NCBI GenBank assembly: GCA_003222195.1
Contig: QHVB01000024.1
Span: 310,001 to 374,000, forward strand
Length of the DNA: 64,000 nt
Direction of reading: 5' to 3'
From: Gemmatimonadota bacterium
GTDB taxonomy: Bacteria > Gemmatimonadota > Gemmatimonadetes > Gemmatimonadales > GWC2-71-9
Shown here: positions 1 through 64,000 of the stretch, in pieces
Numbering within the stretch: position 1 is the stretch's first letter
How the letters are laid out: the number at the start of each line of letters is the position of its first letter
Position numbers and translations under genes: made by a program
The notes under the pieces: model-generated
The model's database searches: none
Seen by the model: only the letters and a program-made list of their open reading frames with translations
Told to the model about the DNA's origin: nothing

Positions 1-711
1 TTTGTCGGGACCGTAGCGCGTTCCCGGAACCTCGGCGCGCGTATAGAAGTCATCAGTGCGGTTCGCCGGACGCCAGTAGAGTGAGTTGAGGTGCACCGAG
101 TCCGGTCCAAATAAGTAGCTCGACACTTGCGCGACCATAACTGGCGATCCACCGCCGTTGCGGCGGACGTCGATGATCAACGCCTCTGTGTGGCCGAGGA
201 ATGTGAACGCGGCGGCCGCGACTTCCGAGACGTCGGCGGTGTCGAACCCGAAGCCGCGGATCTCCACATAGCCCACGTTGCCCGCCAACCGCTCTACGCG
301 CTCAAACCCAAAGTTGACCTGCTGGCCGAACGCGCGCGCCCGGGCGCGATCCGCGGGACTCGGTTCGTCGTGCTCGGCCTCCACGGGAAAGGGCTCGGCG
401 CGATGGCGAACCCGGAGATGCAGGTCGCGACTCACAGCCTGCAAATGGGCGGTGAGGGATTCCGCGAAGGCTCGGCCGCTCGTGATGTGATCGTACTCCC
501 CGCGGCGCTGCCGCGCCCGCACGGCGCGCTCCATGGCGATCGCGGTATCTGGAAACACATAGGCCTGTTTGAGGCGGTCGAGCACGCCATCGATCACCGC
601 GCGGCGCTCGGCAGCATCGATGGTGCGGTCAGGTTGGTCGCGATCCTGAGCTGCGAGCGGGGCGAGCGGCGTGACAAGGCACAGCGCGGCAAGTGCCAGA
701 TTCAAGCGCAC
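1..711 (-). CDS. S41 family peptidase, IRBP-like (3' end cut by window edge)
   Basis: The visible 237 codons begin with a signal peptide (MRLNLALAALCLVTPLAPLAAQ) and continue into a helical pre-domain and a tail-specific-protease fold. The stretch ALIIDVRRNGGGSPVMVAQ followed by a LNSLYWRPANRTDDFYT segment is characteristic of the interphotoreceptor retinoid-binding-protein-like branch of S41 serine peptidases. The catalytic Ser/Lys region lies near the C-terminus, which is beyond position 1, so activity cannot be judged. The GTG start at 711 has an AGGAGA about 8 nt upstream and places the signal peptide correctly. It lies 77 nt downstream of hisD on the same strand and might be read through from the his operon. 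Likely periplasmic or exported; substrate unknown. Confidence 0.85.
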   Translation of the reverse strand, partial: MRLNLALAALCLVTPLAPLAAQDRDQPDRTIDAAERRAVIDGVLDRLKQAYVFPDTAIAMERAVRARQRRGEYDHITSGRAFAESLTAHLQAVSRDLHLRVRHRAEPFPVEAEHDEPSPADRARARAFGQQVNFGFERVERLAGNVGYVEIRGFGFDTADVSEVAAAAFTFLGHTEALIIDVRRNGGGSPVMVAQVSSYLFGPDSVHLNSLYWRPANRTDDFYTRAEVPGTRYGPDK

Positions 712-788
712 GAGGAGTCTCCTGAGGGCGTGTACTGGTAGGGACGCACGAGTCGCTCCTTTGGTTGCGGCCTGTTTGGTCAGGAACG

Positions 789-2042
789 TCAATCCAACCG
801 GCGCTCGGCCGACCGCGCGTGCGCTTCGAGCCCTTCGACCCGGCCGAACCACGCGGCGTCCTCGAGGAGCGGACGCGCGGCCGCGGAGTCGTCGATGCGT
901 AGCCAGGTTCTGACGCGAAGAAACGTGTAGACCGACAGGCCGCCCTTCGACCGCGCGGTCCCTGCAGTCGGAAGCACGTGATTGGGGCCCGCACCGTAGT
1001 CCGCCAGCACCTCCGCCGATCCACTGCCGATGAAGAGCGCGCCGTAATTCCCAAGTCGCGGCGCGACGGCAGCCGAGTCCTGCAGGCAGAGCTCCAGGTG
1101 CTCGGGCGCGAGCGCATCACATGCCGAGATGCCTTCCTCCACATTCGCGACCACCACGACACCGCCATTCGCCAGTGCCGCGCGAGCGACTTCTGCGCTG
1201 GGCAAGTTGCCTAGCTGGCGAGCGAGCTCCTTCTCGACCCGATCGGGATGCGCAGGATCGAGCGTGACGAGCACAGGCAGCGCGTCGGGATCATGCTCCG
1301 CCTGCGCGAGCAGATCGGCCGCAATGACTGCAGGGGAGGCCGTGGAGTCGGCGAAAACGACCAGCTCCGACGGGCCCGCAAGCATGTCGATCGCAACGCG
1401 ACCCGCGACGAGCTGTTTCGCCGCCGTGACGTAGCGATTTCCGGGACCCGCAATCACGTCGCACGGAGGGACCGGGCCCGCGCCGAAAGCCAGCGCCGCA
1501 ATTGCCTGTGCGCCGCCCGCCGCGAGCAGACCGTCGGCGCCGGCGATGGCCGCGGCGGCGAGCGTCATCGCTCCCGGCTTGGGGCTCGCAACCCAGATCT
1601 CCTTCACGCCCGCCGCCCGCGCGGTCACCGCCGTCATCAGCACTGACGAGGGCAGCGGATAGCGCCCGCCGGGCGCGTAACAGCCGGCGCGCTCCAGCGG
1701 CGCGATCCAGTGACCCGCCGCTCCACCAGGCACCGTGACGGTCACCGCACTCAACCCGCGCTTCTGGGCCTCGGCGAACGTCAGGATCCGCGCGGCGACG
1801 CGCTCGAGGCGCGTGCGGTCGCCCGCGGCCAAGCCATTGAGCGCGCGAGCAAGCTCGGCTCGATCCAGAAACAACGGTCCGCCGACGGGCACGTCGCCGA
1901 GACGCTCAGCGTGCTCCCGTAGCGCGGTCTCGCCGCGCGCTCGCACTGCGTCGACGATTGGCGCAGCGACCGCCAAGGCCTCGGCTGGCACACCGGCCGC
2001 GCGACGCCGCACGAGCTCGGCAACGGAACGACGGCTCAGCAC
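789..2042 (-). CDS. hisD: Histidinol dehydrogenase
   Basis: 417 residues, normal length for HisD. The enzyme oxidises L-histidinol to histidine in two NAD-dependent steps and binds Zn. The Rossmann-like segments and the signature CDVIAGPGNRYVTAAKQLV are intact, as are AGPSELVV, the QAEHDPDA Zn/base region, ALAPEHLEL and the closing GPNHVLPT segment. The GTG start (GTGCTGA) overlaps the stop of hisAIE by 7 nt, so this is the last, translationally coupled cistron of the his operon. No terminator is obvious in the 77 nt before the S41 gene. Confidence 0.97.
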   Translation of the reverse strand: MLSRRSVAELVRRRAAGVPAEALAVAAPIVDAVRARGETALREHAERLGDVPVGGPLFLDRAELARALNGLAAGDRTRLERVAARILTFAEAQKRGLSAVTVTVPGGAAGHWIAPLERAGCYAPGGRYPLPSSVLMTAVTARAAGVKEIWVASPKPGAMTLAAAAIAGADGLLAAGGAQAIAALAFGAGPVPPCDVIAGPGNRYVTAAKQLVAGRVAIDMLAGPSELVVFADSTASPAVIAADLLAQAEHDPDALPVLVTLDPAHPDRVEKELARQLGNLPSAEVARAALANGGVVVVANVEEGISACDALAPEHLELCLQDSAAVAPRLGNYGALFIGSGSAEVLADYGAGPNHVLPTAGTARSKGGLSVYTFLRVRTWLRIDDSAAARPLLEDAAWFGRVEGLEAHARSAERRLD

Positions 2043-3304
2043 GCGGAAGTCTTTCTGACCATCGGCCGCCGATTCACCGCCCCGTGGCGACGCGCCAACT
2101 CCGCACGAACGTCGGCCAGTGTTCCGCCGCCGCGCGCCAGCGCGACGAGTGCCATGTACACCACGTCGGCCGCCTCCCGCACCACATCCCCGGTCGACTC
2201 AGCCCGCGCCAGCTCGTCCGCTTCTTCGCGGAGCTTCGCGGCGAGCAGCGCACGATCGGTCAGCAGCCGTGTGGTTCCGGAGCCCGTGACGGGCCGGATC
2301 ACCCGGTCCGCGAGCGTCCGTTCGAGATCAGCCAGATCGAATTCCGAGGGCCAGCACGAGCGGCGATTCAGGTGGCAGAACCCAGCGCCCACCTGGCGCA
2401 CGGTGAAACGCAGCGCGTCGCGGTCGCAGTCGAGGTCCACGCGTACGAGCGTCTGCGAGTTTCCCGACGTCGCGCCCTTTTCCCAAATCGCCTGGCGCGA
2501 GCGGGACCAGTAGATCCCGCGCCGCTCGGCCACGGCTCGCGCCAGCGATTCCCGCGTGCTCCAGACGAGGCCGAGCGTACGGCCCGCTTCATCGCACACC
2601 ACGGTCGGCCAGACGTCGCCCGGCAGGGGCTTCGTGAGCGGCGCGGAGACCGCGTCGCCGAGCGACAGCTTGCCGGTGTAGAGCGCCATGCCGACCTGGG
2701 CATCGGCGCCGATGCGATCGAGCTCGGCAATGTCGGTTGCAGTGGCGATGCCGCCCGCGGCCGTTACGCGAGCTCCGCCCGCGGCGCCTACAACCCCCTC
2801 CACAGCGGTGAGGTCGAACCCTCCCATGGCTCCTTCTTTTTCGACCTGCGTGAACAGGAAGCCACCGACGACCGGCGCGAGCGCCCGCACGCGTTCGAGC
2901 ACAGGCACCCCCGTTTTCGTGCGCCACCCGTCCACCACGACTTCACCGTGTTCGGCGTCCACAGCGCCCATGACGCGCTCGCGCGGCAAGGCGGCGCAGA
3001 ATTCTGGCGTCGCGGCGGTGCCGATCATCAGCTGCGTCGCACCGGCGTCGAGCCAGCGGCGCGCGGTGTCGAGATCGCGGATGCCTCCCCCGACGCGACA
3101 CGGCGCGCGCCGCACGAGATCGCGGATCAACTCGGCATTCGAGCCCTGTCCCAATGCGGCGTCGAGATCCACGATGGCCACTTGTCCAGCAACCGAGAAC
3201 TCCTCCAGTCGCGCGATGGGATCGCCGCCGTCCAACGCGAATTCCTTGCCGCGCCGCAGCTGCACCGCGCGACCGGCCATGATGTCGATGCTCGGTACGA
3301 TCAT
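2036..3304 (-). CDS. hisA/hisI/hisE: HisA-HisI-HisE trifunctional fusion
   Basis: A 422-residue protein with three consecutive his enzymes. Residues 1-225 are HisA, the ProFAR isomerase TIM barrel, with catalytic-type Asp7 (PSIDIMAG) and Asp116 (GAVDAEHG) and the TAAGGIAT phosphate loop. Residues 232-318 are HisI (PR-AMP cyclohydrolase), with [16 protein letters not shown] and metal-binding Cys293, Cys310-His311 and Cys317. Residues 322-410 are HisE (PR-ATP pyrophosphatase), with the KLREEADEL and [11 protein letters not shown] acidic helices. The fusion performs steps 2, 3 and 4 of histidine synthesis. HisI-HisE fusions are common; a HisA head on them is unusual. No stop or frameshift separates the domains. 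It overlaps hisHF by ATGA and hisD by 7 nt. Confidence 0.95.
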
Positions 3305-4683
3305 CGCCGCACCCGAATTCCCCGGACCGCGAGGTCCGCCTTGATGCCATCCACCGTGTCATCGCCGTCGTGAAAGACCGATGCCGCGAGCACCGCGTCG
3401 GCGCCGGCTGCGAAAGCCGCGGCGACGTGCTCTCGCGTTCCGACGCCGCCCGAAGCGATAACGGGGACCCGAACTGCGTCCGCCACCGCGCGAAGTAGCT
3501 CGGTGTCGTGTCCCGCCCGCGTTCCATCGCGATCCCAGCTCGTAAGCAGGATCTCGCCCGCGCCCAGACGCTCGCCCTCGCGAGCCCACGTCACCGCGTC
3601 GGGTCGGGCGACCTCGCGCCCGCCGATCACCAGCACTTCCCAGTGATCCGCGGCGCGGCGCGCATCGATCGCGAGGACGACGCACTGGCAGCCGAACGCC
3701 TGTGCGAGCTCGGTCAAGAGCTCGGGACGGCGCACCGCGGCCGTGTTGACGCTCACTTTGTCTGCGCCGGCGGAGAGGAGACAGCGCGCGTCATCCACGC
3801 TGCGGACGCCGCCGCCGACAGTCAGCGGAATGCGGAGCCCCGCCCGCACCCGCCGCACCGTCTCGACCTGCGTGCCGCGGCCGCTGGCGGACGCCGCGAC
3901 GTCGAGGATTACGATCTCGTCGGCACCCTGCGCTTCATACCGCGCCGCCTGCTCCGCGGGGTCGCCGGCGTCGCGCAGGTCCTGGAAGCGGATGCCCTTC
4001 ACGACGCGGCCGTCTTTCACATCGAGGCACGGGATGATGCGACGCCGCAGGCCCGGCGACCCGTTCCCTGCCGCCGAGGGTCGCGCCGTTCGACCCGTGA
4101 GCCAGCGCTCCAGCAGTCCCGCGCCATACACACCGGATAGCTCGGGATGAAACTGGCAGGCGAGCGTGGGCTCGCGTTCGAGCGCGGCGATGAACGGGAC
4201 GCCGTGCGTGGTCCAGGCCGTCGTCCAGCCCGTCGGACCCTCGCGCAGCGCGTAGGAGTTCGCGAACGCCGCGACTCCAGGAGTCAGCAAGCGCGCTTCT
4301 GGTTCGGGTGTCACGCTGTTCCAGCCGAGATGCGGGATTCGGACTTGCGCGGGCAACCGGCGACATGCTCCCGCCACAACGCCGAGTCCCGCCACGCCGG
4401 GCGACTCCTCACTCGCCTCGCACAACATCTGCATGCCGAGACAAATGCCGAGGATCGGCGTGCCGCGTGATGCGTGATCGCGAATGACGGCTTCAAGACC
4501 GCGGGATCGGAGCGCCGCCATGCCAGTGCCAAACGCGCCGACACCAGGCAAAACGATGCGTGCCGCGTCGCGCACGGTTGCAGGATCGGCGGAGACGGCC
4601 ACACCAGCATTGAGGCGTCGGAACGCGCCGGCAATCGACGCGAGATTGGCGACGCCAGAATCCACGATCACGACGTCACTCAC
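3301..4683 (-). CDS. hisH/hisF: HisH-HisF fusion (imidazole glycerol phosphate synthase)
   Basis: 460 residues from the GTG at 4683. Residues 1-205 are the class I glutamine amidotransferase HisH, with nucleophile Cys81 (GICLGMQ) and His179/Glu181 (QFHPELSG). Residues 213-460 are the HisF cyclase barrel, with Asp221 (CLDVKDG) and Asp384/386 (SWDRDGT). Glutaminase and cyclase in one chain recall eukaryotic HIS7; most bacteria keep two subunits. The short linker is Ala/Gly/Pro-rich. The reading frame is open to an upstream ATG at 4791, but that would bury the start deep in hisB. GTG 4683 overlaps the hisB stop by 8 nt (GTGAGTGA) and puts the HisH beta strand VVIVDSG at the N-terminus, as expected. 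Confidence 0.94.
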
Positions 4684-5281
4684 GACTGGCAGCTCCGAGC
4701 GTCCCTTTGGTTGAAGGCACGTCTGCGAATCCCGATAGCCCCACCGCCTGCCCCAGTGCCAAAGCGGTGGCCTTGAACGCGGCTTCGGCACGATGATGAT
4801 CGTTTTCCCCTTTCAGTACATCGACGTGCAGCGTCATCCGCCCCGCCGTCGCCAGCGAACGCAGGAAATGCCCGACATTCTCACACGCGAGGCCACCGAT
4901 TACCTCGCGTTGCAGGCCGAGCGCGACGTCTGAAAACGGCCGCCCGGAGAGATCGACGACCGCCCGTGCCAGTGCCTCATCGAGCGGCGCGAGGGCCCAG
5001 CCGAAACGGTTGACCCCACGCCGCTCTCCCAGCGCGCGGTCGAGCGCCTCTCCCAAGGCGAGCGCACAATCCTCGGCGGTATGGTGATCGTCGACCTGCA
5101 AGTCCCCCTCGCACGTGAGCTTCAGGTCGAACCGCGCGTGGCGACCCAAGGTGTCGAGGAGATGATCGAGGAAACCGATCCCCGTCTTTAGCGTCGTCTT
5201 CCCGGCGCCATCGACATCGAGAGACAGGTGAATCGATGTCTCGCGGGTGGTGCGCGTGACTGTGACAGTGCGAGTACTCAT
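4676..5281 (-). CDS. hisB: Imidazoleglycerol-phosphate dehydratase, monofunctional
   Basis: 201 residues, the length of stand-alone IGPD without the N-terminal HAD phosphatase found in enterobacterial HisB. Both Mn-binding repeats are present: [10 protein letters not shown] with [17 protein letters not shown], and [12 protein letters not shown] with [12 protein letters not shown]. It dehydrates imidazole glycerol phosphate to imidazole acetol phosphate. Its start overlaps the hisC-HAD stop as ATGA and its stop overlaps hisHF by 8 nt. Because it lacks a phosphatase domain, histidinol phosphatase must come from elsewhere, and the HAD domain just upstream is the obvious candidate. Confidence 0.97.
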
Positions 5282-7017
5282 GGCAACAAATCCTCCAGAT
5301 CGGCCAGTTGATCGAGCACGCGAGCGGCGCCGGCGTCGGCGAGAGCATCGGCGGTTGCAGCGAGGTCATCCCCTGGCGCGACGACGCCGAGCGGCAGCAC
5401 ATCGGCGCCGGCGGCGGCCCGGATGTCATCGGGGGTATTGCCCACCATCCACGCCCGTCGAGCTCGCAGGCGCTTGAGTGCGAGGCGAACCGGCGCGGGG
5501 TCCGGTTTGCGCGCCGCATCTTCCATGCAGACGACAGCGCGGAACAGGTCCGCGACACCCTCGTGCTCGAGGAACCAGCGCGCCTCCTCGCGCGGCCGCC
5601 CCGTGACGACGGCGAGCGGCAGCCGCTTCGCGAGTCGTTCGAGCAGCGCGCGTGGCACGATCAAGCGCTCGCGTTCGCGCAACCCGGGCGATCCGGCCGC
5701 GCCGAGGTACAGCGCCTGGAAGCGTGTGGTGACGCTCGCGAGTTCGGCCTGGACGCCGCGCGCCGCGATCAGGCGCTGCGTCACAATCCAGTCGTTCGCG
5801 GCGTCGCCCGCGCGCAACGCATCCTCGATGTCTTCCATTGTTACGCTCACGCCGTAGGTCCCGGCCGTTTCAATCATTGCCGCGCGCTGCGACTCCCGCA
5901 CGTCGGCGAGCACGCCGTCGAGATCGAAGACGAGCGCCTCAGGCGCCAGCACCGTGTCGAGCGCGCTCGTGAGGCGCTCGAAGGCGGCCGGTTCACCGGG
6001 CAGCGTGATACGCAACGCCGTGACCATGCCGGGCCGGTCCGGAAACTCGCGGACCAGCACTCGGAGCGCGGCGAGGCCGGCGGCACAGAACCTCGCGCGT
6101 CGACCGCACTCGACGAAGACGAAGTTTGCCTGCGACGCCCGAGGCGAGAGTCCCAGTGACGCCAGCTGCCGGGTGAGTGCCGCGCGCTCCTCGCGCACCC
6201 GCGCCACGTGCTCCGCGAGCGGCGCCGCACCGCGCTCGAGCTGGCGCACCGCCAGCGCCAGCGAGGGGGCGGCGACGGGATACGGGCCGCCCGCCGCGCG
6301 CAGCACGGCGGTGACTTCCGCGCTTCCGATCGCGTAGCCGACCCGGCACCCCGCGAGCCCCCACGCCTTCGAGAGTGTGCGAAGCACGAGGACGTTGGGG
6401 ATATCGAGCACGGCAGCTGTGAGATCGTAATTCGCGTACTCGACGTAGGCATGATCGAGCAGGATGAGGGCGTCGGGCGCCGCGGCCGCGAGCCGCAGCA
6501 CATCCGCCAGCGTGGCCACGCCACCCGTCGGATTGTTGGGCGACACGATCGCGACGACCGCGGTGCGGGCGTCGATGCGCTCCAAAAATGCGCCGGTGGG
6601 AAACGCGTCACTCGGCCACGGCACGCGCGCCAGTTCGCCCCCGGCGAGCGCCGCGTAGCGATCGAGCATTTCGAAACTCGGGTCGGGAAGCAGCAGGGTG
6701 CGGCCGGGCATGAGGAAGGCGCGGCAGGCGCGATCGATCGCTTCATCCGCTCCGGCCGTGACGATCACGCGCTCGGGCGCGACGCTCCAGCGCGCAGCGA
6801 GGCGGGCAGTGAGCTCGGCAACGTCGGGGTAACGACGAAGCAGCTCAGGATCGGCCTGCGCCAACTCGGCCAGCGCGGCCGGTGACGGCAGGAGGCCCTC
6901 GTTCCGGTCGAGTCGCAGCATGCCGGCGCCGCCGCGGACCGGCTGGTCATACGCGGACGCGGGATTGATCCAGGAACGTGGCCCGCTCTGTTCCCCGGTC
7001 GTCGTCGCGGTAGTCAT
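5278..7017 (-). CDS. hisC: Histidinol-phosphate aminotransferase fused to a HAD phosphatase
   Basis: 579 residues. Residues 1-358 are a HisC-type fold-I PLP aminotransferase, with the SPNNPTGG loop, YVEYANYDL and the PLP lysine Lys217 ([16 protein letters not shown]). Residues 361-579 are a HAD subfamily IA hydrolase, with nucleophile motif [11 protein letters not shown] (Asp365, Asp367), [15 protein letters not shown] and [12 protein letters not shown]. All four HAD catalytic motifs look intact. Transamination and dephosphorylation flank L-histidinol phosphate in the pathway, so the tail is plausibly the histidinol phosphatase missing from monofunctional HisB. That role is inferred from context. 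It overlaps hisG and hisB by ATGA at each end. Confidence 0.92.
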
Positions 7018-7892
7018 GGCACGATCTGCGACAGAGCGGAGACGACGACGTCGGTGCCGCCGGCCGCTTTCACGGCGGGAATCACCTGCGGCAAGAGCTC
7101 ACGCGGCACGGCGGCCTTTACTGCGTACCCACTTTCGCCAAACAACCGCGAGACGGTCGCCTGCCGCATCGACGGCAGAACCGCCACCACGGCGTCGAGA
7201 CAGGCGGCCGACGCGTTCACCTCCAGCATCACGCGGCGCCGCGCCTCGAGCACGGAGTTGATCAGCAACACGAGATCTTCGATGTACCGGCGCCGCACCG
7301 GTTCGTCGAGCGCCGCGCGGTGCGCATACAGCCGGGTGGATGAGGGCATCAACACGTCGACGATTGCGAGGCCGTTTGCCTCCAGCGTCGCGCCGGTCGC
7401 GGTGTTGTCGACGATCACGTCCGCATCTTCGGGCGGAAACACCTCCGTCGCACCATAGGATCGGACGAATTCGGCGCACAGGCCGCTCGCACTGATCCAT
7501 CGACGCGCGAGCCGTTCGTACTCGGATGCGATGATCAGGCGTCGCGCAGGCAGCCGGCCGCCCTCGAGCAATGCGGCGGGAGCGGCCGCGACGAGCTGCA
7601 CCGGATCGAGCCCCGTGTCGAGCAGTTCGACGACGTCCGCCTCCAGCTCGGCCACCCAATCCGCCCCGGCGAAGCCGACATCGCGGCTCCCGAGGGCCAG
7701 CATCTCCACGATGTTCTGGGGTTTGAGCAGCTTCGCTTCGCCGCCCGGCAGCGACACTTCGGGACGATAGCCCCGGGCGCTGGGACGCACGCGGATGCCC
7801 GCGTCGGCGAGGAGGGTCAGCACGGCCTGCTCCATCCGGCCCTTGGGTAGGCCGAGACGAAACGGGACGGCGCGGCGGACAGTTGTGGACAT
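7014..7892 (-). CDS. hisG: ATP phosphoribosyltransferase, long form
   Basis: 292 residues. It catalyses the committed first step of histidine synthesis, ATP + PRPP to PR-ATP. The N-terminal LGLPKGRMEQ, the GFAGADWVAEL region and the PRPP loop DVIVDNTATGATLEANGL are clear. The last 75 or so residues (ending in [16 protein letters not shown]) form the ACT-like regulatory domain of long-form HisG, so no HisZ partner is expected and feedback inhibition by histidine is likely. It is the first structural gene of the operon, behind the leader peptide and hairpin. The ATG at 7892 is preceded by a weak purine tract. Confidence 0.96.
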   Translation of the reverse strand: MSTTVRRAVPFRLGLPKGRMEQAVLTLLADAGIRVRPSARGYRPEVSLPGGEAKLLKPQNIVEMLALGSRDVGFAGADWVAELEADVVELLDTGLDPVQLVAAAPAALLEGGRLPARRLIIASEYERLARRWISASGLCAEFVRSYGATEVFPPEDADVIVDNTATGATLEANGLAIVDVLMPSSTRLYAHRAALDEPVRRRYIEDLVLLINSVLEARRRVMLEVNASAACLDAVVAVLPSMRQATVSRLFGESGYAVKAAVPRELLPQVIPAVKAAGGTDVVVSALSQIVP

Positions 7893-7955
7893 CGATCGGC
7901 TCCATGTTGGCCGAGCCGGAGTCCCCCAGAGTCGCGCGACGCCGCCCCTAAAGCA

Positions 7956-7983
7956 CGACGCCGGCCCTGGGGGGCCGGCGTCG
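7956..7983 (-). terminator. Putative his attenuator terminator hairpin
   Basis: An 11-bp perfect stem (7956-7966 with 7973-7983, arm CGACGCCGGCC on the + strand) encloses a 6-nt loop. On the transcribed minus strand it is followed by TGCTTTA, a weak U-tract. It sits between the leader ORF stop (8014) and hisG (7892). The segment GGCGT just after the leader stop (8004-8008) can pair with ACGCC of the first terminator arm, giving a possible antiterminator. The layout fits ribosome-mediated attenuation; alternative pairing was judged by eye only. Confidence 0.7.
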
Positions 7984-8013
7984 GTGATGACTCAAGACTC
8001 TACACGCCTCCGG

Positions 8014-8070
8014 CTATCCCCCGTGCTCCGAGTGACCGTGGTGATGCCGGTGCGAAGAAGTACGCTTCAT
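8014..8070 (-). CDS. hisL: Histidine operon leader peptide
   Basis: An 18-codon ORF read as MKRTSSHRHHHGHSEHGG and a TAG stop. Six of 18 residues are histidine, three consecutive. It lies between a strong promoter and a terminator-like hairpin, directly upstream of hisG. This is the classic configuration in which ribosome stalling at His codons under low charged tRNA-His prevents terminator formation. The ATG begins only 7 nt after the -10 hexamer, so the mRNA probably starts at or one base before the ATG and the peptide would be translated leaderlessly. The function is inferred from composition and position. Confidence 0.85.
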   Translation of the reverse strand: MKRTSSHRHHHGHSEHGG

Positions 8071-8077
8071 TGACCGT

Positions 8078-8106
8078 GATATAGCGCAGTGGCGAAACTG
8101 TGTCAA
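8078..8106 (-). promoter_or_regulatory. his operon promoter
   Basis: On the minus strand: -35 TTGACA (8106-8101), a 17-nt spacer, -10 TATATC (8083-8078). The -35 is a perfect match and the -10 matches four of six positions. The -35 overlaps the divergent M28 peptidase start codons (8100/8106), so polymerase bound here would cover that gene's initiation region. Confidence 0.75.
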
Positions 8107-9131
8107 TGCGCATCGGCCTCATACCTCGGACGCGCTGGGGGCTGATCCGGATGATCGCGCTCGCCGGCATTCTGCCGCTCCTCTTCCTCATCATCTGGCT
8201 CTTCACCGTCCGCATGCCGGGCCCGGCATTCTCGGGTCCGCTGCCGCCGCTCACGCCCGATCAGGAGCTGATCCGCGCGGCACTGGACCGCCACGTCCGA
8301 GCACTCGCGCACGACATCGGCGTGCGCAGCGATAAGACGTATTCCAACGTGCTCCAGGCATCAGCGTACATCGAACGCCGCCTGCAGGATCTCGGGTACA
8401 CGGTCGACTCGCAGGAGTTCTTCGCCCTGGGTCGCAGCTATCGCAATATCGAAGCGACGCTGCCCGGTGCTCCTGGCCACGCGCACGAGGTGGTCGTGCT
8501 GGGTGCGCACTACGACACCGCTGAGGATGCGCCGGGTGCGGACGACAACGCGAGCGGGGTCGCGGGCGTGCTCGAGCTCGCGCGGATCTTCGCCCATGAG
8601 CGGCTGCCGCGCACCGTGCGCTTTGTCTTTTTTCCCAACGAAGAGCCGCCGTCGTTTCCGACAGCGGACATGGGCAGCCGCCATTACGCGACGGCGGCGC
8701 GGGCGCGCAACGACCAGATCGTCGCGATGCTGTCGATCGAGTCGATTGGCTACTACGACACTGAGAAGGGCAGCCAGCGATATCCGTTCCCGCTCAACCT
8801 GGCGTATCCGGATGCGGGCGATTTTATCGGGTTCGTCTCAAATCTGCGGTCGCGGTCGCTGCTGCACCGCGCCATTGGGGCGTTTCGCGCTCACGCGACG
8901 CTGCCCACGCAAGGCGCCGCAGCGCCGGCGTGGGTGCCGGGCGTGTGGTGGTCGGATCATTGGTCCTTCTGGCGAGAGGGCTATCCGGCGATCATGATCA
9001 CCGATACGGCCCCGTATCGAAACCCCTTCTATCACACGCCGCAGGACACACCGGACAAGCTCGACTATGCTCGCATGGCTCGTGTCGTGCACGGGCTGAC
9101 GCACGTCGTGCGCGAGCTCGCGGGGCGTTAG
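8100..9131 (+). CDS. M28 family zinc aminopeptidase, membrane-anchored
   Basis: 343 residues. An N-terminal transmembrane helix (about residues 18-37, LAGILPLLFLIIWLFTV) is followed by an M28 peptidase domain. The co-catalytic zinc ligands and base are visible in order: GAHYDT (His), GADDNASG (bridging Asp), NEEPPS (base Glu plus ligand Glu), SIESIG and YHTPQDTPDKLDY (His). The enzyme should hydrolyse N-terminal residues of peptides, anchored facing the periplasm. Start is GTG 8100 or ATG 8106; both lie within the divergent his promoter. It ends convergently with the next gene with a 4-nt overlap. Confidence 0.9.
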   Translation: MSMRIGLIPRTRWGLIRMIALAGILPLLFLIIWLFTVRMPGPAFSGPLPPLTPDQELIRAALDRHVRALAHDIGVRSDKTYSNVLQASAYIERRLQDLGYTVDSQEFFALGRSYRNIEATLPGAPGHAHEVVVLGAHYDTAEDAPGADDNASGVAGVLELARIFAHERLPRTVRFVFFPNEEPPSFPTADMGSRHYATAARARNDQIVAMLSIESIGYYDTEKGSQRYPFPLNLAYPDAGDFIGFVSNLRSRSLLHRAIGAFRAHATLPTQGAAAPAWVPGVWWSDHWSFWREGYPAIMITDTAPYRNPFYHTPQDTPDKLDYARMARVVHGLTHVVRELAGR

Positions 9132-10807
9132 CTCCAGCGGCAGATAAAGACGCGGCTGCGCTCGATCAGCCGTTGCAGCCGCTCTGTGTCTCCCCCAAAC
9201 TCCTCCGCCAACACACGAGGGCACAGTTTTCTCATTTGCCGCGTCACCCCGCTCGGATTGGCGATCTGGTCGGTAAACGCGCCGCGTACCCAATCGACGC
9301 CGGCGTTACGCAGCTCGAACGGATAGGCCGAGTTCAATGCACGAAGTCCTCCGACGATATCGTCGGTGGTCCGACCATCATGCGGCCCCTCTGTGCCGAT
9401 GCGACGGATGACCGCGAACGCATCGATCACCGGGACGAGGACCAGGCGCACGGAGCTCGTGTCCCTGCGAAAGTTCTGATCGAACCGCGAGAGGAAGAAC
9501 CCCCGTGCCCCGAACTTGTCGGACGCGGCGCTGAGGTAGCGATTTGCCCACCGAACGGGCACGCGAACGACATAAACGTCTTCATGTCCCTCGAGCTTCG
9601 AAACGTCGTGTCCGGTGAGCTGCCCGAGGGTGACGACGGCGTCCTGGAAATCGGCGGGAACGATTAGCGCCGGCAGGTGAGCCTGGTACTCGCGAAAGCC
9701 CAATAGGCCTGTGGATAGCACTCCCATAACCACCAGCGGCAGGATCCCGCGATTCGCGCCGCTGCGGGCGCGCGCGAGGGCCACAGGATCGCCGCCCGCT
9801 TTGCGCGCGCGCGCCACCGCCGACCACCGCACCCAAAACCACAGCCCGACCGGGCCGAGGAGGAGCAAGAACGCGATCCCAACCGTCGGGCTATGAGTCC
9901 ACCGCCCCACGAAGAACATGCCTGCGAAGAGCAGCAAGATCCCGCCGACCACGAGCACGACCTCGAGCGGATTATCGCGCGGCGAGGCATCGCGGCCCGC
10001 CTGGTCGGACTGTGGCGTGACCATCGTTACCGCCGCGATGGGTCGCGCGTCCCGGCCTTCCATCGCAATCTCACGCAGGATGCGGCGGGCCCGGCTCCGT
10101 ATGCGCGCTTTGGCGATCTGCTTGAAGGGGGGCAGCATCTTCCAGACCATCAGGAACGCGCCCCACAACGTGGGCCGCCACCGCCGGGCCTGTTCGTCGA
10201 AGCGGTAGTAACCCGCCTCCATCTGCGAGCGATACTCCCCATCCATGACTTCTGCGAGAAACCGCGCTGGATCCGCGGCGATACCGCGCTGCCGCAGTCT
10301 ACTCGAGCCGAACTGCCGCCGCAGGAGGACCTGGAAAATCTTGTGCAACCGCACCGGGTCCCGGACCTCGGGAAACCGGTACACCGTGTGACCCGGCCGG
10401 GGCGCAAACACGGGCACGGCAACGGAGCTGTTGACGTCGAAGATGCGGCCGTCCGGAAGCTCCGCCGTGAACTCGACCATCGGCAACGCGGTGCCGGTTT
10501 TCGCGGCGTACACAATCGCGATCGTCGCGGTCTCGCCGTCAGGGTGCTCCAATACCGCGACCCGCGTCACCATCGTTAATCCCGGTCTCACCCGCACGAG
10601 GTCACCGACCTGGCGGAACTGCGCGCTTTCGAGCCCCGCGATGTTGTCGCGGAAAAATTGCGCGACCTCGGGTGGATTCGGGTATTTGGTGGGATCGAAC
10701 GGCTCGAACCGCGGCATGGCATCGTCGCCGAGCATGAGCCAGGTGATGAGCGGCAGACCAACGGCGAAGAATCCGATCAGGAACAGCACCGCGACCAGAG
10801 TGCTCAT
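9128..10807 (-). CDS. Multi-pass membrane protein with C-terminal DUF4253-like domain
   Basis: 559 residues. One N-terminal membrane helix (about 4-27) precedes a 240-residue soluble region with no family I recognise. A bundle of hydrophobic helices follows (about 277-300, 305-327 and 350-370). The C-terminal 110 residues contain GPHDGRTTDDIVGGLRALN, YPFELRNAGVDWVRGAF, KLCPRVL and a closing RSRVFICRW, which resembles DUF4253 proteins. The function of DUF4253 is not known to me. Monocistronic; no partner is suggested by context. The domain call is by eye. Confidence 0.7.
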   Translation of the reverse strand: MSTLVAVLFLIGFFAVGLPLITWLMLGDDAMPRFEPFDPTKYPNPPEVAQFFRDNIAGLESAQFRQVGDLVRVRPGLTMVTRVAVLEHPDGETATIAIVYAAKTGTALPMVEFTAELPDGRIFDVNSSVAVPVFAPRPGHTVYRFPEVRDPVRLHKIFQVLLRRQFGSSRLRQRGIAADPARFLAEVMDGEYRSQMEAGYYRFDEQARRWRPTLWGAFLMVWKMLPPFKQIAKARIRSRARRILREIAMEGRDARPIAAVTMVTPQSDQAGRDASPRDNPLEVVLVVGGILLLFAGMFFVGRWTHSPTVGIAFLLLLGPVGLWFWVRWSAVARARKAGGDPVALARARSGANRGILPLVVMGVLSTGLLGFREYQAHLPALIVPADFQDAVVTLGQLTGHDVSKLEGHEDVYVVRVPVRWANRYLSAASDKFGARGFFLSRFDQNFRRDTSSVRLVLVPVIDAFAVIRRIGTEGPHDGRTTDDIVGGLRALNSAYPFELRNAGVDWVRGAFTDQIANPSGVTRQMRKLCPRVLAEEFGGDTERLQRLIERSRVFICRWS

Positions 10808-10855
10808 GCGCCAAGATAGGATTTAGCCGTCCAACCGTGCAACGTGGCGCCCCGC

Positions 10856-11524
10856 TTACGCTCCTTCCACGCGCGCAAAGGCGCGCACGGGAAAGCTTCC
10901 CATCCCTTTCACCCGCGGCGGCACCGCATAGAAGCGAAAACCGCTGTCGGGCAGCGCGCCGAGGTTCGTCATATGCTCGACGATCGCCACGCCCCCTCCC
11001 AACAGGATCGTGTGGGCGGGTCGAGTCCCGTCCTTGTCGTCATCGATGTTGAGCGAATCGATCCCCACCAGCGCCGCCCGCGCCTGCACCAGGTACTCAG
11101 CCGCGTCACGGGTCAGGAACGGATGTTGGCCGCTGGAATAGGTGTCGGTGCGCCAGTGCGCGTCCCACCCCGTGTGCACGAGGACAGCCTTTCCTTTTAG
11201 ATCGAGCTGGCTGAAGCGCGCAGCGTCTATGGCTCGACCCGCCGCATGCTTCACCAGCACCACGATGCCGGGCAGGTCGGCTACCGCGTCGAGCGCATAT
11301 CCCGCGACGTCCCGGCCGTCCTGGTATCGATGAAACGGCGCGTCGATGTACGTGCCGGTGTTGGCGAGGAGGTCGATCTTACCGATCTGGAAAGTGGTCC
11401 CCGGGGCGTAGCGTGCCGCTGACGCGTCCCGCGACAGCCAGTCGCTGATCGCCGGGGCGGGAAGGCCGCGATACGTCACCATCCCGTGCTCGATCTCGTG
11501 ACTCAGATCGATTAACTGGGCCAT
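10856..11524 (-). CDS. Cyclase / kynurenine formamidase-like metal hydrolase
   Basis: 222 residues of the PF04199 cyclase family, starting MAQLIDLSHEIEHGMVTYRG. The metal-binding motif normally written HxGTHxDxPxH appears as NTGTYIDAPFHRY, so the first His is Asn and the second is Tyr, while Asp and the last His remain. VLVHTGWD and LVGIDSLNID are also typical. Family members hydrolyse N-formylkynurenine, isatin or related amides, and the altered ligands make the substrate uncertain. Its ATG lies inside the last codons of the TetR gene (13-nt overlap), so it is probably the regulated partner of that repressor. Confidence 0.85.
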   Translation of the reverse strand: MAQLIDLSHEIEHGMVTYRGLPAPAISDWLSRDASAARYAPGTTFQIGKIDLLANTGTYIDAPFHRYQDGRDVAGYALDAVADLPGIVVLVKHAAGRAIDAARFSQLDLKGKAVLVHTGWDAHWRTDTYSSGQHPFLTRDAAEYLVQARAALVGIDSLNIDDDKDGTRPAHTILLGGGVAIVEHMTNLGALPDSGFRFYAVPPRVKGMGSFPVRAFARVEGA

Positions 11525-11904
11525 ATCCGCGCGAGCGCCTTCAGCAGCTGCCCCTCCGGGGTCGAACCCTCGGGAGCTTCGGAGAGTACAGTCACTAGTC
11601 GACGCCGCAGCAGCGGATCCCGTGTCGCCTGAGCCGCGAACTGCACCGTCAGAGGGATGAACCAGCGTGCCTGCCGCGCCCCAGACCCGGCGCGCACCAC
11701 GGCGGCATACTGCTCGAACAGCGCTAGCAGGAAGGCGCCCTTGGATGGGAAGTGCCGATAGATTGCGCCCTTCGTGAAGCCAGCGGCGAGCGCGACCTCA
11801 TCGAGGGTGGCGATGTCGAAGCCACGCTCGGCGAACAGCTCCAACCCCGCTGCCACAAGCAAAGCGCGAGTCTCGGCTTTACGCCGCTGGTGTACGATTC
11901 CCAC
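11512..11904 (-). CDS. TetR family transcriptional regulator (short)
   Basis: 130 residues. The N-terminal helix-turn-helix is standard: LLVAAGLELFAERGFDIATL, then DEVALAAGFTKGAIYRHFPSK. The ligand-binding part is only about 70 residues, whereas TetR proteins usually run to about 190-200, so it is either a minimal member or C-terminally shortened. The stop lies within the cyclase start, arguing for a stable operon rather than a recent truncation. The GTG start at 11904 sits next to an inverted repeat that overlaps its own promoter, so autorepression is likely. Confidence 0.88.
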   Translation of the reverse strand: MGIVHQRRKAETRALLVAAGLELFAERGFDIATLDEVALAAGFTKGAIYRHFPSKGAFLLALFEQYAAVVRAGSGARQARWFIPLTVQFAAQATRDPLLRRRLVTVLSEAPEGSTPEGQLLKALARIWPS

Positions 11905-11905
11905 G

Positions 11906-11920
11906 AGTATCTAGGATACT
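11906..11920. promoter_or_regulatory. Inverted-repeat operator 1 (likely TetR site)
   Basis: AGTATC-TAG-GATACT, perfect 6-bp arms with a 3-bp spacer, two bases upstream of the TetR GTG. It covers the proposed -10 (11913-11918, minus strand). It has the same half-site and spacing as the second operator at 11958-11972. Confidence 0.7.
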
Positions 11921-11940
11921 AACAGGCACCTTTGGCGCAA
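11913..11940 (-). promoter_or_regulatory. Putative promoter of the TetR-cyclase operon
   Basis: Minus strand: TTGCGC (11940-11935), 16-nt spacer, TATCCT (11918-11913). The -10 lies within operator 1, consistent with autorepression. The -35 is only a fair match. Confidence 0.45.
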
Positions 11941-11946
11941 GACTCT

Positions 11947-11972
11947 GGATACCTTCCGGTATCCAAGATACC
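11947..11972. promoter_or_regulatory. Inverted-repeat operator 2 (likely TetR site)
   Basis: Three GATACC half-sites in alternating orientation. GGATACC (11947-11953) and GGTATCC (11958-11964) form one inverted repeat; GGTATC (11958-11963) with GATACC (11967-11972) forms another with the N3 spacing of operator 1. The N3 sites are 52 bp apart, about five helical turns, on the same face. It lies 11 bp upstream of the ferredoxin -35, so divergent control is possible. Confidence 0.65.
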
Positions 11973-11982
11973 GTGCGGTCCC

Positions 11983-12010
11983 TTGACTGAGCTAACTCTC
12001 AGTCTAGGTT
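11983..12010 (+). promoter_or_regulatory. Putative ferredoxin promoter
   Basis: TTGACT (11983-11988), 16-nt spacer, TAGGTT (12005-12010), 54 nt upstream of the ferredoxin ATG. The -35 is good and the -10 moderate. Confidence 0.5.
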
Positions 12011-12064
12011 TGCCATTCACCGCCGTGCCGCCGCGCTTGCCGCTATTCGCACTCGGGAGAAGGA

Positions 12065-12337
12065 ATGCCGTATATCATTGCCGAGCCGTGCATCAACGTC
12101 AAAGACCGCTCCTGCGTGGACGTCTGTCCGGTGGACTGCATCTACGAAGGGCCGGACATGCTCTATATCCATCCCGACGAGTGCATCGACTGCGGGGCGT
12201 GCGAGCCCGAGTGCCCGGTGACGGCGATCTTCCCCGAAGAGGATACCCCGCCGCAGTGGAAGGACTACATCGCGAAGAATCGCGATATCTTCCAGAGCGA
12301 GAACCCGCCCGGCAAGCCGCAGCGCAAGGGCTCCTAA
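12065..12337 (+). CDS. fdxA: 7Fe-type ferredoxin (3Fe-4S / 4Fe-4S)
   Basis: 90 residues. The N-terminal half carries Cys residues in [17 protein letters not shown] and the second cluster is [12 protein letters not shown], the spacing of seven- or eight-iron FdxA ferredoxins. The acidic surface and the C-terminal tail [15 protein letters not shown] are family-typical. It is a soluble cytoplasmic electron carrier; its partner is not indicated by neighbours. A clear ribosome-binding site (GGAGAAGGA) precedes the ATG. It ends one base before the convergent hydrolase gene. Confidence 0.95.
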
Positions 12338-12338
12338 C

Positions 12339-13085
12339 TCAGAGCTGAGCCAGGAAGGCGTTCACGGCGTCGTTCACCGCCTGCGGTTGTTCCAGCGGCG
12401 ACAGGTGACCCGATCCAGGGATGACCGTGAACTGTGCACCCGGAATAGCGCGAGCCATTTCCTGCATTCCTTCGGCCGGCGCAATCTGATCGTCGTCGCC
12501 CGCAACCACCAGAATCGGAATCCGAATCTGTCCAAGTAAGGGCGTCGAATCGGTGCGGTCTCGGAGCGCGCGCAGCGTGACGGCCATTCCATACACTGGC
12601 TGCCTCTCGATCATTGTTGTCACCTCGCGCACGACCGCCGGTTGACGTTCTAGCGTGACCCGCGCGAGCAGCTTGGGGACAAGCTCCGCAGCGATCGCCC
12701 CCGGGCCCTCGCGCTCGGCTTTTGCGGCCATGGTGTCTCGCCCGCGTTTTGCCTCCGGGGTGTCCGCGGTCGCTTTCGTGCTGCAGAGAATCGCCGCGCG
12801 CACACGGGTCGGGAACGCGCGGAGCAACTCGAACGTGATGTAACCGCCCATTGATTGACCGCACACGACGACCTGGTCGACCTCTAGATCGTCGAGCATA
12901 CCAACAAGACTGGTCGCCTGATCGGCGATCGAGTACGGACCCGCTGAAGCGGGAATATTCACCAGGCCCGCGCCCCACAGGTCCGGTACAACGCGTTCCC
13001 AGCGCGACAGCGCGGCGATTTGGTGTCGCCACATCGCACTGTCGAACGGGAAACCATGAATGAAGAGTACCGGGAGATCGATCAT
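12339..13085 (-). CDS. Alpha/beta hydrolase
   Basis: 248 residues from the ATG at 13085. Typical alpha/beta-hydrolase layout: oxyanion loop FIHGFPFDSAMW, nucleophile elbow CGQSMGG (Ser), acid in VAGDDDQIAP and catalytic His in PGSGHLSPLEQP. The closest general resemblance is to small-ester hydrolases of the MhpC/PcaD/BioH type. The frame is open upstream, but the ATGA overlap with the PLP enzyme gene fixes the start. Both are co-transcribed. Substrate unknown. Confidence 0.9.
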   Translation of the reverse strand: MIDLPVLFIHGFPFDSAMWRHQIAALSRWERVVPDLWGAGLVNIPASAGPYSIADQATSLVGMLDDLEVDQVVVCGQSMGGYITFELLRAFPTRVRAAILCSTKATADTPEAKRGRDTMAAKAEREGPGAIAAELVPKLLARVTLERQPAVVREVTTMIERQPVYGMAVTLRALRDRTDSTPLLGQIRIPILVVAGDDDQIAPAEGMQEMARAIPGAQFTVIPGSGHLSPLEQPQAVNDAVNAFLAQL

Positions 13086-14032
13086 GGCCAGGCAAAGGTA
13101 TGCCAGAACACGACTCGTTGAACGTTCACGTCGGCACGTTGCAAGAAGCCGAAGGACTTTGCCCCATACGTCGGATCGAGACGCACGGCGTACTCTGCCG
13201 CGAGCGCGCGGGCTCGCTCGCCTTCCCGCGTGGGATGGCCATAACCCTTCCCCATCGCATCGACCACCCGGACGCGCATCGCCGATCGCGGAACACTGAA
13301 GTCGATCCCCGCCCGCCGTATCAGCGCCGCCGTTTTGCGCGCGAGTCGCAGCGTGCGCCACCGGTTGGCGACGAACCAGGACGCCACACGAACCCCGACG
13401 ACCTCCGTCGACCAACCGAGCCACGCGACGCCGAGGGCGATGCCCGCTGCCGTGCCTCCCGTACCGAGCGGCACGACGATCGTGTCGGGTGGTGTGTCGA
13501 GCTGCGCACCGAGCTCGAGCGCCGCGAGGAACTGGCCGACGACCGCACGCGGGTCGGCGCCCCCTCCCGGAATCCAACGCGGCGTTCCTCCACCGAGGTG
13601 ATGCGCCACGCGCCACGCACGCAGCACCGCCCACGGCAATGTGAGGATGGAGGATGCGGTGACGACCAGATTCGCAGTGGCCGCGGTTGACGCCGCGACG
13701 GCCCGACTCACGTCGGTCTCGGGCTGCGGAAATGTGGCGACGGCGGTGCGGTAGCCCTGAGCCTTTGCGGAACGCGCCGTCGCGAGGCAGTGACTCGACC
13801 CTGTGGCACCGATGGTCACGAAAACGGATCGGGGCGGAGCACTCGCGAGCAAGAACTCGAGACCGCGCACTTTGTTGCCGCCGGTCAGATCTTCGCGTTT
13901 CAGCCACAGTGCCTGCAGTCCCAACGCGCGCGCGAGCGCCGGGTGCGCCTCCAGCGGAGCAGGCCAGGTCCCCAGACTGCACGGCGCGAAGGCGGCGCGT
14001 ATCTTTGTCGCCAACACTGCGGAGCGATCCAT
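13082..14032 (-). CDS. PLP-dependent D-cysteine desulfhydrase / ACC deaminase-like enzyme
   Basis: About 316 residues of the fold-type II tryptophan synthase beta family. Motifs: TPLEAHPALARALG-like entry, LKREDLTGGNKVRGLEFLLA (PLP lysine in GGNK), GATGSSHCLATA and PLGTGGTAAGIALG for phosphate binding. This pattern fits the D-cysteine desulfhydrase/1-aminocyclopropane-1-carboxylate deaminase group rather than cysteine synthase. Two starts are possible, GTG 14044 and ATG 14032. ATG is preferred because GGTGG lies at a suitable distance upstream. The 5' end overlaps the divergent small ORF by 2 nt. Confidence 0.85.
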   Translation of the reverse strand: MDRSAVLATKIRAAFAPCSLGTWPAPLEAHPALARALGLQALWLKREDLTGGNKVRGLEFLLASAPPRSVFVTIGATGSSHCLATARSAKAQGYRTAVATFPQPETDVSRAVAASTAATANLVVTASSILTLPWAVLRAWRVAHHLGGGTPRWIPGGGADPRAVVGQFLAALELGAQLDTPPDTIVVPLGTGGTAAGIALGVAWLGWSTEVVGVRVASWFVANRWRTLRLARKTAALIRRAGIDFSVPRSAMRVRVVDAMGKGYGHPTREGERARALAAEYAVRLDPTYGAKSFGFLQRADVNVQRVVFWHTFAWP

Positions 14033-14201
14033 GCGAGTTGCCACCGATTACATACGTCACGCGGCGCGAGCCGCCCGCAAGTGCGCGGGCGATCCGCTCG
14101 GCGGAGCCCCTGAGGCTCCAGACCCGGACTTTTACAAGACGTTGGCTAAGGCGCTGGAAGAAATCGCCGCCGGGCTGGAGGCGCTAGGGAAGGAGGAGTG
14201 A
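14031..14201 (+). CDS. Small protein coupled to RNase D (56 aa)
   Basis: 56 residues, MRVATDYIRHAARAARK at the N-terminus and an acidic amphipathic C-terminal helix (DPDFYKTLAKALEEIAAGLEA). I do not recognise a family. Support: its TGA overlaps the GTG start of rnd (GTGA), and its last codons carry the AAGGAGG ribosome-binding site of rnd, a layout typical of coupled genes. The start overlaps the divergent PLP-enzyme start. The ORF could be incidental. Confidence 0.5.
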   Translation: MRVATDYIRHAARAARKCAGDPLGGAPEAPDPDFYKTLAKALEEIAAGLEALGKEE

Positions 14202-15343
14202 GCGCTCCGCTCTACATCGACACCGCTCCCGAGCTGGCGGCGTTCGTCGCCGCCGCCCGACGCGAAGGACGGGTCGGCGTCGATACGGAAGCCGCCAGCT
14301 TCCATCGTTATCGCGACCGCATCTACCTCCTGCAGATCTCGAGCCCAACCCAGACGGCGCTTATCGACCCCGTCGCCATCGCCGCCCCCGACTTGGCGCC
14401 CGTCGGCGCCTTGCTGGCGGATCCGCAGCTCGAAAAAACCTTCCACGACGCCGACTACGATCTGCGCGTGCTCGACCGCGACTACGGCTTTCGCGCGGTT
14501 CACTTGTTCGACACGCGCATCGCGGCACAGCTCGCCGGCGAGCCCGCAATCGGACTGGCGGCGTTGCTCGAGAAGTACCTGGGCGTGAAGCTCCAGAAAG
14601 AGCACCAAAAGGCGGACTGGTCGATCCGACCCCTGACTCCCCCGATGCTCGCATATGCCGCCGCCGACACCCGGTTCCTGCTCGCGCTGCGGGATGCGGT
14701 CGAGCAACGCCTCAACGCGTTGGGCCGTCTTCCGTGGGCAGTGGAAGAATTCAAGGAGCTCGAGTCGCTGCGGTGGACCGGGCCGGTGAGCGGTGGAGCA
14801 GGCGAAGACGAAGCGTACTTGAGGCTCAAAGGGGCAAAGGGACTGTCGCCACGAAGCCTGGCGGCGCTACGACTGTTGCATCGCTGGCGCGATACTGTCG
14901 CTGAGCAGGACGACAAAGCTCCCTTCCGAATCATCGGCAACGACGCCTTACTGGCCGTGAGCCGCGCGCTACCGTCGACGCGCGCCGATCTCACTCAGAT
15001 CAAGGACCTGCCCGGCTCACTCGCGCGACGTCACGGCGACGCACTGCTCGATGCGGTGCTGCGCGCCAAGGCACTCCGCGAAAGCGAGCTGCCGCGCGTC
15101 GAGCGCCGCCCCCGCATGCCCAAGGACCCCGGCTTCGACCTGCGACTCGAACGCGCCAAGGCGCTGCGTAACCGCATCGCCGCGGAGCTGGGACTCGATC
15201 CTGGCGTGTTGAGCGGCCGGACGACGTTGGAGGCCGTGGTGCGCGCGCGTCCCGTAAACCGGGCGGCGCTCGAACGGATCGGTGAGATACGGCGCTGGCA
15301 GATCGACGTGCTGGGGGACGCGCTGCTCGAAGCGGTCCGTTAA
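14198..15343 (+). CDS. rnd: Ribonuclease D
   Basis: 381 residues. The DEDDy exonuclease residues are all present: VDTEAASF (Asp, Glu), FHDADYDLRVL (Asp) and YAAADTRFLL (Tyr, Asp). Two helical HRDC-like domains follow, one around IIGNDALLAVSRALP. It trims 3' ends of tRNA precursors and other stable RNAs. GTG start with overlapping ribosome-binding site (see the small upstream ORF). It converges with the MIP18-like gene with a 4-nt overlap and no terminator between. Confidence 0.95.
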   Translation: MSAPLYIDTAPELAAFVAAARREGRVGVDTEAASFHRYRDRIYLLQISSPTQTALIDPVAIAAPDLAPVGALLADPQLEKTFHDADYDLRVLDRDYGFRAVHLFDTRIAAQLAGEPAIGLAALLEKYLGVKLQKEHQKADWSIRPLTPPMLAYAAADTRFLLALRDAVEQRLNALGRLPWAVEEFKELESLRWTGPVSGGAGEDEAYLRLKGAKGLSPRSLAALRLLHRWRDTVAEQDDKAPFRIIGNDALLAVSRALPSTRADLTQIKDLPGSLARRHGDALLDAVLRAKALRESELPRVERRPRMPKDPGFDLRLERAKALRNRIAAELGLDPGVLSGRTTLEAVVRARPVNRAALERIGEIRRWQIDVLGDALLEAVR

Positions 15344-15648
15344 AACCCCATCATCGCGCGGATCTTCGGATCGATGCGATCCGGAGTCCAGTACGGCTCC
15401 CAGACAATGTCGATATCGACGTCTCTCACACCCTCGATCGCGCGGACGACCTTGTAGATGTCGTTCGTGATCATCGGCCCAGCGGGACAGCCGGGCGACG
15501 TCAGGGTCATGTTGATGCGGACCTGCCCGTCGTCGACCTCCACGTCATAGACCAGGCCGAGGTCGATGATGTTCATGTCGAGCTCGGGGTCTTTCACCTG
15601 ACGCAGGGCCTGGCGAACCGCATCTGCGCTGAGGACTGCTGTGGTCAC
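15340..15648 (-). CDS. MIP18/SufT-like Fe-S assembly protein (DUF59)
   Basis: 102 residues covering one DUF59 domain: KDPELDMNIIDLGLVYDVEV, TSPGCPAGPMI (conserved Cys) and a C-terminal WDPYWTPDRI-like segment (here WEPYWTPDRI). Family members (SufT, PaaD, MIP18) help mature iron-sulfur proteins. It is the last gene of a minus-strand run that includes the [4Fe-4S] radical SAM enzyme AmrS, which may be a client; this is inference only. Confidence 0.88.
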   Translation of the reverse strand: MTTAVLSADAVRQALRQVKDPELDMNIIDLGLVYDVEVDDGQVRINMTLTSPGCPAGPMITNDIYKVVRAIEGVRDVDIDIVWEPYWTPDRIDPKIRAMMGF

Positions 15649-15672
15649 GGCACGTGTCTCCTACTTGCGAAC

Positions 15673-16047
15673 CTAGCGACCCGGTATACCGCGCACCAGG
15701 CAGCGCCGCCGGATCGCGATCCAGGCGTAGATCCGGCGGGCGAGTGGCAGCACGCCAGGGATCCGAAAGAATGGGGCGAGCCCGCGCTTCCCAGGGAACA
15801 TCCGGAGCAGCTCGGGCAGCGCATCCGCACCCGCGTAGACTCTGCCGTCCGGACGGATCAGGTGCATCGCGGCGGCAAGCGCCGGCAGCGCAATCCCGAA
15901 CTGCGCGACGGCAGGGCCGTCCTGAAACGGCACGAACCGCAGCACGTGTTCCCGATCCCAGCGGCGGAGCAGTTTCACGGCCTGCTGGCACAGGCCGCAA
16001 TCGCCGTCATAGATCAGCGTCGGAGCCGCGGGATCAGTGGCCGCCAT
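15673..16047 (-). CDS. DCC family thiol-disulfide oxidoreductase (DUF393)
   Basis: 124 residues. The hallmark YDGDCGLCQQAVKLLRRWD contains the thioredoxin-like CxxC. The rest of the domain (LPELLRMFPG, RRIYAWIAIRRRC) is typical of DUF393. The role in most bacteria is unknown; a redox or membrane-associated function is assumed. The start overlaps the stop of the beta-lactamase-fold gene by 14 nt, so it is co-translated. Confidence 0.88.
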   Translation of the reverse strand: MAATDPAAPTLIYDGDCGLCQQAVKLLRRWDREHVLRFVPFQDGPAVAQFGIALPALAAAMHLIRPDGRVYAGADALPELLRMFPGKRGLAPFFRIPGVLPLARRIYAWIAIRRRCLVRGIPGR

Positions 16048-17182
16048 CGACGGCGCGGGCGGCGGCGTCGGCCACGCGACCCCGTACCTCTTTGAGCTTC
16101 GTGAACGACCCGCGCACTTTGGGATCGAACGCGCGATTGGTCAGCAACAAGACAAAAAGATCGCGGTCGGGATCGATCCACAGCGACGTGCCGGTCCAGC
16201 CCGTGTGCCCGTAGCTGTGCGGACCGAACAGCGTCCCGGCACTCGACGTCTCCTCACCCGTCGGGAGCGCTTCCCATCCCAGGGTACGCGCACTCACGCC
16301 GCGACGCGCGGGGACTGCCATCTGGGTGAACTGTTGGATCGTCTCTTTCTTGAGAATGCGAGGATGGTCGGGCAGCGCCCCTCCATTCAACATGAATTGC
16401 GCGAACCGCGCGAGACCGCGTGCGGTCCCAAAGACCCCAGCGTTGCCCGACACGCCACCGAGCATCCACGCGCTCGGGTCATTGACGACGCCCGCGATGG
16501 GATGCCCGTGCCACATGCCTGTGGGCGCGATCCGCTTTTCGAGACGCTTCGACGGCCGGAACAGGAGCTGCTGGTCCAAGCCGAGCGGCGTGTAGACCGC
16601 GTGCGTGACGAAGGCGTCGAGTGTCTGGCCGCTCACGCGTCGCACGATTTCTCCCAGCAAGATTGCATTGAGGTCGGAGTACACCATACGCGTCCCCGGC
16701 GGTACGACCGGCACAGTCGTGAGCACCATCATCAACGCTGCCGCGCTGTCTCGCGCCTCGCGCAGCGGCAGGGTCGCGCGCAGCCCTGAGGTGTGCGTCA
16801 AGAGATGCCGCACGGTGATGCCAGCGGTACCGGGACTGTTAAACTCGGGGATGTAGCGAACGACCGGCGAATCGAGGACGACTTTTCCCTGCTCGACGAG
16901 CAACATCAGTGCCGGCGTCGTGGCCACCACTTTCGTCAACGACGCGAGATCCCACAGCGTACTGTCGGTGCTCACCACCGGGCTCGTCGCCCTCCATGTC
17001 AACCGGCCGTAGCCTTTCGCGAAGACGACCGTGTCGTGGCGTCCGACCACCAGCGCGGCACCTGGAAACACACCCTCTCGAATCGCGCCACGGACCGCGC
17101 TGTCAAATGCCGTCGAGTCAATCGATGCGTGCGCGGGAACAGCTGTTTGCAGCAGCAGCACCGGCAGGAGAGCTACGACCAA
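16034..17182 (-). CDS. Exported serine hydrolase, beta-lactamase / PBP-like
   Basis: 382 residues with a signal peptide (MVVALLPVLLLQTAVPAHA). Active-site motifs of class C-like serine hydrolases: SLTK (nucleophile Ser and Lys), YSDLN in the place of YxN, and HTGWTG in the place of KTG. Such proteins act as esterases, D-aminopeptidases or cell-wall-related hydrolases more often than as true beta-lactamases. Its start overlaps the amrS stop by 10 nt and its stop overlaps the DCC gene. Confidence 0.88.
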   Translation of the reverse strand: MVVALLPVLLLQTAVPAHASIDSTAFDSAVRGAIREGVFPGAALVVGRHDTVVFAKGYGRLTWRATSPVVSTDSTLWDLASLTKVVATTPALMLLVEQGKVVLDSPVVRYIPEFNSPGTAGITVRHLLTHTSGLRATLPLREARDSAAALMMVLTTVPVVPPGTRMVYSDLNAILLGEIVRRVSGQTLDAFVTHAVYTPLGLDQQLLFRPSKRLEKRIAPTGMWHGHPIAGVVNDPSAWMLGGVSGNAGVFGTARGLARFAQFMLNGGALPDHPRILKKETIQQFTQMAVPARRGVSARTLGWEALPTGEETSSAGTLFGPHSYGHTGWTGTSLWIDPDRDLFVLLLTNRAFDPKVRGSFTKLKEVRGRVADAAARAVDGGH

Positions 17183-18213
17183 ATGCCTGGGATCCGCCGG
17201 CTACAGGAGGGACAGCGCCCGTCGGCTGCGACGCGCTGCTGTTTGATGACGTACCCGTATCGTTCGATCAGCAGGTCACCACAATCGGGGCAGTAGGTGT
17301 GCTCCCAGCGGCCCACGCGGCCCGGCAGATTCCCCGCGTACACGAACCGCAAGCCCGCCCGCGCGCCGATCTCACACGCCCGCAGCAGCGTCGCCGCGGA
17401 GGTGTTGGCGGGGTCGGTCATCTTGTAGTCCTTATGGAACGCCGTGACATGCCAGGGGATCTCCGGGGAGACCGACGCGATCAGCTCGGCGGCTTTCGTG
17501 AGCTGCGCCTCGTCGTCGTTGAAGCCCGGCACGATCAACGTCACGATCTCGAGCCAGAACCCCCGCTCGTGGACCATCCGAATGGCGTCCACCACGTGCT
17601 GCAGGACGCCGCCCAGCTCGCGATAGCGCTTATCGTCCATCGCCTTGAGGTCGATCTTGTAGCAATCGGTCCACGGTCTGATGTAATCGAGGACTTCGGA
17701 CGTCGCGTTGCCATTGGAGATGAAAGCGGTCTTCAGACCAGCCGTCCGCGCCACCTTGAAGACATCGACCGCCCACTCCGCCGTAATCAAGGGCTCGTTG
17801 TATGACGAACCCACCATGCGCGCGCCCTGTTGCTGCGCCAGGGCGATCAGCGCGTCAGGCGTGACGTCGGTGGGCATGACCCCCGCGGTCTGGTCGCGCA
17901 GCGCTTGCGACGTGAGCCAATTCTGGCAGTAGCCGCAGTGGAAATCGCAGCCCAGCATCCCGAAGGTCAGGGTGTCGCTGCCGGGAAGGCAGTGGAAGAA
18001 CGGTTTCTTCTCGGTCGGGTCGCACTGGAGCGCCGCCACGTACCCGGCCGGCGTGTACAGCGTCCCTTCCTTATTGAACCGCACCTTACAGATGCCGCGC
18101 CGGTCCGGCTTCACGAGACAGCGATGGCCGCACGCGAAGCACCGGACCGCCCCGCCCTCCAGCTTTTCGATCAGCTCGGCTTCCCGCACGCGCGTATCCA
18201 AGGCCTGCGCCAA
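17173..18213 (-). CDS. amrS: AmmeMemoRadiSam system radical SAM enzyme AmrS
   Basis: 346 residues. An N-terminal zinc-like CFACGHRC and GICKVRFN motif precedes the radical SAM cluster CDFHCGYCQNW, the PE-type segment SSYNEPLI, ISNGNATSE, KAMDDKRYRELGG, and a C-terminal pair CPDCGD/CPSCSR. This is the YgiQ/AmrS architecture, related to pyruvate formate-lyase activases. The companions AMMECR1 and MEMO are not in the window, and the reaction is undefined. The TTG start at 18213 gives the expected N-terminus; upstream in-frame CTG codons cannot be excluded. Confidence 0.9.
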   Translation of the reverse strand: MAQALDTRVREAELIEKLEGGAVRCFACGHRCLVKPDRRGICKVRFNKEGTLYTPAGYVAALQCDPTEKKPFFHCLPGSDTLTFGMLGCDFHCGYCQNWLTSQALRDQTAGVMPTDVTPDALIALAQQQGARMVGSSYNEPLITAEWAVDVFKVARTAGLKTAFISNGNATSEVLDYIRPWTDCYKIDLKAMDDKRYRELGGVLQHVVDAIRMVHERGFWLEIVTLIVPGFNDDEAQLTKAAELIASVSPEIPWHVTAFHKDYKMTDPANTSAATLLRACEIGARAGLRFVYAGNLPGRVGRWEHTYCPDCGDLLIERYGYVIKQQRVAADGRCPSCSRRIPGIWS

Positions 18214-18263
18214 TGAAGCGGGAGGCGGAGCGTGACTCAGGAATGACGTGATCTGGCGCGGGC

Positions 18264-19094
18264 TCAGCGCAAGCTCCCCGGGGTCAGCTGGTACAGAAAC
18301 AGCACCGTGCGGACATCACGGTCCGACAGATCGCGAACCTTGGCGGTGGGGAACATGATGTCCGTCGAGTCTTTGGAATGATCGAGACCCAGCAGATGGC
18401 CGACTTCGTGCGTGGCGACCACCTGAATGTCTTGCGGCTCCATCGGCCGCCCCTTGGGATCGAACGTCGCGAGCGTGATCACCGCCCCTTGGATGCGCCC
18501 GTCGTCGTCCCAGGTGACGTCGGTCTGGCCGGTGCGCTCGATTTCGAACTGGATGCGCCACTTCACGGTGACTTCCGCATTCGAGGAGTCGGCAATGAAG
18601 TCGAACCGGACGGGGACGCCGGCATTGGTCCACTGTCCGAACGCCTGCTTGATGGCGTCGACGAACGCCGGTTGATAATTCGCGGCATGAGTCGGGGCGA
18701 ACCACACCCGAATGGGATTGGTCTGGCGATTGTCCCACCGCCGCAGCATCGAGTCGCCGCTCGCCTCCAGCATCTCGGCGATGTACGTGGTCGAGCCGCT
18801 CGACCGGATGCGGCGCCGCGTTTCCGACCGGGCCATGAGCTCGAGATAGGACGGCTCGCGACCGTTCGGTCCGGCGGGGACCGCGGTGCCCTGGGAAGTG
18901 GTCGTGGGCGTCGTGGCTTCCGGCGGTGGCGGGTTCTGTGGCGGGGGAGTGGGCGGCGGCTCGGCGATGCGCAGCGGCGCAGTTGATCCCGGTTCGACCG
19001 GGCGGGGCGCGGGTCGGAACACGTCCCAGAAAATGAACAGGACGATCAGCACCGCCGCGGCGGCGATCATTCCCGTGAGCCGGCGTTCCACCAT
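18264..19094 (-). CDS. Membrane-anchored matrixin-type metalloprotease
   Basis: 276 residues. One N-terminal helix (about 8-26) and a proline/threonine-rich linker (about 30-75) lead to a metzincin domain with VATHEVGHLLGLDHSKDST and a following Met in DIMFP, the zinc site and Met-turn of matrixins. The catalytic domain should face the periplasm. First gene of the minus-strand run through amrS; about 50 nt separate them. The natural substrate is unknown. Confidence 0.88.
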   Translation of the reverse strand: MVERRLTGMIAAAAVLIVLFIFWDVFRPAPRPVEPGSTAPLRIAEPPPTPPPQNPPPPEATTPTTTSQGTAVPAGPNGREPSYLELMARSETRRRIRSSGSTTYIAEMLEASGDSMLRRWDNRQTNPIRVWFAPTHAANYQPAFVDAIKQAFGQWTNAGVPVRFDFIADSSNAEVTVKWRIQFEIERTGQTDVTWDDDGRIQGAVITLATFDPKGRPMEPQDIQVVATHEVGHLLGLDHSKDSTDIMFPTAKVRDLSDRDVRTVLFLYQLTPGSLR

Positions 19095-19184
19095 GCGCGC
19101 AATATGCGAAGATCCGAGGCCGCGACGCTAGCATTGCACTTCGCACGTCTCTATGATTGTGGCCCGCATGTGCTTGGATCATAG

Positions 19185-21458
19185 GTGATCGCGTTACCCG
19201 CGCGGCAGCTCGTCCGCTGGCGCGTCTGGGTCATCGCCGCGTGGGCGGTCCTTGCGTTGTTGTTCGTGCCCAAGGCCACCCACGTGCAGCGCGTGCTGGC
19301 CGTGCGCGGCACGAACGTCGAGCAAACGGAGTCCGCTCAGGCCGCCCAGCTCATCCGGCAGTCGTTTCCCAACCCGATCGCGGAGTACGTCGCGATCGTC
19401 GTGCACGGCCCGGTGCGGTACACCAACCCCCGTTTTGTCGCGGTGCTCGATTCGATCTCCGCCGCGCTCACCCGGCAGCCGTACATCAGCCAGGTGATTT
19501 CAGTTCGCACCATCGGCGAATCCACATTCGTCAGCCCCGACCGCCAGACCACCTTCCTCATCGCGGCGCTGACGCCGGCGAGCACGAACGACGTCAGCCG
19601 CACCGTCGTGCCGGATCTCCGCGAGACCGTCACCAGCACGCTGCAGCGGTTGCCGCTCGTGGATGGGTTCGACGTCAAGGTGACGGGGAATCCGGCGCTC
19701 GATTACGACGTTCGCACGATCAGCGCCGAGGATACCCGGCACGGGGAGGAGCGCGCGCTGCCATTGACGCTGGCGGTGCTGGTGCTGGCGTTCGGCGCGC
19801 TCGTTGCCGCGACGCTGCCCATGATCGTCGGCATTCTGGCGATCACGATCGCGCTCGGGATTGTCGCGGTGGCGGCGCAATTCCAGACGATGTCGGTCTT
19901 CGTGCTGAACATCACGACGATGGTCGGCCTCGGCGTCGGCATCGACTACTCGCTGCTCATCGTCACGCGTTTCCGTGAGGAATTGAATCGCGGGCTGTCG
20001 CCGGTCGACGCCGCGGTGCGCACGATTCAGACGGCGGGGTCGGCGGTCGTGACGTCGGGACTCACGGTGGTCGTCGGGTTCGCGGCCCTGATCCTGACGC
20101 CGCTCACCGAGACGCGCTCGGTGGGCGTCGGTGGATTGATCGTCGTCGCGGTGGCGGTGCTGCTCGCGACAACGTTTTTGCCTGCGGCGCTCGCGATCCT
20201 GGGACGGGACATCGACCGGCCGAAGTGGCTCGCGCGCATGCTCGCTTGGATCCACACCCCGCAGGGGTGGGAGCGGTGGGCGCGCTCGCTCGGTCACCAT
20301 CCCTGGCGCGCGATTCTCGGCGGCGGGCTCGTGGCGGCCCTCCTGACTTTTCCACTCACGCAAATCAAGATCGGACTTCCCGCCCGCAACTGGTTTCCAC
20401 CCGACGCGGAATCGGGACAGGGGCTCGCCGCGCTCCGCGAGATGGGCGCGAGCGGCGTCATTCAGCCGTTGCGGGTCGTCGTGCAGCTGCCACCGCATGA
20501 ATCGGCGCTATCCGGTCGCCGCTTGTCGGGGCTCAAGGCGTTGAGCGACTCGATCGCGAAGGATCCACGCGTCCGCGAGGTTCGCGGCGTGGCCACACTG
20601 CGGCCGGGCCTCTCGACGCTGCAGCTCGCGATGTTTTACAGCGACGCGGACCCCGTCCGAGAGCGCTACCCCGAGTTCTTCAACGCCTACCTCAGTGGCG
20701 ACCGGCGCACGACGCTCATAGACGTGATCGCGGTCGACTCGGTGTCCCTGACCGGCATGATGGACCTCGCGCGACATGTGCGCCGCACGATCGCACGTAG
20801 TACCCGGCTCCGCGGCGCCGAGGTGGTGGTCGGAGGATTCGCAGCCTCGAGCCTCGATCTGCAGGAGAACCTGCTCGCCCGCTTTCCCGGAATCGTCGCG
20901 ATGATCCTCGGCGTCACGGCGATCATGCTCCTCATCGCGTTCCGTTCCGTGCTCGTGCCGCTCAAGGCGGTGGTGCTCAACTGTGTCTCGGTGAGCGCCG
21001 CGTTCGGCGTGACCGTCCTCGTGTTCCAGCATGGCTATGGCGCTAGCCTGTTCGGTCTCGAGGGGCCGACGGAAGCCATCTTCGTCGTGGTGCCGGTCCT
21101 GGTGTTCGCGACGGTCTTCGGGTTGTCGATGGACTACGAGGTGTTCCTGCTGACGCGCGTCAAGGAAGTCTTCGACAAGACCGGCCGGAACGATCACGCG
21201 ACAATGGAAGGACTCTCCAGCACGGCGGGCACCATCACGTTCGCGGCGCTGATCATGATCATCGTGTTCGGCAACTTCGCGTTCACGCGCGTGCTCGCCG
21301 TCCAGTTCATCGGGTTCGGGCTTGCCCTGGCGGTGTTCCTCGACGCGACCTTGATCCGCATGGTGCTGGTGCCGGCGATCATGCACATCGCCGGAAGGTG
21401 GAATTGGTGGCCGGGCGTGCGGGCGCCACGGCGGGCGGACGTCGAAGAGGCTACCTAG
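19185..21458 (+). CDS. MMPL family RND-type transporter
   Basis: 757 residues with two repeated halves, each one N-terminal helix, a large periplasmic loop and five or so helices. Diagnostic loops: LGVGIDYSLLIVTRFREEL in the first half and FGLSMDYEVFLLTRVKEV in the second, where the Asp-Tyr pair is the proton-relay signature of MmpL proteins. Such proteins export lipids, siderophores or hydrophobic compounds using the proton gradient. GTG start at 19185 with a poor ribosome-binding site. It is monocistronic and the substrate cannot be read from context. Confidence 0.92.
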   Translation: MIALPARQLVRWRVWVIAAWAVLALLFVPKATHVQRVLAVRGTNVEQTESAQAAQLIRQSFPNPIAEYVAIVVHGPVRYTNPRFVAVLDSISAALTRQPYISQVISVRTIGESTFVSPDRQTTFLIAALTPASTNDVSRTVVPDLRETVTSTLQRLPLVDGFDVKVTGNPALDYDVRTISAEDTRHGEERALPLTLAVLVLAFGALVAATLPMIVGILAITIALGIVAVAAQFQTMSVFVLNITTMVGLGVGIDYSLLIVTRFREELNRGLSPVDAAVRTIQTAGSAVVTSGLTVVVGFAALILTPLTETRSVGVGGLIVVAVAVLLATTFLPAALAILGRDIDRPKWLARMLAWIHTPQGWERWARSLGHHPWRAILGGGLVAALLTFPLTQIKIGLPARNWFPPDAESGQGLAALREMGASGVIQPLRVVVQLPPHESALSGRRLSGLKALSDSIAKDPRVREVRGVATLRPGLSTLQLAMFYSDADPVRERYPEFFNAYLSGDRRTTLIDVIAVDSVSLTGMMDLARHVRRTIARSTRLRGAEVVVGGFAASSLDLQENLLARFPGIVAMILGVTAIMLLIAFRSVLVPLKAVVLNCVSVSAAFGVTVLVFQHGYGASLFGLEGPTEAIFVVVPVLVFATVFGLSMDYEVFLLTRVKEVFDKTGRNDHATMEGLSSTAGTITFAALIMIIVFGNFAFTRVLAVQFIGFGLALAVFLDATLIRMVLVPAIMHIAGRWNWWPGVRAPRRADVEEAT

Positions 21459-21687
21459 AGTCCAGCAGCCGGAGCTTTTCTCCCCACACATCCCAGTGCC
21501 ACGCGGGCACGCGGACGCCGGTATCGGGATTCTTGAGAGGCTTGTACTGCAGCCAGCGGGCATGAAATCCCAGCCCCCGGCCCAGCGCGAGCAGGCGTTC
21601 CTTATCCGAGCTCACGAGGTGGACCATCGGCTCATTGTCGATCTTGTGCCGGTGAAGCCAAACGCCGCCGCTGAGGGCGAATCGCAT
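21451..21687 (-). CDS. Small DUF4031-like protein
   Basis: 78 residues from ATG 21687. The segment MVHLVSSDKERLLALGRGLG, with ARWLQYKPL and AWHWDVWGEKLRLL, resembles DUF4031 proteins, which are small and uncharacterised. The frame stays open upstream to about 21837 across the pilin gene end; CTG around 21735 would add the N-terminal LHVEPPYREFERRREG. The 3' end overlaps the convergent MMPL gene by 8 nt. The exact start is uncertain. Confidence 0.6.
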   Translation of the reverse strand: MRFALSGGVWLHRHKIDNEPMVHLVSSDKERLLALGRGLGFHARWLQYKPLKNPDTGVRVPAWHWDVWGEKLRLLDSR

Positions 21688-21725
21688 CCCCTCGCGGCGG
21701 CGTTCGAACTCCCGATAGGGCGGCT

Positions 21726-22103
21726 CTACGTGCAGGTGATTCGACCCTCGACCGTCGCTGGCGCGACGGGCGTCGCGGTTCCTTGAAACAAGCTGCACTG
21801 CCGCGTGGTCTGCGCATGGACCGCCTGCGCCGACCAACCGCCCGGCGTCGCCTCGCCCACGGTCAGCGTCACACCGGTCGATGAGCGGAAATTGTTGAGT
21901 GCCGCTAGGCTCGTCGTATAGAACGCGCTGTCGTAGAAAAACCCCTCTTCTGCCGTCGCCAGGTTCTTCAGGTCCGACTTCATCTGGGCGACGTACGCCT
22001 TCTGCTTCGTGTTGGCGAGCTTCGGGATCGCGATCGACGCGAGCAACCCGATGATCACCACCACGATGAGCAACTCGATCAAAGTAAAACCGCGTGCCTT
22101 CAC
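21726..22103 (-). CDS. Type IV pilin-like protein
   Basis: 125 residues. It has a short basic leader, then GFTLIELLIVVVIIGLLASI, the type III signal cleaved by PilD before Phe, with Glu5 retained. The C-terminal part is a small beta-rich globular domain with two cysteines (QCSLF, ITCT) able to form the usual disulfide loop. GTG start at 22103 preceded by GGAGGG. No other pilus genes are near. It may be a major or minor pilin, or a secretion pseudopilin. Confidence 0.9.
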   Translation of the reverse strand: MKARGFTLIELLIVVVIIGLLASIAIPKLANTKQKAYVAQMKSDLKNLATAEEGFFYDSAFYTTSLAALNNFRSSTGVTLTVGEATPGGWSAQAVHAQTTRQCSLFQGTATPVAPATVEGRITCT

Positions 22104-22126
22104 AGCATTACCCTCCGGGCGCCAAA

Positions 22127-22160
22127 GGGCGTCGACCCGGCAAGCCCCGAGTCGACGCCC
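22127..22160 (-). terminator. Hairpin downstream of polA
   Basis: A perfect 10-bp stem (GGGCGTCGAC, 22127-22136, with 22151-22160) and a 14-nt loop, followed on the minus strand by TTT only. Position between the polA stop and the pilin start suggests a polA terminator or pilin 5' UTR structure. The short T-run makes termination uncertain. Confidence 0.5.
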
Positions 22161-22200
22161 CTATTGTGGGCCCTTCCCCCCGTTCCTGCAAGAGGCATGC

Positions 22201-25071
22201 TTAACTCTTGGCATCAATCCAATTCTTTCCAGCACCGACACTTACGACGAGTGGCACGCGTAAACTGGCGACGCCTTCCATCTCGCGTTTTACAAGGGCT
22301 GCGGCAACCGCCCGCTCGGCTTCCGGGATTTCAAAGACGAGCTCGTCGTGAACCTGGAGCAGCATCTTGGCGCGCAAATCCGCCTGATCCAGCGCCGCGT
22401 GGATCCGGATCATGGCGATCTTGATCAAGTCGGCGGCCGAACCCTGCAGGGGCGAATTGGTTGCGGTCCGCTCGCCGAAGGCGCGGATGCTGAAATTCCT
22501 GTCCCGAAGCTCGGGGATGTAGCGGCGACGTCCGAACAGGGTCTCGACGAACCCGCGCTGGCGTGCTTCATCGATGGTCCGATCCAACCACGCGCGGACG
22601 CCGGCGAAGCGCTCGAAGTAATGCTTGATGAAGGCCTTGGCCTCCTCGAGTGTGATCCCCAACTGGCGCGACAACGCCATCGCGCCTTGACCGTAAATCG
22701 TGGCGAAGTTGATCGTCTTCGCGCGGGCGCGCATCTCGCCGGTGACGCGTTCTTCGGGGACGCCAAAGATGACGGCGGCGGTCTGCCGGTGGATATCGCC
22801 GCCGCGCTGGAACGCCGCCACGAACGCCCGGTCTTCCGACAAATGCGCGAGCAGCCGCAACTCGACCTGCGAATAATCGGCGGTGAGCAGCAGGTGACCG
22901 GGCGGTGCGACGAACGCGCGCCGGATTTCGCCGCCGCGCGGCGTGCGCACGGGGATGTTTTGCAGATTCGGATTGGATGAAGACAGCCGCCCGGTCGCTG
23001 CACCGGTTTGATTGAAGCTCGTGTGCACGCGGCCGGTTTGCGTGTTGATGTATCCCGGCAGGGCATCCACATACGTCGACTGCAGCTTGGACAGCTCGCG
23101 GTATTCGATCAGCAGCCGCGGGACTTCGTGTCCCATCGCGGCGAGCTGCTCGAGCACCTCGACATCCGTCGAGGCGCCGGTCTTCGTGCGCTTTTGCACC
23201 GGCAGCTTCAACCGTTCGAACAACACGGTCCGGAGCTGCGGCGTCGAGCCGATGTTGAACTCGCCTCCCGCCGCCTTGTAGATGTCCAGCTCGAGGTTCT
23301 TCAGCTCCTTGTTGAACCCGCGCGACATCTCGCCCAGCAGCACCCGATCGACGAGGATCCCCGTCGCCTCCATGTCCACGAGCACCGGAATGAGGGGAAT
23401 CTCGATCTCATCGAGGAGGCGCTTGAGATGGTGTGCCTCGATATCGCCCTGAAATGCCGCTTCGAGTCGCAGCACCATCTCGGCCTGAGCGGCCGACACG
23501 CGCGCGGCCTCCGCGGGTGGGACTTGAGCAAACGTGCGTTCCGGTGCCCCGCCCTTCCCTTTTCCCAGCAGCTGCGCCGTCGTGGGGAGCTCGACGGAGA
23601 GATGCTCGCGCGCCAGATCGTGAATGGCGTGCGAGCGATTCCCGGGATCCAGGACGAAGCTCGCCACCATCGAGTCGTAGGCGACGCCCGCGAGCGACAG
23701 CCCAGCGCGCGTGAGCGCGACCCAGGCTGCCTTGATGTCGTGTCCCGCTTTGCGCACGGTAGGGTCGGCGAGCAGCGCGCGGAGCGGCGCGAGGGCCTCG
23801 CTGGCGAGCGACGGCATGTTGCGCGGCGGTGTGGCGTCGAATTCTCCATCGCGCGCGACATGCCCGAAAGGGAGGTACCAGGAGCGGCCGGGCGAGACCG
23901 CGAACGAAATGCCGGCGAGTCCCGGCTCGGTCTGCAGCGCGACCAGCCGCGCGCCGCGCAGCTCCTGAATCATTGGGGCCAGGCCCGCCGCCTCGTCGAC
24001 GATCGTCGGATCCGCCAGCAGCGGCGCTCGCCCCGCCGGAGCCGGGCGGGTTGCCGCGCCGGGTTCTCCCGCCGCAGCGGGGGCGGAGGCGGGGGAGGCG
24101 GGGGCGGCGGGGGCGGGGGCGGGGGCGGCGCCCACTGACGCAAGGTCTCCGAGTTTCGGGATCAGCGTACGGAACTCGAGCTCGGTGAAGAGGGTCGCCA
24201 ACGTGTCTGTGTCGGGGGTGCGCACGCGTAGCTGCTCGAGGTCGAGCTCGACGGGCACATCGCGCCGCAGCGTGACGAGCTGGCGCGATAGACGCGCGTT
24301 GTCCGCCTGTTGCAGCAACGCTTCGCGCGGGCGCTTGCCGGGAATCTCCGGCGCCTTAGTCAGAATCGTATCGAGATCGCCGTACGTCTCGAGGAGCTGC
24401 ACCGCGGTCTTGTCCCCGATGCCCTTCACGCCAGGGATGTTGTCCGAGGTGTCGCCGACCAGGGCGAGGTAATCCACCACCCGCTCCGGCGGGACGCCCA
24501 GGCGCTCGTTCGCATTCGACTGATCGACCCACTGTTCCTCGACCGCCGCCTGGCCGCCGCGTCCCGGATTGAGGAGCGCAATACCCGGACCGATCAACTG
24601 ATAGAAATCCTTGTCGCCCGAGACGATGACGGCCTGGAGGTCACGTTTTGCCGCCCGATCGGCGAGGGTGGCAACCACATCGTCGGCCTCATAGCCGGTG
24701 AGCGCGATGACGGGAATATGGAAAGCGTCGAGAATCTGGCAGACGCGCTCGAGCGAGCGGTCGAAGTCCTGTTGCAGCTCCTCACCCAGCTTCTCGCGCG
24801 TCGCCTTGTACTCGGGGTACTGCTCCTGCCGGAACGAAACACCGCGATCGTGCACCCAGCCGATGTATTCGGGATGGTAGTTGTCGTAGAGCCGCAATAG
24901 GAAATTCGTAATGCCCCACACGGCCGACGTGTTCTCGCCGCTTTTCGTGGTGAGCGGCCGGGCGATCATGGCAAAGAACGCGCGGTAAATGAGCGCGTAG
25001 CCGTCCACCAGGAAGACGTTCGTCTTGCCGGCGGAAGTGGCGGGGATCGGCGGCGCTGGGCGCGGCGGCAT
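22201..25071 (-). CDS. polA: DNA polymerase I, proofreading site degenerate
   Basis: 956 residues. The 5'-nuclease domain (about 15-310) is complete (NVFLVDGYALIYRAFFAM, YEADDVVATLA, GDTSDNIPGVKGIGDKTA). An Ala/Pro-rich linker (about 315-355) joins it to a 3'-5' exonuclease-fold region. Catalytic acids there look lost: the DxE motif reads ALQTEP, the second motif DIKAAW, and the YxxxD motif is absent. The polymerase domain is intact (LLTADYSQVELRLLAHLSED, RAKTINFATIYGQG, LLQVHDELVFEIP). It should fill gaps and remove Okazaki primers but not proofread, like Taq polymerase. The ATG at 25071 is chosen because GTG 25098 lies inside the cold-shock gene's terminator. Confidence 0.96.
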   Translation of the reverse strand: MPPRPAPPIPATSAGKTNVFLVDGYALIYRAFFAMIARPLTTKSGENTSAVWGITNFLLRLYDNYHPEYIGWVHDRGVSFRQEQYPEYKATREKLGEELQQDFDRSLERVCQILDAFHIPVIALTGYEADDVVATLADRAAKRDLQAVIVSGDKDFYQLIGPGIALLNPGRGGQAAVEEQWVDQSNANERLGVPPERVVDYLALVGDTSDNIPGVKGIGDKTAVQLLETYGDLDTILTKAPEIPGKRPREALLQQADNARLSRQLVTLRRDVPVELDLEQLRVRTPDTDTLATLFTELEFRTLIPKLGDLASVGAAPAPAPAAPASPASAPAAAGEPGAATRPAPAGRAPLLADPTIVDEAAGLAPMIQELRGARLVALQTEPGLAGISFAVSPGRSWYLPFGHVARDGEFDATPPRNMPSLASEALAPLRALLADPTVRKAGHDIKAAWVALTRAGLSLAGVAYDSMVASFVLDPGNRSHAIHDLAREHLSVELPTTAQLLGKGKGGAPERTFAQVPPAEAARVSAAQAEMVLRLEAAFQGDIEAHHLKRLLDEIEIPLIPVLVDMEATGILVDRVLLGEMSRGFNKELKNLELDIYKAAGGEFNIGSTPQLRTVLFERLKLPVQKRTKTGASTDVEVLEQLAAMGHEVPRLLIEYRELSKLQSTYVDALPGYINTQTGRVHTSFNQTGAATGRLSSSNPNLQNIPVRTPRGGEIRRAFVAPPGHLLLTADYSQVELRLLAHLSEDRAFVAAFQRGGDIHRQTAAVIFGVPEERVTGEMRARAKTINFATIYGQGAMALSRQLGITLEEAKAFIKHYFERFAGVRAWLDRTIDEARQRGFVETLFGRRRYIPELRDRNFSIRAFGERTATNSPLQGSAADLIKIAMIRIHAALDQADLRAKMLLQVHDELVFEIPEAERAVAAALVKREMEGVASLRVPLVVSVGAGKNWIDAKS
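24079..24128. repeat. G-rich low-complexity tract in polA linker
   Basis: On the + strand, repeated runs of four to five G separated by C, CGGC or AGGC. On the coding strand it encodes the Ala/Pro/Ser linker between the nuclease and exonuclease-like domains. Several G-quadruplex arrangements are possible on the template strand. Confidence 0.75.
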
Positions 25072-25084
25072 GGCGGGAAAAGTA

Positions 25085-25109
25085 AACCCCGGGGCCACGC
25101 CCCGGGGTT
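25085..25109 (-). terminator. Rho-independent terminator of the cold-shock gene
   Basis: Perfect 10-bp stem AACCCCGGGG (25085-25094) with CCCCGGGGTT (25100-25109), extended by C25095-G25099 around a 3-nt loop. On the minus strand it is followed by TACTTTT. It lies 34 nt after the cold-shock stop and just upstream of polA, insulating the two genes. Confidence 0.85.
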
Positions 25110-25143
25110 CATGACAACGGTCTGGTGAAGAGGGGGGCGCGCG

Positions 25144-25344
25144 CTAGACGCGCACGACGTTGGTGGCGTGGAGCCCCTTGTCTCCCTGCTTCACTTCGAA
25201 CTCCACCACCTGACCTTCGGCGAGGGTCTTGAAGCCGTCCATCTGAATCGCCGAGAAATGCACGAACACGTCTTCACCGCCCTCCTGCTCAATGAAGCCG
25301 TACCCCTTAGCATCATTGAACCACTTCACCTTTCCCTTGATCAC
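25144..25344 (-). CDS. cspA: Cold-shock domain protein
   Basis: 66 residues, a single OB-fold cold-shock domain. RNP1 (KGYGFIEQ) and RNP2 (VFVHFSAI) are both intact, preceded by [10 protein letters not shown]. It binds single-stranded nucleic acid and acts as RNA chaperone. The GTG at 25344 has an AGGAGG ribosome-binding site; longer open frames upstream are not coding. A strong terminator follows. The 86 nt upstream, back to the transglycosylase stop, probably contain the promoter and 5' UTR. Confidence 0.95.
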
Positions 25345-25430
25345 GATCCGCCTCCTGCAGAGTCTTGTTCCCCAACTCAACGTGGACGCTAGAAAAGACC
25401 CGCCGCTCCGAAAGCTGTCAAGCGGGTTTT

Positions 25431-27683
25431 CTACGGTCCGTACAGAGCCCGATACAACTCGCGATTCCGCAAGAGGCTGCGGACATAACCGCGCGTTTCT
25501 GGATAGGGAATCAACTCGATAAAGCGATCGGGATCGCCGGCCCCGGCGCGCTCGAGCCAGCGGCGCACCGGAATTGGTCCGGCGTTGTAGGCCGCGACCG
25601 CCGCATCCACACGCCCGAAGCGCCTGAGCAGCTCGGCGAGGTGCGCCGCACCAAGATGGAGGTTGAGATCGGGCACGGTGATCCAGTCGGGATAGAAAGT
25701 GACGTCCAAGCCGCGCGCCAGGAGGGAGGCCGTGCTCGGTAGCAGCTGGGCCAGTCCGCGCGCCCCGGCCGGCGAGAGCGCCTCGACATCGAAGACGCTC
25801 TCCTGCCGGACGAGTGCCGCGAGCAGCAGGGCGTCCACGCCGAATTCCTGTGCCTCCGCTTCGACCGCGGTGCGATTCGGCCAGGGAAAAATCGCGCGCA
25901 GCACCCGTACGTCCCCAGGCGCGAGGAGCGCGGCCTGCCAACCCAGCCGGACGCCAGCCGACCCGAAGCCGCGCACGCCCAGTCCCTCGCTCCACGCGAG
26001 TAGCCCCTCGAGATCGGCGGGTGGGCGAGCGAGCGCGACACGGACCTCGGCCTGCGCTTCGGTGTCGAGTCCGGCCAGGAGCAGCGTGTCGATGCGCGCC
26101 AACCCCGCGAGCACCGCCGGCGGTGGCGTCGTCACGTCACTCATCGGCGGGAACGCGAGGGGCGGCAGGCCCGTCTCGCGGCGCGCGCGCATGCCGTAAT
26201 ATCCGAGTGAGTCCTCGCGCGCGAGCCCGACCCAGATGGTGCGTGCCTGCGTCGTGTCGCCTCGTGCCTCAGCCATTTTCCCGAGCCAGAAGCGCGCCGC
26301 GGTACGTTGCGGCCCGGCCGCGTCAATCTCCGATTGATACAATGCCGCGGCGCTGTCGGGTCGCCCCGTACTCTCGGCGCGGGCCGCCAGCCGGAAGCGC
26401 GCCAGCGAGGCGCGCGCATCACCGGGATACCGGCTGATCAACTCTCCATACCAGCGGCCGGCCTGCCGCCAATCGTCGCGACTGTCCTGCATGTCGCCCA
26501 GGATGTAGAGCGCGCCCGGCGTGGCGGAATCGGCCGGATAGCGCAGCGCGAATCCGGACAGCGCGGCGACCGCGGTGGAGTCGCCGAGGCGTACGAGCAC
26601 GCGGGCGCGGCGGTAGATCGCGAGCGGGCGACTCGCCGAGTCACGGGCTGCCGCGGCATACGCGCGCACCGCTTCTCGCAGGCGACCCGAAGCCACGAGC
26701 AGCTCGCCATACAGAAGAAGCGTTGTCGCACTCGAGTCGCCAGACCGGAGCGCGTGTTCCACGTGGACCCGGGCGTCGCGCGTCGTGGTGCGTCGATTCA
26801 GCGCGCGCGCCAGGGCGACGTGCTGTTCGGCGGTGCGCGGGGGCAGCGGGCGGAGGGCCAGGCTCACGCCCGCGGCGGCATCATCACTCAGCGGGTCGCG
26901 CGCCAGCAACGCGTAGAGGAGCGTTCGCGCGCGAGTCGAATCCCCCGTTGCCAGGGCAAGTCGCGCCGCGTCTAGACCGCCTCCCTTCCCTGCCATCGCG
27001 TACGCGTCGAGCGCGCGCGTGGTATCGCCGGCGAGCAGCAGCGAACGCGCGCGCGCCCGCGGCGCTTCGCGCGCCGCCGGCGGCGGCAGGTCGGCGAGCA
27101 GCTGGGCCGTGACAGCCGTATCGCGCGTGACCCGGGCCTGCCGTACCCGCAGCCAGGTATCGATGCTCGCGAGCGTGCCGCCCGACCGCGCAGCCGCGAA
27201 TGCGGCCGCGGCGCTGTCAGCCTGGCCCGCAGCCTCGAACGCAATGCCGGCGCGCACCGCGAGCAGCGGGACGTGCGCGGCGGGCGCTCGTGCCCGCGCC
27301 ATCTGAAAATGCGTAGCGGCAGAGGCGTACTGGTCGGTGCCGAACTCCGCCTGCGCCAGCACCGCAAGGGCCTCACCACCGAGATAGTCGAGCAGCCAAG
27401 GTTGGCCGACCAGCAGCTGCCTCGCGTGCTCGTAGCGGCGCGCGTGAACTTCGGCCTTGGCGCCTTCGACGATCAGGAATGCGTTGGGATTGGGGTCGCG
27501 CCGCGCGGCGGCCAGCAGAGTCTCCGCCGCGTGCCAGGGACGGCCCGACAGGCGCAGCGAATCGGCCCGGTACGTGGCGGTGTGATCGGCGGCGGGCGGG
27601 ACCGCGGCCTGGCCCCAGCTCTTCGGCGCCAGCACCAGGTTCCCCGCCAGCGCCGCGATCCAGAGAGCGCCGTGAGCGTTCAC
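25431..27683 (-). CDS. Soluble lytic transglycosylase with TPR-like superhelix
   Basis: 750 residues. A signal peptide (about 1-25) is followed by some 550 residues of alpha-helical TPR-like repeats, then a C-terminal goose-type lysozyme/SLT domain. The catalytic Glu (about residue 627) is in [20 protein letters not shown], followed by [10 protein letters not shown] and the AYNAGP motif. It cleaves peptidoglycan glycan strands to 1,6-anhydro products in the periplasm. The start overlaps the GWxTD lipoprotein stop (ATGA), so both are one operon. Confidence 0.93.
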
Positions 27684-29074
27684 TTGCCCGCTTGCCTCAC
27701 GCGCGCCAGGACCCGTTGATAATCGGCCCGTGACCCGGGGGTCAGGCGATACTGGTTGAACCCGGTCTGATCCTGGAAGTACACGACGAGCCGCTGCGCC
27801 GTGTACGTCCAGCGCAGCAGCCGCGTTCCGTTCCGATCGATGCCGCTCGAGAGGTCGGTCATGTCATCCGGTTCGCCAAGGGTGATGAAGACTTCGCCGC
27901 GCTCGGTCAGCCACCCGGGCTGGCCCTCATCGGGAAAGCGAATGTTCGCCTGTTGCACGCGCCGAAAATAATCATCGATCGCCTCGTTTTCCGGCGTCAG
28001 CGGTACCGGGTCCGTCGCCTTCCAGAACTCCCGCCATACGTCGGGGCGACGGTCGGGCGGAGAGCGCCGCAGCGAGTCCACCCAATCCTGGCGGTCGAAG
28101 TAACGGAGCAAACTCATCATCTCCTCGAAATTCGTGATCACCCAGTGGCTGGAGAAGCTCACCAAAAAACGGGTGCGCGCCGTGTCCCCGATCACCCCCG
28201 GCACCAGGATCTGCAGCTCAGCCTGACCCACGGGCAGGCTCGAGGGCACGACGACGACTGTGGCTGACGCGATGGCGGTGTCACCGCGGAGGCGCACCGA
28301 GTCGCGCCACAGCTCGTGATTGGCCGCGTCTACCACGCGCGCCAGCAGCTTCGTGGGCGGCGCGCCATAGCGCTCGATATAAAAGCGCATCGAATCGGGA
28401 CCGTAGGGCAACGTGGCGCGTGGGTTCGCGACCAGCTGCGGAAAGTCACCACGCCGTGACCGACCCTCGGCCGTGTAGACGGCGATGGGTTTCGCCGTCG
28501 CCGGCTTCGCGAAGCGTGGCGCGGTATCGGCGCGTTCGGCGCGCGCGAAGGCGGGGCCGTTGCGATCGCGCACCATCGCCATCACGTAATACGCGCCAGG
28601 CGGCACCATGACGAACTGCTGGAAGATGATGCTCTCGTCGCTGCGAAGCGTCTCCTGAAAGTTGCGAACCCGTACCTGTTCGTCGCTGCCGATCTGCCGC
28701 AGCGGCGAGCGACTGGTGCTGTCGGTCCGGAACGATGCCTCCACGCGATATTCGGCGACGAACTCGCCGCCGCGCCGTTGAAACGTCAGCGTCTGATTGG
28801 TGAGCGACACCGAAAACAGCGCGAGCGTGGAGTCGGGCGAGGGTCCGGCGAGATAGCGCACGGACGCGATGAACGGCAAACCGCCGCCGCCCACGAGCGC
28901 ACCCATCGAACGGTATACGGACGACGCGTCGAACAGTCGCGGAAGTGTCGGCCCGAGCTGCGGCGCCGCAGCCGGTTTTCCCGCGCGTGGCAACGGTGCG
29001 CAGCCGCCGGACAGCACGGCGACCGCCAGCAGTCCTCCCTGCGCTGCTAGTCTCACGCCCACGCGTCGCATCAC
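27680..29074 (-). CDS. GWxTD domain lipoprotein
   Basis: 464 residues. N-terminal lipobox AVLSGGC after a hydrophobic stretch marks it as a lipoprotein. The middle is beta-rich. The C-terminal domain carries GWLTERGEVFITLGEPDDM, the GWxTD signature found in Bacteroidota, Gemmatimonadota and related phyla. The family's function is not established. Starts at GTG 29074 or ATG 29071. It lies 44 nt from the divergent kinase gene and is coupled to the transglycosylase gene. Confidence 0.9.
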   Translation of the reverse strand: MMRRVGVRLAAQGGLLAVAVLSGGCAPLPRAGKPAAAPQLGPTLPRLFDASSVYRSMGALVGGGGLPFIASVRYLAGPSPDSTLALFSVSLTNQTLTFQRRGGEFVAEYRVEASFRTDSTSRSPLRQIGSDEQVRVRNFQETLRSDESIIFQQFVMVPPGAYYVMAMVRDRNGPAFARAERADTAPRFAKPATAKPIAVYTAEGRSRRGDFPQLVANPRATLPYGPDSMRFYIERYGAPPTKLLARVVDAANHELWRDSVRLRGDTAIASATVVVVPSSLPVGQAELQILVPGVIGDTARTRFLVSFSSHWVITNFEEMMSLLRYFDRQDWVDSLRRSPPDRRPDVWREFWKATDPVPLTPENEAIDDYFRRVQQANIRFPDEGQPGWLTERGEVFITLGEPDDMTDLSSGIDRNGTRLLRWTYTAQRLVVYFQDQTGFNQYRLTPGSRADYQRVLARVRQAGK

Positions 29075-29118
29075 TTGCAGAGCCTCAAATCAGGACGTTA
29101 GTTTCGCGCACAACCCCC

Positions 29119-30033
29119 ATGGCTCTCGAAAACCTGGCCGGCAGGGCAATCGCCGGCTACCGTCTCCTTGAGCGCGTCGGCGAAGGAGGGACGGCGGAGG
29201 TGTACCGCGCCGAGCATCCCGAGCGCGGCGCGTGTGCGTTCAAGGTATTGCGCGAGGGTCTGAGGGGCGACCCCATCGTGGTCAAACGCTTCCTGCGGGA
29301 AGCGGGATATGGAACCCGCGTCGTGCATCCCGGTGTGGTCCGCACCTACGACTTCGGGGAATCCGACGGTCTGTATTATCTCGCGCTCGAGTGGGCCACC
29401 GGCGAGCCGCTCGCGAACTTCTTACACCGCGAGGGCCCGCTGGCTCCGGCGGACGCGATCCCGCTCGTGCGGCAGCTCGCCGACGCGCTGGCCGCCGCGC
29501 ATGCGGCCGGCATCGTTCATCGCGATCTAAAACCCGAGAACATCATGTTCGATGCGCGCACGCACACCGTGAAGCTGCTCGATTTCGGCATCGCGCGTGA
29601 CGCCGAGCTGCCACCCGAAGAGCGGCTGACGCGCACCGGGTTCTTCGTCGGGACATTGCAATACGTCGCCCCCGAGGCGCTCTCGGGTGAGCTCGTCGAC
29701 GGGCGCGCCGACATCTATAGTCTCGCGAAGATCACGTACTACATGCTGACCGGACGTCATCCGCACGACGGGCGCAGCCCGCGCGAGCTGTTCCAACAGC
29801 TCCTCAGCGGGAAACCGACGCCGCTCTCAGAGGCGAGCGATCGGAAATTCCCACCCGCACTCGAGGCGGCAGTGATGAAAGGCCTGGCCCGGCAGCCGGG
29901 CGATCGCCAGCCGACGGTGACGGCGTTCGCGGACGACCTGGAAGCGGCGCTCGCGGGAACGAAAGGCAGCGCCAAGTCGCGCGGCCTGCTGGGGGCCTTG
30001 AAAAACATCGTCGGCAAGCGGAACAGTGAATAG
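29119..30033 (+). CDS. Cytosolic Ser/Thr protein kinase (kinase 1)
   Basis: 304 residues. Complete Hanks-type kinase: glycine loop VGEGGTAEVY, catalytic Lys in CAFKVL, HRDLKPEN, DFGIA, and YVAPEAL. After the kinase (about 15-275) only a short basic tail follows (KGSAKSRGLLGALKNIVGK), with no transmembrane helix. The frame is open upstream to 28945, but that part antiparallels the GWxTD gene; ATG 29119 fits the domain start. It overlaps pyrE by 8 nt and heads a kinase-pyrE-chemoreceptor operon. Confidence 0.92.
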   Translation: MALENLAGRAIAGYRLLERVGEGGTAEVYRAEHPERGACAFKVLREGLRGDPIVVKRFLREAGYGTRVVHPGVVRTYDFGESDGLYYLALEWATGEPLANFLHREGPLAPADAIPLVRQLADALAAAHAAGIVHRDLKPENIMFDARTHTVKLLDFGIARDAELPPEERLTRTGFFVGTLQYVAPEALSGELVDGRADIYSLAKITYYMLTGRHPHDGRSPRELFQQLLSGKPTPLSEASDRKFPPALEAAVMKGLARQPGDRQPTVTAFADDLEAALAGTKGSAKSRGLLGALKNIVGKRNSE

Positions 30034-30604
30034 TAGTAGCGACTACTACTACCTACGTAATACGCTCAAGGACCTTCTCCTCGCGCGCTCCGTCCGGCAC
30101 GGCGAGTTCGTGCTCGCCTCGGGCCGCCGCTCCTCCTTCTATATCGACGCCCGCCTCACCACGATGTGCGGTGAGGGCCTGGCCGTCGTGGGCGGGCTGG
30201 GTCTCGATCGCCTGGCCGCTCGCGGCTGGAGTCCGCGGGCTGTGGGGGGGTTGACGCTCGGCGCCGACCCGATCGCCTATGCCCTCGCGCTGACCGCCCG
30301 GCGTCGCGGCCAGCTGCTCGACGCATTTACCGTGCGGAAGCAACCGAAAGACCACGGCACGGGACAGCGCATCGAGGGCTGCTTTGCGTCCGGCTACCCC
30401 GTCGTCATCGTCGAAGATGTGCTCACGACCGGGCGCTCGGCTCACGAGGCGATCAATGCCGTGCAAAGCGAAGGGGGCCACGTGCTCGGCGTGCTGGCGG
30501 TGCTGGATCGTGAGGAAGGAGGCCGGGAGGCGATCGAGCGCGCGGGATATCTCGTCGAACCCTTTCTGACCGCGTCGGATCTTGGCTTGGGCCTCCCCAA
30601 GTGA
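30026..30604 (+). CDS. pyrE: Orotate phosphoribosyltransferase
   Basis: 192 residues, normal for PyrE. It converts orotate and PRPP to OMP in pyrimidine synthesis. [16 protein letters not shown] binds substrate; [20 protein letters not shown] is the PRPP-binding motif; [14 protein letters not shown] is the flexible loop. The GTG start at 30026 overlaps the kinase stop. The 5' end reads as an inverted TAG/CTA repeat, which encodes SSSDYYY and is simply coding sequence. The stop overlaps the next gene's GTG. Confidence 0.95.
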
Positions 30605-32295
30605 CTGAGCCTGCCCGCGGCCTGTCGTTCGCCGCCCGCGCGCGCGGCTGGCACGACGATGCGACCGCGCTCGAGCAGCGCTTCAAGGATCTCGAGACGT
30701 TCGAACGCAGTCACCGCCGCCGCTGGGCCATTGCGGCCGCGCTCCTCGTTCTCGGCGTGCTCGGCAAGCTGGGCGGGGTCACCGACACACGCCTCGGCAC
30801 GATCGTGCTGGTCGCCGGCGGCGCGGCCGTGATCAACGCGATCGTCGGATTGATCAACGAGCGCGGCTGGTATCGCTGGTGGTTCATCTATATGCTGCCG
30901 CTGCTCGACGTCCTGCTCGTCAATGTGCTCGTCGTCTGGTTTGGGCACGGCGGTGTCGTCGCGGCCCTGTTCATCGCGGTGCTGCCGTACGCTTTCGATC
31001 AGGGCCACGCGGTCGGCGACTTCCTCGTGCTCGTCGCGTCGCTCGCCTATTTGCTCGCGAGCTGGGCGCACGGCCGTCTGGATCCCGGCGGCACGGGTCT
31101 CGATACGGTGGCATACCTCGAGACGGGCGTCTTCATCATCGTGGCGATGGCGCTCAAGCGGATTCCCGCGACACTCATCCAGCGCATTCGCCACGCGCGC
31201 AGCGTGATGGGCGAGGCGGAGCAGGGCTACCTCGCCGTTCGCGCCGCCGCCGCCGAGGCCGACGAACTCGGCTTCCTGGAAAAGAGCTTCAACCGCATGC
31301 TCGAGGAGATCGGCACCACGATCTCGTCGGTGCAGCGCGAGGCCGACGAAGTCGCAGCCTTCGCCGAAGAGCTGGCGGCCGCTGCGCAGGAGCTCCACGC
31401 GACCACCGAGTCCCTCACACAGACGTCACAACGACTGGCCGGCGACCTCGGCCATCAGCGGGGCCTGGCCGACGGGGCGCGCGGCGAAAGCGCCAAGGCG
31501 GCCGATCAGGCCGAGTCACTCCGCGTGCGTGCCGAGCTGATGCAGGTCGATTCGTCACGCCTCGTCGGCACCGCGGAGCGGGGGCGCGAGCGCGTCGCGC
31601 GCGCGAGTGCCACGCTCCGCGCCGTCGGCGAGGAGGTACGGGCGACGGCCTCCACGGTGGCTGGCTTGTCGGGGATGTCCGAACGGATCGGCGTGTTCGC
31701 CCAAACCATCGCGCGCATCGCGCGACAGACGCACCTCCTCGCCCTCAACGCGGCGATCGAGGCGGCACGCGCCGAGGAGCATGGGGAAGGTTTCGCGGTC
31801 GTCGCGGATGAGGTGCGCACGCTCGCGGCCGAGGCAGGGAAGTCGGCGCGCGAAGTGGCCGAGCTGGTGAGCGATCTGCGGACCGGCATCGAGGCCGCGG
31901 GGCGAGCGATGCAGTCGGGCGAAGCTAAGGTGCGCGACATCGGGGCAGTCGCGGCTGAAGCGGACGGCGCCCTCCAGGAGCTGCATCAGGGCGTGCAGTT
32001 GATGGGCGAGCTGGTCAATGCGACCGCGGAGGTGTCGCGTAGCCAGGCGCAGCGGCTCGCCGAGCTCGCACAATCGTTACAGCAAGTCGCCAGTATCTCG
32101 ACAGCGTCATCGGATAGTGCCAACAACACCGCAGCCGCCACCGAGGCGCAGATCACTTCCATGGGAGAGCTGACCGCAACATCGCAGCAGCTCGCCCAGC
32201 TGGCCGAGCGGCTGCGTGGGGGTATGGCGCGATTCTCGGTGCTGCGACGGGATCAAACGGCGCAAGAGCATCAGATCCGGCCGGCTGCCGACTGA
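30601..32295 (+). CDS. Methyl-accepting chemotaxis-type receptor
   Basis: 564 residues. Four to five membrane helices (about 43-185), with no periplasmic sensor loop, are followed by a HAMP-like linker and a long coiled-coil signalling domain. The hairpin tip [21 protein letters not shown] and [16 protein letters not shown] is the conserved CheA/CheW-contact region. With so little outside the membrane it probably senses something within the bilayer or in the cytoplasm. No che genes are nearby. GTG start overlaps the pyrE stop (GTGACTGA). Confidence 0.92.
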
Positions 32296-32299
32296 AGGC

Positions 32300-33169
32300 T
32301 CACCCCGCACGGGAGACCGCTACGGCGCTCGGGCCTTGGTCCCACGACCCCGCGTTGAAGGGGTGAAACGCACGCAGGGCCTCCCGGTACGGGATGATCA
32401 GCAGATCGATGTATCGCGCTAGCGCCACAGCAAACGGAAACCGGCGGCGAAACTCACCAGCCGTGACACCCAGAACCGTGCGCAGGTGGCGGCCGAAGCT
32501 TTGCGGCGACGAATAGTCCATTCGGTATGCCACGTCCGAGACCGACAGACCCGGGTTTTGAAACAGGAATGACGCGTGGAGCAGTCGCATCCCGGCGAGA
32601 TAACTCTTGGGCGACGGAATGCCGGCGCGATGAAACCGAGACATCAGCGTGCTCGGCCGGACACGGAGATGTCGCGCGAGGCCGCGCACCGTGCTGAGCG
32701 CCGGCGCCAGGCGCGCGACCGCTTCGAAGAACAGCCGCGTTTCTTCCGGCGGAGACGGGTCCCCTAACGCCGGAATCAGGTGGGCGAGAATACGCCCGGC
32801 GACCGGCGAGGCGGGATGTCCCACGATGTCGCGCAGCCGCCGCCACCCATCCGGCTCGGTGCAATCCACCGCGCTGCGCACGCCCGTGGCGCCGAGCCGC
32901 AGCAGTGTTTCGGTGGCCTCGCGATCGTGCCGCGACACGAGCGCGACAGCCGGGATGGCGGGGAACTCGCGCACGAACCGCGCGACGCCGGGTAGCGCTT
33001 CGCCGTCACAGCGGTGCACCGAGATGACCATGGCATCGACGCGGCGGCGCCGCGCGACGTAGAGCGCCTCGCGCAGCGAATCGGCGTGCAGCGTATCGAA
33101 GCAGCCGTCACCCGCCGCGTCGATCCGCGGGCGTTCCGGGGGAGGGAGAACCGTGCAGACGGTCACCAT
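32300..33169 (-). CDS. AraC-type regulator with receiver-like N-terminus
   Basis: 289 residues. The N-terminal 125 residues look like a degenerate receiver-like alpha/beta domain (DAMVISVHRC, AVALVSRHDRE, LLRLGATGV) without a clear phosphoacceptor. The C-terminal AraC-type double HTH spans about 160-265: LARHLRVRPSTLMSRFHRAG and VAYRMDYSSPQSFGRHLRTVLG, followed by TAGEFRRRF. Targets are unknown. Converges with the chemoreceptor gene and has a 250-bp divergent upstream region with an inverted repeat. Confidence 0.88.
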   Translation of the reverse strand: MVTVCTVLPPPERPRIDAAGDGCFDTLHADSLREALYVARRRRVDAMVISVHRCDGEALPGVARFVREFPAIPAVALVSRHDREATETLLRLGATGVRSAVDCTEPDGWRRLRDIVGHPASPVAGRILAHLIPALGDPSPPEETRLFFEAVARLAPALSTVRGLARHLRVRPSTLMSRFHRAGIPSPKSYLAGMRLLHASFLFQNPGLSVSDVAYRMDYSSPQSFGRHLRTVLGVTAGEFRRRFPFAVALARYIDLLIIPYREALRAFHPFNAGSWDQGPSAVAVSRAG

Positions 33170-33244
33170 GCGCGATCATGGTAACCGCCGCCTTTCAACT
33201 CCCAGTCATCGCCGCGCTGGCGCACGTCATACGGCCTGCGGTGA

Positions 33245-33270
33245 TTTTTCGCACCGCATGGTGCAAAAAA
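33245..33270. promoter_or_regulatory. AT-flanked inverted repeat upstream of the AraC gene
   Basis: TTTTTC-GCACC-GCAT-GGTGC-AAAAAA. The 5-bp stem GCACC/GGTGC (33251-33255, 33260-33264) is flanked by T5 and A6 that can also pair. It is markedly AT-rich for this genome and lies 76 bp upstream of the AraC ATG. It could be an autoregulatory operator or a bidirectional terminator. The rest of the 33170-33419 spacer shows nothing else I can identify. Confidence 0.45.
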
Positions 33271-33419
33271 GTGGCGGTTGCGGATCGAGCGTGGGTAGCT
33301 CATTCTCGTGCTGGATGTTGATGCAACGCGGCCGCGGTAACGCGGTTATCGGAGAAATCCGGCTGTCCATTCGCGTGCGTTAGCGACGAGCACGCCTGGA
33401 CCGAGGCCACCCCACGCCA

Positions 33420-33911
33420 ATGACGTCAAAGCGCTGGCTGATCGGGTTGTCATCGCTCGTCGTGATGTTGACGATCGCCGGCGCCGTGAGCTTCGTGCAT
33501 TACGTTCGCGCCCATGCCCCCCAGCCGACGCTGGTTGCGGTTGCGCCGTTCGACATCTTCGTCCCCGGCCTCGAGCAGTGGCGCGTTCGCCTCGCGCACG
33601 ATCTTACCGCCCGGCTCGACAGCACGCCGCCGCTCACGGCGGTTTCGCAGGACGTGGTTCGCGAGCGCTGGCGCGGGCAGAAACAACCGGAAATCGCGGC
33701 GCTCGATCTGGCGCGCCGCACCAGCGCGGGGATCGCGGTCTACGGACGCCTGGACCCGTCCGCGAGCAACGATTCGGTGCTCGTGCGAATGATGGTTATC
33801 GATGCCGGGACAGGGCGGGTGCTCTCGGTCATGAACGCCCCTTGGCCTCGCCAGCGCCTCCCGGACCTCGCCAGCCCGCTCGCCCAGCACGTTCGACAGA
33901 ACTATCGTTAA
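33420..33911 (+). CDS. Membrane-anchored FlgO/TolB-N-like protein
   Basis: 163 residues. One N-terminal helix (LIGLSSLVVMLTIAGAVSFV) anchors a periplasmic alpha/beta domain with the strand-helix pattern VAVAPFDIFVPG, LAHDLTARLDSTPPLTAVSQ, and ALDLARRTSAGIAVYGRLDPS. This is the FlgO/TolB N-terminal fold, in which short secreted proteins or kinase ectodomains build a similar domain. The kinase gene that starts 4 nt later carries the same kind of domain in its extracellular part, so the two may form a sensor pair (inference). Confidence 0.7.
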   Translation: MTSKRWLIGLSSLVVMLTIAGAVSFVHYVRAHAPQPTLVAVAPFDIFVPGLEQWRVRLAHDLTARLDSTPPLTAVSQDVVRERWRGQKQPEIAALDLARRTSAGIAVYGRLDPSASNDSVLVRMMVIDAGTGRVLSVMNAPWPRQRLPDLASPLAQHVRQNYR

Positions 33912-33915
33912 CCAC

Positions 33916-36390
33916 GTGACTGATCCGTTTGCAGAACTGAACGCCGCGCTCCCGCCACACTACATCATCGATCGGGAGCTGGGCCGTGGCGGCATGGCGC
34001 TCGTGTATCTCGCCCGCGACACGCGGCACGAGCGCTTTGTTGCGCTGAAGACGTTACGGCCCGAAATCGCCATCGCGCTGGGGCGCGAACGGTTTCTGCG
34101 CGAGATCAAACTCGCGGCGCGCCTGCAGCATCCCAACATCCTGCCGGTCTACGACTCGGGTGACGCCGGTGGGACGCTCTATTACGTCATGCCATTCGTC
34201 GAAGGCGAATCCCTCCGCGACCGGCTGGATCGCGAGCCGCAGCTGCCGGTGGACGATGCGCTGCAGATCGCCCACGAGGTTGCCGAGGCGCTCGCGTACG
34301 CGCACGAGCACGACGTGGTGCACCGCGACATCAAGCCGGAGAACATCATGCTGTCGGGCGGGCACGCGATCGTCGCGGACTTCGGCATCGCGCGTGCCGT
34401 CAGCGCGGCCGGCGGCGACAAGCTCACGCAGACCGGCCTGGCCATCGGCACTCCGGCGTACATGCCGCCCGAGCAGGCATCGGGATCGGGGCAGGTCGAT
34501 CGGCGCAGTGACATCTACAGTCTCGCGTGTGTGCTCTACGAGACGCTGGCCGGCCAGCCGCCGTTCACCGGACCCACGGCGCAGGCGATCATGGCGCGTC
34601 ATTCGCTCGATGCGGTGCCGCGACTGAAAATCGTGCGCGATGCGATTCCGGACGATCTCGAAGTCGTGATCGAGCGCGCGCTCGAGAAAGTCCCAGCCGA
34701 CCGCTACCAGACGTCGGGGGAATTTGCCAAGGCGCTCACCGCGGCGAGCACGGGCACCGTCTCGCGCGTGACGGCGGCGCGACGTCATAGCCGCGTGACG
34801 CCGCGGTGGCGCCGACCCGTGATCGTCGGAATCGGCCTGGGCGGGATGGCGTTGCTGGGCGGCGCCTGGCTGCTGTTCGGTCGACACGGCACCGCCGGGG
34901 CAGGGGGCGCGGACGCCCTCGTGCCGAATCGCGTTGCCGTTCTCTACTTCAACGACGAAAGTCGCGACAGCTCACTTCGCTACCTAGCCGACGGGTTCAC
35001 CGAAGCGCTCATCGACCAACTGAGTGGCATTCGGGCGCTGGATGTCGTGTCGCGCGGCGGCGTCGCGCCATTCCGCGGACGGGATGTGCCGCGCGATTCG
35101 ATCGCCCGCGCGCTCGGCGCGGGCACACTCGTGGAAGGCAGTGTGGAGCCGGTGGGAACGCGCGCGCGCGTGACCATTCGACTGGTGGACGGCCCGAGTG
35201 GTGCCGATGTGGGGCGGCGACAGAGTCTCGAGCTGCCCATCGATGCCCCGCTCGCTATTCGGGACTCCCTCGTCAGTCAGGCCGCGATCCTGCTGCGCGA
35301 GCGGCTTGGGGGCGAAGTCCAACTCCGCGAGCAGCGCGCCGGTACGAAGAGCGTCGAGGCCTGGTCGCTCGTGCAGCGTGCCGAGCGTCTGCGCAAGGAT
35401 GGCGACGCGCACCCGGACGTGGCGCTCGCCCTGTTCACGCGCGCCGATTCGGTGCTGGGGCAGGCCGAGCGCGCCGATCCGAAGTGGGTCGAGCCGATCA
35501 TCCTGCGCGGTCAGCTGCTCGATCGGCGCGCCCGCATGACGCGCTCCCTCCCGACGCTCGAGGAAGGCTTGGGTCACGCGACCCGCGCGCTGGCGCTGGC
35601 GCCTGAGGACGCGCGCGCTATCGAGCTGCGCGGCACACTCCGCTATCGTCAGTGGTTCCTGTTCCGTCCCGCCGATCCGCGTGCGGCTGCCACGCTGCTC
35701 GACGACGCGCGCAAGGATCTCGAGCGCGCGACGACGGTCGATCCGAATCTGGCGAGCGCGTTCAGCACGCTGAGCCACCTCTATTATCAGACGAAGGACC
35801 TGCAAGCGGCGGCACTCGCCGCGCGGCGCGCGTACGAGGAGGACGCCTACCTCAGCAATGCCGCGGATATTCTCACACGCCTGTTTTTCACATCATACGA
35901 TCTCGATCAACAGCGCCAGGCGCAGCGCTGGTGTCAGGAAGGCGTGCGGCGCTTTCCGCGCGATTATCGGTTTTCGCAGTGCCAACTGTACATGATGACC
36001 AGGCTCGAATCGCCGGACGTTCCGCGTGCCTGGGGCGCCCTGGCCCGTATCGACTCGCTCGCGCCCCCGCCGCAACGCGCGCTGCAGCATCTGGAGAGTC
36101 AGATGTTGGTGGCCGCAATCATGGCGCGTGCTGGGCTTCGCGACAGCACTCATCACGTGATCGAGCGCTCGCGGGGGACCCCCGAGATCGATCCGGAGCA
36201 CGACCTCGTGGCGCTCGAGGCATTCGTCCGGACCCTGCTGGGGGAGCAGGATGAGGCTATCCGATTGTTACAGCGATACGTAGCGGCCAATCCGGAGCAC
36301 TCGTTCCGGGTCGGTGGAGACATCTTCTGGTGGTGGTGGGACCTACAAAAACATCCCGGTTTCCAGGCGCTGGCTCAACCGCATTCGTGA
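33916..36390 (+). CDS. Receptor Ser/Thr kinase with FlgO-like and TPR ectodomain (kinase 2)
   Basis: 824 residues. The kinase domain (about 18-275) has GRGGMALVY, VALKTL, HRDIKPEN, DFGIA and YMPPEQ (PPE in place of APE). A single helix (about 296-320) leads to a FlgO/TolB-N-like domain (about 335-480; RVAVLYFNDESRDSSLRYLADG, GTLVEGSVEP) and then TPR-like helices to the end. This resembles the kinase-TolB-TPR signal proteins abundant in Gemmatimonadota and Acidobacteria. GTG start 4 nt after the small membrane protein gene. The ligand and targets are unknown. Confidence 0.92.
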   Translation: MTDPFAELNAALPPHYIIDRELGRGGMALVYLARDTRHERFVALKTLRPEIAIALGRERFLREIKLAARLQHPNILPVYDSGDAGGTLYYVMPFVEGESLRDRLDREPQLPVDDALQIAHEVAEALAYAHEHDVVHRDIKPENIMLSGGHAIVADFGIARAVSAAGGDKLTQTGLAIGTPAYMPPEQASGSGQVDRRSDIYSLACVLYETLAGQPPFTGPTAQAIMARHSLDAVPRLKIVRDAIPDDLEVVIERALEKVPADRYQTSGEFAKALTAASTGTVSRVTAARRHSRVTPRWRRPVIVGIGLGGMALLGGAWLLFGRHGTAGAGGADALVPNRVAVLYFNDESRDSSLRYLADGFTEALIDQLSGIRALDVVSRGGVAPFRGRDVPRDSIARALGAGTLVEGSVEPVGTRARVTIRLVDGPSGADVGRRQSLELPIDAPLAIRDSLVSQAAILLRERLGGEVQLREQRAGTKSVEAWSLVQRAERLRKDGDAHPDVALALFTRADSVLGQAERADPKWVEPIILRGQLLDRRARMTRSLPTLEEGLGHATRALALAPEDARAIELRGTLRYRQWFLFRPADPRAAATLLDDARKDLERATTVDPNLASAFSTLSHLYYQTKDLQAAALAARRAYEEDAYLSNAADILTRLFFTSYDLDQQRQAQRWCQEGVRRFPRDYRFSQCQLYMMTRLESPDVPRAWGALARIDSLAPPPQRALQHLESQMLVAAIMARAGLRDSTHHVIERSRGTPEIDPEHDLVALEAFVRTLLGEQDEAIRLLQRYVAANPEHSFRVGGDIFWWWWDLQKHPGFQALAQPHS

Positions 36391-36403
36391 TGTAGTTCAC
36401 TTC

Positions 36404-36432
36404 TTGACGGGTTGGCCAATCTGCGATCTAAT
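36404..36432 (+). promoter_or_regulatory. Promoter of the first lipoprotein gene
   Basis: TTGACG (36404-36409), 17-nt spacer, TCTAAT (36427-36432). It lies just beyond the kinase 2 stop and 100 nt upstream of the lipoprotein ATG. The intervening 5' UTR holds an imperfect inverted repeat (CCCAGCTGGGG near 36490 with CCCCAACTGGG near 36513). Confidence 0.6.
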
Positions 36433-36532
36433 TAACCCCCGCTGGAAACATTCTGCCGTACGTTGCCCGCCCGACCGTCCCAGACTGCGCCCAGCTGGGG
36501 GTTGTTCGCGAGCCCCAACTGGGAGACGCCCT

Positions 36533-38152
36533 ATGAAGCGCACTGTCTTCACCGTCGCCGTCGTCGCCGTACTTGCCGCGTGTCAAAGTGATCGAACGTC
36601 ACCCCCCGACATCTCAGCACTGATTCAAGACGCAAATCATAACGCCGGCAACGCATTCTTCTTCTGGCTTCCGCCAGTCATCAACCAGCAGCCGCCTGCG
36701 ACGCAGGTTTTCTCTGGGCAATTGAGTCCCCTCGTGACGATCACGAACCTCTGCCTTGGCGGCGGCGTCGTGCGGACGTTTTCCGGCGCCGACCTCTCCG
36801 TCAGCAATGCCGCGTATCACGTCAACTGGCACACGGCTCAGGACAACCTCAACCCGGCGTGCACCTACCGTGTGTCGGTGACCGTCGGCACCAAACTGAT
36901 GGGTTTCGCTGACGTGGATGTCGTCAGCAACGGCAGCGAGCTGAAGAACGTCGTCACGAACGAGTTCATCCCGCTGCTGGATGATCGGACGCTGCCGCTC
37001 CAGTTCTTCATTGGCGTCGGCTCCCAGTGCGTGCGCACGGGATCGGATTGCGGGGAAGGCACCGCGCATCCGGACAAGGGCACCGTCATCGTGAGCGAGA
37101 ACGGACAGGCGGGTGTGTTCGTCCCGGCGGGAGCGGTCGGCGCCGATGTGACGATCAGCGTCGAGTCGAGCGATGAGCGGCCGTGCATCCCCGGCCTGCT
37201 GGCGCCATTTTTCCCGGGGTCGACGGGCGCGGTCGGAAACTCGTGCTATGAGTTCCACGCCGATCCGCCGCTGCCGGGGGGCCGGTTCAACACCAACGTC
37301 ACGGTCGGGATTTGCCCCGACGCCAATGCGTTCGCGCTAGATCATGGGACGCTGGATCTCCTGCAGATCTTCCAGTTCGACGCCGGCCAGGAGTCGCCGA
37401 TCCGCGCGCTGAACAACGTGCCGGCGCCGTTCCTGCATTGCGACCCGAATTTCAACCCGACCTTTGGGGCGCGTCGCTCGCTGTTTGGCGATCTCGCGAG
37501 GAGCTTCGCGGCCCTCTTCAGCCCGCGACCGCTGTACGCCAGCAGCCGTCGCATGATGTTCGATCTGGGGGCCGGGGGCAGCACCGACGGATTCAGCCGT
37601 TTTGAGTGGGCGCTGCCGAGCGCTGTCAACATCAACTTCGACATCGGCGCGGACGGCAGCAGCCCGGTGGCGGCCGGCACCGTGGTCAATTCACTCTATT
37701 CGCGGCTCGGCGTGACGTTCAGCCGAAGCAACACGAATGGACCGTGTCCGGGCACCGGCGTGTACGCGAACGATCACGGGCCGTCCGGCTTCGGTTCGGG
37801 GCAGAACAACGTCACCGTGTGTCCGGAAGGTGTGGCGTCGGACTTCAGCGAGAACGAGTTCGGCGATATCGTCGCGACATTCACAGAGCCGCAGGTGCTC
37901 GTGTGCATTGGCGCGACGCCGTTGGGTCCGCGCGGTGGGGCTACCACCGGCACCGCGTTCATAGAAGCACTCGACCCATCCGGTGCAACAATGAGCCGGG
38001 TGGAGTCCGCGCCCTCGAGTCCGACGCGCCTGCAGCAGACCATCTGTGTGTCGGGCCAAAACATCGCGGCGGTGCGGTTCGCGGGAACCGGGGATGGGTT
38101 CGCGATTTTCGATAACTTGTCTTACGTTCGGATCCAGCCGCCCATCCTGTAA
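36533..38152 (+). CDS. Secreted lipoprotein A of a tandem paralogous pair
   Basis: 539 residues. The lipobox VLAAC (Cys17) follows a short hydrophobic leader. Three beta-rich parts can be seen: an N-terminal module (about 35-165) ending in DRTLPLQFFIGVGSQC; a ZU5-like segment (about 185-265; GQAGVFVPAGAVGADVTISV); and a C-terminal sandwich (about 355-535) with YSRLGVTFS and a final FAIFDNLSYVRI, like carbohydrate-binding or PEP-CTERM-associated beta domains. Paired cysteines suggest disulfides. It has its own promoter and a strong terminator, and a close paralogue follows. Function unknown; cell-surface or outer-membrane location is inferred. Confidence 0.85.
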   Translation: MKRTVFTVAVVAVLAACQSDRTSPPDISALIQDANHNAGNAFFFWLPPVINQQPPATQVFSGQLSPLVTITNLCLGGGVVRTFSGADLSVSNAAYHVNWHTAQDNLNPACTYRVSVTVGTKLMGFADVDVVSNGSELKNVVTNEFIPLLDDRTLPLQFFIGVGSQCVRTGSDCGEGTAHPDKGTVIVSENGQAGVFVPAGAVGADVTISVESSDERPCIPGLLAPFFPGSTGAVGNSCYEFHADPPLPGGRFNTNVTVGICPDANAFALDHGTLDLLQIFQFDAGQESPIRALNNVPAPFLHCDPNFNPTFGARRSLFGDLARSFAALFSPRPLYASSRRMMFDLGAGGSTDGFSRFEWALPSAVNINFDIGADGSSPVAAGTVVNSLYSRLGVTFSRSNTNGPCPGTGVYANDHGPSGFGSGQNNVTVCPEGVASDFSENEFGDIVATFTEPQVLVCIGATPLGPRGGATTGTAFIEALDPSGATMSRVESAPSSPTRLQQTICVSGQNIAAVRFAGTGDGFAIFDNLSYVRIQPPIL

Positions 38153-38176
38153 CGACGGCCGGAGCGATCTCTCAGA

Positions 38177-38209
38177 GGGCGGCTCTTCGGAGCCGCCCTT
38201 CCTTTTTTT
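38177..38209 (+). terminator. Strong rho-independent terminator
   Basis: A 9-bp perfect stem GGGCGGCTC/GAGCCGCCC with a TTCG tetraloop, followed by TTCCTTTTTTT. It closes the first lipoprotein transcript. The remaining 159 bp to the paralogue contain a TTGACG near 38254 but no convincing -10 partner. Confidence 0.95.
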
Positions 38210-38368
38210 CCTAGCTAGCTGTTGCGCCCCTGCCTCATTCCTTTGACGTAAACCCAAGGTCGGGTCATCAAATCCATCTCTTGTCGGATGGTTTTTCCAC
38301 GCACCGTATTTAATTCCAAGGGTGTCCACCTATTTCCGCGTTGGGACTGAGCCCTCCCACGAGGCGGT

Positions 38369-39976
38369 ATGAAGTACCGAGCGTTGGCAGTCGTTGTGGT
38401 GATTGGAGTCGTGGCGTGTCAAGGCGACCGCAGTTACTCGGCGGGACCGTCAGCGCTCATCCTTGATGGCGCCCACGGCGGCGGCAATGCGTTCTTCTTG
38501 TGGCTCCCGCCGGTCATGCCGCAGCAGCCGCCCGCCGGGCAGGTGTTCTCGCGCCAGCTCAGTCCCACGATCACGATCAGTAATCTTTGCAGCGGCGACG
38601 TCATCCGCACGTTCGCGGGCTCGGAGGTGCAACCGGAGGACGGTCAATATCAAGCCAATTGGCATACCGCCGACGACTACCTCGACGCGGCGTGCACGTA
38701 TCGGATCGCCGTTCAGACCGGCGCTCGGCAACTCGGTCTGGCCGATGTGGACGTTGTCGACGATGGCTCGGAACTGCAGAACGTCAACACGGGCGAGTTT
38801 ATCCCGCTGCTCGACGATCGCACGCTCCCGATCCAGTTCTTCATCGGGATTGGCTCACAGTGTGAGCGCGCGGACTCAGACTGCGGCGAAGGCATCGCGC
38901 AGCCGGGGGCGACCACCACCATCGTCACGGAAAATGGCCAGGCCGGCGTCGTCATCCCGGCAGGCGCGGTGGACCAACCGGTCACGATCATCATCGAGTC
39001 CGCAGACGATCGACCGTGCATCGCGGGATTGCTCGAGCCGGTATTTTCCGGACAGATCGGGGCGATCGGCAATTCCTGCTACGATTTCCATACGGAGCCG
39101 CCGCTGCCGCAGGTCAACGCGGCGGGCAAGTTCAACACCCAGGTCACGGTGGGAATCTGCGCGGACCTCAGTGGTGTCGATCATGCGACGCGGGATTTGC
39201 TCCAGATTTTCCAGCTCCATGCTGGAACACAGCTGTTCGCGCTGAACAACGTGCCCGCTCCGTTCCTGCGCTGCGATCCGGCGTACCCGCAACTCCTTGG
39301 CTCGCGTGGCTCCCGGTTGGGGAACTTGGTGGCGCGACTCGGCTCCCTCTTCATGCCGCGACCACTGTTTGCCAGCACGACCGCGCTGTTTGATGTCGGC
39401 GCCGGTGGTAGTACGGACGTATTCAGCCGCTTTACCTGGGCGCTCCCCAGCCAGCTCGACCTGGGCTTCGATCAGACACCGGATCTGACGGCGATTCTTC
39501 CCGGAGCCGCAGTCAACGCCGTCTATGCCCGGCTCGGCGTCACGTTCAGCCGCACCAATCCGCTCGGCCTCTGCCCAGGCACCGCGGTATATGCCAACGA
39601 TTACGGCGTCCTCGGGTTCAACTCGGGGCAGAACAACATCAGCGTCTGCCCGCTGGGAGTGGCATCGGATTTCAATGAGCTCGACTTCGGGAAAATCAAG
39701 GCGACCTTCGCCATACCGGCCGTCCAGGCATGCATCACCGCAACCCCGAGTGGGTTCCACACCATCTTCCCGCAGTCCGGTGGCGTAGCGTTCATCGAGG
39801 CGCTCGATGCGAACGGCAATGTCCTAGGCAGAACCGAGTCGACCACGGACCGCGTCCCCCAGCAGCTCTGCGTCGGCGGCGCGGGAATTGGGGCAGTGCA
39901 GTTCGCGGGCAAAGGCTCGGCCTACGCCATCTTTGACAACCTCCGCTGGACCCGAGTGCTCCCCCCGACTCAATAG
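38369..39976 (+). CDS. Secreted lipoprotein B, paralogue of lipoprotein A
   Basis: 535 residues with the same layout as its upstream neighbour: lipobox GVVAC (Cys17), N-terminal module ending in DRTLPIQFFIGIGSQC, ZU5-like part (GQAGVVIPAGAVDQPVTIII) and C-terminal sandwich (YARLGVTFS, closing YAIFDNLRWTRV). The two proteins align end to end without large gaps and share most cysteines, so they come from a tandem duplication that has since diverged. It stands alone, separated by a terminator. Function unknown. The neighbouring kinase genes may or may not be related. Confidence 0.85.
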   Translation: MKYRALAVVVVIGVVACQGDRSYSAGPSALILDGAHGGGNAFFLWLPPVMPQQPPAGQVFSRQLSPTITISNLCSGDVIRTFAGSEVQPEDGQYQANWHTADDYLDAACTYRIAVQTGARQLGLADVDVVDDGSELQNVNTGEFIPLLDDRTLPIQFFIGIGSQCERADSDCGEGIAQPGATTTIVTENGQAGVVIPAGAVDQPVTIIIESADDRPCIAGLLEPVFSGQIGAIGNSCYDFHTEPPLPQVNAAGKFNTQVTVGICADLSGVDHATRDLLQIFQLHAGTQLFALNNVPAPFLRCDPAYPQLLGSRGSRLGNLVARLGSLFMPRPLFASTTALFDVGAGGSTDVFSRFTWALPSQLDLGFDQTPDLTAILPGAAVNAVYARLGVTFSRTNPLGLCPGTAVYANDYGVLGFNSGQNNISVCPLGVASDFNELDFGKIKATFAIPAVQACITATPSGFHTIFPQSGGVAFIEALDANGNVLGRTESTTDRVPQQLCVGGAGIGAVQFAGKGSAYAIFDNLRWTRVLPPTQ

Positions 39977-40027
39977 CAGCCCCAGTACCCTTCCTTTTTC
40001 CCTGGCGGCGGCACCTATTCTGGCGGC

Positions 40028-40879
<852 letters not shown>

Positions 40880-40880
40880 G

Positions 40881-42065
40881 ATGCGAGTACTGCCCGCGTT
40901 GCTCATCCTCACATCGTCCGTTCAGGCGCAAGCTCGCCCTCGTGCTCGCGACCTCGGCGTCCCGTTCGACGGGACACCCGGCCCGCTCAACGCCATCACC
41001 GACGTCGCGGGCGTGACCGTGGGGCATAGCACCATCATCCAAGGGCAGGGAAAGCTCGTCGTGGGTCAGGGCCCGATCCGCACGGGCGTCACCGCCCTCC
41101 TCCCGCGCGGCGCCTCCAACGGCGACCCCGTGTTCGGCGGCTGGTTCACGCTCAATGGCAACGGCGAAATGACGGGCACCACGTGGCTCGAAGAGTCGGG
41201 GTTTCTCGCGGGACCGGTGATGATCACGAACACGCATAGCGTCGGCGTCGTACGCGACGCCGTCATCGAGTGGCTGGTCCGCAAGGGTGTTGCGTTCGAC
41301 TGGTCGCTCCCCATCGTGGCCGAGACGTACGATGGCGCACTCAACGACATCAACGGGTTTCACGTTACGAAGGAGAACGCCTTTGCCGCGCTCGACAGCG
41401 CGCGCGGAGGTCCGGTAGCCGAGGGGAACGTCGGTGGCGGGACGGGCATGATCTGCAATCAGTTCAAAGGCGGGATCGGCACGGCCTCGCGCCGGCTCCC
41501 GGCGGCGAATGGCGGGTACACCGTCGGTGTGCTCGTGCAATGCAACTACGGCTCGCGCGCGCGGCTCTCCATCGCCGGCGTCCCGGTGGGGCAGGAGATC
41601 CCGGACCTGCTGCCGTGCCGGGACTCGATCCCTGGCGTTGCCCGCCCGGGTGGGGGCCGCCGCTGCGAAGATACCGACAGGGGATCGATCATCATCGTGA
41701 TTGCGACCGACGCGCCGTTGCTGCCCCATCAGCTCAAACGCATCGCGAAACGGGCGTCCCTCGGCGTCGGCCGGCTGGGAGGACTGGGGGGCAATCCCTC
41801 CGGCGACATTTTTGTCGCCTTCTCCACGGCGAATCCCGGCGCGGCGAAACCGGATGCAAACGTCAGTGTAACCATGGTACCAAACGAGCGAATCACCCCA
41901 CTGTTCGAGGCGACCGTCCAGGGAACCGAGGAAGCGATCGTCAACGCGATGGTGGCAGCCGAAACGATGACGGGGGTCAACGGCCAGCGAGTCTATGCGT
42001 TGCCACACGATCGGCTGCGCGCCGCGCTGCGGAAGTACAACCGCCTGGTCGAGCCACGGCGGTGA
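40881..42065 (+). CDS. P1 family (DmpA-like) peptidase
   Basis: 394 residues including a signal-like N-terminus (MRVLPALLILTSSVQAQA). DmpA-family features: NAITDVAGVTVGHSTI, GNGEMTGTTWLEESG, and the self-processing site region GGNPSGDIFVAFSTAN, where the conserved Ser becomes the new N-terminal nucleophile. The family (S58) cleaves N-terminal L-, D- or beta-amino acids and is active only after autoproteolysis. The start is one base after kinase 3 and the stop overlaps the lipoprotein GTG. Confidence 0.92.
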   Translation: MRVLPALLILTSSVQAQARPRARDLGVPFDGTPGPLNAITDVAGVTVGHSTIIQGQGKLVVGQGPIRTGVTALLPRGASNGDPVFGGWFTLNGNGEMTGTTWLEESGFLAGPVMITNTHSVGVVRDAVIEWLVRKGVAFDWSLPIVAETYDGALNDINGFHVTKENAFAALDSARGGPVAEGNVGGGTGMICNQFKGGIGTASRRLPAANGGYTVGVLVQCNYGSRARLSIAGVPVGQEIPDLLPCRDSIPGVARPGGGRRCEDTDRGSIIIVIATDAPLLPHQLKRIAKRASLGVGRLGGLGGNPSGDIFVAFSTANPGAAKPDANVSVTMVPNERITPLFEATVQGTEEAIVNAMVAAETMTGVNGQRVYALPHDRLRAALRKYNRLVEPRR

Positions 42066-43873
42066 GACGACTGTGTCTCCTCCTGCTGGTGCTCACCGCG
42101 GGCTGCCAATCGGAGGCGCACCGGCTTCTCATCATCGATCTCACGCTCGCTGATCCGCTGACGCTCGAAGCGACCGCGGCGCCCTGGCATGCCGTCGGCT
42201 ATCGCGTTGACTACCGCCGCTTCTACCCCCACCTCACCAGGCAGGATCTGACTCGCTACCGCACGCTTGTGCTGCTCGGCGGGCGCGAGCCCGGGGGACG
42301 CTCCGACGCCCTGACGATCGGCGATCTCGCGATTCTCACCGAATGGATCCACCGCGACGGCGTCGTCGTCCTCGGCTACACCGACGGCGATCTGGATCGC
42401 TGGGTCATGAACCAGTGGCTGGCGGCGCAAGGCGCCGGTATCGAGATCGGAACCGCTGAAGGTGGACACCAAACGATCGATGCGACGCCGCTGCCGCATT
42501 CGGCGCTCGACAATGCCGGGTTCGCACCATTCCCCGCGGGCCGCAACCGGTCGCTCGAGGTCCGCGATCGAAGCCAGACGCTCGCGCGCGGATCCACGAG
42601 CGCGCTCGTCGCCGCCAGCCGCGTCGGGGTCGGGGGCGGGGACGGTCTCATCGTCGTCGCGAGCCGTAGCCTGCTGGCTGCCACCGATGCCGCATCGGGA
42701 ACGCGAGTCTTTCTCGTGGCACTCGCCCGCTGGACGCGGCGGCCGGCGGAATGGGCCGGCATCGGCGCGGCGGCACGCGCGGCACCACTCCGCCTGGGGG
42801 ACGCGCCGCAGCGTGTCACGGACCATCCGCCCCCCCTGGCACCACCCGCGGGCGCCGCGGTGACCGTGCTGCCCGAGCCCGCTGATCCCAAACGCGGACC
42901 GGACGAAACCGTAGCGGTGCCCGGTTGGGTCACGCGCCAGGGCATGCGCGTGCTGTGGAGCCGATTCACACTTACGGCACTCGATTCCTTGCTGCGATTC
43001 GTCGACGTTGCGGCGCTGAATGCGCTCGCGACACCGATCCCGGAAGCGGCACTCACCGACACGATCACCACGCGCACCCTCTGGAAACTCACGGGGGAGC
43101 GGCTCCAGGCCACGAGTATCCGCTGGTTCCCCGGCGTCGCGCTCGCGGCGATTGCATCGGAGGGCGCGGATGAGGTCGATCGGCACGGCGAGCGAACGCC
43201 GATCCCCTGCGGGCTCGACTCGCTGTACTGGCGCGGTGGGTTGCGCCCCATTTATCGCGCGTTGATACGGCTCGGTGGAATCAAACCCGAGGTGATCGCG
43301 GGCGTCGCGCTAGATCTCGACAGTGCGATGACGCATTTCCGCGGCAGCGGCTTCTGTGACGCCGATTACCGTGCGGGGTTAGCGGCGCTGGGTCTGGATC
43401 CTGCCGAGCTCGAGCGCCTCGGCGCGCTGCCCGCGGCGGTCCGATACGACACGTTGCTCGAGCGCGGGTGGCTGAGCCGCTACTTCCAAGGGCTGGAGGA
43501 TGCCGTCGCCGAGCGTGCGCTTGCGCTGCGCGGGGAGCTGCGGCGGCTGCGTCCCGACCTGCGATTTGCGTTTCACGCGAGCGACGCCCCCGCAGACTGG
43601 TTCTCGCTCGGCGTGCTGCGCGGTTTCTCGAGTCCCGACGCTCCGATTTTCCTCTGGGTGCGTCAGGAGGCTCGGCCGACGTTGCTGCGGCACTATCGGA
43701 CGCGCGGCATTTTCGCGCTCTCCGCCGTCGGATTGGAACCTGAGCGTGCGACGTTCGGACCGGCCGAGTGGTCGCGCATGCGATACGCCGCGTTCACCGA
43801 ACATGCGGGGTTTTGGCTCGACGGCCCCGCGACCGACAGTTTGGGCCGCGTGATTCGGCGTTTCGCGAAGTAA
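42062..43873 (+). CDS. Large uncharacterised lipoprotein (603 aa)
   Basis: 603 residues from the GTG at 42062, which overlaps the P1 peptidase TGA. The lipobox LTAGC follows a hydrophobic leader (RRLCLLLLV). Residues about 20-150 resemble a class I glutamine-amidotransferase-like Rossmann fold (LLIIDLTL, YRTLVLLGG, VVVLGYTDGD). The C-terminal half (GVALDLDSAM, GELRRLRPDLRFAFHASDAP) looks like a TIM-barrel glycoside-hydrolase-type domain. I cannot name a family. Earlier in-frame starts reaching 41270 are antisense-like noise across the peptidase gene. Function unknown, possibly glycan-related. Confidence 0.75.
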   Translation: MRRLCLLLLVLTAGCQSEAHRLLIIDLTLADPLTLEATAAPWHAVGYRVDYRRFYPHLTRQDLTRYRTLVLLGGREPGGRSDALTIGDLAILTEWIHRDGVVVLGYTDGDLDRWVMNQWLAAQGAGIEIGTAEGGHQTIDATPLPHSALDNAGFAPFPAGRNRSLEVRDRSQTLARGSTSALVAASRVGVGGGDGLIVVASRSLLAATDAASGTRVFLVALARWTRRPAEWAGIGAAARAAPLRLGDAPQRVTDHPPPLAPPAGAAVTVLPEPADPKRGPDETVAVPGWVTRQGMRVLWSRFTLTALDSLLRFVDVAALNALATPIPEAALTDTITTRTLWKLTGERLQATSIRWFPGVALAAIASEGADEVDRHGERTPIPCGLDSLYWRGGLRPIYRALIRLGGIKPEVIAGVALDLDSAMTHFRGSGFCDADYRAGLAALGLDPAELERLGALPAAVRYDTLLERGWLSRYFQGLEDAVAERALALRGELRRLRPDLRFAFHASDAPADWFSLGVLRGFSSPDAPIFLWVRQEARPTLLRHYRTRGIFALSAVGLEPERATFGPAEWSRMRYAAFTEHAGFWLDGPATDSLGRVIRRFAK

Positions 43874-43914
43874 GGCTTGCCCCCTGGGCCGCGGGCCCGG
43901 TAACTTCCCCACCT

Positions 43915-44289
43915 GGAAGTGGTGGGGCCGATGGTCGCGGGTGGCCGGCTGAAGGGGCCATTCGAGGAAAGTCCGAGCTCCACAGGGCAGACCGCCAGGT
44001 AACGCCTGGGCGCCGTGAGGCGACGGAACAGGGCCACAGAAAACAGACCGCCCTTGTATCCAAAGGGTAAGGGTGAAACGGCGGGGTAAGAGCCCACCGC
44101 GCGCCCGGCAACGGGCGTGGCACGGCAACCCCCGGTCGGAGCAAGGCCAAATAAGCAGCGAGACCCGGCCCGGGTCGCTTGAGCTGCGGGTAGGCCGCAC
44201 GAGATGGCTGGCGACAGCTATCCCAGAGAGATGACCATCTGCTCGTACCAACGGGTAAACAGAACTCGGCTTATGGTCTCACCACTTCC
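43915..44289 (+). ncRNA. rnpB: RNase P RNA (bacterial type A)
   Basis: About 375 nt. The P1 helix forms between GGAAGTGGTG (43915-43924) and CACCACTTCC (44280-44289). Conserved core elements appear in order: GAGGAAAGTCCGAGCTC (from 43964), ACAGGGCAG then GGTAACGCCTGGG, ACAGAAA, AAGGGTGAAACGG, AAGAGCCCACCG, GGCAACGG, GCAAGGCCAAATA, and AGAACTCGGCTTA (from 44261) closing P4. It is the catalytic subunit that matures tRNA 5' ends; its protein partner rnpA lies 7.3 kb away. Ends are set by the P1 pairing. Confidence 0.97.
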
Positions 44290-44295
44290 TCTCCC

Positions 44296-44541
44296 GTGAC
44301 GACAACAAAGCCCCCCCCGGCGGCCCCCACGCCCCCTACGCCCCCCTCGCACTCCACGCCGTATCCCCCGCATTGGGAGAACGTCGCCGACCTGCGGGTC
44401 TTTCGGACCACCGCCCAAGAGTGGGAGAAGCTCATCGGCTGGCGCACCGACATGCGCAAGCGGGGCTGGAAACTCCTCAAGGTCATGAGCGAGGAGACTG
44501 AGGTGGTGGCGATCTTCGGGCGTACCAAGACAAAGGAATAG
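44296..44541 (+). CDS. Small conserved-looking protein downstream of rnpB (81 aa)
   Basis: 81 residues. A Pro/Thr-rich N-terminus (about 1-26) is followed by a compact charged domain (HWENVADLRVFRTTAQEWEK, then KRGWKLLKVMSEETEVVAIF). I do not recognise it. It begins with GTG 6 nt after the rnpB P1 helix and its stop is one base before the next ATG (TAGGATG), so it belongs to a three-gene run with the following lipoprotein and outer-membrane protein. The beta-strand-like ending and codon use favour a real gene. Confidence 0.65.
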   Translation: MTTTKPPPAAPTPPTPPSHSTPYPPHWENVADLRVFRTTAQEWEKLIGWRTDMRKRGWKLLKVMSEETEVVAIFGRTKTKE

Positions 44542-44542
44542 G

Positions 44543-45415
44543 ATGTCGCGGCTCCTGCTTGCAGTCGCCATTCTCACCGCGGCGTGTGCTGGGCATACGC
44601 CGCCGCCGCCGCCGACCCCGACGCCCGTGAACCCGCCGCTGCCACCTCCTCCCCCGCCACCAGCGCGCGGGAATTCTGATGTCATCCGGCTGGGACCGAG
44701 CGCGCTGCGCTATGTGATGCACCAGATCATCCACATCGACCAAGAATTTCAGGGAATGCGCCAGCCGCTCGATTTCGGATTGCGCGCGTTTTTCGCGGTC
44801 ACAATCACCGGGCCAGCCGACACCAGCGGCTATCCGACGACGATCACGATCGACTCCATCGTGGCCGACTCGGGCACGACCGCGCCGATGGGCATTAACC
44901 TCGGCGCAGCCAAGGCACTCTCGTTTGTCGGACGGCTGACGCCGAAGGGTGAGTTCCGCAATCAGACGGCATCCGACAGCCTGATCGCGCAATCGCTCTC
45001 GCCGGTGGTCGGTTCGTTCAAGAACTTTTTCCCGCGGCTCCCTCCCAATGGACTCACCCTCGGCGCGGCGTGGACGGATACGGTGAGCGAAAACGATCGC
45101 GCCGCGGGCGGCGTGACAGTGACGAGCGTCAACCGCTCCCATGCGACCGCATGGGAAGATCGCAACGGCACGCGGGCACTGCGTGTCGATGTCATCTCCG
45201 ACTTCACGATCAAAGGCAGCGGGCAGCAGGTCGGCCAGCCGTTCGAGGTGGCGGGCACCGGTGTCCGCAGTGGCACCGATTTCGTCGCGGTGGATGGCCG
45301 CTACCTGGGCGGGGAGTCGCGTGACTCCACCGCCATGACGATCACCCTGCCGATTCAGGCGATGACGATTCCCCGGAAGCAGGTGTCCAGGACGACGGTC
45401 TCGGTGCTGCCTTAA
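44543..45415 (+). CDS. Lipoprotein of unknown function
   Basis: 290 residues. Lipobox LTAAC, then a polyproline spacer (about 20-40) suited to crossing the cell wall. The body is beta-rich with regular Thr/Asp/Gly turns (ITIDSIVADSG, GLTLGAAWTDTVSE, GTGVRSGTDF), as in lipocalin- or DUF6263-like periplasmic proteins; this assignment is weak. The stop overlaps the next gene's ATG by one base (TAATG), so the pair is coupled. Confidence 0.75.
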   Translation: MSRLLLAVAILTAACAGHTPPPPPTPTPVNPPLPPPPPPPARGNSDVIRLGPSALRYVMHQIIHIDQEFQGMRQPLDFGLRAFFAVTITGPADTSGYPTTITIDSIVADSGTTAPMGINLGAAKALSFVGRLTPKGEFRNQTASDSLIAQSLSPVVGSFKNFFPRLPPNGLTLGAAWTDTVSENDRAAGGVTVTSVNRSHATAWEDRNGTRALRVDVISDFTIKGSGQQVGQPFEVAGTGVRSGTDFVAVDGRYLGGESRDSTAMTITLPIQAMTIPRKQVSRTTVSVLP

Positions 45416-46266
45416 TGAGCGGTGCGGCGGTATGGCGGTTTGGCCGTTGCTCCCTTATTGCCGTGGCGTTTCTAACCGCCCAACCGTCCAACCGCTTAGC
45501 GGCCCAGCAAGTCGCCCCAAATCGCGCCAACGATTACCTGTTTCCCACGACCGTGCAGGATGCCCGCGCCATCTGGGTCAATCCCGCCAGGTTGGGGGTG
45601 CTGAGGGAAGCGTCGATCTACGCGGAATTGGCGGTGGAGGATCCGGGGTCAAAAGGGCGACTGCGGCAGATCAACGGCGGCTTCAACTCCCGCGGCCTCT
45701 CCTTCGGATATCAGCGTGACATCCTCGACAACGGCGTCCGCGGCAGTACTTACCGGCTGGGTCTTGCGGGAGGCTCAGGCGGCCTCGCCGCCGGCTTCGA
45801 CATCGCGCGCTACGAGGGCGGTGGCACGCACGCCACAGGCTGGGATCTCGGGACGTCGTACGTCGCGCTGCCGAGCCTCACGCTGGCGTTTGTGGCGACG
45901 AATCTCGGCCAGCCGATTGTCCGCGGTCTGCGGCAACGGCTCACGGTCGTTCCCGGTTTCACTTGGCAGCCACCGCCCGTTCCGGCCCTGGGCCTCTCAG
46001 CGGACGCGCGGATCACGCCCGATTCGGTGGCCTCATACGCGTTTGGAGCCAGCTGGCGTGCGGCCAGCACCTCGCGCTGGCCGATCGAGATCATCGCCCG
46101 GCTCGATACCGATCGGGGACTGCGCCGCGGTGCCTTCGCATTCGGACTGTCGATCGGAGGGCAGGATCGCGGTGGGCTCGTCGCGTCCACACCGGGAGCC
46201 GTATCGCGCATCAGTGCCTTGAGTCTGTACGGCTTGTCGGCGCGTGAGCCCGCGCCCAGGCGCTAG
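45415..46266 (+). CDS. PorV/UPF0164-like outer membrane beta-barrel protein
   Basis: 283 residues. A signal peptide (about 1-30, ending LAAQQ) is followed by DARAIWVNPARLGVL, the alanine/asparagine-rich N-terminus common to PorV, FadL-like and UPF0164 barrels, and by alternating hydrophobic strands to the end. It probably forms a beta-barrel in the outer membrane. Its signal-peptide region overlaps an inverted GGCGGTT/AACCGCC repeat tract. It converges with kinase 4 with a 4-nt overlap. Confidence 0.78.
   Translation: MSGAAVWRFGRCSLIAVAFLTAQPSNRLAAQQVAPNRANDYLFPTTVQDARAIWVNPARLGVLREASIYAELAVEDPGSKGRLRQINGGFNSRGLSFGYQRDILDNGVRGSTYRLGLAGGSGGLAAGFDIARYEGGGTHATGWDLGTSYVALPSLTLAFVATNLGQPIVRGLRQRLTVVPGFTWQPPPVPALGLSADARITPDSVASYAFGASWRAASTSRWPIEIIARLDTDRGLRRGAFAFGLSIGGQDRGGLVASTPGAVSRISALSLYGLSAREPAPRR
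45434..45502. repeat. Inverted GGCGGTT/AACCGCC tract in the PorV-like gene
   Basis: GGCGGTTTGGCCGTTG (45434-45449) is followed about 25 nt later by AACCGCCCAACCGTCCAACC (from 45474). The arms are complementary with a few mismatches. The tract stays in frame and encodes the variable signal-peptide region. Similar arms occur in yidC. Confidence 0.55.
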
Positions 46267-47759
46267 CCGCGCCGGCGCGGAGCGCCCCGGTTGCGGACTC
46301 GCGGCGTGGGTCGGGGGGGTGGCGGTGGCGGAGGTGCCGGACGGGGCCGCACTGCCCGATGCTTCGCAGGCGAAACTGCTCCAGCGCGGTTGAGCTCGGG
46401 GCGGAGCTGCATCATGTCGCGGAAGGACAGGCTGCGGTAAACCGTATCCGCCAACTCGCCGGTGCCGGGCGATGTCCCCGCGGCATAAATCACCAGCCGA
46501 AACGACAACCCGCCGTGGATCTCCAGATCCATGTCCCGCCGCACGCTGTCGCGCGCGTAGGAGCGCACCTGATGCGGTGTCACGACGACGGTGCGCCGCC
46601 GCGTGAGCAACAACAGAGTCGTGTCTTCCTGGCCGGCAGGCCGGTAGGCGTACAGGGCGGCGTCACCGGTCACGAGCGCGCGGCGCGCGCGCAGCATGCG
46701 TGACAGGCTGTCCGGAATTGGCGCGCGAGCGGCGACGAGGGGCGGTTTGCTGAACACATAGTACGCGACGGCGGCGGCGCCCCCGGCGAACGCGATGAAG
46801 AGGAGACATCCGGCCACGCTCAGGCCCACGAGCGACCGGTAGAACATCAACTGGAGCCGGCGGCGCAGCGGCACGTGCACGCGATCGCGCGCCGCCGTCG
46901 GCAGTGCGCCCACGAGTGCCCGGCTGACCTCGCTGGCCATCTGAAATCGCTTGGCGCGAGTCTTCTCCATCATCCGGTCCAGCACCATGGCCATTTCTTC
47001 CGGCACGTCCGGGCGGTGGCGGCGGATCGGCACGGGCGCCTGCGTGAGCTGCTCCGCTAGAATCGACGCGGAGGAAGGGCCCTCGAACGGCGGCGCGCCG
47101 GCCAGCATTTGGTAGAGCACGACGCCGAGGGAGTAGATGTCGGAGCGGCCGTCAAGCGGGTCGCCCGATGCCTGCTCCGGACTCATGTACTCCGGCGTCC
47201 CGACGATCATCCCTTCGCTGGTCAGCTGGGTGGAATCGGGTTGCTTCGCCTGAGCCGCCTGCGCGGCCTTGGCGATTCCGAAGTCGGTCACCAGGACGTG
47301 GCCGCTCTTGTCGAGCAGGATGTTGTCCGGCTTGATGTCGCGGTGCACGATCTCGTGGCTGTGCGCGTAGGCGAGCGCGTCGGCCACTTGCCGGGCGATG
47401 CGGGCGGCGTCGCCGACGGACAGCTTCTTTTGCGTCTCGAGGAGTTCGCGCAGCGACGGGCCGTCGATGCACCGCATGATGATGTAGAAGATCTCTTCCT
47501 GTCGGCCGACCTTGTAGATCGGCACGATGTGCGGGTGCTCGAGACGGGCGACCGTCTGCGCTTCGCGCAAGAACCGTTCGGCGACCACCGGGGACGGCGC
47601 GAGCTCCACGTCCAGCACCTTCACCGCGACGTCGCGATTCAAGACGGTGTCGCGCGCGCGGAACACCGCGGCGAAGCCCCCCTCACCCAGTAGGGGGCCA
47701 ACGGTAAATTCCTGTCCAAGCGCTTGTTGCAGGCGCGGCTGGAGGGCTGCGAGGTCCAT
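46263..47759 (-). CDS. Membrane Ser/Thr protein kinase (kinase 4)
   Basis: 498 residues from ATG 47759. The kinase domain (about 18-285) is complete: LGEGGFAAVFRA, VAVKVL, HRDIKPDN, TDFGIA and YMSPEQ. One helix (about 310-335) is followed by an extracellular part of some 110 residues without a recognised fold and a proline/arginine-rich tail (PRPAPPPPPPPRPTPRVR). No PASTA repeats. The gene is divergent from mtgA with overlapping start codons, suggesting shared control, and mtgA makes peptidoglycan glycan; a regulatory link is only inference. Confidence 0.92.
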   Translation of the reverse strand: MDLAALQPRLQQALGQEFTVGPLLGEGGFAAVFRARDTVLNRDVAVKVLDVELAPSPVVAERFLREAQTVARLEHPHIVPIYKVGRQEEIFYIIMRCIDGPSLRELLETQKKLSVGDAARIARQVADALAYAHSHEIVHRDIKPDNILLDKSGHVLVTDFGIAKAAQAAQAKQPDSTQLTSEGMIVGTPEYMSPEQASGDPLDGRSDIYSLGVVLYQMLAGAPPFEGPSSASILAEQLTQAPVPIRRHRPDVPEEMAMVLDRMMEKTRAKRFQMASEVSRALVGALPTAARDRVHVPLRRRLQLMFYRSLVGLSVAGCLLFIAFAGGAAAVAYYVFSKPPLVAARAPIPDSLSRMLRARRALVTGDAALYAYRPAGQEDTTLLLLTRRRTVVVTPHQVRSYARDSVRRDMDLEIHGGLSFRLVIYAAGTSPGTGELADTVYRSLSFRDMMQLRPELNRAGAVSPAKHRAVRPRPAPPPPPPPRPTPRVRNRGAPRRRG

Positions 47760-48534
47760 GGCGGTGCAAAAAGCTAGGATTGCAGCACGCGTTGTGCTAG
47801 TGAGTGGCGCGCTGTTTGTCGCGTGGTTGCTCGCGGTTTGGCCCCCGCCGGTGTGGTGGCGCACCCACGACCCGCGGTGTACGGCCATGATGCGGATACG
47901 GTCGGGCTGTCGGACGGTCGGACGATCGGACCGTCGCGCGGATCAGCGCAGCGCGTCGCCGCTCCTCGAGCGCATAATCATCATCGCCGAGGATTCGCGG
48001 TTCAAAACGCATCACGGGATCGATTTCATCGAATTGCGAGACGCATGGGCGGCCGGCGGTCACCGCGGTGCGAGCACGATTACACAGCAGCTCGCCAAGA
48101 ATCTCTACCTGTCCCCGTCACGCTCGATCTTCCGCAAGCTCAAGGAAGCCGTGACCGCGCTTCGGCTCGAGCTCGCGCTGAACAAAGACCGGATCATGAC
48201 GCTCTACCTCGATGTGGCGGAGTTTGGACCGGGCATCTGGGGAGTGAACGCGGCGAGTGTAGCCTACTTTGGTGTGGCGCCGCCGCAACTCACCGACGCG
48301 CAGGCTGCTGCACTCGCCGCGACATTGCCGCAGCCGCGCGCGTCGAACCCGGCATTCCGGCCGGCACGTATGCTCGCGCGGCGCGACCTGATTCTGGCGC
48401 GCTATTACGGTGGCAAGACACCGGTCCCGCCCATTAACGAAGACTCGATCCCGGAAATTCCCGAGATCGAGCCTCCCATCCTTCCCGTGATTCCCGCGGA
48501 TACGGTGATCGATTCGCTAGTCCACAAGCCGTAA
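47758..48534 (+). CDS. mtgA: Monofunctional biosynthetic peptidoglycan transglycosylase
   Basis: 258 residues. One N-terminal membrane helix (about 8-28, VVLVSGALFVAWLLAVW) precedes a GT51 domain. Catalytic and conserved motifs: IIAEDSRFKTHHGIDF (first Glu), GASTITQQLAKNLYL, KEAVTALRLELALNKDRIM and YLDVAEFGPGIWGV. It polymerises lipid II into glycan strands. The loop before the catalytic Glu (RSGCRTVGRSDRRADQRS) looks expanded by a short repeat. A C-terminal tail rich in Glu, Ile and Pro follows. ATG at 47758 shares CCATGG with the divergent kinase start and has GAGG 5 nt upstream. Confidence 0.93.
   Translation: MAVQKARIAARVVLVSGALFVAWLLAVWPPPVWWRTHDPRCTAMMRIRSGCRTVGRSDRRADQRSASPLLERIIIIAEDSRFKTHHGIDFIELRDAWAAGGHRGASTITQQLAKNLYLSPSRSIFRKLKEAVTALRLELALNKDRIMTLYLDVAEFGPGIWGVNAASVAYFGVAPPQLTDAQAAALAATLPQPRASNPAFRPARMLARRDLILARYYGGKTPVPPINEDSIPEIPEIEPPILPVIPADTVIDSLVHKP
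47899..47937. repeat. CGGTCGGAC-type repeat tract inside mtgA
   Basis: Repeated GTCGG/CGGAC units with an internal inverted repeat (GACGGT ... ACCGTC). It codes in frame for the Arg/Ser-rich loop CRTVGRSDRRADQ just before the catalytic helix, a position where MtgA proteins vary in length. Confidence 0.5.
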
Positions 48535-49629
48535 CGGCATCACGAGCGCCATGTAAGACGCTGGATCATTCCAGCCGACCGGCTCGATCGTCGCGGCGCG
48601 CTCGGGGGCCTTAAAGGTGATGCGCACTTCGTCCGTGGGCATGTACTTGAGGATCTCGAGCAGATACATCGCGTTGAAGCCGATCTCGAGCGGCTCGCCT
48701 TCGTAGGTGACGGCGAGCTCGTCTTGCGCCTCACCCAGATCGGGCGTCTGCACCGAGAATTTCACGTTGCCGCCTGCGAACGCGAGCCGGATGCGATGCG
48801 TCTGATCGCTCGCGACGACGCTCATGCGGCGCAGCGCCGCGGCCATCGCCGCCTTGTCGACCGTCGCCTGCTTGTCGTTCTCGCGCGGGATCACCTGCTC
48901 GTAGTTGGGATACGGTCCCTCGATCAAGCGGGAATACACCAACGTGCCGCCGGCGCGGAAACCGATATGGTTATCGCTCTTGGCGAGCTCGATCTCGGCG
49001 TCGCCCGCGTAAAGCCGGCGGATCTGCTCTAGCGCCTTGGGCGGCACAATGAGGTCGGCCGTAGAGCCGCCCGTTGCCGGAACGTCCATCTTGGCCAGCC
49101 GATGGCCATTGGTCGCCACCATGCGCATGCGGTCGGGCCGCAGCTCCCAGAGCACGCCGTTCAGGATCGGCCGGCTCTCTTCGGTCGACGCGGCGAACGC
49201 CACATGGCCGACGAGCTTGTGCACCACGCCGGCCGCCGCCTTCCAGGCCTTCTCGAATTTGACGGCCGGGAAGGATGGAAACTCTTCGCGCGGCAGGCCC
49301 AGCAGCTTGAACTTGGAGCGGCCCGACTCGATCGAGACGCGGGCTTCGCCCGCCGCCGTGACGCGCACCGGACCTGACGGCAGCTCGCGCGCGATGTCGA
49401 TGAGCTTTTTCGCGGGCAGCGTCACGGCGCCGTCGGCGTCGACCTCGGCCGGGACGGTGGTGCTCACCGCGATGTCGAGATCCGTTCCCGACAGGCGCAG
49501 GCCGCCACCCTGCTTGGAGGCCTCGACGAGGACGTTGGCAAGTACGGGGAGCGTGGTCTTGGCCGGGATGGCAGCAGCCACCGCGGCCAAGCCTTCCTGC
49601 AACTGTTCTCGCGTGATCGTGAACTTCAT
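48517..49629 (-). CDS. dnaN: DNA polymerase III beta subunit (sliding clamp)
   Basis: 370 residues, the usual length. The three clamp-domain repeats are recognisable, beginning MKFTITREQLQEGLAAVA with TLPVLANVLVEA, and ending with the typical SYMALVMPLRL peptide. It forms the ring that tethers replicative polymerase. It follows dnaA on the same strand across the 240-bp origin-like spacer. The 3' end overlaps the convergent mtgA by 18 nt. Confidence 0.97.
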   Translation of the reverse strand: MKFTITREQLQEGLAAVAAAIPAKTTLPVLANVLVEASKQGGGLRLSGTDLDIAVSTTVPAEVDADGAVTLPAKKLIDIARELPSGPVRVTAAGEARVSIESGRSKFKLLGLPREEFPSFPAVKFEKAWKAAAGVVHKLVGHVAFAASTEESRPILNGVLWELRPDRMRMVATNGHRLAKMDVPATGGSTADLIVPPKALEQIRRLYAGDAEIELAKSDNHIGFRAGGTLVYSRLIEGPYPNYEQVIPRENDKQATVDKAAMAAALRRMSVVASDQTHRIRLAFAGGNVKFSVQTPDLGEAQDELAVTYEGEPLEIGFNAMYLLEILKYMPTDEVRITFKAPERAATIEPVGWNDPASYMALVMPLRLVD

Positions 49630-49869
49630 GCCGGGCGCTTCGTCTCCAAATGAGGAAAGTCTTTACTACTGCTTCTCTATATAGAACTACTAGTAGTAGT
49701 AGTAGACATCGGGGATATGTGGGCGATGTCGCTAAAGCGCAACCAGTAAATCACCTGTCGTACATCACATGATGTTGGTGCACTGTTGGGACTGTTGGCG
49801 CTTTGCGGATAGCGCTCGGGGTTTCCCCAGAACCCACACGCCACGCCTTTTCCCACGTCCCTTTGTTAG
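49630..49869. other. dnaA-dnaN spacer, candidate oriC
   Basis: A 240-bp spacer with an AT-rich core at 49656-49710 that contains TATATAG and a tandem TAG/AGT tract (49689-49706), like the DnaA-trio repeats at which origin strands open. A 9-bp tandem repeat ACTGTTGGG / ACTGTTGGC (49782-49799) and an inverted repeat ACATCA-CA-TGATGT (49762-49775) follow. No perfect TTWTNCACA box lies in the spacer itself. A TTATCCACG is just inside dnaA at 49949-49957 and a perfect box lies upstream of dnaA. Origin identity rests on location and these motifs. Confidence 0.6.
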
Positions 49870-51261
49870 TTACAGTGCGGACAATTCCTGGCGCGCCATT
49901 TCGACGCGCTCCTTGAATGTGCGGTCGCGCATCATCTGGCGCTCCACCTTATCCACGCTGTGAATCACCGTGGAATGATCGCGCCCGCCGAACGCCTGCC
50001 CAATCTCGACCAGCTGCATACCCAGCATGTCGCGTGCGAGGTACATCGCCACCTGGCGGGGAATGGTGAGTGTCTTGGTCCGTGCCTTCGAGCGCAAACC
50101 CTCCGGCGTGACGCCCCAGCGGCGCGCCACCACCTCCTGCACGCGATCGATGCTCGGCGCCGACCCACTCGAGCTGCCGTACCCGGGTCCTTCCTCACCT
50201 TGGCGGATCTTGTCCGAGAGCGCTTCGCGCGCCAGCTCGATCGTGACCTCGCGGTTCTTGAGCGAGGCGAACAGCAGCAGCTTGATGATACACCCCTCCA
50301 GCTCGCGCACGCTCGAGCGGATATGCTCGGCGATGAACCGCAGCACATCATCCGGAATCGTGAGCTCGAGATGGTCCTGCTCCGCCTTCTTGCGCAGAAT
50401 CGCGATGCGGTGCTCGAGATCGGGATGCCCGATGTCGGCGACCATGCCCCACTCGAAACGCGAGATCAGCCGGTCTTCGAGGCCCGGAATCTCCTTCGGG
50501 GGCCGGTCCGAGGTGAGCACGATCTGCTTGTGCGCCTCGAACAGCGCGTTGAAGGTGTGGAAGAACTCCTCCTGCGTCATTTCCTTGCCTTCGAGGAAAT
50601 GCACATCGTCGACGAGCAGGAGGTCCACGTCGTTGCGATAGCGCCGCCGGAACTCGGACATCGTGCGCGCGTGAATCGATTCGATCACGTCGTTGATGAA
50701 CTGCTCGGCGCCAAAGTACTGCAGCCTGGTCTCGGGGTTTTTCTCGAGCACCGCGTGCGCGATCGCCTGCATCAGGTGCGTCTTGCCGAGTCCCGTCGCG
50801 CCGTAAATGAACAGCGGATTGTACGTCTTCCCCGGCGCTTCGGCGACGGCGTGCGCCGCGGCCGCCGCGAGCTCGTTCGACTTTCCGATGACGAAGGTCT
50901 GGAAACTGTACCGTTCGTTGAGCGGTGTGGTCCCGATGTTCGTCGCTGTCGCCGTCGCCGTGCTCTCGCGCGGCGCGACGAAGAAATCCATCTGCGGCCG
51001 CCGCTGCCGGTCTTCCTGCACGCGGAAGACCACCGTCGTCGGCCGGCCCAGCACGCGCTCGGCGACGCGGGCCAAGAGCCCCGAGTGTTTGGATTCATTC
51101 CATTCAGCGGCGAACTGATCGGGCGCACCGAGGATCAGACGACCGTCGTCGAGTGCGATGGGCTGGGACGGCTCGAGCCACGTGCGCACCGTCGCCTCGG
51201 GAAGTTCACGTCGAGCTTCGTCGAGGAGGCGCTTCCAAGCTTCGTTTACCGATTGCTCCAT
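49870..51261 (-). CDS. dnaA: Chromosomal replication initiator DnaA
   Basis: 463 residues. Domain I (about 5-80) is followed by a short linker. Domain III AAA+ ATPase has Walker A GATGLGKTHLMQA, Walker B VDLLLVDDVHFLEGKEMTQ and the sensor region RPPKEIPGLEDRLISRFEWG. Domain IV ends with the DnaA signature MLGMQLVEIGQAFGGRDHST and the DNA-contacting GGRDHSTV. DnaA binds origin boxes and melts DNA. Its promoter contains a DnaA box, so autoregulation is likely. It is divergent from rpmH and upstream of dnaN. Confidence 0.98.
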   Translation of the reverse strand: MEQSVNEAWKRLLDEARRELPEATVRTWLEPSQPIALDDGRLILGAPDQFAAEWNESKHSGLLARVAERVLGRPTTVVFRVQEDRQRRPQMDFFVAPRESTATATATNIGTTPLNERYSFQTFVIGKSNELAAAAAHAVAEAPGKTYNPLFIYGATGLGKTHLMQAIAHAVLEKNPETRLQYFGAEQFINDVIESIHARTMSEFRRRYRNDVDLLLVDDVHFLEGKEMTQEEFFHTFNALFEAHKQIVLTSDRPPKEIPGLEDRLISRFEWGMVADIGHPDLEHRIAILRKKAEQDHLELTIPDDVLRFIAEHIRSSVRELEGCIIKLLLFASLKNREVTIELAREALSDKIRQGEEGPGYGSSSGSAPSIDRVQEVVARRWGVTPEGLRSKARTKTLTIPRQVAMYLARDMLGMQLVEIGQAFGGRDHSTVIHSVDKVERQMMRDRTFKERVEMARQELSAL

Positions 51262-51306
51262 TACGATCTTCGGATTTTAGGAAGGACGTCCAGCAAGGGC
51301 GGCCCG

Positions 51307-51335
51307 AAAGTACGGGCAGCATGTGGAAAAGTCAA
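51307..51335 (-). promoter_or_regulatory. dnaA promoter
   Basis: Minus strand: TTGACT (51335-51330), 17-nt spacer, TACTTT (51312-51307). A DnaA box fills part of the spacer (51322-51330). Confidence 0.65.
51322..51330 (-). promoter_or_regulatory. DnaA box TTTTCCACA
   Basis: A perfect match to TTWTNCACA on the minus strand, located between the -35 and -10 of the proposed dnaA promoter. Bound DnaA would occlude RNA polymerase. Confidence 0.7.
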
Positions 51336-51337
51336 CC

Positions 51338-51367
51338 TTGACCGGCGCGTCGCGAGCCGGGTAACTT
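51338..51367 (+). promoter_or_regulatory. Putative rpmH promoter
   Basis: TTGACC (51338-51343), 18-nt spacer, TAACTT (51362-51367), 25 nt upstream of the rpmH ATG. Its -35 abuts the divergent dnaA -35, forming GTCAA-CC-TTGAC (51331-51342). Confidence 0.55.
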
Positions 51368-51391
51368 TCCCGGCCTTACTCGAGGAAATTT

Positions 51392-51553
51392 ATGGGTCCG
51401 ACGTACCGGCCGCGCAATCGGCGGCGCATCAATAGGCATGGATTTCGCGCGCGGATGAAAACCGTGTGGGGCCGCGCGACGCTGTCCCGCCGGCGCAAGA
51501 AGGGTCGCAAGCGTCTCACCGTTCGTTCTCCATCCAAACACCGGAGCCGGTAA
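51392..51553 (+). CDS. rpmH: 50S ribosomal protein L34
   Basis: 53 residues. The diagnostic [19 protein letters not shown] followed by [12 protein letters not shown] matches L34. It is a few residues longer than the usual 44-46 because of a basic tail (RSPSKHRSR). Too short for many ORF callers. Ribosome-binding site GAGGAA upstream of the ATG. First gene of the rpmH-rnpA-yidD-yidC-mnmE run. Confidence 0.95.
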
Positions 51554-51577
51554 ACGCGCGAGCGGTACCCGCGCCGC

Positions 51578-51892
51578 GTGCGCATCACGCGCGGCTCGGA
51601 ACTCACGTCCTGCTGGGAAGCAGGCCGCCGTCGGCGCACACCGCATCTCGATGTGGCCTGGTGTCACAGCCTTTTGGGTCACGCGCGTCTCGGCCTCATC
51701 GTGCCGCGTCACCAGTCTTCCGCGGTCGCGCGCAATCGGCTGCGTCGCCGGCTGCGTGAGATCCTGCGGCGCGACGTGCTGGGGACCCTGCCGGCAGTCG
51801 ATCTCGTGATTCGCGCGAAGCGTTCGGCCTACACCGCCTCATTTGCAGTGCTGCGCGCCGAATTGACGGGCGCGGTGGAGACGCTGACGTGA
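51578..51892 (+). CDS. rnpA: RNase P protein component
   Basis: 104 residues. The RNR motif is present in [19 protein letters not shown], and [13 protein letters not shown] plus GLIVPRH match the small basic RnpA fold. It binds the 5' leader of precursor tRNA and the rnpB RNA, also in this window. The GTG at 51578 is the first usual start after the in-frame rpmH stop; the residues between (RERYPRR) also look RnpA-like, so a nonstandard earlier start is possible. Confidence 0.9.
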
Positions 51893-52116
51893 CGCTGCAA
51901 CGATTACCGCGCGTCGTCGTAATGGCTCTCATTCGTGGCTACCAACTCACGCTGGCGCATCTCGTCTTCACGCAGTGTCGGTTCGAGCCGTCGTGCTCGC
52001 GCTACACCTACGAGGCCGTCGAGCGCTACGGCGCGCTCAAAGGCTCCTGGCTGGGGGTCAAGCGGATTCTCAAATGCCATCCGTTCCACGCCGGCGGCTA
52101 TGACCCGGTGCCCTAA
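51889..52116 (+). CDS. yidD: Membrane protein insertion efficiency factor YidD
   Basis: 75 residues. [19 protein letters not shown] and [18 protein letters not shown] are the family signature with conserved cysteines. It assists YidC/Sec insertion of membrane proteins at the inner membrane. GTG start overlaps the rnpA stop (GTGA) and its stop overlaps the yidC ATG by one base. Confidence 0.95.
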
Positions 52117-53798
52117 TGGATAGGAACCGGCTGCTCCTCGCGTTTGTGCTGATGCTGATGGTGGCGATCGCACCATCGCTCATCTGGCCGCCGAAAAAGC
52201 CGACGGCTGGGCGGTTGAGCGGTTCGGCGGATAGCGCGGTGGTGCGGGACTCGACGGCGCGCCCTGCCGTCCCGAGTCAACCAACCGCCCAACCGCCCGA
52301 CGGCCCAACGGCGGACACCGGCCGCATCGTTTCAGTGACGTCGCCGCTGTATCGCCTCGGGTTCAGTACTCGCGGCGGCCTTCTCAGGTCCGCCGAGCTT
52401 TTGCAATACCAATCGTTCGCACCCGGAGACTCGGCTCGGCCGGTACAGCTCGTGCCCAAGGGCGACGCGTTCCTACGCCATCGCCTGGTTCTGCCGAGCG
52501 GCGATACCGTGTCGCTCGACGATTGGGACTTCCGGCCAAGTCCCGACGCCCCCGGGCTCGTCGTGCAGGTGGGGCAAGCTGCGACGCCGTTGCGCTTCGA
52601 CGCCGAGCGGCGCGGGTCGCATGTGACGCTCGAGTACAGCTTGGTGCCGGACGAGTACCGCTTCGAGGTCCATGGATCGGTGACGGGGCTGGGGAGCGGT
52701 GGCGCGGTGCTGCTCATCGATCTAGCGAGTGGTCTGCGTTCGGTCGAGAAGGATTCGCTAGACGACTACCGCCATTACTCGGTGGTCACGAAGGCCTCCA
52801 AGACCGAGCGCACCGATTTCTCCAGCATTCGTCCCGATCAGCGCGCGCTGCTCAACGGGCCCTTCGAGTGGGTCGGTGTGAAGTCGAAATACTTTCTCAC
52901 CGCGGCACTCGCGTTGGAGGAAGGGCAACCGACGTTCGGCGGCGCGATCGCCATCGGCGGCCCGCGCAACGGCAAGGCCGCCTCGCGCGCGACCGTCCTG
53001 ATCACGATGCCGGTGCCGGCCGCCGGGACGTTCCGGTACTCGGTGTACGCCGGTCCCCTCGACTATCGGCAATTGGGGCGCATGGGCCACGGCCTGGACG
53101 ACGCGAATCCGTACGGCGGGATTTTCCGGCCGATCGTTCGCCCGGTCTCGGTGTTCGTCACCAGCATCCTGCTGTGGATGCACGGGCAGCTGCACCTCGC
53201 CTATGGCTGGGCGCTGATTCTCTTCGGCATCGTGGTCCGCCTGCTGTTGTGGCCCTTGAACCAGAAGGCGATGGAGTCGGGGATTCGGATGCAGGCGGTG
53301 GCGCCGCTGCTCAAGGAAACACAGGAGAAGTACAAGAACGATCCGGAGCGGCTGCAGCGCGAAATGCTGCGCATCTACAAGGACCACAAGGTCAATCCGT
53401 TCGGCGGCTGCCTGCCGATGCTGCTGCCCTGGCCGGTGCTGCTCGCGCTGTTCTTCGTCTTCGCGAACACGATCGTTTTCCGGGGCGTGCCGTTCCTCTG
53501 GCTTCCCGATCTGTCGCGCCCCGATCCGTTCAGGATCATTCCCATCTTGCTGGGTTTGTCGATGTTCGGGTTGTCCAAGGTCGGGCAGATCGGGGTGCCG
53601 CCGAATCCGCAGACCAAGATGATGGTGTACTTCATGCCGATCTTCATGACGGTACTGTTCCTGAACTTCGCGTCGGGGCTGAACCTCTATTACGCCGCGC
53701 AGAACATCTTCAGCATCCCGCAGCAGTACTTGATCGCGAAGCGCCGGCTGCGCGAAGCGCCGGTGGCCGGGGTGCGGCCCACACCAGTCAAGACCTAG
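52116..53798 (+). CDS. yidC: Membrane protein insertase YidC
   Basis: 560 residues. An N-terminal membrane helix is followed by a Pro-rich region (about 28-65), the periplasmic beta-sandwich P1 domain (about 70-335), and the C-terminal insertase core with five helices (VTSILLWMHGQLHLAYGWAL, GGCLPMLLPWPVLLALFFVF, NLYYAAQNIFSIPQQYLI). It inserts membrane proteins with or without SecYEG. The Pro-rich region contains an in-frame inverted GGGCGGTT/AACCGCCC tract. Overlaps the yidD stop; mnmE begins 1 nt after its stop. Confidence 0.96.
   Translation: MDRNRLLLAFVLMLMVAIAPSLIWPPKKPTAGRLSGSADSAVVRDSTARPAVPSQPTAQPPDGPTADTGRIVSVTSPLYRLGFSTRGGLLRSAELLQYQSFAPGDSARPVQLVPKGDAFLRHRLVLPSGDTVSLDDWDFRPSPDAPGLVVQVGQAATPLRFDAERRGSHVTLEYSLVPDEYRFEVHGSVTGLGSGGAVLLIDLASGLRSVEKDSLDDYRHYSVVTKASKTERTDFSSIRPDQRALLNGPFEWVGVKSKYFLTAALALEEGQPTFGGAIAIGGPRNGKAASRATVLITMPVPAAGTFRYSVYAGPLDYRQLGRMGHGLDDANPYGGIFRPIVRPVSVFVTSILLWMHGQLHLAYGWALILFGIVVRLLLWPLNQKAMESGIRMQAVAPLLKETQEKYKNDPERLQREMLRIYKDHKVNPFGGCLPMLLPWPVLLALFFVFANTIVFRGVPFLWLPDLSRPDPFRIIPILLGLSMFGLSKVGQIGVPPNPQTKMMVYFMPIFMTVLFLNFASGLNLYYAAQNIFSIPQQYLIAKRRLREAPVAGVRPTPVKT
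52209..52298. repeat. Inverted GGGCGGTT/AACCGCCC repeats in yidC
   Basis: GGGCGGTTGAGCGGTTCGG (from 52209) and AACCGCCCAACCGCCC (52283-52298) form complementary arms about 55 nt apart. In frame they encode the low-complexity segment between the first helix and the P1 domain. Confidence 0.6.
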
Positions 53799-53799
53799 A

Positions 53800-55143
53800 C
53801 TGCTTTCTGACCCCATCGTCGCGCTCGCGACGCCGCCGGGTCGCAGCGCACTTGCCCTGATTCGTCTTTCGGGCGCCGGATGTATCGCCATCGCCGCCCG
53901 CTGCCTCGAACCGTTCCACCCCACACCGCCACGCACGGTCTTCCGCGCGCGTCTGCGGCATCCCGAGTCCCGCGAGCCCATCGACGATTGCCTCGCCGCC
54001 TGCTTTCCCGCGCCGCACTCCTACACGGGCGATGATCTCGTCGAGATCTCGACCCATGGCGGACTGATCGTACCGGCGGCCGCGGTCGCGGCGCTGGTCG
54101 CGGCGGGGGCGCGACCAGGGACGCCGGGGGAATTCACCAGGCGTGCCGTCCTCAACGGCAAGATGGATCTCCTCCAAGCCGAGGCGACGGCCGATCTCAT
54201 CGACGCCGGTTCCCCCGCGCAACGCCGCCGCGCGCTGCAGCAGCTGGAGCGCGGGCTGTCGGACCGCCTGGCGGCGCTCCGCGCTGCGATTCTCGAGCTC
54301 GAGGCGCTGATCGCCTACGACATCGATTTCCCTGAGGAGGATGAGGGACCGGTAAGCCCCGAGCGCGTGCGCGGTGCATGGTCCGCGGTGCGCGGGCGCG
54401 TCGCCGATCTGCTTCGAACCGCCCCGGAGGGCGAGCGGCTGCGTGAGGGCGCTTTGCTCGTGATCGCGGGCCCCCCCAACGCCGGGAAGTCGTCGCTCTT
54501 CAACGCGCTGCTCGGCACCGAGCGCGCGATCGTCACGGAGATTCCGGGGACGACGCGCGACGCGATCGAGGCGCAGGCCGTGATCGAGGGTTTCCCCTTC
54601 CGGCTCGTGGACACCGCCGGATTGCGAGACAGCGACGAGCGCGTCGAACGCCTTGGCATCGAAGTAAGCAAGAAGTATCTCGGGGCGGCGGATCTGGTCC
54701 TATTCTGCGAGGAAGGGGAGAAGGGACGGGGGACGGGGGACGGGGAATCGTTTATCGCGGCATGCACTGCACCGGTAGTCCGAGTGCGAACGAAAGCCGA
54801 TCTGCTACCCGTCCCTCGTCACTCGTCCCCCTGCCCTGTGTCAGCGGTGACAGGGGAAGGTCTCCCGGAGCTACGCCGCCAGCTGGCCGAAGTCGCGTTC
54901 GGCCGCCTCTTGGCGCTCGGTGACGTCGAGCCCGTCGTCACGCGCGCGCGCCATCGCAGCGCGCTGGAGCGTGCCCTGGCCGAGCTGGACGCGTTCTGGG
55001 CGGCGCGGACGGGCGGAGTGGATGCGGCGGCGACGGCGACCCACCTGCGCGCTGCCGTCCTCGCGCTCGACGACTTAATCGGGACCGTTACGCCAGAGGA
55101 TGTGCTCGACCGCGTGTTCGCGGCGTTCTGCGTGGGGAAGTGA
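53800..55143 (+). CDS. mnmE: tRNA modification GTPase MnmE
   Basis: About 447 residues. An N-terminal tetrahydrofolate-binding domain (DPIVALATPPGRSALALIRLSG, TPGEFTRRAVLNGKMDLLQAE) precedes a G domain inserted in the helical domain: G1 GPPNAGKSS, G2 GTTRD, G3 DTAG, G4 TKAD. The terminal FCVGK carries the conserved cysteine. With MnmG it modifies the wobble U of several tRNAs. There is no ATG, GTG or TTG at the expected start; CTG at 53800 gives the right N-terminus. The G domain contains a G-rich inverted-repeat segment around G4. Confidence 0.94.
   Translation: MLSDPIVALATPPGRSALALIRLSGAGCIAIAARCLEPFHPTPPRTVFRARLRHPESREPIDDCLAACFPAPHSYTGDDLVEISTHGGLIVPAAAVAALVAAGARPGTPGEFTRRAVLNGKMDLLQAEATADLIDAGSPAQRRRALQQLERGLSDRLAALRAAILELEALIAYDIDFPEEDEGPVSPERVRGAWSAVRGRVADLLRTAPEGERLREGALLVIAGPPNAGKSSLFNALLGTERAIVTEIPGTTRDAIEAQAVIEGFPFRLVDTAGLRDSDERVERLGIEVSKKYLGAADLVLFCEEGEKGRGTGDGESFIAACTAPVVRVRTKADLLPVPRHSSPCPVSAVTGEGLPELRRQLAEVAFGRLLALGDVEPVVTRARHRSALERALAELDAFWAARTGGVDAAATATHLRAAVLALDDLIGTVTPEDVLDRVFAAFCVGK
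54723..54837. repeat. GGGACGG tandem and complementary tract inside the mnmE G domain
   Basis: GGGACGGGGGACGGGGGACG (from 54723) recurs in inverse form as CCCGTCCCTCGTCACTCGTC (from 54808). In frame, the first encodes EKGRGTGDGES after G3 and the second PVPRHSSPC after the G4 TKAD. Both spots are variable loops of MnmE. Confidence 0.6.
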
Positions 55144-56449
55144 GCGCCTCGATCATGGTCCGCGCCTTGGCAAGTGTCTCCTGGTACTCCGCCGCCGGCT
55201 CGGAATCCCACACGATTCCCGCGCCCGCATGAAAGGTGGCGTTGCCGCCGTGTACCACGATTGTGCGGATGGGAATGTTGAAGTCCATCGCGCCGGTCGC
55301 CGAGACATAGCCGATCGCGCCGCAGTACAGACCGCGCGGTGCACGCTCCAGCTCCGCGATGATCTGCATCGCCCGAATCTTTGGCGCGCCCGTGACCGAT
55401 CCACCCGGGAACGCCGCGCGCAACAAATCGAAAGCGTCGGCCCCGCCGGCGAGCTCGCCGGTGACGGTGGAAACGAGATGATGGACCGTGGGGTGTGACT
55501 CGAGCGCAAACAGCCGGGGAACCTGGACCGACCCCGGCCGGCATACCTTCCCCAGATCATTTCGCAACAGATCCACGATCATCACGTTCTCGGCGCGGTC
55601 TTTCTCGCTTGTCACCAACTCGCCGGCGAGCGCGCGGTCTGTCGCCGGGGAGCTGCCGCGCGGGCGCGTCCCCTTGATGGGCCGCGCCTCGGCGACGCGC
55701 GTGGTGGCATCGAGCCGCAGAAAGCGCTCCGGGGAGATGCTGGCGATGTGTGCGTCGCCGAACTCCAGATACGCGCCGAACGGTGCAGGATTGCGCCCGC
55801 GTAAGCGGCGATAGAGCGCGAGCGCCGAGCCGGAGAACGGCGCGTGGAAACGCTGCGAGAGATTGACCTGATAGACGTCCCCGGCGGCGATGTAGTCGCG
55901 CACGCGCGAGACGGCGGCCTCAAACTCTGACGGGGCGAAGTTGGATTGCGGCGGCGCCGGGCTGGACGCCGCGGGATCGCGAATCGCCGATGCCGGGGCG
56001 GCGAGTCGCGCACGCACCCACGCAGCACGCGCTCCCGCCTCCGCCTCGCTCCCGGTCGCGATGACCCACGCCGTCTGCTCCAGATGATCCCAGGCAATGA
56101 CCCAGTCGTAGAGCGCCAACGCCACGTCGGCAATTCGTGGCGTGTACCGGTCGGCCGCCGGCCGCGCCACGCGCTCCAGCTCCGCACCCCAATCGTAGCC
56201 GATGTAGCCCGCGATCCCGCCCTGGAACGGCGGGAGCCCGGGTAACGGCGCCTGGCGCTGGCTCCGCAGCATGTCGCGCGCGGCGTCGGGCGTGCGCGCG
56301 ACGGCCACCGGATCCGCCGTCAAAAACGAGTAGCGGCTCAGCGCACCCTGAGCCGAGCTGTCGAGGAAGAGCAGGTGGGGATGTCCGCTGAAGCGGACGC
56401 AGGTGCCGAAGCGATCGGGGACGGGGACGAGAGGTACGGCGATCGTCAC
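55088..56449 (-). CDS. pabB: Aminodeoxychorismate synthase component I
   Basis: 453 residues of the anthranilate/aminodeoxychorismate synthase I family. The active-site motif PIKGTRPRG has the lysine that marks PabB; TrpE has PLAGT there. Other motifs: SQRFHAPF, SPERFLRL, ENVMIVDLLRNDLG, FPGGSVTGAPKIRAM and the FHAGAGIVWDSEPAAEY end. It converts chorismate plus ammonia to aminodeoxychorismate for folate. A GTGA overlap with phhB fixes the GTG at 56449. The 3' end overlaps convergent mnmE by 56 nt, with a charged C-terminal tail. Confidence 0.94.
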   Translation of the reverse strand: MTIAVPLVPVPDRFGTCVRFSGHPHLLFLDSSAQGALSRYSFLTADPVAVARTPDAARDMLRSQRQAPLPGLPPFQGGIAGYIGYDWGAELERVARPAADRYTPRIADVALALYDWVIAWDHLEQTAWVIATGSEAEAGARAAWVRARLAAPASAIRDPAASSPAPPQSNFAPSEFEAAVSRVRDYIAAGDVYQVNLSQRFHAPFSGSALALYRRLRGRNPAPFGAYLEFGDAHIASISPERFLRLDATTRVAEARPIKGTRPRGSSPATDRALAGELVTSEKDRAENVMIVDLLRNDLGKVCRPGSVQVPRLFALESHPTVHHLVSTVTGELAGGADAFDLLRAAFPGGSVTGAPKIRAMQIIAELERAPRGLYCGAIGYVSATGAMDFNIPIRTIVVHGGNATFHAGAGIVWDSEPAAEYQETLAKARTMIEALTSPRRTPRTRGRAHPLA

Positions 56450-56796
56450 GATCCGACAAATTTCTTGGTCGTGCCGCGCAGCGCGCTGCTCCCCGCTTGT
56501 GGCCGCCACAGCGCGGTCCGCTCGATGAGCTGTGCCAGCTCCACGTCACTCGCCGTGATGCCGCCCGCGCTATGCGTCCACAGCTTGACCTGCACCTTAC
56601 CCCAGCTTATCGCGAGATCGGGGTGGTGATCGGCGGCCTCCGCGAAAAACCCGATGGCGTTCACGAGCATCAACGTCGTCGGCCAGCCGTCCGTGGTGTA
56701 CTCGCGCAGGATCGCGCCGTTCTCGAGGCGCCAACCCGGCAGGCTCTTCAATCGTTCGGCAATCTCGGATGGTGACAGCTTAGTCGAGGGTTTCAC
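56446..56796 (-). CDS. phhB: Pterin-4a-carbinolamine dehydratase
   Basis: 116 residues. The PCD fold and active-site motif are clear: LPGWRLENGAILREY, FFAEAADHHPDLAISWGKVQVKLWTHSAGGIT, a near-perfect match to the HHP-x-W-x-V family signature. It dehydrates 4a-hydroxytetrahydropterin, and homologues also act in molybdopterin or folate recycling. GTG 56796 overlaps the PTPS stop by 17 nt; its own stop overlaps pabB. An N-terminal extension to 56874 would lie within the PTPS gene and is rejected. Confidence 0.93.
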   Translation of the reverse strand: MKPSTKLSPSEIAERLKSLPGWRLENGAILREYTTDGWPTTLMLVNAIGFFAEAADHHPDLAISWGKVQVKLWTHSAGGITASDVELAQLIERTALWRPQAGSSALRGTTKKFVGS

Positions 56797-57274
56797 GGTA
56801 GCTCGCTGACTGGCCGAAGTTTTCCTCCACTTCGACCTCGATGGTCTTGAGATGGAAGGCACCGAGCTCGGCACGCACCCGGGCCGCGAGATACTGCGCC
56901 AGCATCTCCACCGTCGTATTCGGGATCGGCAGGATCACGCAGTCGCCCGCGGGGAACACATAGCGCGGCTGCCCGGCAAACGCGACGCGCAGGCTCCCGT
57001 TCTCCTCGGAGATCTTGAGCTGGGGATTGTCGCGCGGCAGGAGCACGCGATGATCGAGCTCGGCGGTGAGGCTGCGCATCACCTTCTTCACCGCGGAGAA
57101 ATCGACGACGAACCAGCTGTCTTTCTCGAGCCCGCCCTCGACAACCAGGCTGGCGCGGTAATTGTGCCCATGAAGCTTCTCGCAACGGTGGCCGGCGAAT
57201 GTGATGAAATGCGCCGCCGCAAAGACGAGGTCTTCCTTGGTGATTGCTACCTTGAATTCGCCGCGCGTTCCCAT
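56780..57274 (-). CDS. 6-pyruvoyltetrahydropterin synthase / QueD homologue
   Basis: 164 residues. Zinc ligands His22, His35 and His37 and the catalytic Cys31 are in AAHFITFAGHRCEKLHGHNY. Residue 32 is Glu, so the motif is CExxHGH, combining the Cys of QueD/PTPS-I and the Glu of the folate-pathway PTPS-III. LDHRVLLPRDN and IPNTTVEMLAQYL are family-typical. Located beside phhB and pabB, it may serve both queuosine and folate synthesis. ATG start at 57274. Whether it is bifunctional cannot be read from sequence alone. Confidence 0.93.
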   Translation of the reverse strand: MGTRGEFKVAITKEDLVFAAAHFITFAGHRCEKLHGHNYRASLVVEGGLEKDSWFVVDFSAVKKVMRSLTAELDHRVLLPRDNPQLKISEENGSLRVAFAGQPRYVFPAGDCVILPIPNTTVEMLAQYLAARVRAELGAFHLKTIEVEVEENFGQSASYRETLD

Positions 57275-57286
57275 GGTCCCGGTAAT

Positions 57287-57538
57287 CTACTCGGGGGGAG
57301 GAGCCTCGCCGGTCGACAACCGCCAGACCTCGTCCGCCAGCCACTCCAGCCGCTGCTGAGCGTAATCGAGCTCCGCCGGCGTCATGGTTTTGGCGCGGCG
57401 CGCGATGTCCCGCGTGTGACTGAGCAGCTCGTCCAGAACCTCACGCAGGGGCCGGTTCCGGCGCCGCTCCCGAACGACAGGGGCGGCGGACACCGGCCGG
57501 GGTGTCGACGACGCCGATCGTTTGCCGCGGGTAGTCAC
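57287..57538 (-). CDS. Small hypothetical protein (83 aa)
   Basis: 83 residues, basic and disordered-looking at the N-terminus (GKRSASSTPRPVS), then two helices (REVLDELLSHTRDIARRAKT, YAQQRLEWLADEVWRLS). The size recalls exonuclease VII small subunit, but the conserved XseB motifs are missing, so I do not assign it. Its ATG overlaps the upstream protease stop as ATGA and it sits 12 nt before the PTPS gene. Probably translated as part of that operon. Confidence 0.7.
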   Translation of the reverse strand: MTTRGKRSASSTPRPVSAAPVVRERRRNRPLREVLDELLSHTRDIARRAKTMTPAELDYAQQRLEWLADEVWRLSTGEAPPPE

Positions 57539-58479
57539 GCCGTCTGGATCCCCGTAGCGCGATCATCAGCTTGCCGCAGTTCTTCGACCGCCGCCCGCAC
57601 GGTCGATGCCGCGCCGTGCTCCGCCAGGTAGTTCTCCACCAGCCGGAGCCCGAGGTAATAGCCTGAGCGCTCGGGAAGCACTTTGCCGGCGAGCAACCGC
57701 GCCGCCGGACTCATCCCGCCCGACAGATAGCGCAACCGCAGACCGAGACCGGTCGAGTCGAGGTCGCTGGCGGAGGCACGCCGCAGAAAAGCGTCCAGCT
57801 CGCGCAGTCTCCGATACTGGCGCCGGTTGTAGCCGAAGTACTCCCAGGGCTCGAAGCCCGGCGCGACGGCCTGCGAGGCGGCGATCGCCACACCTTCGTT
57901 GACGACCAACTCGCGCAACGTCGCGCGCGAGCCCATCTCCCAGGCGTCGTAGTAGCTTCCCAGCTCGGCCACGATACGGCGCATCGCCGCGCGGCTCGTG
58001 GGGGACGTGTAGCGCAGCGCGTGCGCGACTTCGTGCGCGATCCAGAGCGGCAGCAGCGCAGGGGCGAGGCCCATGCCGTAGGTCTGCGCATTGGCCCGGC
58101 CCGTAAAGTGCTCGAGGCAGACGAACGCGATCCCGCGCCCGCCCACGACCAGCTCGCCCGCATTCGCGGCGCCGACACCGACCATGAGGTAGAGATCGAC
58201 CGGACAGTCGGCTTCCAGCAGCTCCGCAGCGCGGCGCAGGGCGTCCTCGGCGATCGCGACGACGTCCACGTCCTCGAGCATGCGCCGTAGATCGGAGCGG
58301 TCGGCGCGCATCGCCGTCGCGATGATCGGCTCGGCGTGCGGCGACGCGGGATCGAGGACGTAGTTCTGCCAGTAGGCGCTCAACACCGGACGGTGGCGAT
58401 CGAGATACTCGTGGTATGCCGCGGAACGATCTGACGCGGAGAGCGTCGCGAGGAATTCCGGAACGAGATTGACGAGCAT
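57535..58479 (-). CDS. Predicted zinc-dependent protease, DUF2268-like
   Basis: 314 residues without signal peptide. The zinc motif HEVAH occurs in LPLWIAHEVAHALRYTSP, and a downstream LVVNEGVAIAASQAV supplies a probable third ligand Glu, the gluzincin-like arrangement of DUF2268 proteins. The rest is helical. No characterised substrate. First gene of a coupled run with the 83-residue protein, PTPS, phhB and pabB. Confidence 0.82.
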   Translation of the reverse strand: MLVNLVPEFLATLSASDRSAAYHEYLDRHRPVLSAYWQNYVLDPASPHAEPIIATAMRADRSDLRRMLEDVDVVAIAEDALRRAAELLEADCPVDLYLMVGVGAANAGELVVGGRGIAFVCLEHFTGRANAQTYGMGLAPALLPLWIAHEVAHALRYTSPTSRAAMRRIVAELGSYYDAWEMGSRATLRELVVNEGVAIAASQAVAPGFEPWEYFGYNRRQYRRLRELDAFLRRASASDLDSTGLGLRLRYLSGGMSPAARLLAGKVLPERSGYYLGLRLVENYLAEHGAASTVRAAVEELRQADDRATGIQTA

Positions 58480-58563
58480 TGCGCGGTTGCCGGAACCAAT
58501 TTGGGAACCGGGCCGCTGCGTGACAAGCGCGGCGTCACCACGCCCGACTTGACAACTCGCCTC

Positions 58564-59421
58564 CTAGCCCTTTGGGGGTGTGCGCAACCGGCGGCTGATC
58601 TCGGTGAGAAACTTGCGCTCGGCGGGTGTGAGGCTCTCTACGCCGCTCGCGATGATCTTGTCGAGCACGCGATCGATCTCGGCGTTCGCCCGCGCGTCGG
58701 GCTCGCTCCTCCCTCGAGACTTCGTCCGCTGCGCCGTGGGGGAGGTGCCGCCGCTCCGGCTGGCGCGGGGCGGCTGCGACACGAGCACGCTGGACTCGGA
58801 CAGCCGCCGGTCGCGCCGCTCGCCGCGTGTCGCCCACAGATCCTGGCCCTTGAGATACAGCAGCGCGGCTCCCACACCGCCGAGATGCGCGAGGTGCGCG
58901 ATGCCGTCGCTCGCGCCGATCAACGCGAGCACGAGATCCAGCGCGACGAGGAACGTGACGAGCCACTTGGCCGGCACGGGGTCGGGCAGGGGGAAGACGA
59001 ACACCGGATGGTCGGGCCAGTACCAGGCGAAGGCGACCGCGACGCCGAGGACGGCACCCGACGCGCCGATGATCTGCGACACGGGCACCAGCTGCCGCAA
59101 GATGAACGACGATGCGGCTCCCCCGATACCGCAGAGGAGATAAAACAGCAGGAACAGGCGACCACCCATCCTGTCCTCGACCGACGAGCCGAAGACGAAC
59201 AGCACCAGCATGTTGAACAGGATGTGCGGAATACCTGCGTGCAGGAACATGTAGGTGACGAACGTCCACGGATATTGCCAGGCACGCGCGGGGGAAAACC
59301 CGAACGCGCCGGCAAAGCTCGGGGATGTCAACAACGTGCTCTGAACGAGAAATACGAGCAGGTTGGCGACGAGTAGTCGTCGTACCCAGGGAGTCAAACC
59401 GTACATCCGCTGCGGGCCCAT
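58564..59421 (-). CDS. Rhomboid intramembrane serine protease with C-terminal cytosolic tail
   Basis: 285 residues. Six membrane helices (about 12-190) contain the rhomboid motifs HAGIPHILFNMLVLFVFGSSVE, the nucleophile GASGAVLG and the partner His in GIAHLAHLGG. The 90-residue tail ends in LDKIIASGVESLTPAERKFLTEIS, a small domain often attached to bacterial rhomboids. It cleaves transmembrane substrates in the bilayer. ATG start at 59421 or the internal MYGLTPW; the N-terminus is short either way. Confidence 0.94.
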   Translation of the reverse strand: MGPQRMYGLTPWVRRLLVANLLVFLVQSTLLTSPSFAGAFGFSPARAWQYPWTFVTYMFLHAGIPHILFNMLVLFVFGSSVEDRMGGRLFLLFYLLCGIGGAASSFILRQLVPVSQIIGASGAVLGVAVAFAWYWPDHPVFVFPLPDPVPAKWLVTFLVALDLVLALIGASDGIAHLAHLGGVGAALLYLKGQDLWATRGERRDRRLSESSVLVSQPPRASRSGGTSPTAQRTKSRGRSEPDARANAEIDRVLDKIIASGVESLTPAERKFLTEISRRLRTPPKG

Positions 59422-59456
59422 CTATGCTCCTACGTGTCCTTTGAGGCGTCTAGTTT

Positions 59457-60479
59457 TTATCCCCCCTTTGCGGTCCTGTTGTTCCGGGCCAGGCTTGCGA
59501 TACGCTCGCACAGCTCCGGGAAGGGGATGCCCGCCGCCTGCGCGGCCTGAGGGAACAGACTGGTGCGGGTCATTCCCGGCAGGGAGTTCGCTTCCAAACA
59601 GAAGATGTCTCCCTCGGGGCTCACCCGGAAGTCGATCCGCGAGTAGCCGCTGAGCTTCAAGGCGCGGTGCGCCATCAGGGCGTACTCCTGCAATTGTCGG
59701 GCGAGCGCGGTGGCGATCCTGGCGGGGAAGGTCTCCTCCGACATTCCCGGCGTGTACTTGGTCTCGTAGTCGAATAGCTCGTGCTTCGGAACGATCTGCC
59801 CTACCGGCAGCGGCACGTCCCCCAGTACGCCCACCGTCAGCTCGATCCCCGGAATGAACTGTTCCGCCATCACCTCGTCGTCATAACGGGCCGCCAGCTT
59901 CACCGCGTCGCCCAAATCCTGGGCTCGCTTCACCAGGGTCAATCCGACCGACGAGCCTTGCTTCGACGGTTTGATTATGACCGGCCAGCCCAACGCGGTG
60001 GTCACATCTTCGGCGGCCAGAGGGGGGGCCATGAACCAGGCGGGGACCGGGACACCGGCGGCGCGGAACAGCCGCTTGGAGAGGTCCTTGTCCATCGCCA
60101 GCGCGCTCGCCAAGGGACCGCTGCCGGTATAGGGTACGCCGATCACGTCGAGCACCGCCTGCAGCGTGCCCCCTTCCAGGGCGCCGCCATGGACCGCCAG
60201 AAACAGCACCTCGGCGTCCCGCACCTGGGCGAGCTCCCCTAGTCCCTCGGACAGCATCTGCCGCTCACGCTCGGCCAACGCCTCCACGCTGGGGGGCGTG
60301 AGGCCGACCGCGCCGCCCAGCAACTCTCGCTCGGCGCGCTCATCCAGCAGGCCGCCGGCGAGATCGACGACCCGCACCTCATGCGTGCGGCTGCGCAGGG
60401 CGGCCACGATCTGGGAGGCGCTCGCGAAGGCCACGGCGCGCTCAGGGGTCGCGCCGCCCGTCAGGACCGTGACCCGCAT
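59457..60479 (-). CDS. ddl: D-alanine--D-alanine ligase
   Basis: 340 residues. ATP-grasp ligase making D-Ala-D-Ala for peptidoglycan. The N-terminal VLTGGATPERAVAFASA, the loop FLAVHGGALEGGTLQAVLD, YTGSGPLASALAMDK, PVIIKPSKQGSSVG, and YSRIDFRVSPEGDIFCLEANSLPGMT give nucleotide and substrate sites. The N-terminal HGE motif reads ATPERAV, slightly unusual, but the catalytic loop and metal ligands are intact. ATG overlaps the CBS stop by one base (TGATG), so the two are coupled. Confidence 0.95.
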   Translation of the reverse strand: MRVTVLTGGATPERAVAFASASQIVAALRSRTHEVRVVDLAGGLLDERAERELLGGAVGLTPPSVEALAERERQMLSEGLGELAQVRDAEVLFLAVHGGALEGGTLQAVLDVIGVPYTGSGPLASALAMDKDLSKRLFRAAGVPVPAWFMAPPLAAEDVTTALGWPVIIKPSKQGSSVGLTLVKRAQDLGDAVKLAARYDDEVMAEQFIPGIELTVGVLGDVPLPVGQIVPKHELFDYETKYTPGMSEETFPARIATALARQLQEYALMAHRALKLSGYSRIDFRVSPEGDIFCLEANSLPGMTRTSLFPQAAQAAGIPFPELCERIASLARNNRTAKGG

Positions 60480-61864
60480 CAGCGAATGCCCGCCAGCTGG
60501 TGCAGCAAGTCGTAGCGCGTCACGATACCGACGACCTTGCCGTTCCGTCGCACGAGTGCCGCGGGCGTGGTGCGGGAGAGCAGGGTCGTGAGCAACGACA
60601 CAGGGGACTCGCCGTCGACGACCGGGAAGGGGGGGTCCATCACGTCTCGGACCGCGGTATCCAGGATCTTTGGCTGGCCGATCGCGCGCGCCATGAGCGC
60701 CTGCTCCGAGACGGCGCCGACGCCGTCATCATCCTCCAGCACCGGAAGCTGCGACACGTTGTAGGTCGTCATGAGATTCAGCGCCTGGCGCACGGACGCT
60801 TCTGGCGTGACGTGGATCAGGGGCGGAGCGTCGCCCGTCTTGGCGGACACGAGCTTCGCGACGGTCGGCCGCGCGTCGTCGATCAGCTGATTCTCGCGTA
60901 GCCACTCCTCGTTGTAGACCTTGCTGAGGTAACGCTCACCGGTGTCGGCCAGCACGGTCACCACGAGCGCCTTGGCGTCGTCGAGCCGGCGCGCGATGTC
61001 GAGTGCGGCCACGACGTTCACACCGGTCGATCCCCCGACGAAGAGTCCCTCCTCTTTCGACAGCCGGCGCGCCATCTGCATCGCGTCTTTGTCGCTGACC
61101 ACGACCCACTCGTCGATGACATCCCAGTGAAGCGAGGTGGGAATCTTGTCGCCGCCGATCCCCTCGACCTTATATGGTTGGCCCTCGCCCTTCTTCTGGG
61201 TCTTGGCAAACTCGGTGTAGATCGATCCGGCCGGATCACCGGCAACGACGCGGATCTTGGGATTCTTCTCTTTCAGGTATTTGCCGGCGCCGCTGACGGT
61301 GCCGCCCGTGCCGGGTGCGCACACGAAATGGGTCACCTTCCCGTCCGTCTGGTCCCAGATTTCAGGCCCGGTCGTGTGGTAATGCACGTCGGGATTCACG
61401 GGGTTGTAATGCTGGTCGGCGAAAATGGCGTTGTCGTGCGCCGCGGCGATGGCGCGGCCTTTCATGATGTAGTTGTCGGGGTGATCCGGAGGCACGGCGG
61501 TGGGTGTGATGATGACCTCGGCACCCAGGGCGCGCAGCAGCCGCGCCTTTTCCTGCGACATCTTGTCCGGCATCGTGAAAATGCAGCGATAGCCTTTGAC
61601 GGCCGCCGCGATCGCCAGGCCCACGCCTGTGTTGCCCGACGTCGCTTCGACGATCAACCCGCCCGGCTTGAGCTTTCCCGCGCGCTCCGCCGCCTCAATC
61701 ATCGCCAGGCCGATGCGATCCTTCACCGATCCGCCGGGATTGAAGAACTCGGCCTTCGCGTATACGGGCGTGCGGACGCCGCGCGTGACCTTATTGATTC
61801 GGATCAGGGGTGTCCAGCCGATCGTCTCGAGGACGTTCTCGTACGGCTTAATGTGCTGAGGCAC
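60479..61864 (-). CDS. Cystathionine beta-synthase
   Basis: 461 residues. Fold-type II PLP domain (about 1-325): NPGGSVKDRIGLAMIEAAER with PLP lysine, ATSGNTGVGLAIAAA, and the GTGGTVSGAGKYLKEKNP phosphate loop. Two CBS domains follow (about 335-455), as in eukaryotic cystathionine beta-synthase. It condenses serine and homocysteine to cystathionine; the CBS pair may bind S-adenosylmethionine or adenylates. GTG at 61864 overlaps the upstream lipoprotein gene by 17 nt. The longer open frame beyond that start is not coding. Confidence 0.92.
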   Translation of the reverse strand: MPQHIKPYENVLETIGWTPLIRINKVTRGVRTPVYAKAEFFNPGGSVKDRIGLAMIEAAERAGKLKPGGLIVEATSGNTGVGLAIAAAVKGYRCIFTMPDKMSQEKARLLRALGAEVIITPTAVPPDHPDNYIMKGRAIAAAHDNAIFADQHYNPVNPDVHYHTTGPEIWDQTDGKVTHFVCAPGTGGTVSGAGKYLKEKNPKIRVVAGDPAGSIYTEFAKTQKKGEGQPYKVEGIGGDKIPTSLHWDVIDEWVVVSDKDAMQMARRLSKEEGLFVGGSTGVNVVAALDIARRLDDAKALVVTVLADTGERYLSKVYNEEWLRENQLIDDARPTVAKLVSAKTGDAPPLIHVTPEASVRQALNLMTTYNVSQLPVLEDDDGVGAVSEQALMARAIGQPKILDTAVRDVMDPPFPVVDGESPVSLLTTLLSRTTPAALVRRNGKVVGIVTRYDLLHQLAGIR

Positions 61865-62474
61865 TCGTATCCGGTCGCGCCTTGGTGGTGTCGGGCGGGG
61901 GTTGGGGAGGCGGGCGCGGCGGGCGCGTCGTATCAGTCGGCGCGCGAACCTTCGTAGTATCCGCTCGTGTCGTATCCCGGACAACGGGCGGCCGCGGTCT
62001 CGGCCGTGGCGGGGGTGGAGGTGCTGCTGCCGGTGGTGGGATCGTCGCGTGAGTGGGAGCAGGAGCCTGGGGGAGCGTGACCGCTCCCGTGCGCGTTGTC
62101 CCCACCTGACGGAATTCGACGGGCTGCAGGAACTCGGTCGCGACCGGCACGCCGTGCCGCTTCGCAGGCGCGAATCGGAGCGTCCTGGCGCCGGCCAGCG
62201 CCGCCGAGTCCAACGCGGTGTAGCCGCTCGGGTCCGCGACGCGCGTCGATTCCGGAACCAGCTTGCCCGTCGAATCGACGTACAACCGCAGCGTGACATC
62301 CCCTTCGACCTTCTGCTCGAACAACGCCGGCGGATAAGCGATCGGCACCTCTGGGTTGAGTGCGACCGGCGCCTCCGATTCAGGTGGGGGCGCTCCGCCA
62401 CCCTGCGCCTCCGTTTGCCGTGGCGACCCACGGCACGCGGCGATGGCTATTGCGATGAGCAGGGTAACGCGCAC
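61848..62474 (-). CDS. Lipoprotein with TonB C-terminal-like domain and proline-rich tail
   Basis: 208 residues. A short signal ends in the lipobox AIAAC. Residues about 45-130 resemble the TonB C-terminal domain (YPPALFEQKVEGDVTLRLYVD, ALDSAALAGARTLRFAPAKRHGVPVATEF). The rest (about 135-208) is Pro/Thr/Asp-rich repeats (RPRPRPP, DTTRAD). In TonB the proline region precedes this domain and an inner-membrane helix anchors it; here the order is reversed and the anchor is a lipid. No ExbB/ExbD nearby. A classical TonB energy-coupling role seems unlikely. Confidence 0.78.
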   Translation of the reverse strand: MRVTLLIAIAIAACRGSPRQTEAQGGGAPPPESEAPVALNPEVPIAYPPALFEQKVEGDVTLRLYVDSTGKLVPESTRVADPSGYTALDSAALAGARTLRFAPAKRHGVPVATEFLQPVEFRQVGTTRTGAVTLPQAPAPTHATIPPPAAAPPPPPRPRPRPPVVRDTTRADTTKVRAPTDTTRPPRPPPQPPPDTTKARPDTSASAH

Positions 62475-62475
62475 C

Positions 62476-64000
62476 TCAGGAGCCTCCTTTACGACGCTTC
62501 TGCCAGGCGGCCAAGCGGTTCAACGCATCGAGCGGCGACAGCGAGTTGACGTCGAGACCATCCAACTCCAAGAGCAGTGGGTCCGGCGCCGCGGCGAACA
62601 GTCCCAGCTGCGTGGCATCCGGGGATGATGGCGGGCGCTGCTTTGCCACATGATGGCCCGCCTCGAGCAGCTTGAGAACCTGCCAGGCCCGCGTCACGAC
62701 GGGATCGGGCAGCCCGGCGAGCCGCCCCACATGAATGCCGTACGAGCGATCCGCGCCGCCCGGCTCCAGCCGGTGCAGGAAGACGATTTCGTCCCCGACT
62801 TCACGGACCGCCACGTTGAAGTTGCGGACGTGCTCGAGCTCCTCGGTGAGCTGGGTCAGCTCGTGATAATGCGTCGCGAAGATCGTCTTGCAGCCGATCG
62901 TGTTGTGCAGGCACTCCGTGACCGCCCACGCGATCGCCACGCCGTCATACGTCGAGGTCCCACGGCCGATCTCATCGAGGAGCACGAGGCTCCGCGCGGT
63001 CGCCCCGTGCAGGATCGCGCTGGTCTCGCTCATCTCGACCATGAACGTCGACTGGCCGCGGACCAGGTTGTCGGACGCGCCGACGCGCGTGAAGACGCGA
63101 TCGACCACGCCGATCCGCGCGCGCTGGCACGGGACGAACGAGCCGATCTGGGCGAGCACGACGCAGAGCCCGACCTGTCGCAATAACGTGGACTTGCCGG
63201 CCATGTTGGGGCCGGTGAGCAGCACGACGCGGCCCCCTTCGTCCAGCAGCACGTCGTTTGGGATGAAGGCCTCGCGCGCCATCATGCGCTCCACGACCGG
63301 ATGGCGGCTCCCCTCGAGCTCGAGGGTGAAGTCGCTCGTCACCTCCGGCCGGACATAGCGCTCGCGCACCGCGACGTCCGCCAGTGCCGCCCAGGCGTCG
63401 AATCGGGCCAGGTGGCCCGCCGTCGCTTGCACCCGGGCAATCGCGTCGCCCACTCGATGCCGCAGCTGGTCCAACACTTCCGCTTCGCGGGCCGCGATGC
63501 GCTCTTCGGCGCCGAGCACCTTGGCTTCGTACTCCTTCAGCTCGGGCGTGACGTAGCGCTCGGCGCCGGTGAGCGTCTGGCGCCGCTCGTAGTCGGACGG
63601 TATGCGCGCGCGGTGCGTGTGGGTGACCTCGATGTAGTAGCCAAAGACCTTGTTGAAGCCGACCTTGAGTGACGCGATGCCTGTGCGTTCGCGCTCGCGC
63701 GACTGCAGGCCGGCGATGTACTGCTTGCCGCCGTCGCGCGCCGCCTTGACGTCGTCGAGCTCGCGGTCGTAGCCAGCCTTGATTGAATCACCGTCCTCGA
63801 CCTGGGCCGGGGGCCGCTCGACCAGCGCTCGCCCCAGCTCGTCGCCGATGTCGGCCAACAGGTCAAGATCGTGGGCGCCGGTTTCGAGCAGGTCCGAGCT
63901 ATCACGCCCGTTCACGCCGCCCAGCGCGCCGGCCACGTCTGGCAACCGCAGGATCGAGTCGCGCAGCGCACCCATTTCGCGCGGCGTGGCGCGGCCGAGC
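62476..64000 (-). CDS. mutS: DNA mismatch repair protein MutS (N-terminus outside window)
   Basis: The visible 507 codons cover the lever, clamp and ATPase domains. Present are FGYYIEVTHTH, RRQTLTGAERYVTPELKEYE, Walker A TGPNMAGKSTLLRQVGL, Walker B LVLLDEIGRGTSTYDG and FATHYHELT. The mismatch-binding domain with the Phe-X-Glu wedge lies to the right of 64000. MutS recognises mismatches and recruits MutL. The extreme C-terminus is short (LDALNRLAAWQKRRKG). The reading frame is open to the window edge, so the ATG at 63975 is not the start. One base separates its stop from the lipoprotein start. Confidence 0.97.
   Translation of the reverse strand, partial: LGRATPREMGALRDSILRLPDVAGALGGVNGRDSSDLLETGAHDLDLLADIGDELGRALVERPPAQVEDGDSIKAGYDRELDDVKAARDGGKQYIAGLQSRERERTGIASLKVGFNKVFGYYIEVTHTHRARIPSDYERRQTLTGAERYVTPELKEYEAKVLGAEERIAAREAEVLDQLRHRVGDAIARVQATAGHLARFDAWAALADVAVRERYVRPEVTSDFTLELEGSRHPVVERMMAREAFIPNDVLLDEGGRVVLLTGPNMAGKSTLLRQVGLCVVLAQIGSFVPCQRARIGVVDRVFTRVGASDNLVRGQSTFMVEMSETSAILHGATARSLVLLDEIGRGTSTYDGVAIAWAVTECLHNTIGCKTIFATHYHELTQLTEELEHVRNFNVAVREVGDEIVFLHRLEPGGADRSYGIHVGRLAGLPDPVVTRAWQVLKLLEAGHHVAKQRPPSSPDATQLGLFAAAPDPLLLELDGLDVNSLSPLDALNRLAAWQKRRKGGS

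Follow-up and report, generated by a model that had tools for sequence, protein, structure and literature searches.

A CExxHGH protein of the PTPS-III lineage as the predicted replacement of FolB in a group of Gemmatimonadota

The residues that precede the HGH pair distinguish several kinds of enzyme within the PTPS family (COG0720): an excerpt of PMC5041015 gives CxxxHGH for QueD, ExxHGH for PTPS-III and CExxHGH for PTPS-I/III hybrids, in agreement with the subdivision given in a preliminary description of the DNA studied here. The Plasmodium PTPS converts dihydroneopterin triphosphate to 6-hydroxymethyl-7,8-dihydropterin in a reaction that requires Glu38 (PMC2229834, in the portion available), and replacement of FolB by PTPS-III is already known in bacteria (excerpt of PMC3223725). 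In the literature searched, the string CExxHGH occurred in PMC5041015 only, and no paper was found joining Gemmatimonadota, folate and 6-pyruvoyl enzymes.

The present locus lies in a 64,000-nucleotide stretch of Gemmatimonadota DNA (the window), where three genes follow one another on the same strand:

56780..57274, minus strand: PTPS-III-lineage protein of 164 aa with CExxHGH, ATG start (PF01242, Plasmodium PTPS match and motif)
56446..56874, minus strand: pterin-4a-carbinolamine dehydratase (PCD, 'phhB'; PF01329, 97.3 bits; NF002017, 95 bits, cut-off 80)
55088..56509, minus strand: PabB, aminodeoxychorismate synthase component I (TIGR00553, 388 bits, cut-off 328)

The first of these frames coincides exactly with the PTPS homologue bearing Cys31 and Glu32 that had been reported there, and its product matches PF01242 at 87.5 bits (cut-off 22.4). 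Its active-site stretch, GHRCEKLHGHNYR, holds Cys31, Glu32, His35 and His37 in the motif C31-E32-K-L-H35-G-H37 (CEKLHGH); by analogy, His22, His35 and His37 are the putative zinc ligands. CExxHGH was found in all 30 orthologues from whole genomes and in 52 of the 53 orthologous loci on named contigs, the 53rd (L110) ending at a contig edge before the motif, and neither Cys31 nor Glu32 varies in alignment A1, whose 35 rows are the window protein and 34 of these 53 loci; the structure prediction was built on the same alignment. Because the motif is invariant across orthologues, its occurrence by chance was rejected. The named close relatives come from metagenome-assembled genomes of Gemmatimonadetes, and the more distant ones from Acidobacteria, Gemmataceae and Nitrospinota. 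One genome has, beside the intact copy, a further piece of such a PTPS gene that is broken by a stop codon (G118:C155:5508-5780).

When all PDB sequences were searched, the best matches to the window protein were the PTPS of Plasmodium vivax and P. falciparum (best E=1.9e-24, residues 17-161), whereas QueD-type entries matched its N-terminal half only, at E=2.7e-9 or weaker; the gap widened when a profile of the orthologues replaced the single sequence (7.6e-38 for Plasmodium PTPS versus 4.8e-14 for the QueD type). The predicted fold (mean pLDDT 90.1) likewise gave TM values of 0.81-0.83 against Plasmodium PTPS and 0.47-0.53 against E. coli QueD and a Pseudomonas relative. A tree of 154 rows was built from 212 of the 214 listed PTPS matches, exact copies and matches shorter than 95 aa being left out, after removal of two of every three Cx5HGH rows (104 reduced to 34) and addition of 10 named orthologues and 2 Plasmodium segments; PTPS genes were listed in full for 39 of the 121 genomes sampled, and elsewhere low-scoring ones are represented only among the matches listed. 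In this tree the orthologues and the two Plasmodium enzymes fall into one group of 42 rows (100/99), a join that carries a long-branch warning at L066 and at Plasmodium, and the QueD rows form a separate group (26 rows, 100/95). Since the protein also scores 71.4 bits against the QueD equivalog TIGR03367, below the cut-off of 89.25, lies outside the QueD clade and comes from a genome in which the queuosine pathway is missing (see below), its identification as a canonical QueD was rejected.

That phhB and pabB adjoin the PTPS gene had also been reported, and both do lie downstream on its strand; PabB reached 387 bits against trpE_most, under the cut-off of 517.7. Judged from the sequence, the true start of the PCD gene is probably the GTG at 56796, overlapping the end of the PTPS gene, and that of pabB probably the GTG at 56449, overlapping the PCD stop codon. 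If these starts are right, both junctions overlap, which suggests a single transcription unit. Two further genes lie upstream of the PTPS gene, encoding an 83-aa protein with no family match (57287-57538) and a DUF2268 predicted zinc protease (57535-58479), each of which occurs near the PTPS gene in 16 of 83 orthologous loci, in close relatives only. Linkage of pabB was seen in 10 of the 83 loci, many of them short, so its adjacency is by itself weak evidence. The most direct link to folate occurs in G031, where folK and then folP come immediately after the orthologue; as this was the sole case of folK linkage in the 83 loci (FolK and FolP queries), folK linkage as a general pattern was rejected. 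Queries with QueC, QueE and FolE gave no match in these loci.

A PCD gene is the immediate neighbour of the PTPS gene in 21 of the 83 loci, some of them from near-identical species. Such an arrangement would suit a PTPS-II, that is, a 6-pyruvoyltetrahydropterin synthase supplying tetrahydrobiopterin, with the adjoining PCD recycling the cofactor, and 6-pyruvoyltetrahydropterin is a second product of the Plasmodium PTPS (PMC2229834, in part). However, the aromatic amino acid hydroxylase (PF00351, phhA) was not detected in the genome that contains the window, the search for biopterin partners having covered this hydroxylase, and the PTPS-II motif CxxxxxHGH is not matched, the Cys being placed at -4 and not -6 from the first His. 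For want of PF00351 a biopterin role is disfavoured in this genome, and we consider it highly improbable; for the same reason 'phhB' is a loose name here. Nor was the presence of the orthologue significantly associated with the hydroxylase within the window's family (p=0.17), a value that, like the other co-occurrence p-values, ignores shared ancestry and so overstates the independence of related genomes.

The preliminary description had proposed that the protein may replace FolB, and had pointed to folB, queC, queE and queF as the genes to look for. In this genome, which is 99.79% complete and comprises 3.5 Mb in 95 contigs, FolE (249.7 bits) and HPPK/FolK (118.5 bits) are present and FolB was not detected in a search with PF02152, the aldolase family that was covered. 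The queuosine genes checked were QueC, QueF and TGT, of which TGT is present. QueF was represented by just a sub-threshold cross-hit inside FolE, and no credible QueC was found: the QueC profile gave two matches, one of which, in a frame of 653 aa, scores 27.2 bits and covers profile positions 4-60 out of 210. This match exceeds the Pfam cut-off of 22, but similar ones occur in many of the sampled genomes and true QueC scores above 200 bits; it would thus represent another PP-loop enzyme. The one further PTPS gene is a Cys-less paralogue. Hence neither folB nor a separate queD, which together had been named as the finding that would speak against the proposal, was found.

The distribution of FolB across the phylum carries the argument further. 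Our sample comprised 121 genomes, each at least 90% complete, of which 70 have HPPK. Among these 70, a CExxHGH PTPS alone was found in 31 (counted as a protein of the window's clade or of a second clade, with FolB absent), FolB alone in 34, both in four (G023, G038, G102 and G105) and neither in one, so that exactly one of the two was found in 65 of 70; a FolB match of 23.2 bits in G045, below the cut-off, was scored as absent. Within the window's family the corresponding numbers for 29 HPPK genomes were 22, 6, 1 and 0. FolB is absent from all 51 genomes that lack HPPK, three of which carry a PTPS from one of the two CExxHGH clades: G081, together with G104 and G106, which belong to the window's family and have the orthologue with no HPPK match. 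A third, small CExxHGH group (G017, G047 and G101) falls in another clade of the tree and lies outside these counts; because it occurs in FolB genomes, loss of FolB goes with membership of the clade and not with the motif as such. Many of the 51 genomes with neither HPPK nor FolB matches, which include the single-contig G016, G036 and G071, do have FolE; the organisms of this set may be auxotrophic for folate or may use an unknown pyrophosphokinase.

The single HPPK genome with neither FolB nor a two-clade CExxHGH PTPS, G030 (L176, L292 and L310), has PTPS genes of the QueD type and the Cys-less type. It indicates either another solution to the FolB step or a missed gene, and the former would agree with the view that the CExxHGH protein is a pterin-binding or other non-folate protein and that something else replaces FolB. 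An invariant catalytic motif speaks against this view, and the near-exclusion between the protein and FolB in 65 of 70 folK genomes would be hard to explain by it; we give it only the slightest probability.

A further proposal, that the protein also serves queuosine, found no support for this organism. A dual PTPS-I/III enzyme would supply the folate pathway with 6-hydroxymethyldihydropterin and the queuosine pathway with 6-carboxytetrahydropterin, and CExxHGH has been published for just such hybrids (excerpt of PMC5041015). The presence of TGT in this genome speaks for such a role; yet, with no credible QueC and no QueF found, 6-carboxytetrahydropterin would have no known consumer here. Nor was there a significant association between the orthologue and QueC (within the family, p=0.57; in all 121 genomes, p=0.089). 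In this comparison QueC was scored as present when its match exceeded 200 bits, as in 72 of the 121 genomes (G094, at about 110 bits, and weaker matches were scored as absent); the searches for QueF and TGT covered 39 of the genomes. Most relatives with QueC possess another Cys-bearing PTPS: among the 19 family genomes in which QueC and the orthologue occur together, 17 have a Cx5HGH PTPS and one, G019, has a QueD-group PTPS, the only one among the 19, on a 4.4-kb contig. The remaining genome, G108, has neither of these types; its PTPS genes are the CExxHGH orthologue and the Cys-less paralogue, queD was not found, and a queF-queC-queE cluster is present (G108:C133:66876-68700; L147). There no candidate other than the CExxHGH protein is evident for the QueD and folate jobs, and a dual role is possible, although G108 is a draft that is 96% complete. 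In G034, conversely, QueC is present and the only PTPS is of the Cx5HGH type, so that these genomes cannot be sorted cleanly by the published motifs. For the window protein we judge a dual function very unlikely.

The pattern of residue retention bears on the same question. QueC is absent from 8 of the 30 genomes that bear an orthologue of the window's clade, and neither Cys nor Glu has been lost in any of the eight. The second CExxHGH group comprises 12 tree rows: all eight of its genomes with HPPK have Glu; of the four without HPPK, G081 alone has it, and G072, G113 and G115 keep Cys and lack Glu. Thus, Glu follows folate and Cys does not follow queuosine, and the retention of Cys in the eight QueC-less genomes means that the 'dual' motif is no proof of dual function. 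The proteins of G072, G113 and G115 (L225, L206 and L213), with CRNLHGH and CSRLHGH, amount to a set of natural mutants at the folate residue. Because Cys outlasts QueC in all eight cases and, of the four folK-less genomes of the second group, three have lost Glu but not Cys, we tentatively suggest, while holding it to be somewhat doubtful, that CExxHGH is no hybrid marker here, Cys31 either serving the folate reaction or giving a second pterin product that is handled by the adjoining PCD, and hence being kept after the loss of queuosine. For the annotation of an often misannotated family, the caution is that CExxHGH does not prove a folate/queuosine dual enzyme.

The Cys-less paralogue (L002 1495-1875, G000:C48:199485-199844, and L270-L291) retains the HxH pair and has lost the catalytic Cys and Glu. 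It was found in all 23 family genomes that have the window's orthologue and in none of the six that do not. Its neighbours include FdhD in 12 of 23 loci and, in 8 of 23, an ABC transporter of the tungstate/molybdate type; the paralogue may be linked to the molybdenum or tungsten cofactor.

We propose that the window protein is, in all likelihood, a PTPS-III enzyme of the Plasmodium folate-bypass lineage that replaces FolB. The suggestion that it may do so is now well supported by the failure to detect FolB beside FolE and HPPK, by the near-exclusion across the phylum and by Plasmodium enzymes being its closest relatives of solved structure in sequence, profile and predicted fold. Its substrate would be 7,8-dihydroneopterin triphosphate from FolE; with a zinc site formed by His22, His35 and His37 and Glu32 as the catalytic residue, roles assigned by analogy with the enzyme of PMC2229834 (in part), the side chain would be cleaved to yield 6-hydroxymethyl-7,8-dihydropterin, which would pass to FolK. 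Weighing against this proposal are the four genomes with both enzymes, G030 with neither, the orthologues of G104 and G106 without HPPK, the presence of Cys31 as in QueD, the linkage of folK in 1 and of pabB in 10 of 83 loci, and the long-branch warning at the Plasmodium join. The predicted function would fill a missing folate step for a group of soil Gemmatimonadota and would make the phylum as a whole a clear-cut example of mutual replacement between two unrelated enzymes.

Among the known systems, the Plasmodium PTPS/PTPS-III (PDB 1Y13, 2A0S, 3LX3, 3LZE and 3M0N) gives the best match along the greater part of the chain, the segment around FPxxDC ahead of the C-terminal helix included; both proteins have Glu at -3 from HGH, both occur where FolB is missing and the same product is proposed, although identity is about 32% and the parasite enzyme has R-E where the bacterial protein has C-E. 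The PTPS-I/III hybrid (excerpt of PMC5041015) has an identical motif, but the queuosine half lacks partner genes in the window's genome, as judged by gene content only. QueD/PTPS-I (PDB 4NTM and 3QN0) shares the fold family and the Cys at -4 from HGH, yet belongs to another clade; the window protein falls under its equivalog cut-off, in a genome without QueC or QueF. The FolB dihydroneopterin aldolase (PF02152) shares the proposed product and the place in the pathway before FolK, but is of another protein family and acts on dihydroneopterin, not its triphosphate (PMC2229834, in the portion available). As FolB replacement by PTPS-III is already known in bacteria, the window protein represents a further case, to which it adds a modest caution about the motif.
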